Assembly: GCA_027030635.1 (NCBI GenBank)
Contig: JALVES010000135.1
Location: 1 to 36,271, forward strand
Reading direction: 5' to 3'
DNA length: 36,271 nucleotides
From: Saprospiraceae bacterium
GTDB taxonomy: Bacteria > Bacteroidota > Bacteroidia > Chitinophagales > Saprospiraceae
Position 1 is the stretch's first letter, and every line of letters starts with the position of its first letter. A program made the translations under genes and the position numbers. The notes under the pieces were generated by a model. It was not told the DNA's origin. It ran no database searches and was given only the letters and a program-made list of their open reading frames with translations. Of this stretch, positions 1 through 36,271 are shown piece by piece.

Positions 1-91
1 CAACATAAGTAACGACGCGGCCGTCTTCCAACTCTCCAAAGAGGTGTTTGCCTTTATCTAAAGTCATAGCTCTTCCATTTTGCGAAAGCAT
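1..91 (-). CDS. Possible N-terminal part of an unidentified protein running off the left window edge
   Basis: Minus-strand frame reads MLSQNGRAMTLDKGKHLFGELEDGRVVTYV... without a stop to position 1. An alternative start is the ATG at 67. Too short to identify. Confidence 0.3.
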   Translation of the reverse strand, partial: MLSQNGRAMTLDKGKHLFGELEDGRVVTYV

Positions 92-168
92 AAAAGAAGC
101 AGCATTTTGCTGCAAGCCGTAAAGATAGTACAAAGGCCGGATAAATGGCAAGGCAACGGCCTTATAAC

Positions 169-888
169 TCAGCCAAATATCCAATAAACTCCCACGACAA
201 TGGCTAATACACCAGCCCACATCCGCAGTTGAAAGCGAACCTGCTTGCTATGCAGGCTCAGACGCCTGGAAAATTTGCCTATAAAGAGTGCATATAGCCC
301 CATGGCGAGAATAGCTCCTGTAGCAAAGCCCAGTAAGTAGAAAACAGACTGCTGCCTTTCGGCAAAACCCAATGCGGGCAGCAGCAGGAACAAATGCGCT
401 ATGCCCGCAAAGCCATGTAAAACGCCTATGGCCAGGGCCAAACCCGCGTTTTGTCGAAAAGGCTTGTCATGCCTGTGCTCATCGTGCCGACTGCCATGCT
501 TCTTCAAATGACGGTGCTCGTGGCCGTGAATGTGAACATAAGCCCCATCCTCGCTTTCATGCACGTGGGGATGCACGTGATGCCTGTGCTCCTTCCACAC
601 CCGATACACCGCACTCATGCCCAAAAAAATCAAAACCACGCCCACCAGTTGTTCGCTATGCATGGAAACGGACTCAATCGGAATGTAAGGCTTGAAAAAC
701 AAGTAAACCAAACCAATCAAAGCCATGCCGAGAACGTGCCCCACGCCCCAGGCAATGCCGATGGGTGTAAAGCGGCGCTTTTCCTCCAAGACCAGAGGCG
801 TAACCGCAGCCAGATGGTCCGGCCCCGTCAGTACGTGAAAAGCCGAAGCGCCCAATCCGATGACAAAAGGTAAATCCGATAAAATCAT
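169..888 (-). CDS. Nickel/cobalt transporter-like or UreH/TauE-like membrane protein with His-rich loop
   Basis: Several hydrophobic helices, HVLTGPDHLAAVTP motif, and a His-rich cytosolic-type loop (HRHHVHPHVHESEDGAYVHIHGHEHRHLKKHGSRHDEHRHD). Sits beside hypAB. Start at MILSDL (888) preferred over the listed 933 because a promoter-like palindrome lies at 901-920. Confidence 0.75.
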   Translation of the reverse strand: MILSDLPFVIGLGASAFHVLTGPDHLAAVTPLVLEEKRRFTPIGIAWGVGHVLGMALIGLVYLFFKPYIPIESVSMHSEQLVGVVLIFLGMSAVYRVWKEHRHHVHPHVHESEDGAYVHIHGHEHRHLKKHGSRHDEHRHDKPFRQNAGLALAIGVLHGFAGIAHLFLLLPALGFAERQQSVFYLLGFATGAILAMGLYALFIGKFSRRLSLHSKQVRFQLRMWAGVLAIVVGVYWIFG

Positions 889-900
889 AGCCAAATAAAA

Positions 901-920
901 ACTATCTTTGCAAAGATAGT
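901..920. promoter_or_regulatory. Perfect 20-bp palindrome forming two overlapping divergent Bacteroidota -7 elements
   Basis: ACTATCTTTGCAAAGATAGT. TATCTTTG (TAnnTTTG) reads on + at 903-910 and on - at 918-911, between the divergent transporter gene and hypA. No clear -33 element seen. Confidence 0.5.
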
Positions 921-1024
921 CATTGAAGCCCAAACCGAAGCAGGTTTGGGAAATTTAAACGCTCTGATTCAGGAGTTTGAGCGGCTTATGGCGCCCAAAC
1001 CCCTTCGCTTTGAGTACATCTGCC

Positions 1025-1366
1025 ATGCACGAACTATCCATCGCACTCGGCATCGTGAAAATTGCGGAAACGGAAACCCGCAAAGCCGGAGCCTCTGCCG
1101 TCGAAAAAATCGAACTGCTCATAGGCTCCCTCTCCGGCGTCGAACAGGATGCCCTGCACTTCGTCTGGCCCATGGCGGTGAAAGGCAGCGTACTGGAAAA
1201 CGCTGCACTCGACATAGAGACCGTTCCGGCCAAAGCCCGATGCCTGGAGTGTGAGCGCGAATTCGATTTAGAGCACATCTACGATGCCTGCCCCCACTGC
1301 AACAGCTACTTCAAAAACATCCTGCAGGGCAAAGAACTTCAGGTAAAAGCGCTTGAAGTCGTCTGA
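1025..1366 (+). CDS. hypA: Hydrogenase maturation nickel metallochaperone HypA
   Basis: MHELSIALGIVKIAE N-terminus and two CxxC zinc motifs (CLEC...CPHC). ORF trimmed to the ATG at 1025. Confidence 0.95.
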   Translation: MHELSIALGIVKIAETETRKAGASAVEKIELLIGSLSGVEQDALHFVWPMAVKGSVLENAALDIETVPAKARCLECEREFDLEHIYDACPHCNSYFKNILQGKELQVKALEVV

Positions 1367-1400
1367 AAAGCTTATCTTTAAGCCATCAAAAAACAACATC

Positions 1401-2195
1401 ATGTGTGGAGTATGCGGATGTGGCAACACCAACGGTAAAGCCACCATCACCAAACCCGGAGAAAATGCCCTCACCATAGAGGCGCACCAACACCATCACG
1501 GCCACGAACACGGCCATGAACACCACCATCATCACGGCAAATCCGTGCTGGAACTGGAACAGGACATCCTGCGCGAAAACCAACTGGCTGCCGCCAAAAA
1601 CAGAGGTTATTTCGAGGCCAAAAACATCCTCGCCATCAACTTCGTCAGCTCGCCGGGCTCGGGAAAAACGACGCTGTTAGAGGAGACCCTCAAAGCGCTC
1701 AAAGACGAATTCCCCTGCTACGTCATCGAAGGCGACCAGCAAACCATGCACGATGCCAACCGCATTGATGCCCTCGGCATACCCGTGATTCAGGTCAACA
1801 CAGGCCAGGGATGCCATCTGGAAAGCGACATGGTCTATGAAGCCGTCAAAAAGCTCAAGCCCAAAGAAAACGCCTTCCTCTTCATCGAAAACGTGGGCAA
1901 CCTCGTCTGCCCCTCGCTCTTCGACCTGGGCGAAAGCAAACGGGTAGTCATCATCAGCACCACCGAAGGAGAAGACAAACCCATCAAATATCCCGACATC
2001 TTCCACTCGGCCGATCTGTGCATCATCAACAAAATGGACCTGGTGCCTTACCTCAACATCAGCGTAGAAAAAATCAAGGAATACGCCCTGCAGGTCAACC
2101 ACCGGCTGCAGTTTTTTGAAACCTCCTGCACCACGGGTGCCGGCTTAGACGCCTGGCTCCAATGGCTGCGCGAACAAATCAAACAAAACGCCTGA
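1401..2195 (+). CDS. hypB: Hydrogenase nickel incorporation GTPase HypB
   Basis: N-terminal MCGVCGCG metal motif, His-rich stretch HQHHHGHEHGHEHHHHHG, P-loop SSPGSGKTTLL, DxxG/NKMD GTPase motifs. ORF trimmed to the ATG at 1401. Confidence 0.96.
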   Translation: MCGVCGCGNTNGKATITKPGENALTIEAHQHHHGHEHGHEHHHHHGKSVLELEQDILRENQLAAAKNRGYFEAKNILAINFVSSPGSGKTTLLEETLKALKDEFPCYVIEGDQQTMHDANRIDALGIPVIQVNTGQGCHLESDMVYEAVKKLKPKENAFLFIENVGNLVCPSLFDLGESKRVVIISTTEGEDKPIKYPDIFHSADLCIINKMDLVPYLNISVEKIKEYALQVNHRLQFFETSCTTGAGLDAWLQWLREQIKQNA

Positions 2196-2198
2196 ATT

Positions 2199-2450
2199 AT
2201 GTGTCTTTCAATTCCCGGAAAACTGGTGGCCATAACCTCCCAATTGGACGAGATTTTCCGCATGGGCGAAGTGGATTTCGACGGCATCAAAAAAGAAGTC
2301 AACCTCGCCATGGTGCCCGATGCCAAAGTAGGCGATTACGTACTCGTACACGTAGGCGCCGCCATCAGCATCATAGACGAAGAAGAAGCCAAAAGGACCT
2401 TCGAGCTCATCAAACAAATGGGCGAACTGGACGACTTAGAACCCGACTAA
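2199..2450 (+). CDS. hypC: Hydrogenase assembly chaperone HypC
   Basis: MCLSIPGKLVAI signature N-terminus, 83 aa, 3 bp after hypB. Confidence 0.95.
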   Translation: MCLSIPGKLVAITSQLDEIFRMGEVDFDGIKKEVNLAMVPDAKVGDYVLVHVGAAISIIDEEEAKRTFELIKQMGELDDLEPD

Positions 2451-3496
2451 CAAATTCGGGGCAACTGCTCTCCTACCTGCATACTCACCGGGCGCTTTCC
2501 GCCCAGAGCATTGGTGAGCAACACCCTGCCCGCATAGCTCTCCGTTACTTCGCCAATGACAGCGGCATGGCGGGATTTTTCATGAGCCTGCAAGGCCTCC
2601 ACAACTGCTTCGGCCTGTTCAGGCTCCACGATGGCTATAAAGACGCCTTCGTTAGCTGTGTAAAGCGGGTCTAAGCCGAGGAGTTCACAGGCAGCCCGTA
2701 CCTCTGGAGCAAGGGGTAAAGCGCGCTCCTGTAAAACCACGCCCAGGGATATATCCCGGGCAATCTCATTCAAAGTCGAAGCCAGCCCCCCGCGCGTGGG
2801 GTCGCGAAACAGTTTGATGCTGCCTCCAAAGCGCTCCAGCAAATCCATGACCAAATCGTTGAGGTTTGTGGTATCGCTCTCTATGGTCGTATCAAACTCC
2901 AGCCCCTGCCGCACCGACAAGATGGCAATCCCGTGCGTAGCTATCTGATTGCTGACCACGATTTTATCGCCCGGGCGAATGCGCCTCAAATCAATTTGCG
3001 CTTGCGGATGTACATGCCCCAGTCCCGTCGTATTGATAAAGACTTTATCGCCCTTGCCCTTATCCACCACCTTGGTATCGCCCGTAACCACCTTCACTCC
3101 CGCAGCATCACAGGCCTCGCGAATGCTGACCAGAATGCGCCAGAAATCCTCCATCGGCAAGCCCTCTTCCAGTATGAAACTCAGCGAAAGATACTCCGGC
3201 CTGGCGCCGCACATGGCGATGTCATTCACCGTTCCATTCACTGCCAGCTCGCCGATGTCGCCTCCCGGAAAGAAAATGGGGGAAATCACAAAGCTGTCCG
3301 TAGAAAAGGCAATGGGGCCCTGCATATTTAAAAAAGCTCCGTCGTGCCGCCCGTCCAGCATCTCATTTTTCAAGAGGTCGAAGACTCCGCTATCTAAGAG
3401 CTTGTTGGTCAATAAGCCCCCGCTGCCATGCCCCAGCGTGATGACGTCAAAATCAAATTTGGGCATGGGGCAATTGAGTTGCATTTTTTTTTCCAT
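2447..3496 (-). CDS. hypE: Hydrogenase expression/formation protein HypE
   Basis: Full-length PurM-like ATPase with TLGHGSGG and the C-terminal ...LPRIC tail required for carbamoyl transfer. Stop codon overlaps the hypC stop. Confidence 0.95.
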   Translation of the reverse strand: MEKKMQLNCPMPKFDFDVITLGHGSGGLLTNKLLDSGVFDLLKNEMLDGRHDGAFLNMQGPIAFSTDSFVISPIFFPGGDIGELAVNGTVNDIAMCGARPEYLSLSFILEEGLPMEDFWRILVSIREACDAAGVKVVTGDTKVVDKGKGDKVFINTTGLGHVHPQAQIDLRRIRPGDKIVVSNQIATHGIAILSVRQGLEFDTTIESDTTNLNDLVMDLLERFGGSIKLFRDPTRGGLASTLNEIARDISLGVVLQERALPLAPEVRAACELLGLDPLYTANEGVFIAIVEPEQAEAVVEALQAHEKSRHAAVIGEVTESYAGRVLLTNALGGKRPVSMQVGEQLPRIC

Positions 3497-3522
3497 GAGA
3501 AACTACGTCTAAAGCATTCACG

Positions 3523-3546
3523 CAAAGATACGTTTTATTATCTTTG
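3523..3546. promoter_or_regulatory. Divergent pair of -7 elements between hypE and the aat-like gene
   Basis: CAAAGATA (3523-3530, TATCTTTG on -) and TATCTTTG (3539-3546, +) as an inverted repeat with an 8-bp spacer. The + element ends 3 bp before the aat-like ATG at 3550. Confidence 0.5.
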
Positions 3547-3549
3547 CTC

Positions 3550-4194
3550 ATGCCTTATTTCGAACTGCCATCTGCCGGACCGCCCTCGTTTCCTCCTGCG
3601 CATTTTGCGGATCAGGAAGGCCTGCTCGCCACCGGTGGCGAACTCACAGCCGAGTGGTTGCTGGCCGCTTATCAGGCCGGCATCTACCTGTGGTGCAGCC
3701 CCATGGAACCGCTCTACTGGTGGTCGCCCGACCCAAGGATCGTCCTCTTTCCCGAAGACATCCACATCCCCGGGCCGGTACGGGCATTGCAAAACGACGA
3801 AAGCCTGCAAAAACGCTTTAACGCCGAGCTGCCACGCCTCATCAAACTCTGCGAAGAGCAATGGAATCAACCGCCGATGAGCAGAGAATGGCTGAGCGGA
3901 GCCTTCGCCCAGGCTTATCTCGAACTCGGGAAAACGGGCGTAGTGCGCTCCATCATCCTTCAAAAAAATGGCGAAATCCTCGGCGGCGCTTTTGGCGCTC
4001 TCCATGGCAGGGTTTTCTCCTGCGAATACGTCTGCGAAAACCAAAGCGGATATGCCGAACTGGCCCTGATCGAACTCAGCCGAAAACTGAGCACAGAAGG
4101 CATGGTCTGCATGGACCTGCACAAAGACACAAGCGCTACCGATGACATAGGTTATCGGGAAATTTCCAAAAACGAATTCCTCTCACTTCTATAA
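3550..4194 (+). CDS. Leucyl/phenylalanyl-tRNA--protein transferase-like (Aat-like), divergent
   Basis: GLLATGGELTAEWLLAAYQAGIYLWCSP...WWSPDPRIVLFPEDIHI matches the Aat N-terminal pattern. The C-terminal active-site motifs diverge (see findings). Confidence 0.8.
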   Translation: MPYFELPSAGPPSFPPAHFADQEGLLATGGELTAEWLLAAYQAGIYLWCSPMEPLYWWSPDPRIVLFPEDIHIPGPVRALQNDESLQKRFNAELPRLIKLCEEQWNQPPMSREWLSGAFAQAYLELGKTGVVRSIILQKNGEILGGAFGALHGRVFSCEYVCENQSGYAELALIELSRKLSTEGMVCMDLHKDTSATDDIGYREISKNEFLSLL

Positions 4195-4206
4195 AAACAC
4201 TCCAAC

Positions 4207-5535
4207 ATGGCCAAACCACAAGACATCCTCAAGCGAATAGAAAAAACCTCAAACCCGCGGCTACGCGCCGAGCAGTATCACCTGCTCGCAACCATCTATC
4301 TCGAAGAAAGAAAACCGGAAAAAGTCATCGAGAGCCTGAAAATGTCCGGAGAACTGGCAAAGCAGTTCTCCGAAGATGAACGCAACGAGATTGCCCAGGT
4401 ACATGCCGGTATTCTTATCTCCATGGGCATACTGTTTACACAGGAAAAAGATTTCAAAACCGCTGTCAAAGCCTATACCAAAGCCACCCGCATCTTAGAA
4501 AGACTCTTCGAAGAAGAAGTCCAAAAAGACTTTTCGTTCCTGCTTCATTCCTACCTCTCCATTATTGAGCTGTCGGAAAATCTGAAAGATTTTCACAACG
4601 TCAAAAAAAATTACAGGGCCATACTGAAACTCACCGCAAAACTGCCTGAAAAAGACCGAAATTCAAAAAAATACAAAAGCCTTGCTGCTTTGGCCCATCA
4701 ACGAATCGGCAGCATAGCTTTGGAGAACATCCAAACAGAAGAAGCACGAAAAGAACTCACACAATCGCTCTTCCTCTATCAGGAACTCGTCAGCGAAAAA
4801 GGAGACGAATACCGCCCCCAACTCATCTTTACCCTCAACAACCTCGGTATTAGCTGCAGACTCGACAACCAATACTCTAACGCCATCCGCTATCTGATGG
4901 CAGCACTGGAACAACAGGAAATCCTCAGCAAGAAAGACCCCCAAAAGTACCTGCCCTATTGCGCCGCAAGCCTGAATGTGATCGGCAACCTATATACCGA
5001 AAAGAAAAACATCCGCGATGAACTGGATGGCTCCAGCCCCTTTACAGGCTTTGGGCAGCTCAGTGCAAACCAGGATGAAAAAGAAAAACGCAAAAAAGAA
5101 GATAAAAAGAAAGCCGCGGAGTACTATCAACGCGCTTTAGAAATCTATCGCCAACTCAGCTCCACAGATCCATCCTACCTGCCCTCCGTGGCTTCCACTC
5201 TTCACAACCTCGGAGTCCTGCACGACGAGTATGGAGAAGAAAAAAAAGCCCTCGACTACTACACCCAGGCACTCAAAATGAGACGCAAACTGGCAACCCA
5301 AGACCCCGACTTCTTTCGGGTTGATCTCGCCATCACACTGCTCAACATCATCACCCTGCTGTGGAGCCGGGTTGAAAATGGCAAACGCGAAAACATCGTC
5401 AAAGCCCTGCCCCTGTTAGAAGAGGCAGAAGTCTGCCTCAGCTACTACGACGAAACCGAAGGAGCCATCGGAGCCATGAAAGTGGAGTTGGAGTATTATC
5501 AAAACCGCTTTGCAAAGGCCAAAGAAGAAAGGTAA
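4207..5535 (+). CDS. Tetratricopeptide repeat protein
   Basis: Repeated TPR-like helices (e.g. ASTLHNLGVLHDEYGEEKKALDYYTQALKMRRKL). Starts 12 bp after the aat-like gene. Confidence 0.85.
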   Translation: MAKPQDILKRIEKTSNPRLRAEQYHLLATIYLEERKPEKVIESLKMSGELAKQFSEDERNEIAQVHAGILISMGILFTQEKDFKTAVKAYTKATRILERLFEEEVQKDFSFLLHSYLSIIELSENLKDFHNVKKNYRAILKLTAKLPEKDRNSKKYKSLAALAHQRIGSIALENIQTEEARKELTQSLFLYQELVSEKGDEYRPQLIFTLNNLGISCRLDNQYSNAIRYLMAALEQQEILSKKDPQKYLPYCAASLNVIGNLYTEKKNIRDELDGSSPFTGFGQLSANQDEKEKRKKEDKKKAAEYYQRALEIYRQLSSTDPSYLPSVASTLHNLGVLHDEYGEEKKALDYYTQALKMRRKLATQDPDFFRVDLAITLLNIITLLWSRVENGKRENIVKALPLLEEAEVCLSYYDETEGAIGAMKVELEYYQNRFAKAKEER

Positions 5536-5546
5536 AACTTAACAAT

Positions 5547-5810
5547 TCATTCCATCAGCAATTCGTATCGCCGGACAAACTGCTCGACCTGCTCTTCACT
5601 GTACGCCTCCAAAATGCAGACCAGTACTTCAAAAGCAGATTCACCGGTGGCCTCGCTCTCGGTTTTCATGCGACGCAAAATATCCCAGAACTGCTCATCT
5701 GTCAGTTCTCTGACTGCTGAGGCTTCCCGCTCCCCGGCAACGGCTTTCCCGCTGCGCTCTTGCTGCAAAGTTTCACTACGCCTTTTCAAGAAAGCTCGTA
5801 ACTTACTCAT
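5547..5810 (-). CDS. Small hypothetical protein (87 aa)
   Basis: ORF downstream of hypF in the same orientation. ELTDEQFWDILRRMKTES... faintly resembles the N-terminus of DUF4240-type proteins; not verified. Confidence 0.55.
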   Translation of the reverse strand: MSKLRAFLKRRSETLQQERSGKAVAGEREASAVRELTDEQFWDILRRMKTESEATGESAFEVLVCILEAYSEEQVEQFVRRYELLME

Positions 5811-5822
5811 ATTGCTGTGCTT

Positions 5823-8105
5823 TTACATGCCCTGAAAAGCCATCACCTGCCCAAATGAAATACATTCGTCATTGGGCGAAAGCTGCCGGTGGAAATACAG
5901 CTTTTTTTCATCTCCCATCAACGAAATGGCCAGGTCTGCCAGCCAGGCATTTTGAAAAACGCCACCACTAAAAGCAATTTTCTCAAAACCGTGCGTTTCA
6001 GCAAAGTTAGCAATATATTGCACAAGAGACAAGTGAAACCTGGCACTGATGAAATCGGGCTGCAGCCCCTTTTTTAAGTCCTGCAAAACGGCCTGCAGCA
6101 GAAAAGTCGTCATATCCTCCGGTAAAATGCCCGCAGGCAGATAGGAGTAATAAAAGGAAATCCCGTTTTTTCTAAAATAGCGATAAGCTGCCTGCTCCAA
6201 CTGCATGGCAGCCTGCCCTTCGTAAGTCTGTCGGTCTATGCCAAACAAAAGCGAGGCCACTCCATCGAACAAACGCCCCACGCTGGAGGTCTTCAAATCG
6301 CTGCCTGTCTCTAACAAATGCCTATAAATGCGCCACTCCTCAGCCGTAAAGCGAGATTGCAAAAAGTCATCTGCACCTTCCAGGCCATGCGTCAAAGCCA
6401 AAGCCGAAATGCGCGGTTCCCGTGGCATTTTGTCGCCCAGGATAAAATCAAAATACGGCAAATGCCCCAGCCGCTCTGCCCGGCCATTTTCATAGGAAAA
6501 AAACTCTCCACCCCAAATCTGCCCGTCATCGCCCAGGCCCGTGCCATCCCAAATCACACCCAGCACCCGCTCCCCGGCTTCCAACAAATTGTGCTCTCCC
6601 AACACGGCGTAAAAATGCGCGAGATGGTGTTGAACTTCCAAAACGGGAACGCCTCTCTGCTCCGCCAGCTCGCGACCCCATTGAGTCGAAAAATAAGCGG
6701 GATGTTTATCCACCAAAATGTATTCCGGCTCAAAGTGGAAAAGGTTCTCAAAATGCCTCAAAACCTCCCGATAATTTTCCTGGGCTTCGTAATGCTCCGT
6801 ATTTCCGAGATACTGACTGACAAAGAGATTTCTCTGATGTAAAAGGCTAAAGGTGCTTTTCAACATGGCTCCCATCGCCAATACGGCATTTGGCGGAAGC
6901 CTCAAACCCTCCTGAATCAGGGAAGGCGCCATGCCTCGCGAACGCCTCAAAACAATTCTTTGACGCTTCAGGGGAGTAAAGCGCACAACGCTGTCGTCCT
7001 GTGGAAGTACAATTTCTCTGTTGTTGATCAAAATCGCATCGGCAATGAGGGAGAGCTGTTCGATTGCCTGTTCATCGCTATAGATGATGGTGGAGTTGCT
7101 GGCGTTCCCGCTGGTGGCTACAATGGGTTTGAAAAAATAGCCCAACAGCAAATCGTACAGAGGCGTATAGGGCAACATCACTCCGAGCTGTTGCAAGCCA
7201 GGCGCAATGGCATCAAAAGCGAGTGGCTTCCAAGGGTCTTCCTTCAGGCGCATGATCACAATGGGCGCTTCTACGGATTCCAGCTCTAACTTTTCCCCGA
7301 TGTCCATCTCCACATCTTCGGCCAATTCATAGACATTGTGATACATGAGTGCAAAGGGCTTGTCCGGCCTGTTTTTTCGCTTCCGCAAGCGCTGTACGAC
7401 CTCGGGCTGTGTGGCATCGCAGGTCAACAAATAACCTCCAATTCCTTTGATGGCGACGATTTTGCCGCTCTTCCACAGTTCTGCAATTTCCTCGAAGCGC
7501 TCCAGAGGTTTTTTGCCCTCTTCGGGCGTCCACAAAAACAGTTGAATGGCACATTGAGGGCAGGAATTCGTCTGGGAATGGTAGCGCCGGTCGAAAGGGT
7601 CTTCGTATTCCCGTTGGCAATCATCACACATGGTAAAAGCATCCATCGTGCTGCGCTCGCGGTCGTAAGGCAGCTCGCGTATGAGGGAATAACGCGGCCC
7701 GCAATCCGTACAGGTCGTGAAGGGATAAAGATAACGGCGATTGTCCTCATCATACATCTCCTCGCGACAATTTTGGCAAAAAGCAAAATCGGGCGTGAGC
7801 ATCAGGCCCTTAAAGTTTTCTCCGGCCTGGCTGTGTATGATACGAAAATCTTCGAATACCTCATCGCTAAAAACTTCCTCGAGCCGGCTATCCGTTACGC
7901 GCGCACGGGGCGGCAATTCGCTCAGTATCAGCTGTTCAAAGGCCTTGGCTTTCGCCAAATTTTCGGCATGGAAGCGGATGTGTACGCCATCGGAGGTGTT
8001 GTTTACATATCCACGCAGGCCTTCATTTGCCGCAAGGCTAAAAACCAAAGGACGGAAACCCACCCCCTGTACAATGCCCTGAATATGTATGTGAAATGTT
8101 TTCAC
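5823..8105 (-). CDS. hypF: Carbamoyltransferase HypF
   Basis: N-terminal acylphosphatase domain (IQGIVQGVGFRPLVF), paired CxxC zinc fingers (CQNC...CTDC, CDDC...CPQC), YrdC-like and Kae1-like domains (VQHHLAH, GGVFQN). Confidence 0.97.
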   Translation of the reverse strand: MKTFHIHIQGIVQGVGFRPLVFSLAANEGLRGYVNNTSDGVHIRFHAENLAKAKAFEQLILSELPPRARVTDSRLEEVFSDEVFEDFRIIHSQAGENFKGLMLTPDFAFCQNCREEMYDEDNRRYLYPFTTCTDCGPRYSLIRELPYDRERSTMDAFTMCDDCQREYEDPFDRRYHSQTNSCPQCAIQLFLWTPEEGKKPLERFEEIAELWKSGKIVAIKGIGGYLLTCDATQPEVVQRLRKRKNRPDKPFALMYHNVYELAEDVEMDIGEKLELESVEAPIVIMRLKEDPWKPLAFDAIAPGLQQLGVMLPYTPLYDLLLGYFFKPIVATSGNASNSTIIYSDEQAIEQLSLIADAILINNREIVLPQDDSVVRFTPLKRQRIVLRRSRGMAPSLIQEGLRLPPNAVLAMGAMLKSTFSLLHQRNLFVSQYLGNTEHYEAQENYREVLRHFENLFHFEPEYILVDKHPAYFSTQWGRELAEQRGVPVLEVQHHLAHFYAVLGEHNLLEAGERVLGVIWDGTGLGDDGQIWGGEFFSYENGRAERLGHLPYFDFILGDKMPREPRISALALTHGLEGADDFLQSRFTAEEWRIYRHLLETGSDLKTSSVGRLFDGVASLLFGIDRQTYEGQAAMQLEQAAYRYFRKNGISFYYSYLPAGILPEDMTTFLLQAVLQDLKKGLQPDFISARFHLSLVQYIANFAETHGFEKIAFSGGVFQNAWLADLAISLMGDEKKLYFHRQLSPNDECISFGQVMAFQGM

Positions 8106-8626
8106 GACACACTGTCACGAATTTCTTCAGCCAAAGCCAAAATATCCCCGATAGCAGTTTCGATGCTTTGCTCCACCGGCGGAGTCATCTCAGTGGTCAT
8201 GGGCTGTACGCCTTCGACGGAAATTGTGATGAGGTAGAGATCGGGCATGTTGTTTTCCTTAAGAAGATAAAGCGTCTCTACCATGTCCTTGAGGCCTACA
8301 TCGTGTACACTCAGACTTTTGGGGAAGTCCGAAGCAAACCTGGGGCGAATGCTTCGAATGGTACCAGCAGGCCGCCCGTCCATGGTAGCATCCACAAAGA
8401 TAACAGTTCCATAGACATCAAAGACATTCATCAGAAAAAAACCGGCAGTACCTCCATCTAACACATCCACGTAAGGGGGCAAATCCATTTTCTCCATGCG
8501 ATGCACGAGATGTACACCTACGCCTTCATCGCCCATGAGGTAATTGCCCACACCCAACACGAGGATGCTGTTGGATTTATCCTCTCCAAAAACAGCATCC
8601 TGCAGAGGCGTTTTTTGATGGCTCAT
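8102..8626 (-). CDS. [NiFe]-hydrogenase maturation protease (HyaD/HoxM type)
   Basis: ILVLGVGNYLMGDEGVGVHLV...LDGGTAGF...VDATMDG...HDVG motifs. Overlaps the hypF start by 4 bp. Confidence 0.93.
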   Translation of the reverse strand: MSHQKTPLQDAVFGEDKSNSILVLGVGNYLMGDEGVGVHLVHRMEKMDLPPYVDVLDGGTAGFFLMNVFDVYGTVIFVDATMDGRPAGTIRSIRPRFASDFPKSLSVHDVGLKDMVETLYLLKENNMPDLYLITISVEGVQPMTTEMTPPVEQSIETAIGDILALAEEIRDSVS

Positions 8627-8633
8627 AAGTCTT

Positions 8634-9329
8634 TCACTCCTCCTTAAAGCGCTCCTTCTTAAAAAATTTAAAACCGCTGATCATGGAAGAGACCTCTCCA
8701 TTGCTTTCCATCCAATCATGGAACAAGACCAGATAGACATGGACGAAGACAATGAACCAAATCAACCACATGCTCAGATGGTGGATGGTGCGGGCCATGA
8801 AGTCGCCACCCAGCGCAGCCGGCACCCAGGCAAACATCTTGGGGAACCACCAACTCGCATTGTTTGAAAACAAACCAAAACCCGTAAACACCATCACCAG
8901 AGCCAGCAGGAACATCAGCAGATAGGCCAGGCCGGCTACGGCATTATGCCCTATGTTTACACTTGAAAGACCGGGCTTTCTTTCCGGAATGAGAAGGATG
9001 TCGTGCTTCAATACGTGCAGCATATTTTGCAGGCCCTTTTTGTTGAAGGGCAGGAAATTCCTCCAATGGGCATAGCGGTTGCCGGCAAATGCCCAATAGA
9101 TGCGCAAAATCATCACAGCTACAAAGAGGTAAGCAGCCGTAAAGTGTATGAATCGCACGATGCCAAACCAATAGCGATGCGAAGCCTCATCGCCCGACAT
9201 GATGGCCGGAGGGTCGGCAATGAGGAAGCCCGTGATGGTCAGGGTTAAAATGCACAACGCATTGATCCAGTGAAATATCCTGACAGGGCCTTCCCAAATA
9301 TAGAGTCTTTTGTAGTCTTGAGTTTTCAT
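8634..9329 (-). CDS. Ni/Fe-hydrogenase b-type cytochrome subunit
   Basis: LYIWEGPVRIFHWINALCILTLTITGFLIADPP, four hydrophobic helices with conserved His. Start at 9329 (MKTQDY) avoids overlap with the large subunit. Confidence 0.93.
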   Translation of the reverse strand: MKTQDYKRLYIWEGPVRIFHWINALCILTLTITGFLIADPPAIMSGDEASHRYWFGIVRFIHFTAAYLFVAVMILRIYWAFAGNRYAHWRNFLPFNKKGLQNMLHVLKHDILLIPERKPGLSSVNIGHNAVAGLAYLLMFLLALVMVFTGFGLFSNNASWWFPKMFAWVPAALGGDFMARTIHHLSMWLIWFIVFVHVYLVLFHDWMESNGEVSSMISGFKFFKKERFKEE

Positions 9330-9340
9330 GCCGGATGCTT

Positions 9341-11071
9341 TTAGACACTGCAAATAGAAATGTTGTCCACGCTGTTGATGTGCCGGCCATGTTCGTCGTA
9401 AAGGTGTACGGAACAGGCGATGCAGGGATCAAAGGAGTGGATGGTACGCAGGATTTCGAGAGGCAGTTTCTCATCGGCTACGGGCGTGCCCAACAAGGTT
9501 GACTCATAGGCCGAGCGTTGTCCTTTGGGGTCGCGCGGGGAGGCATTCCAGGTTGAAGGTACGACTTGCTGATAGTTCTCCGTCTTGCCGTCTTTGATGC
9601 GAATCCAATGCGCCAGAGCGCCACGCGGTGCTTCGGTATAGCCTACACCTTTGGCTTCTGCAGGCCAGGTCTCCGGCTCCCATTTTTCCATATTGGCCAT
9701 GCGCGTATCGCCATTGTTGATGTTTTGAATCAGTTGATCGTAAAACTCCAGGCCCCAGCGTGCAGAGAGCTTGGCACAAATGGCACGGGCAGCAGTACGC
9801 CCCAGGGTAGAGAAAAGCGCATCCACCGGCAGGTCGAGATAGTTCAATACGGCATCCACTTCTTCCATGGTCTCTTTGTCTCCCCTGGCATAATTGACCA
9901 ATACGCGGGCCAGCGGGCCAACCTCCATGGGATGCTCCTTCCAGCGCGGAGTCTTGATGAAGCTGTATTTTTGGCTGACATCCAGGTGGGTATAAGGCGG
10001 CTTGGGCCCTGTGTAATTGATGTTGGTCTCACCATCCCAGGGATGCTTGCCCGCATTGCCGTCGCCGCTGTAGTCGTACCAGGAGTTGTTCACAAACTCC
10101 TGAATGTCTTCGTTGCGGTGATTGACATCGTGGACTTTCGTCAAATCCCGATTCAGAATGACGCCCTGCTTAAACTTAAAATTAGCGACATCGGCAAAGC
10201 CATTGACGGGATATTCGCCATAGCTCATGTAGTTGCCAAAACCGCGCCCGATGGCGCCCCAGTCTTTGTAGAAAGAAGCTATGGCAAGCAGGTCAGGAAC
10301 ATAGACCTGCTCAATAAAGCGCTTGCCATCCTCCAACAAGCGACGCACGTAAGCGAGGCGCTCGGCATTCAGGCCTCCCGGGTCATTGATATTGATGGCA
10401 CAGGCCATACCTCCCACCAGATAGTTGGGATGTGGATTTTTCCCGCCGAAAATGGTATGTACTTTGACGATTTCCTTTTGCCACTCCAGTGCCTCGAGAT
10501 AATGAGCTACCGCCATGAGATTGGCCTCCGGAGGCAGTTTCATGGCCGGATGCCCCCAGTAGCCATTGGCAAAAATACCCAACTGGCCGCTTTCCACGAA
10601 TTTCGTCAGGCGCTTTTGCAAGTCAGAGAAATAACCCGGCGAACTCTTTGGCCAGGAGGAAATGCTCTGCGCCAAACGGGAAGTCGCCGCAGGATCAGCC
10701 TTGAGCGCACTCACCACATCCACCCAATCCAGAGCGTGCAGGTGGTAAAAGTGTACCACGTGATCGTGTTGGTAAAGGGCCGAAACCATCATATTCCGAA
10801 CCATCTCTGCATTGGGCGGAATGACTATGCCCAGGGCATCTTCCACAGCCCTTACGGAAGTCAGGGCGTGAACGGTAGTACACACCCCACAGGTGCGCTG
10901 TACAAAGGCCCACACATCGCGGGGATCGCGCCCTTTGACGATGTTCTCAATACCCCGCACCATGGTGCAGGAACTCCAGGCATCCACGATTTTTCCGTCT
11001 TTGACTTCTGCTTCTATTCTGAGGTGTCCTTCGATCCGCGTGATGGGATCAACAACTATTCTTTCTGCCAT
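9341..11071 (-). CDS. [NiFe]-hydrogenase large subunit, group 1 (1d-like)
   Basis: L1 motif RTCGVCTTVHALTSVRAVEDAL, L2 motif DPCIACSVH followed by a ~20-aa cleavable C-terminal tail. Confidence 0.97.
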   Translation of the reverse strand: MAERIVVDPITRIEGHLRIEAEVKDGKIVDAWSSCTMVRGIENIVKGRDPRDVWAFVQRTCGVCTTVHALTSVRAVEDALGIVIPPNAEMVRNMMVSALYQHDHVVHFYHLHALDWVDVVSALKADPAATSRLAQSISSWPKSSPGYFSDLQKRLTKFVESGQLGIFANGYWGHPAMKLPPEANLMAVAHYLEALEWQKEIVKVHTIFGGKNPHPNYLVGGMACAININDPGGLNAERLAYVRRLLEDGKRFIEQVYVPDLLAIASFYKDWGAIGRGFGNYMSYGEYPVNGFADVANFKFKQGVILNRDLTKVHDVNHRNEDIQEFVNNSWYDYSGDGNAGKHPWDGETNINYTGPKPPYTHLDVSQKYSFIKTPRWKEHPMEVGPLARVLVNYARGDKETMEEVDAVLNYLDLPVDALFSTLGRTAARAICAKLSARWGLEFYDQLIQNINNGDTRMANMEKWEPETWPAEAKGVGYTEAPRGALAHWIRIKDGKTENYQQVVPSTWNASPRDPKGQRSAYESTLLGTPVADEKLPLEILRTIHSFDPCIACSVHLYDEHGRHINSVDNISICSV

Positions 11072-11131
11072 TTTTTTTGCTTTTTACTGTGAAAAGTAAA
11101 AGGGTTTGTCTTTGTGCTCAAAGTCTGTTAG

Positions 11132-12259
11132 TCAGGCTTTTAGCTCTTCTTCATTGGTCTTGCCTTCTGCCCGCTGGGCACGCTTGGCCTTTCGTTTGGC
11201 GACAGCCGAAGCTATGGCATGAACGCCTATACCGGCAGCCACTGCCCCCGTAACCCCCATGCCAATTTTATCGGCTGTGGATTCTATGCCAAAACCTTTC
11301 AATCCCGTCAGGCGTTCGTAGAGCGGACCGTTGTCCCAGAAGTTTTCCTCGCTGCAACCGATACAACCGTGGCCGGATTGAATGGGATAGCTCACGCCAT
11401 TGTTCCAGCGCATGGAACCACAGGCATTGTAGGTCATCGGGCCTTTGCAACCCACCTTGTACAGGCAGTAGCCTTTCCTGGCATTTTCATCATCAAAATG
11501 CTCGGCAAACAAACCTGCATCGTAATAAGGCCGACGGTAGCAGCTGTCATGCACGCGCTTGGCATAGAAAGCCTTCGGGCGCCCGATTCTGTCTAATTCC
11601 GGCAAAGTCCCAAAAGTCAAAACGTGAACGATGACCCCTGCCATCACCTCGCCTATGGGCGGGCAACCCGGCACTTTCACAATGGGCTTGTCTTTGATGA
11701 TCTTGTGAATGGGCGTCGCGCCTGTCGGATTGGGATAAGCCGATTGAACACAGCCATTCGAAGCACAGCTGCCCCAGGCAATGATGGCCTTGGCACCGGC
11801 TGCAGCCTCTTTCAACTGCTCCAAAGCCGTCTTACCTGCTATGCAGCAATACTGCCCGTCGTCTTTCAAAGGCACGGAACCCTCCACACAGAGAATGTAC
11901 TCTCCATGATACTTCTCCATGGTGGCATGCTTGGCCGCCTCGGCCTGCTCACCGGCCGCAGCCATCAGCGTCTCCGTGTAATCCAAGGAAATCTTGTCCA
12001 AAATAATGTCTGCCACGATGGGATGGTCCGAGCGTATGAAAGACTCACTGCAACAGGTACATTCCTGGTAATGCTCCCAAATGACCGGCACACGGGGCGT
12101 GTTTTCCAAAGCATCTGCAATCTGGGCAATAGCCGACGTCTTCAAACCCATGTAAGCCGCCATAAAAGTGGCAAACTTCATGAAATCCCGTCGCGTATAA
12201 CCCATCTTAATAATGGCATCAAAATACGTTTCCCGCTTGTCTGATTTTACCATGATCAA
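11132..12259 (-). CDS. [NiFe]-hydrogenase small subunit, Tat-exported, 6-Cys O2-tolerant type
   Basis: Tat motif YTRRDFMKFATFMA; ECTCCSES proximal-cluster motif with supernumerary Cys; WGSCASNGCV; C-terminal membrane anchor (GMGVTGAVAAGIGVHAIASAV). Very similar by eye to Ralstonia HoxK. Confidence 0.97.
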   Translation of the reverse strand: MIMVKSDKRETYFDAIIKMGYTRRDFMKFATFMAAYMGLKTSAIAQIADALENTPRVPVIWEHYQECTCCSESFIRSDHPIVADIILDKISLDYTETLMAAAGEQAEAAKHATMEKYHGEYILCVEGSVPLKDDGQYCCIAGKTALEQLKEAAAGAKAIIAWGSCASNGCVQSAYPNPTGATPIHKIIKDKPIVKVPGCPPIGEVMAGVIVHVLTFGTLPELDRIGRPKAFYAKRVHDSCYRRPYYDAGLFAEHFDDENARKGYCLYKVGCKGPMTYNACGSMRWNNGVSYPIQSGHGCIGCSEENFWDNGPLYERLTGLKGFGIESTADKIGMGVTGAVAAGIGVHAIASAVAKRKAKRAQRAEGKTNEEELKA

Positions 12260-12290
12260 ATCATTTTATGACCTAAAAAAGCACGCCAAT

Positions 12291-12313
12291 CACCTTCTCC
12301 AATAGAGAAAGTG
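12291..12313 (-). other. Hairpin in the predicted 5' UTR of the hydrogenase operon
   Basis: RNA CACUUUCUC-UAUUG-GAGAAGGUG, 9-bp stem including one G-U pair, 5-nt loop, about 30 nt upstream of the small-subunit start. Confidence 0.4.
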
Positions 12314-12406
12314 CTGGAAGTAAAAGTTCCAAAACCAAGATGGGTGAAATACAGGATTGCTCTTAAAGAATCACGCCTTTTACGGAAAAGGGGCGACAAT
12401 TTTGAG

Positions 12407-12438
12407 CAAAATTATAATCCCCGACAGACAAAACCAAA
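12407..12438 (-). promoter_or_regulatory. Predicted hydrogenase operon promoter (TTTG-N20-TAATTTTG)
   Basis: On the minus strand: TTTG at 12438-12435, TAATTTTG at 12414-12407, 20-nt spacer. Overlaps palindrome AATTTTGAGCAAAATT (12398-12413). Confidence 0.55.
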
Positions 12439-12546
12439 TTTTCAAAAAAATTTATATTCAATCTAAATAACAGCTTCGGCAACATCCCACTTATTGCGCC
12501 CCAAAGAAAATTTCCGACTTATATTCGTTTTTTACAGAGATTCGTG

Positions 12547-12554
12547 TATATTTG
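12547..12554 (+). promoter_or_regulatory. Predicted -7 element for the multiheme cytochrome gene
   Basis: TATATTTG (TAnnTTTG) 61 bp upstream of the ATG at 12616. Only a weak -33 match (TTCG). Confidence 0.4.
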
Positions 12555-12615
12555 TCAGGAATTTATAAAAAACAAAACGCGATGTAACCACTTTCCTTCA
12601 CTAAATTCAGGACGT

Positions 12616-15069
12616 ATGAGGAATGTATTTATGCTCTTGGGATGCATGAGTGTCTTGTTCGCCTTCTCCGCTTGTCAGGGGGACAAGCAGGCGGAAGGCG
12701 ACGACTTCATCATCACCATCAATTACGAACTGGGCATGCACTGCACGGGTTTCGACTTCGAATACTGCTGTGTGCTGCCGCCCTACAACAGCATCCAGGC
12801 TCAGGTCATCAAACGCGGCAAGGGCAGGGAAAAACCCCAGCTCATGGATGCCTTTGACCCGGCCGACCCCACCATCCTTATTGACAAGGAAACGGGCAAG
12901 CGCTACAGACTGAAGTACACCTTCGACGACAACACCTTCTCCGAAGGCAGCAAGATGGTCTATTGGAACGCGCCCTACGACATCAACCGCAACGGCAACA
13001 CCAACGAAGGCGGTGAAAGCGTGGCCAATGCCTATTGGAATCACCTCTACATCTACAAAGATTTGGAGGGCAGCAATCCTGGCAAGACCTCCGAAGATGC
13101 CAAAAAAATCTTCGTCGGAGGCCCCGACCTGCAGGTACCTCAGGATGCCGGCCCCTCGGGCCAGGGCATGTCGGGCTATTTGCGCAATGCCACAGACAAG
13201 GGTACCGTGGTCTTCACCAAATCTCCGGTACTGGACAATGTGCCCATCGTGCTGACCAACCCGGGTATCTGGGAAGCGCTTGGCCTGCCACTGACGCCTT
13301 TCTACGACAGCGAAATGGGAGGCAAAGACCTCAAAGTCGTTACAGAGCAAAACATCCAGCCTTTCCAAATCGCCCGTGTAACTTTGGTTGATGCCGAAAC
13401 AGACGAACCCGTCATCAACGCCTCCACAGGCAAACCGGCTTCTTTTATCGGTACCGAGCCCATTGACGTGCCCAACTGCAACAACTGCCACGGCACGGAA
13501 AACGCCAATGAGGCTTTTCCCGATGTATGGGAAATGGTACAAACCGAGAAAAAGTACTGGAAATCCATCGGGGCTTCTGATTGGTATGCCGACCTCAAAG
13601 GCACAGCCATCAGCATCCTGGCCATCCACGACCGCAAGCACGGCACCACTTTTACTGCCAAATACAACGGTGAAGCCACTTCCAATCGCCTCGGCCGCAG
13701 CAGCGTACTCTGCCAAAAATGCCATGCCGACAATGTCATAGGCGTTTTGGGCAGCGCCACCGTCGTACACAAAAACGGCCGCGTGGAAGTACACGATGCA
13801 AGCCGCATAGACCTCGGCCTGCCCGATGGCACGCCCGTGGATTTGTTGGACCCCAACAATCCCAACACGCCTGAAGACGGCACCGTCATTCCGCCATTGA
13901 CAGAGGCCATACATTACGCGCATCAAAAAGTGCGCCCCCTGCCCGATGCAGAAGGCCGTAGCGGAGCCTGCCAGGGCTGCCATCCGGCTCACCGCTTCGA
14001 CCGCAGCATGGATGCTTATCCCATCACAGCCGACGGGCAAAACGCCTTCGCCAAAGGCGATAACCGCGATGCCGCCGGCGGATGCTACGTAGGCCGCGAC
14101 GTTCACTCCAATCCCAACAAAGACAAAGACGGCTGTGAAACGCCCAGCTCCCTGAATGCCATCGGCCAGTGGCTCAAAGACAACGTCTATGGCGACGGAG
14201 AAAACGCCAAAGGCCTCTGGTGTACCAACTGCCACAACCAGCTCAGCCGCGAGCTCTACAAGCACGATCAGCTCACGCCCAAAACGGCCTTCGATCCCGA
14301 TCCTTCCACTACCCTGCGCGACAACTCCCTCGAGGAAATCGCAAAAGCCATCGGATGGACCATGGACGAACTCATCGCCAACCTGGACCCCAAAGTCCAA
14401 CTCGATGACAACGGCCACGACACGGGCGCAACGCTCAATCCCTGGTTGCCCGCAGGACAACGCAGCACGGCAGCCATTGCCGTCATCGCCACCAAAGACG
14501 GCGGGCCGGTCGTAACCAAAGACAGCGACGGCGACATCAACGTCCAGATTCTGTCTGCCAACCCCAATGTCGCAGACCGCTTTGCCGACCAAAACGGCTT
14601 TGCAGCTCCTTACGAGGCTGCCACCCAGGGCCGCGACTACTGGCTGTCTCCGGGTGAACCCCACTGCGCCGACTGCCACAGAGCGCCTTTCGTAGAATCT
14701 CAGGGCGGCGTAGCCTTCCCCATCAATCAACCGGGGAAATACTCCCTCATGCGCTACTCCAAAGGCCACTCGGGACTGGCCTGCCAGGCCTGCCACCAGT
14801 CTATCCACGGTTTGTATCCCACCACTACAGTGGATAAAACCACTTACGACCAGGCAGCAGCCCTGAATCCCGATGGCAGCCACGGCCCGCTCAAGTGCAA
14901 CACCTGCCATGCCGCTGTCAACGAACACGGCATTCCGCTCATCGCCGTAGGCAAAACCTACAAAGGCAAAACCATAGGCGATGACTACGCACTGGCCGTA
15001 GAATTTATGCACGCCATCGGCCACGATGATGGCGGTAAAGGCGGTACTCCCATGGAAGAAGAACACTAA
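12616..15069 (+). CDS. Multiheme c-type cytochrome lipoprotein (7 CxxCH motifs)
   Basis: Lipoprotein-like signal MRNVFMLLGCMSVLFAFSAC|QGD. CxxCH codons at 13477-13491, 13711-13725, 13969-13983, 14221-14235, 14665-14679, 14782-14796, 14896-14910. N-terminal ELGMHCTGFDFEYCCVLPPYNSIQAQV segment. Confidence 0.92.
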   Translation: MRNVFMLLGCMSVLFAFSACQGDKQAEGDDFIITINYELGMHCTGFDFEYCCVLPPYNSIQAQVIKRGKGREKPQLMDAFDPADPTILIDKETGKRYRLKYTFDDNTFSEGSKMVYWNAPYDINRNGNTNEGGESVANAYWNHLYIYKDLEGSNPGKTSEDAKKIFVGGPDLQVPQDAGPSGQGMSGYLRNATDKGTVVFTKSPVLDNVPIVLTNPGIWEALGLPLTPFYDSEMGGKDLKVVTEQNIQPFQIARVTLVDAETDEPVINASTGKPASFIGTEPIDVPNCNNCHGTENANEAFPDVWEMVQTEKKYWKSIGASDWYADLKGTAISILAIHDRKHGTTFTAKYNGEATSNRLGRSSVLCQKCHADNVIGVLGSATVVHKNGRVEVHDASRIDLGLPDGTPVDLLDPNNPNTPEDGTVIPPLTEAIHYAHQKVRPLPDAEGRSGACQGCHPAHRFDRSMDAYPITADGQNAFAKGDNRDAAGGCYVGRDVHSNPNKDKDGCETPSSLNAIGQWLKDNVYGDGENAKGLWCTNCHNQLSRELYKHDQLTPKTAFDPDPSTTLRDNSLEEIAKAIGWTMDELIANLDPKVQLDDNGHDTGATLNPWLPAGQRSTAAIAVIATKDGGPVVTKDSDGDINVQILSANPNVADRFADQNGFAAPYEAATQGRDYWLSPGEPHCADCHRAPFVESQGGVAFPINQPGKYSLMRYSKGHSGLACQACHQSIHGLYPTTTVDKTTYDQAAALNPDGSHGPLKCNTCHAAVNEHGIPLIAVGKTYKGKTIGDDYALAVEFMHAIGHDDGGKGGTPMEEEH

Positions 15070-15109
15070 CTTCCACCTGAAACACTATATGGGACACCCC
15101 AAAACTGCC

Positions 15110-15140
15110 AAAGGGCCCGGCAACTCGCCGGGCCCTTTCT
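15110..15140 (+). terminator. Strong intrinsic terminator after the multiheme cytochrome gene
   Basis: AAAGGGCCCGGC-AACTC-GCCGGGCCCTTT, perfect 12-bp stem, 5-nt loop, ending in CCCTTTCT. Confidence 0.85.
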
Positions 15141-15237
15141 CATTTCACAAAATAAATCTACCTTTGAGCAGTTTATTTGAAAGAGCTCTCCGCAGCTCGC
15201 AAACCTGAAGAACACGCGCTAAAAAACCGGTAACGCC

Positions 15238-16302
15238 ATGCAACTAAAACGCTCTTTGGTCCTTCTCTTTTTTCTGATAAATGGCTCGCTGACCTTTGGA
15301 CAAGACCCCTCCTTTTCGCAATACTTTGCCTCTCCGCTTTCGCTAAACCCCGCCCTGACAGGCACTTTCGACGGCCGCTTCCGGGCATCCGGCATCTACC
15401 GCGACCAATGGCGCAGCGCCCTCGAAAAACCCATGACGACCTTCTCTACCGGCCTGGACCTGCGCATGCCTGTACGCATACGCGGCAAAGTAACCAAAGA
15501 CGCCTTTGCCCTCGGCCTGCTCTTCCTCACCGACCGCATGAGCGCCGTGGACTATACCTCCACACAAATCAACGTCTCAACAGCCTATCACAAAGCGCTC
15601 AGCTTCAGGCACAGCCGCTTCCTCACAGTGGGCTTTCAGTTCGGCATCATTCAGCGAAGCATCAACTATCAGGATCTGTTCTACACAGACCAATTCAACG
15701 GCATAGACGGATATACCGACCTCACCGCAGAAAACCTGCCTCCCAACAACATCGCCTTCGGAGATTTTTCTCTCGGCATCAACTACAGCGCCCAAAATCA
15801 AAACGGCTTTGCCACCTTCCTCGGCTTTGCCATGCAACACTTCACCCAGCCCCAAATCAACTTTTTCTCCACCAATCCCTTAGACGGCAACAACACCGTC
15901 AGCCGCCTGCCCGTGCGCTATGTGGCCAACGTCAACTTCCGCCTGCCACTGGCCTCCCGCATATCCTTCCAACCCCGCGCCATGGCCAGCCTGCAAGACC
16001 CCCACTTCCAGGCCGATGCCGGAGGGACTTTCCGCTTCCTGCTCTCCACCACCACCGGCACAGCCCTGCACCTCGGCGCCAGCGCCCGCGCCGTGCGCGA
16101 CCACAAAAACCTCGTGCTGCTCGATGGCATCGTCGGCATCTTTGGCATCGAATACAGCCAGGTACTCTTCGGCTTTAGCTACGACCTCAATGTAGGAGAC
16201 CTCAATACCCCGGCCTCCTTCGCGCGACGCAATGCCTTCGAAATATCCGTAGCCTACCTCGGAAATTATCAGAATGATTTGATCCTTTGTCCTAAATTTT
16301 GA
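15238..16302 (+). CDS. PorP/SprF family type IX secretion-associated outer-membrane protein
   Basis: Signal peptide then QDPSFSQYFASPLSLNPALTGTFDGRFRASGIYRDQW, typical PorP/SprF N-terminus. Confidence 0.9.
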   Translation: MQLKRSLVLLFFLINGSLTFGQDPSFSQYFASPLSLNPALTGTFDGRFRASGIYRDQWRSALEKPMTTFSTGLDLRMPVRIRGKVTKDAFALGLLFLTDRMSAVDYTSTQINVSTAYHKALSFRHSRFLTVGFQFGIIQRSINYQDLFYTDQFNGIDGYTDLTAENLPPNNIAFGDFSLGINYSAQNQNGFATFLGFAMQHFTQPQINFFSTNPLDGNNTVSRLPVRYVANVNFRLPLASRISFQPRAMASLQDPHFQADAGGTFRFLLSTTTGTALHLGASARAVRDHKNLVLLDGIVGIFGIEYSQVLFGFSYDLNVGDLNTPASFARRNAFEISVAYLGNYQNDLILCPKF

Positions 16303-16308
16303 GAGGAA

Positions 16309-16944
16309 CTACTTCGGCATCTGCAACAAAAAATCCTTAAAACCCGCTACCACCTTCACCAGCTCGTGCATGCCTCCGCTGCCCGATGAAATCAGCGCAG
16401 CAGAGAAGACCAGGTCTATGGAACGGAAAAGAATGTGCTGCACAGTGCTGAGCTGTGAAGTGTCGAAGACGTGGGAAAGCAAAGAAAAACCCGAAAGGCT
16501 GATGAGCAGGCCGATCACAAACAAAGTCAACAGAATGCTGTACTCGCGCTGCTTGCGCAACCTGTACAGACGCTCCTCCTTCTTGCGCAACAAAGTGTGC
16601 AAATCCGCCGGACTTTCAGCGCCGAAAACAGCCATGACCTCAGAGGTGCCGGGTACATCTCCAGCCGGATTCATGGCTGCCTGCAGGCGGGCTATATCGG
16701 CCTTCAATTCCTCCTTTTCCTCCTCATGCGTGTCCCGCACAAACAACTCCACAAAGCGCTCCGCCAACAAAGTAACAAGAAAGATGCCGCCGAGAAAACT
16801 CCAAAAATTCAGCGTCTCATCCGTAACGCGAATCTCGTAAAAGGGTATGTGCGAAAAGTCCAGATAAGCCACTAAGGCAACCACGGCGATAATCAACAAT
16901 ACAGAGACAGAAGCCCAACGCCTGAGATATGGATTGTTTTTCAT
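16309..16944 (-). CDS. Hypothetical membrane protein
   Basis: About 4 predicted TM segments with a charged coiled segment between them. Start at MKNNPYLRRW (16944). Confidence 0.65.
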   Translation of the reverse strand: MKNNPYLRRWASVSVLLIIAVVALVAYLDFSHIPFYEIRVTDETLNFWSFLGGIFLVTLLAERFVELFVRDTHEEEKEELKADIARLQAAMNPAGDVPGTSEVMAVFGAESPADLHTLLRKKEERLYRLRKQREYSILLTLFVIGLLISLSGFSLLSHVFDTSQLSTVQHILFRSIDLVFSAALISSGSGGMHELVKVVAGFKDFLLQMPK

Positions 16945-16980
16945 GGTAAGAAGGTTTTTTCTATGCCTAAACCGAAGTAA

Positions 16981-17016
16981 CAGTTTGGGCGGGGTAAGCC
17001 GCCCAAACTGCTTTTT
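16981..17016. terminator. Hairpin terminator candidate between glnS and the downstream membrane-protein gene
   Basis: CAGTTTGGGCGG-GGTAAG-CCGCCCAAACTG, perfect 12-bp stem. The U-tract (CTTTTT) lies on the + side, the minus side is poorer, so orientation is uncertain. Confidence 0.6.
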
Positions 17017-18694
17017 ATTTCTTCCTTGCAGCAATTTTTGCCCAGGCATCCCTGAGGCCCACCGTGCGATTAAAGACCAGATGATCGGCGCTGCTGTCAG
17101 AATCTTTGTAAAAATAGCCTTTTCTCAGGAATTGCAGGTACTCGCCATCCTCCACCTCCCGAATGGCCGGCTCTGCCATGGCCTTTGGCAAGACTTCTAA
17201 AGAATTCGGGTTAATGAATTCCTTGAAATCCCTCCCCTCATGCCCCATCGGGTTGGGATCAGAGAAAAGGCGATCGTACAGGCGCACCTCCACGGGCACG
17301 GCATGAGCCGCCGAAACCCAGTGCAAAGTGCCCTTCGCCTTGATGCCCGAAGTGTCGGAGCCCGAACGACTGTCCGGAAAATAAGTAACATGCACTTCTG
17401 TAACCTCTCCGGCCTCGTTCTTCACGAAATCGTCGCAGCGCACGATGAAGGCATTCTTCAGACGCACATGCCGGCCCGGCCCGAGGCGGAAGAACTTCTT
17501 GGGCGGGTCCTCCATAAAGTCTTCGCGCTCGATATACAGGTATTTGCCGAAAGGCATCTCCCGCTCCCCCATGCTTTCGTCTTCCGGATTGTTCACCGTT
17601 GACATCATTTCCGTTTGGCCCTCGGGATAGTTGGTGATGACCAGTTTGATGGGATTCAGCACCACCATCAGGCGCTTGGCTCGCTTGTTGAGCTCCTGGC
17701 GAACGAAATGCTCCAGCAAACTCAGCTCGATGATGTTTTCCCGCTTGGCTACGCCTATGTGCTCACAAAAATTGCGGATGGCCTCCGGCGGATACCCCCT
17801 CCTGCGCATGCCCGAAAGCGTGGGCATACGGGGGTCGTCCCAGCCGCTGACGTGCCCTTCCTCCACCAACTGCAGCAGGCGGCGCTTGCTCATCACCGTG
17901 TAGTCTAAGTTGAGGCGCGCAAATTCAATCTGACGGGAAGGGTAAATCTCCAGTTCCCGTATAAACCACTCGTACAAAGGGCGGTGGTTTTCAAACTCCA
18001 GGGTGCAGAGTGAATGCGTAATGTGTTCGATGGAGTCGCTTTGCCCATGCGCAAAATCATACATGGGGTAAATACACCAGGCATCGCCCGTGCGGTGGTG
18101 CCGGGCGTGTTTGATGCGATACATGAGGGGGTCGCGCAGATGCATGTTGGGCGAGGCCATGTCAATTTTGGCGCGCAACACCTTGCTGCCATCCGGAAAC
18201 TCGCCCGCCCGCATGCGCCTGAACAAATCCAGGTTTTCCTCCACACTGCGATCGCGATAAGGGCTGGGCGTGCCCGGCTCAACAGGCGTGCCCTTCATGG
18301 CGGCAATCTCTTCGGCCGTGGAGTCATCCACATAAGCCTTGCCCTTTTTAATCAGCCTTTCGGCAAATTCGTACAACTGCTCAAAGTAATCCGAGGTATA
18401 ATACTCGCGCTCGCCCCAGTCATAACCCAGCCAACGGATGTCGTTCTTGATGGACTCCACGTACTCCGTCTTTTCCGTCGTCGGATTGGTATCGTCGAAG
18501 CGCAGGTTTGTCAGGCCGCCGTACTTCTCAGCCAGTCCGAAGTTGAGCACTATGGACTTGGCGTGGCCAATGTGCAAATAGCCATTTGGCTCCGGTGGAA
18601 AACGCGTGTGTATCTGCTCGTACTTGCCTGCTGCAAGATCCTCGCGGACAATCTCCTCGATAAAATGATAGCTCTCTTGTTTTTTTTCTTCCAT
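17015..18694 (-). CDS. glnS: Glutaminyl-tRNA synthetase
   Basis: [40 protein letters not shown] motifs. Start at [11 protein letters not shown] (18694); the listed 5' extension lies in argS. Confidence 0.96.
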
Positions 18695-18708
18695 GGTGTG
18701 AAGTTTTG

Positions 18709-20562
18709 CTACATGCGTTCGGGCATTTCGATGCCCAATAAGGCCATTCCGCGATGCAGTGTACGGCCCACGACCCGGGCCAGACGCAGACGAAACGCCC
18801 GTGCCACCACATCCCCGGCAGAAAATATCGGCAACTCGTGCCACATTTTGTTAAAGGTCTTCGCCAATTGGTACAAATGACTGGCCAGATGGGAAGGATC
18901 ATACTCCAAAGCAGCCTGCTCAACCACTGAAGGAAATTGATGCAGGCCCATCAGCAATGCACGTTCTGAAGGATGTAAGGCCTCATAATTAACTGATTCA
19001 GAAAGACTTATGCCCTCCTTCTGAATCCTTCGCTCTAAGCCTCTGATGCGCACATAAGCGTACTGCACATAAGGCCCTGTTTGCCCCTGCAAATCCACAG
19101 ATTCGGCGGGATTGAAGGTCATCCACTTAGCCGGATTGACTTTCAGCAGGTAAAACTTCAATGCTGCCAGGCCCACTTTGCGGTTGATTTCCTCTCGCTG
19201 CTCCGGGGGCAATTCGTCCTGCCCTCCCCTTTCCTCTGCATTTTTGCGGGCTTCGGCTATGACTTCGGCTATAAGGTCATCGGCATCCACGACGGTACCT
19301 TCGCGCGATTTCATCTTGCCCTCGGGCAGCTCAACCATGCCATAAGAGAGGTGATAGAGCTTATCCGCATAAGGCTCTCCGAGGCGCTTGAGCAATTCGA
19401 ACAGCACTTTGAAGTGGTAATTTTGCTCATCGGCCACCACATAAGTCATTTCGTCCATGGCAAAATCCTCATAGCGGAGATGGGCTGTCCCCAGATCCTG
19501 AGTGATATACAGGGTTGTGCCATCGCCTCTCAGCAGCACTTTGGTGCCCAGCCCCACATCTTCGAGGTCCACCTGCACCGAGCCGTCTTCGGCTTTAAAG
19601 AACAAGCCCTTTTCCAGGCCTTTTTCCACCATTTCCCGTCCGAGCAGGTAAGTATCGCTTTCGTAGTAGTTTTTGTCGAAAGAGATTCCCAGTTTTTCAA
19701 AAGTTTCCTCAAAGCCGGCATAGACCCAGCCGTTCATTTGAGCCCAGAGCGCACGCGTATCGGGTTCGCCCTGTTCCCAGCGCAGCAGCATCTCGCGGGC
19801 TTGTCGCCCGAGTTGGCTGTAGGTGTTGAAATATTCGTTTTTGAAGACTTTGAAAAAGTCCTTTTCCGTTTGGTCTTTTTTTCGCCTTTCGGCAAATACG
19901 GCCCTGGCCTCTTCACTCGCCTGCCAGGCTTCGTATTCGGCCATAAACTGCTTTTCAAAGGCTACATACCACTTGCCCACAAAGTGGTCGCCCTTTATTC
20001 CTGTATTTTCAGGCGTCTCCCCTTTGCCAAACAACTGCCAGGCCAACATGCTTTTGCAGATGGCAATGCCCCTGTCGTTGATGACCTGTACGCGCCAGAC
20101 CTTTTTGCCCAACTCCTCCTGCAAAAGCGCACAGGAGGCGCCCAGCAGCATGTTGCGCAAATGGCCCAGGTGCAAAGGCTTGTTGGTGTTGGGCGAGCAG
20201 TATTCAATCACCAGCTTTTGGCCCTCACCCCGCGAGTTGCTGCCCCAATCGTCTTTTTGCTCCACCTCTTCGAGGAAGCGCAGCCAAAAATTTGCCGAAA
20301 GGCTGAGATTCAAAAAGCCCTTCACCACATTGAAAGCGCTGACCTCCGGGTACTTCTCTATTAGAAAGGCACCAATTTCTTCTGCAATCTGTGGCGGAGC
20401 TTTGGACAGGGCTGAGGCCAGAGGAAAAGTTACCAAAGTGAAATCCCCCTCGAAATCCGTGCGCGTAGGCATGATTTGCAGCTTCTCAGCCGGTAATTCG
20501 CGATCAAATTTTTCGCTTATGGCTCCGGCAATGGCCCGGCGCAAAAAAGAAACCATATCCAT
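18709..20562 (-). CDS. argS: Arginyl-tRNA synthetase
   Basis: [24 protein letters not shown] signature, anticodon domain, C-terminal ...GIEMPERM. Confidence 0.97.
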
Positions 20563-20622
20563 AGGCAGTTCTTATGAGAAACTGCAAAGATACTACAAAT
20601 TTTAAGGCGGGAAAAGACAGAC

Positions 20623-20657
20623 AAAAAAAGCGGGAGGCGCACAAAGCAACCTCCCGC
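20623..20657 (-). terminator. Strong intrinsic terminator upstream of argS
   Basis: Minus strand GCGGGAGG(TTGCTTTGTGCG)CCTCCCGC then TTTTTTT. Confidence 0.85.
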
Positions 20658-20746
20658 CTCAATTTAGTAATCACAAACTTTTACCCTCCGACAAGGAGTT
20701 CTTTGAGAGGGTTTGTCTTTCAAAAGGCCGTCAAAACAACCTTTCC
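20623..20746 (-). ncRNA. Predicted small RNA or argS leader RNA, ~120 nt
   Basis: Minus-strand promoter at 20782-20751, three possible stem-loops, intrinsic terminator GCGGGAGG-N12-CCTCCCGC followed by 7 T on the minus strand. No convincing ORF. Confidence 0.5.
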
Positions 20747-20750
20747 GGTG

Positions 20751-20782
20751 CAAAGATACGAGCTCTTTTTCAAAGATCCAAA
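20751..20782 (-). promoter_or_regulatory. Bacteroidota-type promoter in the intergenic region (TTTG-N20-TATCTTTG)
   Basis: Minus strand TTTG at 20782-20779, TATCTTTG at 20758-20751, 20-nt spacer. Confidence 0.6.
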
Positions 20783-20799
20783 TTTTTTTGAAAAAAAAT

Positions 20800-21543
20800 T
20801 TAAAAACCTCCCGGACGGTACTGATCTTTATCGTCATCGGGCTTAATCATGCGCTCTCCGCCAAAGGGCATGTGGAAGCCGAGCATGATGGCTGTAATCC
20901 AATCTTTGCTGGAAGGATTGCCCAAAGCGCTGATGCCGTCTATGTAATCGGAAAAAGGCGTCATCAGGCTGGCCTCTAAGCTGAGATTCCAGCTGTTTGT
21001 GGGAGCAAAGCGCAGACCTCCGCCAAAAGGAAAGAGCACGTAAACGCCTTTGCTGTTTTCTTCATCCTGTTGGATGGTTTCAGCAGGGGCATTGATCTGG
21101 TTGTAATTGACATTGTGATTGACAAACCCCACGCCTGTACCGAGGAAGATGTAAGGGGAAAGCTTGCGGGAACTCGCCGGATCACCTGCTACGCCAAAGG
21201 GCGAATACTCCGCCACGAGCAGAATGCTGCCGATTTTTGTAAGCATGCGGCCGCCACGCTCCTCTATGCTCGGGTAAAGGCTGTCGTCGCCTGAAATTTT
21301 CAGATACCAGAGGCGGGCTCCAAGCGCTACCTGGGGCGACAAAAAATTGCGCACGCCAAAGCCCAGAGCAAATTCGCTGCCCTTGAGGGTAAAATTGGGC
21401 TCGACCATATCACCCTGATAAGTAGAAAGCCCCGCATAAGCACTGCCCTCCCAGGTACCTAAACCCATCTGGGCATTGACTGCAGCAGGGAAGCCAACAA
21501 GAGTAGTTAGAAAAATAACGGCAAAAAGTAAAACACCTTTCAT
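20800..21543 (-). CDS. Outer-membrane beta-barrel family protein
   Basis: Signal peptide (MKGVLLFAVIFLTTLVGFPAAVNAQ), alternating beta-barrel-like sequence. Start at 21543 preferred. Confidence 0.8.
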   Translation of the reverse strand: MKGVLLFAVIFLTTLVGFPAAVNAQMGLGTWEGSAYAGLSTYQGDMVEPNFTLKGSEFALGFGVRNFLSPQVALGARLWYLKISGDDSLYPSIEERGGRMLTKIGSILLVAEYSPFGVAGDPASSRKLSPYIFLGTGVGFVNHNVNYNQINAPAETIQQDEENSKGVYVLFPFGGGLRFAPTNSWNLSLEASLMTPFSDYIDGISALGNPSSKDWITAIMLGFHMPFGGERMIKPDDDKDQYRPGGF

Positions 21544-21637
21544 GACTATTGTTTTTGCGATGAACAAAATAAGCCGGTATGGGATACAATCAGTTCGCGT
21601 AGAACGCTGCCAAATTTTAATCTGTCAGTTCGACTTA

Positions 21638-21668
21638 CAAAGATAGACCCTTTTTAACAAAAAAGCAA
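21638..21668 (-). promoter_or_regulatory. Predicted promoter of the outer-membrane protein gene (TTG-N20-TATCTTTG)
   Basis: Minus strand TTG at 21668-21666 and TATCTTTG at 21645-21638. Confidence 0.55.
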
Positions 21669-21736
21669 GAAACTTCACAAAAAAAATAAGAACCCGTGAA
21701 AAAGCAGAAAAACAGCTAACTTTGTTCGCAACAGGA

Positions 21737-22621
21737 ATGAACAAAATCATGATACATCCCCAAACAGGCATTCGTGCCAAAGGACGACTGATAAGCACAG
21801 AGCACCCGCTCATCATGGGCATTCTAAACCTCACGCCCGACTCTTTCTTTGATGGCGGAAAGTACCAGGACATCCCACAAGCCTTACGGCATGCAAAAAA
21901 GATGCTGGAAGAAGGCGCCGACATCATAGATGTGGGCGGCATGTCCTCCCGACCGGGAGCCCGTCTGATCACAGCAGAAGAAGAATGCAAACGCGTACTG
22001 CCCCTGATTGAGGCCCTGCACGAGGAACTCCCCGATGCCGTCATTTCCATAGACACCATCTATGCTTCCACAGCCCGCAAAGCCATAGAAGCAGGCGCCG
22101 CCATCATCAACGACATCTCTGCAGGGCGCATAGACCCCGGGATGTTTCCCACTGCAGCAGAGCTGCAGGTGCCTTACGTCCTCATGCATATGCAAGGCCT
22201 GCCACACAACATGCAACAGCATCCCGTCTATGAAGATGTGGTGCGCGAGGTCTTCGACTTCTTCACAGAAAAAATCGGCAAGCTGCGGCAGCTCGGCCTG
22301 CACGACATCATTCTCGACCCGGGCTTTGGCTTTGGAAAGACCCTGGCGCACAACTATACGCTTTTGCGCCGGCTCTCTGTCTTCCGCGCTTTTGACATGC
22401 CCCTTCTCGTGGGTATATCCCGAAAATCCATGATCAACAAAGTGCTTAAAACCACACCGACCCAAGCTCTCAATGGCACCACAGCCGCGCACGTGCTGGC
22501 CTTAGAGCAGGGAGCCAACATCCTGCGCGTACACGATGTAACCCCGGCCCGTGAAGCCATTGCCATCCGGGAGGCATTCCACAACATTGAGCCCGTGAAT
22601 AACTCCACAGATTTAGTATGA
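21737..22621 (+). CDS. folP: Dihydropteroate synthase
   Basis: MGILNLTPDSFFDGG, DVGGMSSRPGA, ILDPGFGFGKT, VGISRKS motifs. -7-like TAACTTTG at 21717-21724. Confidence 0.96.
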   Translation: MNKIMIHPQTGIRAKGRLISTEHPLIMGILNLTPDSFFDGGKYQDIPQALRHAKKMLEEGADIIDVGGMSSRPGARLITAEEECKRVLPLIEALHEELPDAVISIDTIYASTARKAIEAGAAIINDISAGRIDPGMFPTAAELQVPYVLMHMQGLPHNMQQHPVYEDVVREVFDFFTEKIGKLRQLGLHDIILDPGFGFGKTLAHNYTLLRRLSVFRAFDMPLLVGISRKSMINKVLKTTPTQALNGTTAAHVLALEQGANILRVHDVTPAREAIAIREAFHNIEPVNNSTDLV

Positions 22622-23922
22622 GCCCGACCACGTCACTGACAGAAAACCAAATCAAGAAAATAGCGCTTGCCTACCTCAGGCATTATTACCGCTTCCGCCC
22701 GCGAACGGAAAACGAGGCTTCCCTGGCGCTCTTAGACGTCCGGCTCGGAGGAGACATCAAGGCAGATGTCATGCTCATCTTCTGTAAACCCGAAGCCATC
22801 CATACCCTTGGCTCCTTCAAAAGTGATGAACAAAAAATTCGTGAGCTCGTCTCTAAAAACCAATGCAACTTCTTCGCTACCTGCGAAGCCACCTCACGGG
22901 ACGTCAAAGAAGAGCTCTACTACGATTTTGACAAAGACCTTTGGCTTCTTGACAGCCTCGCCTTCGGGCTCTTTCTCACCACCGGTTTTTTCATTTATGC
23001 AGAGCTGTTCCCACACTGGTTCCCCGGTTTTTTGCAGCTGTTGCTACAGCCTTTTGAAAAACATCAGCCGTTCCTGCTTGGAGGGGTGGCCGTAGCCCTG
23101 AACTTCTTTACAATATCCATCAGCGCACTTATCGGCCTGTACAGCAAGAGATTTAACATCCGCTACCGGTATATTCACGCCTTACAACAGTTCGAGGAGT
23201 ACGATGCCGATGAACAATGGGTCGCCTTTTCCAAAGAGGTCTTTGAGGAGGAGCATCCCAAAAGCGGAGAAAAAATTTATTGGAAGAAAAACGAATACTA
23301 TCAGGAACTCCACCGCCAGGCCCTCAATGCCGGTGTCGGCCTGCTCGCCATTGATGAAAAGAAAAATGTCATACCCATCATCACCCCCCGCCGAAAAAAA
23401 CTAAGAATCAAAGAAGACCGCAAAAAACGAACCTGGCAAAAAATCGCCCGGGCTGTAAGCCTCCCAAAAACTAAACAAAAAACCGAAAAACTGCACGCAC
23501 AGCTCCACGCCAAAGTCTCTAACCATCAATTCGGGCACTCCTATGTACCCCCAATCCTGTTCTCTTTGGTGTTTCTGTTTATCATTGGCCTGAGCATCTA
23601 TCGTCACTACACCCTGCGCCCGGGAGCCAGATGGTCCTCCCACGCAGCCGAACTCAAACACTGGCAGGAGCAAAAAAACCAACCCGTCACCCTGACCGAA
23701 TTGCAACGCCAAAGATTGGCCCTCTCGGCCTTCATAGACACCCCTTTTTGGCCTGTAAACCTGCCCTTTCTCTTCGACTCCACAACTTACATAGACCCCA
23801 TCCTGCTCAAAATACAAAGACGCAAACCCGAAAACCGCATCTTTGGCCCCATGCTCCCGCAGGAAGATACGAGCTACACCGAAGAAACCGAAAGCCATAC
23901 CCCCCCTGACAGCGGCCATTAA
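22618..23922 (+). CDS. Hypothetical membrane protein; N-terminal domain possibly PD-(D/E)XK-like
   Basis: Overlaps the folP stop by 4 bp. Two central TM segments and one C-terminal TM. N-terminal ...LGGDIKADVMLIF...FFATCEATSRD is only suggestive of a nuclease-like fold. Confidence 0.6.
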   Translation: MSPTTSLTENQIKKIALAYLRHYYRFRPRTENEASLALLDVRLGGDIKADVMLIFCKPEAIHTLGSFKSDEQKIRELVSKNQCNFFATCEATSRDVKEELYYDFDKDLWLLDSLAFGLFLTTGFFIYAELFPHWFPGFLQLLLQPFEKHQPFLLGGVAVALNFFTISISALIGLYSKRFNIRYRYIHALQQFEEYDADEQWVAFSKEVFEEEHPKSGEKIYWKKNEYYQELHRQALNAGVGLLAIDEKKNVIPIITPRRKKLRIKEDRKKRTWQKIARAVSLPKTKQKTEKLHAQLHAKVSNHQFGHSYVPPILFSLVFLFIIGLSIYRHYTLRPGARWSSHAAELKHWQEQKNQPVTLTELQRQRLALSAFIDTPFWPVNLPFLFDSTTYIDPILLKIQRRKPENRIFGPMLPQEDTSYTEETESHTPPDSGH

Positions 23923-24022
23923 AAAATACTTAAAATACCCAACCTCTTAAGGTGATAACGGGTTCTCTTCAAAGAAAGCATACCTCATACGCGCAAAAAA
24001 CAACCTCAATAAGCCCCGGTTC

Positions 24023-27000
24023 ATGAGCCAGACAGCCCACAAAGATGTTACCCCGCCGGAGAATCAGAGCCGGGGGCGCCGCATCAGGCGTTTCTTGTGG
24101 CGAAGCCTGCTCTGGATACTGGGCATCATCACTGCACTTTGGCTCATCCTGCAGCTCCCCATCGTTCAAAAGCACATGAGCCGGCGAGCCGCCCAATGGC
24201 TCTCCAATGAGCTACATACCAAAGTCGAAGTCGGCAACTTCCGCTTCCTCCTCTTCAACCAGTGGAGCCTGCGCGATGTGTATATAGAAGACCCCCTCGA
24301 GGATACCCTCCTCTATGCACGCGACATCTCCCTCATCCTGCAAAACGGCCTGCCCGGACTGCTCTCCGGGCACATCACCATACAGGGAGTGAAACTCGAC
24401 GGCATCAGGTTCTTCCTCCGCAAAGACACTCTCAGGCCCGACGGCAACCTCGCCTTCCTCAAAGAATACTTCCAAAAACCACCCGACACCACCTCCTATC
24501 CGCAAAGAGAAAAAAAGCCTCTCGACATCCAACTCAACAAGCTCGATATCAGGGATGCCGCCTTCGAAAAACTCGACAGCCTCAAAGGCGAAAACCAACA
24601 CTTTTATCTCGGAGAAGGACATCTGAAATTCTCGCAGGTGGACCTGGCACAAGGCACCATCGTCCTCAGGAAAGCAAGTATAAAACAGTTTAGCCTCGAA
24701 GTAGAGTTGTATCACGCCCTCCGCCCCGAAACCTGGGGGCCATCACCTCCGCCTCCCTCCGATGAAGCCGAAGCCTGGTTGGAACAAGCACAGGAAGCCT
24801 TTGCCCCCTTGCTTCCCTTTGATCTGTATGTAGATGAGTTTGCCCTGGAAAAAAGTCAATTCGCCCTGCACAATTGGCGACGCGAGCCCGAACGCCTCAG
24901 CCGCGAAGACGTATTGGACTACCAACACATGGACGTGCGCGACATCCATGCCTACATAGAATGCTTCGAATACATACGCGACACCTTCCGGGCCCGCGTC
25001 AACGACATGAGCTTTCGCGCTCAAAGTGGCTTTATTTGTGAGAGCCTTTCGGCAAATGAGGTGCTGGTCTCACCACGCAAAGTCGTCCTCAACGACCTCC
25101 AACTCATCACGCCTTACAGCCGAATCGGAGATACCCTGCAGCTCAAATACAGAAAATACGGCGATTTCATTGAATTTCCCGATAAGGTCTTCATGGACTT
25201 CAAAGTACACAACTCCTCTATTGCACTACACGACATCATAACCTTCGCCCCGCCTTTGGAAAACAACGTCTTCTTTCTCGACAACCGCTACAAAACCATA
25301 GATTTCCGGGGGCGCATCAGCGGAAGGGTAAACAGCCTGCGCGGTCGGGAACTGGAGATGAACATGGCCGGAAAAACCTATCTGCGCGGCAACTTCAATT
25401 CCTTCAACCTCTCTGTGCCGGGGCAACAGAGTTTGAACATCAGCTTAGAACAACTCAACACCCACATCACCGCCCTGCGACAACTGCTGCCCAAGTTCGA
25501 CCTGCCGCCCAACTACGACAAACTCGGAGCCCTCTCCTTCTCCGGAAATTTCGACGGCTTCTTTCAGGACTTCGTAGCTCACGGAGACCTCCATACCGAG
25601 CTCGGCAGGGCTGTCATGGACCTCCGCATGGTGCTGCACGACAAACTCGAAAATGCAGACTACTCCGGCTCGCTCAACCTCATCGCCTTCGATCTCGGGA
25701 AATGGACCGGCAGCCCCCAAATCGGCCGCATGACCGGCTCCACACGCATCCTCGATGGCCACGGCCTCTCAGCGCAAACAGCCTCCGCCCAGCTCTTTGC
25801 ACAGCTCGACAGCCTCGACATCCGCGGCTACGTCTATCGGGACCTCAGCATGGAAGGACGCATCAACCAAAATCTCTTTGACGGAGACTTCAACATTAAA
25901 GACCCCAATATAGACTTCTCCTTCAAAGGCTCCATTGATTTCACCGGCCGCGAGCCCGTCCTCGATTTTACGGCAGATATCCGAACCATCAAGTTCAAAA
26001 AACTCAACCTGCTGACAAAAGACTACGAGCTCGCCACCAAAATGGACATTGACCTGCACAACCTCAACCTCTCCTCCACCTACGGGCAAATAGCTCTGCG
26101 CGAATTCTCCCTGAGTACCACAGACAGCGTCTATTGCATGGATTCCATGCTCGTGCAATCAACGCTCTTTAGCGACACCAGCAGGCAGCTCACCATCATC
26201 TCCGATTTGGCGAAAGCCGAAATGAACGGCCACTATGATCTGGCAACCCTGCCCACCGTATTCTTCGACTTTGCGCGGCGCAACTACCCCATTTTCGCAA
26301 AAGCCGTCGGCCTGCCGGCAGACTCCCTCCAAGCTTTAGAACATCCCTATCACTTCGAGTTCGAACTGGACATCTTCGACAGCCACCATTTCGAGCAACT
26401 GCTCTCTCCCAAAATAGCCCTGCCACAGGGGCTCAATTATTCCGGCGCTTACCGGGGCGCTTCCGACTCCCTCTCCCTGACACTGCGCATTCCGCAATTG
26501 CAATGGGACAATGTCCTTATGGATGACATCGTCGCCAAATTCAAAGCGGAAGGAAACGATGCCTATTTCGACTTCAATGTTTTTAACACCACCATTGGCA
26601 AAAATCTCGAATTCGCCCCCGTCAACTTCCTCAGCTATTTCAAAGGTGACACCCTGGAATTTGCCATTACTGCACACAACTTCAACGAGCTGCTCAACAA
26701 CCTCGAACTCAATGGAGAGTTGCTCCCCATTGAAAACGATTTCTCGCTGCACTTCAACAGATCGGAAATCGTCATCTGGCAGCAAAAATGGCAAGTGCGC
26801 GAAAACAACTTCCTGCGCTTTGGCAAGGACTACATCTTCACCCGCGACTTCGTCATGACCAGCGGCCTGCGCACCATGGTCTTCGAAAGCATAGGCGAAA
26901 AAGGTCTGGGGCTTTACCTCAAAAACTTCAACTTCGACCTCATAGACCACCTCTGGGATTACGAACAACTCAACTTCAACGGCCATTTCGACCTGAGCGC

Positions 27001-28927
27001 CTCTGTCGAAGACCTCTTCCAAATGAAAGGACTCGCCCTCGAGCTGGAATCCGACAACCTCCGGGTCAATGAAGACCCCTTTGGCAGCCTGCAAATAGAG
27101 CTCAACGCTCCGGACCTGCGCGACCGCGTAACGACCTTCATACGCCTGCAACGCAACGCCCAAAAACTGGAGGTCAATGGCCATTACTACCTGCCCAACT
27201 ATCTCATCGCCAGAAACAGACGCTATGGAAGACACAAACCCAACACCCTTGACCTCCAAGTGGAAATAGCCAACTATCCACTCGACATGCTCGAATACTG
27301 GTTGCACGAATCCATAGAAAACACCGTGGGAGAGGTAGATGCCCGACTGCAAGTCAGCGGCCCCCTCCTCAAACCACACATCAAAGGGCTGGCCGTCGCC
27401 CGCGAAGTGGCAACCACCATCAAGGCCATCAACACCCGCTACTTCGTCGAAGAAGAAACCATCGCACTCACAGACAGCATCTTCAGCGTTCAGGCTGCCC
27501 GGGTCTTTGACGAACTCGGCAACATGGCCTATGCCTACGGCGGCATTACCCACGACCACTTCCGCAAATTCGGCCTCGATGTACGCCTGCAAACCAATGA
27601 ATTCCTCGCGCTCAACCTCCCCAAAAGCAAAGATGCCCTTTTCTATGGAACGGCCATTGGCAGCGGAGAGGTCTTCTTCAGCGGCTCCTTCCAAAAAACG
27701 GATATGTACATCAACGCCACGGCACTCAGCGGCACGCGCATTTTCATCCCCGTTTCTTACGATCGCGATGCCTCCCCCGTGGACTACATCCACTTTAAAG
27801 AAACCCGCAAATTCCTGCCTCAAGCTGAGACCAAAGCCCAACAGACCCCTCTGGGCCTGGGCATGGAAATGGACTTTCACATCCTGCCGGCAGCATCCAT
27901 GGAAATCATTTTTGATGAACAGGCCGGAGACATCCTGCGCGGAAAAGGCACAGGCGACATCAAAATACTCGTGGGCAGAGACGGCTCTTTTGAAATGTTC
28001 GGCAATTACCGCATCGAAGAAGGACAATACCTCTTTACCATGCTCAATGTGGTCAACAAGCCCTTCGTGGTAGATCGGGGCGGCACCATCCACTGGACGG
28101 GCGATCCCTTTGCCGCCGAAATTGACCTCAAAGCGCGCTACCAGGGGCTCACCGCTCCCCTCTCCAACTTCATCCCCGAGTACCTCATCCAGGCCAACGA
28201 CGCCACCCGACAGGCTGCCCGAACGCCCACCGATGTCGAACTCATCATGAAACTCAGCGGCAACCTGCTCAAACCCGACATCGTCTTCGACCTCGACTTC
28301 CCCACCCTGCACGGAGAGCTCAAAACCTATGTAGAGAGCAAACTGCGCCTCATCCGGCAGGACCCCAACGAAATGAACCGCCAGGTCTTTGGCCTCATCG
28401 TCATGGGGCAGTTCATCCCTTCCAATTTCTCCTTCCAGGGGCAGGAGCTCAACACCATTTACAACACCGTTACGGAAATGCTCTCTCAACAGCTCTCCAA
28501 CTACCTCACCAACCTGGTCGCCGAATGGCTGCACGAAGACGGGCTCATCTCCGGCATTGACTTCGACATCAAATACTCCACCTATCAGGACCAAAACTTC
28601 CTGCGGGGCAATGAAGTACAGGTACAACTCAAAAACTACCTGCTCAACGACCGCCTGACTGTCAACATAGGCGGCAACTTAGACGTCAGTGGAAACAACA
28701 CACCTACACCTACAACCAACTCCGGCGTTTACTTCGCAGGGAACTATGTAGTGGAGTACCTGCTCTCTCCCGAAGGCACCCTCAAAATACGCGCTTACCA
28801 CCGCACGGAGCCCGACATCGCAGGCAGCAAAATCAACAAAACCGGCTTCGGCATCAGCTATCGCAAAGAGTTTGACAGCTTTGATGAATTTTTAAAAGGA
28901 CTCAGGAAAACAGTTAAAGATCAGTAA
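24023..28927 (+). CDS. TamB-like translocation/assembly module (DUF490 C-terminal domain)
   Basis: 1634 aa, N-terminal TM anchor, long repetitive beta-rich region, C-terminal [54 protein letters not shown]... Confidence 0.92.
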
Positions 28928-30017
28928 GACGGCTGCTTTGGCTGCGCAAAAAGTGATCGGCCAACACCAGTGCAGCCATGGCCTCCACAATGGGAACCGC
29001 CCGCGGCACTACACAGGGATCGTGCCTGCCCCGCCCTTCCAACAATACTTCTTCACCCTGCTCATCCACACTCAACTGCGGTCGCATAATGGTGGCCACC
29101 GGTTTGAAAGCAGCTTTGAAATAAATGGGCATCCCATTGCTAATGCCTCCCTGGATGCCTCCGGAAAAATTCGTCTCTGTTTTAATAAGCGGATTGCCCT
29201 CTTCATCAAAGCCATCCCTGAAAAAGAGGTCGTTGTGCTCTGACCCCCTCATACTCGTTCCGGCAAAGCCCGAGCCATATTCAAAACCTTTACAGGCATT
29301 GATGCTCAACATGGCTTTCGCCAAATCTGCCTGCAAGCGATCAAAAACGGGAGCGCCCCAACCAACGGGGCAGCCCTCTATCCTGCAGCTAATGACGCCG
29401 CCCACAGTGTCGCCCTCCTTGCGCAGCTGCAAAATCAGCTCTTCCATTTTTCGGGCTGTGGGCAGATGCGGGCAGCGCACCGGCGTCTTTTCAATATCCG
29501 CAAAATCCCAGGTTTCTTCCGGCGCATTCAGCGATACGTCCCCCACGCTGCTGACCCAGGCCGTTAATTGCACGCCCTGAGTTTCCAACAATTGTCTCGC
29601 AACGGCCCCTGCGGCTACGCGGGCCACCGTTTCGCGGGCAGAGGAGCGCCCGCCTCCCCGCCAATCTCTATGGCCGTATTTCTTGTGCCAAGTGAAATCT
29701 GCATGAGAGGGTCTGTAGGCTTTCGCCAAATGATCGTAATCGCGGCTGCGCGCATCGCGATTGCGGATGAGCAGGGCAATGGGCGTACCCGTCGTCTTAC
29801 CCTCAAAGATACCTGACAGGACCTCTACCTCATCCGGCTCTTTGCGCTGGCTGCTCAACTTCGATTGTCCGGGGCGACGCCGGCTAAGCTCCCGCTCAAT
29901 AAAGGCCATGTCTATTTCCAGACCTGCCGGACAACCGTCTATGACAACGCCCATGGCCGGGCCATGAGACTCTCCAAAAGTGGTGATGCGAAAGACCTTT
30001 CCAAAAGTATTAGACAT
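28914..30017 (-). CDS. aroC: Chorismate synthase
   Basis: [69 protein letters not shown] motifs. Confidence 0.97.
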
Positions 30018-31143
30018 GAGTCATGCAATTTTTTAAAACATCTTGTAGCACCTCCTGCTCACGCTCCCAATTCAGGGCCGAAGCTGCGCGGGCAGCCTTT
30101 TCCGAAAGCTCTGTATAGCGCCTTTCATCCGCCAATAAGGACCGAATGGCTTCGACGATATGCCGCACTTCCAAATCCGGCAACAAGACATATACTCCCC
30201 ACTGCTCGTGCAGGCGGCGGTACTCCGGAAAATCCATCTCAATTGAGGGCAAAGCTGCCTGCAAATAATCCATAGACTTGTTGGAAAGCGAGTAGTAATA
30301 ATTCAAGCTGGAAGCATCCAACAAATCCAGGCCCAAAGTTGCAGCCTTTGTCAAATCCGACAGCCTCTCAGGAGGCAGATGCCCGAAAAAACGCACGCGT
30401 CCACTCAGTCCTTCCTCTTCCACCATTTGCCGCAAGGCAACAGATAAATCTCCGCGGCCGGCCAGCCACAGCTCTACTCCGGGCAAGGCCTTTACAGCCT
30501 GCAAAAGTTCAGGAAGTCCCCGCCCGGCATTCAAAGCGCCCTGGTACAAAAGTACGGGCTTTTTGGGAATCACTTTTCTCACAAACGAGTACGGCTTTTC
30601 GCCCCCACCTTCGCCGCTCCAATCCACAGCAGGTACATTTCGCAAGACGCAAAAAGGGCGACCATAGCGATTGGCCAAAACCTCTGCCAGAGTCTCCCCA
30701 ACTGTAACAGCGCTACAACAATCAGGTATGCACAAACGGGCCACGAGTTCCCAGATGCGTTTGCTAAAAGCTCTGCCCTGCAATTCAGGCACTTCGGTAA
30801 AATACTCGTGTGCATCATAAATCCAGGGTTTTCCCCTCAATTTTTTGAGCAGCCAGTGAGGCAAAACCGTATCCAAATCAGCTGCCCAAGCCAGATCATA
30901 GTACCGAAACAGGAGGAAAAAAAACAGACGCAACTGAAACTCTAAATAAAACAACTTGCCTTTGTGAAAAAAGCACTTCAACCTTTTTTGCCTATACGCG
31001 CGATTCGAAAGCGGCTGAGAATCGGGCAGCACACGCCCCAAAAGCAAAACTCCATGGCCCATATCGCTGAGTGCGGCAGCTATGCGTTGCATGCGCTGAT
31101 CACCCGTCAGATCGCTGGTAGCTGTCAGGACAATTTCAGGCAT
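30010..31143 (-). CDS. Glycosyltransferase, GT4/GT1-like fold
   Basis: Two-domain GT-B pattern: [57 protein letters not shown]. Overlaps aroC and recQ by 8 bp each. Confidence 0.88.
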
Positions 31144-33085
31144 GGGGCTTTTTTAAATTGGTCCAGTGTAAAAGTCCCGCTTCATCTATGCGAACGAATT
31201 TTTCGTCCTGCAAAAAGGAAAGCGCCCGCAGATAAGCATCCTGTTCTTCCACGGGAAATTGCTCAAGCAGCTCTTCCGGCTTTACGGCCTGTTTGAGCAG
31301 GCATTGTTTAATTTGCTTCGCATAGCTATCAAAGGCCTCCTCTCCTTTTTTTTCGGCAAGGCGTTTTTTCTCGATGCAGTAATCACAATGGCCACAGTCT
31401 TCTTTAAGGCTTTCGCCAAAATAGGCCAAAAGCGTTTTCATGCGGCAGGCCCGGCTATGCACATAAGCCAGAGAAGCCTTGATGCGCTTTTCCTGAACTT
31501 CTTTGCGAAAGCGATACAGGGCTGCATCCAACAATAAATTGTCGGCATCGAGGCGCTCCGTCAGAAAAGTGAGTTGGGGCTTGTCTTTCATGGGTTGATA
31601 CTCGATGATGCCCTGTTTTTCAAAGTGCCTCAAAATGGAGACCAGGCGATCGGAGGAGATTTTCAAAAAACTGGAAAACCTGCGTTCATCAATGCGCACC
31701 ATTTGCCGAAAGGCATTGGCATGTACGCGCAAAAGGGCCCGCAGGACGCGCTCGTATTCTTTGTGCTTCAACTGATAATCGTAGAGGGTTTCTTTGTCAA
31801 CAATGATGGAAAAAGTGGCCGGCATAAAAACGCTCTCCGACAAAGCGATATAGCCCGATTGCTCCAAAAACTTAAGGGCATTCCAGCAGAGGAAAACATC
31901 AAAATCATAGGTTTCGGCAAAGTCTCGCAAGTCGAAATCAAAGCTCTGCCCCTTCCCCGCTCCCACAGCCAGCCGGAAATAAGAGCCCAGAGCCCGATAG
32001 ATGCTGCGCACCAATTTAAGCGGAGGGAAAGAGCGTTCAAAATTTTTCCACAGGCGTTCTTCATCGTTTTCGTCAAAGAGGAGGACGGCATAGGACTTCT
32101 TTCCATCCCTGCCTGCACGCCCTGCTTCCTGATAATAAGCCTCGGGGCTGTCCGGCAGATCCAAATGCACCACCATGCGCACGTCGGCTTTGTCAATGCC
32201 CATGCCGAAGGCGTTGGTGCAAACCATCACGCGGGTTTTTCCCTCCATCCAGGCTTCCTGCCTTATCGTTCGCTCTTCGCGGGGCAGGCCTGCATGATAC
32301 CAGGATGCGGAAATCCGGTGGTGTTTCAAAAACTCGGCGGCTTCGCGCGTCATCTTCCGACTGCGCACATAGACGATGGCCGTGCCGGGCACTTTTTGCA
32401 AAATGTGCAGCAAATGGCTGAGCTTGTGTTCGGGTTTGCGCACCACCAGTGAGAGATTGGAGCGCACAAAACTCCTTTGGAAGACCAGGTTTTTTTTAAA
32501 TGCCAACTTATCCTGAATATCCTCCACGACCTCCGGCGTGGCCGTAGCGGTCAGGGCCAAAACAGGCACATGCTCCGGCAGCAGTTTGCGTATTTCGGCT
32601 ATCTGGAGGTAAGCAGGGCGAAAATCGTAGCCCCATTGCGAGATGCAATGAGCCTCATCTACGGCGAGGAGATTCACCGGCATTTTTGCGATGCGCACGC
32701 GGGCCAATTCATTCAACAGGCGTTCGGGAGAAAGATAGAGCAACTTGAGGCTCCCATAGACGGCGTTGTCGAAAATGCGATCAATGTCTGCATACTTCAT
32801 TCCGGTATGGACTGCTGCTGCGGGAATACCCAGGCTTTTCAAACGCTCTACCTGATCCTTCATCAAGGCGATCAAAGGCGTAACGACCAGGCAGACTCCC
32901 TCCCTGCACAGAGCAGGCACCTGATAGCAAAGGGATTTTCCTCCGCCCGTAGGCAAAAGAGCCAGGGCATCCCTGCCCTCCAGCACCGCGCCAATGACCT
33001 CCTCCTGCAAGGGCCGAAAAGCCTTGTAGCCCCAATATTTCAGAAGAACGTCTGACGGTTTTCTCTGCAAAGGCATCTGGTGCAT
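31136..33085 (-). CDS. recQ: RecQ-family ATP-dependent DNA helicase
   Basis: LLPTGGGKSLCYQVPAL, VDEAHCISQWGYDFRPAY, LTATATP, GMGIDKADVRMVVHLDLP, zinc-binding ACRMKTLLAYFGE...CGHCDYC. Confidence 0.95.
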   Translation of the reverse strand: MHQMPLQRKPSDVLLKYWGYKAFRPLQEEVIGAVLEGRDALALLPTGGGKSLCYQVPALCREGVCLVVTPLIALMKDQVERLKSLGIPAAAVHTGMKYADIDRIFDNAVYGSLKLLYLSPERLLNELARVRIAKMPVNLLAVDEAHCISQWGYDFRPAYLQIAEIRKLLPEHVPVLALTATATPEVVEDIQDKLAFKKNLVFQRSFVRSNLSLVVRKPEHKLSHLLHILQKVPGTAIVYVRSRKMTREAAEFLKHHRISASWYHAGLPREERTIRQEAWMEGKTRVMVCTNAFGMGIDKADVRMVVHLDLPDSPEAYYQEAGRAGRDGKKSYAVLLFDENDEERLWKNFERSFPPLKLVRSIYRALGSYFRLAVGAGKGQSFDFDLRDFAETYDFDVFLCWNALKFLEQSGYIALSESVFMPATFSIIVDKETLYDYQLKHKEYERVLRALLRVHANAFRQMVRIDERRFSSFLKISSDRLVSILRHFEKQGIIEYQPMKDKPQLTFLTERLDADNLLLDAALYRFRKEVQEKRIKASLAYVHSRACRMKTLLAYFGESLKEDCGHCDYCIEKKRLAEKKGEEAFDSYAKQIKQCLLKQAVKPEELLEQFPVEEQDAYLRALSFLQDEKFVRIDEAGLLHWTNLKKPHA

Positions 33086-33089
33086 GCTC

Positions 33090-33121
33090 CAAAAATAGAA
33101 AAAAGAAAGGCCCCAACCAAA
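33090..33121 (-). promoter_or_regulatory. Predicted recQ promoter (TTTG-N20-TATTTTTG)
   Basis: Minus strand TTTG at 33121-33118 and TATTTTTG at 33097-33090. -7 element ends 4 nt before the recQ ATG (33085). Confidence 0.5.
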
Positions 33122-33163
33122 CGGTGGAGCACTTTCTTCTTTGTGAGAAAGCCGGGTTTGGGG
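33111..33163 (-). terminator. Terminator-like hairpin downstream of the beta-helix gene
   Basis: Outer stem CCCCAA/TTGGGG (extendable with a bulge), inner CTTTCT/AGAAAG, followed on the minus strand by a T-rich CCTTTCTTTTTTCTATTTTT. Confidence 0.5.
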
Positions 33164-33194
33164 AAGAACTCAGCTCTCATGGGTGCCTCACAGG

Positions 33195-34181
33195 CTATTT
33201 TTTGTCGGCGGGCCCGGGTGTTATCATTTCCTTATCATCCAGCATAGCTGAGCCGCGATTGACATCAGAGGGGTAATTCCCTTCAAAAACGCAATCCCCA
33301 AGTTTCATATCGGTTTTATTTCCCTGCCCGGCAGGCCGAAGTGTATAAATGCCTCCACCCCAAAGGAAAGCCGTATTCTTGAAGAAAGTGCAACGACGCA
33401 ATTCTACGGTACATTTGCCATTCCCTGCCAAAGCGCAAATAGCTCCGCCATAATCAGCCATGTTGTCTTCAAAGAGACAATCCTCAAAAACAGGAATGCT
33501 TTCGCCTCCCGTACCATCAAAGTACAAAGCGCCTCCATCGAGGTCCGCTGAATTTTGCTTAAAAACGCAATTGACAAAAATCGGAGCAATTTTGCTGCCG
33601 GCAGATGCCGCATAAACAGCAGCTCCCGTGCGCCCGATATTGTTGATAAAGCTACAATTGACGATCAGGGGGCTTACTACTTTATTCGGAATGGCTTCAA
33701 TAAATAAGCCTCCACCGGCTCTTTCCCGCAAAGTGGATTTTTCATCGCCATTGGCAGCTCCACCATAGATGATGAAACCATCCAAGACTGTTGCCGAGCT
33801 ATATCCGTTGATATAGACCACCGAATAAACATTGTCTGTAGGGGCATCCGAGCTTATCTCTCCACTCAAAAAGGTATGGTGATACTGCCAGCGACGCTCT
33901 GTCAAAGAGGTCTCTGTGCCTGCAAAACCGCCATACAACTTCACCCCCTCTTTCAAGACAAAAGAGGCATGACGATCCTCAAAATCCGTAGGATAATAAG
34001 TGCCCTCTGCCACCCAGATCTCATCGCCGGCCTCTGCCTCCAGCAGGATATCCGCCAAATCGGGCGAAGCATCCTCCCAAGACGAGCCATCACCAAAGCC
34101 CTCCGGATGAACATAAAACACCTTTGCATAGAGCGAACTGCTCATGCAAATCCACATACCCATTAAAAACAAAAACCTCAT
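33195..34181 (-). CDS. Secreted right-handed beta-helix repeat protein
   Basis: Signal peptide, then VFYVHPEGFGDGSSWEDASPDLADIL...GDEIWVAEGTYYPT, followed by repeated NCSFINN/NCVFKQN/DCLFEDN/RCTFFKN turns. Confidence 0.85.
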   Translation of the reverse strand: MRFLFLMGMWICMSSSLYAKVFYVHPEGFGDGSSWEDASPDLADILLEAEAGDEIWVAEGTYYPTDFEDRHASFVLKEGVKLYGGFAGTETSLTERRWQYHHTFLSGEISSDAPTDNVYSVVYINGYSSATVLDGFIIYGGAANGDEKSTLRERAGGGLFIEAIPNKVVSPLIVNCSFINNIGRTGAAVYAASAGSKIAPIFVNCVFKQNSADLDGGALYFDGTGGESIPVFEDCLFEDNMADYGGAICALAGNGKCTVELRRCTFFKNTAFLWGGGIYTLRPAGQGNKTDMKLGDCVFEGNYPSDVNRGSAMLDDKEMITPGPADKK

Positions 34182-34425
34182 TGCACCAGGTTTGTACCCA
34201 AAATTACGTATAAAAAAAGGGACTCACGATTCATTTGGGCCGGCCATTTGATGCACGCAGGTTTCCATGTCAGGGAAGCTTCACTACCGTTTCTTGGAAA
34301 GTAATGACCGCTTCCTGTTTGTTATCGGCTTTTGGTGCAAAAAATTGGGTTTTCTATGGTGTGTGTCGAGAGCAAACATACGTTTTCTTTTCCGTTCACC
34401 CAAATTTTTTGCGCTTTTTTTAAAA

Positions 34426-35268
34426 CTATTTGATTTTCACCCAATGGCGGATTGTCCAGGAGAACGTCAACCCGCCAAAAAAGTACATGTCTTTATCTGC
34501 ATTGTTGCCCCTGTCATGATGGACAGGGTTTTCATATCTTCCACTCCCTCCCAGCTCCGGAGTCCTGTAAGAAAGCGCAGCAGACAGGGGGTTGTGCTCC
34601 CTTAAAACATCCAGATCCGGATACTGACCACTCACATCATCTAAGTAATCCGTGAAAGTTTTCCTAAATCCGAGCTCAAACCCAAAATTCAAATGCCTGC
34701 CCAGGCTCATAACAAAACCAACCCCCATAGGTATAGCCCATTGATGCAAAGAATAGGGCTCCGGAGCATCTTCAAAAACCCCCTGTCCCTCTGTCCCCAA
34801 GGGCTGCAAGTCAACCCACCGGCCATCATAAAAAGCCTGAGGATTAAAGAAAAACCAGGAAGCGCCAACAAAAAAATAAGGCGAAGCCATGCGCTTTTGG
34901 CTTTCGCCAAAATAAGTAAAAGAAAACTCCCACTGAGCCCCCAACTCAAAAAGATCCGAACGAAAGCTCAGGTTTCGCTGCCTGATTAGCAAGCCCTCGA
35001 AATTAGCATCACTGCCGGAAATAACTCCCTTGTAAGCGTGAAACTTTAAGGACACATAGCGCCCAAAATTGTATCGCAGATAAACCCCATAGGCTTCGTG
35101 CAATTCGTCTTTGTCAAAACGAACCTGCTGTAAATCACCCATGTAGTTGGATACACCGGAAAACAGGCCCAATTCCGTAGTGAAAAATCGCATCTTCTGC
35201 CCAAAAGACATGGCACAGCATAAGCAGCCTGTAAAAGCAAAAAGTAAAAAAAAGCGTCGCATAAGCAC
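34426..35268 (-). CDS. Outer-membrane beta-barrel protein, DUF6089-like
   Basis: Signal peptide, TELGLFSGVSNYMGDLQ...GVYLRYNFGRYVSLKFHAYKGVISGSDANF, FTDYLDDVSGQYPD. Confidence 0.8.
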   Translation of the reverse strand: MLMRRFFLLFAFTGCLCCAMSFGQKMRFFTTELGLFSGVSNYMGDLQQVRFDKDELHEAYGVYLRYNFGRYVSLKFHAYKGVISGSDANFEGLLIRQRNLSFRSDLFELGAQWEFSFTYFGESQKRMASPYFFVGASWFFFNPQAFYDGRWVDLQPLGTEGQGVFEDAPEPYSLHQWAIPMGVGFVMSLGRHLNFGFELGFRKTFTDYLDDVSGQYPDLDVLREHNPLSAALSYRTPELGGSGRYENPVHHDRGNNADKDMYFFGGLTFSWTIRHWVKIK

Positions 35269-35458
35269 CCCATTTCCTTAAATAAACCCCACTAAAAAGA
35301 ACAAGGCAAAATGCCCTTCCATTGGCCGCGGGGGACAGACCAATAGAACAAGTCGTTCAAATAAATTGGGTTTGGAGTGCCTGGCATCTCCTTATAAAAG
35401 ATGCCGGAATAAGGCGGTTTTCGGAAAATGGGTCTTAGGTTAAATTCAATTTCCGGTA

Positions 35459-35490
35459 CAAATATAATCCCTTTCTGACTTTTATGCAAA
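35459..35490 (-). promoter_or_regulatory. Predicted promoter for the DUF6089-like gene (TTTG-N20-TATATTTG)
   Basis: Minus strand TTTG at 35490-35487 and TATATTTG at 35466-35459, 20-nt spacer. Implies a ~185-nt leader. Confidence 0.55.
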
Positions 35491-35942
35491 TTTTTCATGA
35501 AAATTTTTCATGAAAAGAGAAAAGCCCGCTTTTGCGGGCTTCTTCTACGTCATAAAACAAGGGTTCATTAAGTTTTTTACTTCCTGTCTCCATTGAAAAA
35601 CAGGCTATCAAGTTGACCCGGTTTAAACCCGCGAAAATCCGCCGCACCCGCGAAAATCCGCGTTCTATTACGGCATTGTTACCTACCGTCAATAGTGACA
35701 TGATAGAACGCGGGCTTCGGCAAGCTCAGCCTGACAGATGACGCGGATTGTGCGGGTTTCCGCGGGTTTTAAGGATGGTTCAATTGTCAGATGCTGTCAT
35801 TTATTTTATACAACTTTGAAATCAAGGCTGCTAAGTTGGGAAAAATAAAAAACGCATTGGATCTTCGCTGAACTCGGGCGCATTACCATCTTAAAACTTA
35901 ATGAACCATTGATAAAAAAGAAAAGCCCGCTTTCGCGGGCTT
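35491..35942. repeat. Nested direct and inverted repeat cluster in a noncoding region
   Basis: 13-bp tandem TTTTTCATGAAAA (35491-35503, 35504-35516); two near-identical hairpins AAGCCCGC-N4-GCGGGCTT (35522-35541, 35923-35942); inverted GGTTCATTAAGTTTT (35562-35576)/AAAACTTAATGAACC (35893-35907); direct CCCGCGAAAATCCGC (35628-35642, 35647-35661); inverted CCGCGTTCTAT (35658-35668)/ATAGAACGCGG (35703-35713). Confidence 0.8.
35913..35942 (-). terminator. Intrinsic terminator of the T9SS cargo gene
   Basis: Minus strand AAGCCCGC-GAAA-GCGGGCTT then TTCTTTTTTATC, 12 bp after the stop codon. Confidence 0.8.
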
Positions 35943-35954
35943 CTCTCTCTACTA

Positions 35955-36271
35955 TCACTTCAAGCGAAGCATCTTCCTCACGGCCGTGTACTCCCCGCAC
36001 TCTAAGCGGTAGTACAACACGCCCGTGGCGTTCAAATCCTTCACTTCGATTTCGTGGTAGCCGGCACCGTACTCCCCGCTTATCACGCGAAGTACTCTGC
36101 CCTCTGCATCTAAGAGCGTCAGCACCGCCTCGCCGCCTTCGGCAAGGTGGAAGCCTATCTGCGTGCGCTCTGCAAACGGGTTCGGCTCGTTCTGATACAG
36201 GGCGTAGTCCTTCACGGCAGGCTCGCCGCCTATGTGCAGCTGCACATCCAGCTCACTGCCGTCGGCAGCAT
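35955..36271 (-). CDS. C-terminal end of a secreted protein with T9SS type A sorting domain (truncated by window edge)
   Basis: ...ADGSELDVQLHIGGEPAVKDYALYQNEPNPFAERTQIGFHLAEGGEAVLTLLDAEGRVLRVISGEYGAGYHEIEV...GVLYYRLECGEYTAVRKMLRLK. Frame stays open to 36271; the listed start at 36245 is an internal GTG. Confidence 0.9.
   Translation of the reverse strand, partial: AADGSELDVQLHIGGEPAVKDYALYQNEPNPFAERTQIGFHLAEGGEAVLTLLDAEGRVLRVISGEYGAGYHEIEVKDLNATGVLYYRLECGEYTAVRKMLRLK

Follow-up and report, generated by a model that had tools for sequence, protein, structure and literature searches.

In the 36,271-nucleotide stretch of DNA analysed here (the window), from an uncultured member of the Saprospiraceae, the gene for arginyl-tRNA synthetase, argS, lies downstream of an outer-membrane beta-barrel gene on the same strand, and the interval between the two carries a promoter and an intrinsic terminator that would together delimit a short non-coding RNA (Table 1). 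Two reading frames elsewhere in the window, at 16309-17049 (246 aa) and 22618-23922 (434 aa), beside glnS and folP, gave no Pfam match.

Table 1. Features of the argS upstream region, with tRNA-like RNAs of other Saprospiraceae (last three rows, positions within the loci named)
Feature	Positions	Strand	Basis
Outer-membrane beta-barrel gene, upstream neighbour (DUF6089/OMP_b-brl-like)	20800..21567	-	Pfam; G001 has an ortholog at the corresponding locus
T8-C-A7-TTTG tract (T-tract/A-tract) running into the -33 box	20779..20799	-	Tract also seen in tRNA and rRNA promoters of this genome; BLAST matches
sigma-ABfr-type promoter of the candidate RNA, TTTG-N20-TATCTTTG	20751..20782	-	Pattern match and published consensus (PMC7366714)
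Predicted non-coding RNA, about 125 nt	20623..20748	-	Start placed by the -7 box, 3' end by the T run
5' hairpin AAAGGUUGUUUUGACGGCCUUU	20722..20745	-	z -2.7, p 0.012 against shuffles
Second, weaker hairpin GACAAACCCUC...GAGGGUAAAAGUUUGU	20675..20718	-	z -1.45, p 0.09; no better than shuffles
Intrinsic terminator, 8-bp GC-rich core stem and T7	20623..20661	-	Fold z -5.1 against shuffles
-7 box TATCTTTG of argS's own promoter, downstream of the terminator	20585..20592	-	Conserved in G001/L004
argS, arginyl-tRNA synthetase (downstream neighbour, outside the RNA gene)	18709..20562	-	Pfam PF00750, PF05746, PF03485
tRNA-like RNA, L171	1678-1836 and 1928-2086	+	
tRNA-like RNA, L174	1622-1741	+	
tRNA-like RNA, L181	149-270, partial second copy 1-60	-	

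The preliminary description of this DNA had proposed a minus-strand TTTG-N20-TATCTTTG promoter, a strong terminator with an 8-bp GC-rich stem and seven T, and a second box that could drive argS, and each of these was found in the sequence. The -33 TTTG occupies 20782-20779 and the -7 TATCTTTG 20758-20751, on either side of an N20 spacer, and the sigma-ABfr consensus boxes are TTTG and TAnnTTTG (PMC7366714). Five promoters of this form occur in the window against 0.68 expected per shuffled window, and only that of the candidate RNA has a strong terminator in the next 400 nt (1/5). In that terminator, which begins about 93 nt from the promoter, GCGGGAGG (20657-20650) pairs with CCTCCCGC (20637-20630) ahead of the T7 (20629-20623), at -24 kcal/mol (z -5.1); a simple terminator scan missed it solely because its loop exceeds 8 nt.

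Behind the terminator, the argS promoter TATCTTTGCAGTTTCTCAT is identical over 19 bases in the sister species of the same genus (G001/L004), where the order is the same outer-membrane gene, a terminator of different sequence, the argS promoter and argS, with nothing else between. In 24 of 29 relatives the 150 nt before argS contain a TAnnTTTG box, compared with 1 in the reversed control (Fisher p 2e-10), and the argS leaders of these relatives are short and contain no element like the candidate RNA. The conservation of TATCTTTGCAGTTTCTCAT, together with the boxes in relatives, indicates that argS is served by a separate promoter behind the terminator.

A promoter of the tRNA and rRNA type

The tRNA promoters of this genome share one layout, consisting of a T-tract, an A-tract, TTTG, about 20 nt and TATCTTTG. 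We took a T-tract/A-tract before TTTG, together with the TATCTTTG box, to define a tRNA/rRNA-type promoter, and the promoter of the candidate RNA has both. The tract precedes 9 of 23 tRNA units in the genome but only 3 of 86 other TAnnTTTG boxes (Fisher p 3e-5), and one of those three is the promoter directly before 16S rRNA. Among 398 genomes of the family, the promoter segment 20790-20748 gave five BLAST matches in four genomes, each immediately upstream of a tRNA gene (Val in three cases, Cys and Phe in the others). ARAGORN confirmed four of the five tRNAs; at the fifth locus (L104) the contig ends within the gene, but what can be seen of it opens with the same tRNA-Val sequence. Promoters of this type are not confined to stable RNAs, since pattern searches in relatives found similar boxes on some mRNAs. 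What is new here is that the predicted promoter, by virtue of its T-tract/A-tract, is of the lineage's tRNA/rRNA type.

Promoters at several other loci are also of note. In the same genome, 16S of the rRNA operon is preceded by a tandem pair of TAnnTTTG promoters, GTACCTTTGCAGCCGC and GTATCTTTGCATTCCC, within the last ~400 bases of contig C47 (L118, minus strand), and the second of the pair bears the T-tract/A-tract. Another tRNA-type promoter, on contig C189 at about 11712-11759 (L155/L185), has no tRNA within the 100 nt remaining to the contig end and possibly belongs to another rRNA or stable-RNA unit. In the sister species one and the same promoter, AAAATTTGCATTTTATGAAAAACCGCTGTATCTTTG, occurs on three contigs (L145, L157, L163), with near-identical leaders behind two and the contig end at the third; these loci represent a repeated gene family, probably mobile or duplicated.

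The same promoter cue, a tRNA/rRNA-type promoter with no tRNA behind it, also led to a conserved tRNA-like RNA of 120-159 nt in three Saprospiraceae genera, arranged in tandem in two. It has the acceptor CUGUGAGG/CCUCACAG, the T-arm GGUUCGAAUCC, an invariant CCCUC-UUGUCUC-GGGGG arm with GUC at the anticodon position, and a variable arm of great length that contains GGGAUAAAC/GCUAAC. Rfam gave no match over cut-off, the best family being tRNA-Sec (18.5 bits against 47), and ARAGORN calls a tRNA only with an assumed intron, with an anticodon that differs each time. It was absent from viral contigs (exact pattern) and from the phages searched.

Structure and distribution of the predicted RNA

The whole candidate RNA folds at -46 kcal/mol (z -3.7 against shuffles), a value due to its terminator (z -5.1) and 5' hairpin (z -2.7). 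Without the terminator, the body is not clearly above chance structure (z -1.4, p 0.10, shuffles). Three features are real: the promoter, the terminator and the first hairpin. A small hairpin at the predicted start is also common in the tRNA leaders of this genome. The label 'structured' fits the remainder of the RNA only weakly. Of the two internal stems that had been put forward, AAAGGU/GCCUUU holds up (p 0.012), whereas CCCUC/GAGGG is present but not above shuffles (p 0.09). The statement that there is no AUG is likewise correct as far as ATG is concerned, but it passed over a UUG-started frame of 19 codons, MKDKPSQRTPCRRVKVCDY, which contains three Arg codons. It starts within the 3' arm of hairpin 1 and runs to a stop codon adjoining the terminator. 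Pairing of the RNA with the start regions of 23 ORFs of the window gave nothing outstanding.

The RNA had been said to match no known family, and our Rfam scan agrees: even at permissive E-values it returned only chance matches far below cut-off, none over a gathering threshold. Neither RF00005 (E up to 5) nor ARAGORN detected a tRNA or tRNA remnant in the body. BLAST found no homologue of the body in 101 relatives or in the 398 family genomes, and a single-sequence covariance model run on 61 genomes gave three weak matches with E of 0.015-0.04 per genome, which equals chance expectation. Phage and plasmid collections yielded no real match, and viral contigs contained no exact 29-mer of the RNA. 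A 30-nt match of 90% to the middle of the body in one genome (G326) was taken as chance; it appears, judged by eye, to sit in coding DNA.

At the same locus in the sister species the RNA is absent, and it is thus not essential in the genus. In the nearest genome, that of a relative whose ArgS is 95% identical (G002), the assembly has a gap at precisely this point: its contig opens within argS, and the outer-membrane gene is lacking as well, so that the comparison is with the sister species. On this distribution, the predicted RNA gene is lineage-specific, through gain here or through loss in the sister species. Such orphan status is no argument against a small RNA, given that 27 of the 49 high-confidence intergenic sRNAs of B. 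thetaiotaomicron are strain-specific (PMC7366714).

Interpretation of the locus

We favour, with a probability of roughly two in three, the reading that the interval is an independent transcription unit for a non-coding RNA of about 125 nt that ends in an intrinsic terminator, with argS transcribed separately. We infer that a strong sigma-ABfr promoter of the tRNA/rRNA type would fire at about 20748, that the nascent RNA would form its 5' hairpin at once and that it would end at the GC-rich terminator. The same terminator probably also stops the mRNA of the outer-membrane gene arriving from upstream, and argS would be transcribed from its own promoter just behind it. Of the two readings left side by side in the preliminary description, an independent sRNA and an attenuation leader for argS-glnS, the former is the better supported and has been strengthened by the type of its promoter, and the latter is disfavoured. 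In B. thetaiotaomicron, intergenic sRNAs with a start site and a terminator are treated as high confidence (PMC7366714). The candidate shows two of the features by which intergenic sRNAs of Bacteroidota, a class and not a family, are recognised, its own sigma-ABfr promoter and an intrinsic 3' terminator, and it is most probably an orphan intergenic sRNA, specific to its lineage and of a sort that is common in Bacteroidota. By analogy, the likeliest putative function would be that of a trans-acting, base-pairing sRNA.

A non-functional remnant, that is, a tRNA-type unit (promoter, leader hairpin and terminator), transcribed or not, whose tRNA was lost or replaced, would also account for a promoter and 5' hairpin like those of tRNA units, for a body with little structure and no homologue, and for the absence of the RNA from the sister species. 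We consider this unlikely, as no trace of a tRNA scores in the body and promoter and terminator are both intact. It is improbable, too, that the interval does no more than provide the outer-membrane gene with a 3' UTR and a terminator, the promoter-like sequence going unused. No other GC-rich terminator lies behind that gene, and in the sister species a terminator follows it directly, but a promoter that matches in full, is of the tRNA type and recurs in extended form before tRNA genes is unlikely to be an accident, and the terminator may well serve both transcripts.

A leader in which an antiterminator competes with the terminator to control argS, or argS-glnS, perhaps through translation of a short Arg-containing frame, would explain the position of the element directly upstream of argS on the same strand, and both an alternative pairing, CCCUCUCAA:UUGAGGCGGG, and a frame with three Arg codons are available. 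Such attenuation is nevertheless very improbable. Because argS has a conserved promoter after the terminator, its transcription would not depend on read-through; the antiterminator duplex, at -14.6, is no better than shuffles (mean -14.9, p 0.52); and no such leader is found at argS in 29 relatives. Moreover, a frame that starts within the 3' arm of hairpin 1 and stops next to the terminator does not have the classical geometry and is wrongly placed for ribosome-mediated attenuation.

If the independent sRNA is transcribed, the few sRNAs known outside Bacteroides gain a further, lineage-specific member. That it is in addition an abundant, growth-rate-controlled sRNA of a new family, driven by its tRNA/rRNA-type promoter and perhaps derived from an old tRNA unit in which the tRNA was replaced, is a speculative extension to which we give little credence; were it true, such replacement would be a birth route for bacterial sRNAs. 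As a practical cue, a T-tract/A-tract with TTTG-N20-TATCTTTG and no tRNA behind it may flag candidate stable RNAs in uncultured Bacteroidota.

Comparison with known systems

With attenuators of the trp-leader type in amino-acid genes, whether controlled by the ribosome or by a protein, the candidate shares a terminator placed shortly before the gene of an aminoacyl-tRNA synthetase, but it differs in the argS promoter behind that terminator, an antiterminator at the level of chance and the absence of a plausible leader-peptide geometry. 6S RNA (RF00013) is likewise small and has a promoter and a terminator of its own. Its architecture is one long bulged rod, whereas the candidate consists of three separate hairpins and has no Rfam match at permissive thresholds. 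The tRNA units of Saprospiraceae resemble it in the T/A-tract promoter, the TATCTTTG box, the 5' hairpin of the leader and the GC-rich terminator, and differ from it in that the candidate transcript contains no tRNA. To the high-confidence sRNAs of B. thetaiotaomicron, such as GibS and BTnc231, it has no similarity in sequence or by covariance model (13 bits with the BTnc231 model against a cut-off of 80), and it is set apart from them by its tRNA-type promoter and by being a predicted RNA. Yet in overall design it is like them, for they too are intergenic RNAs of 100-150 nt, many of them strain-specific, with their own TAnnTTTG promoter and an intrinsic terminator (PMC7366714).
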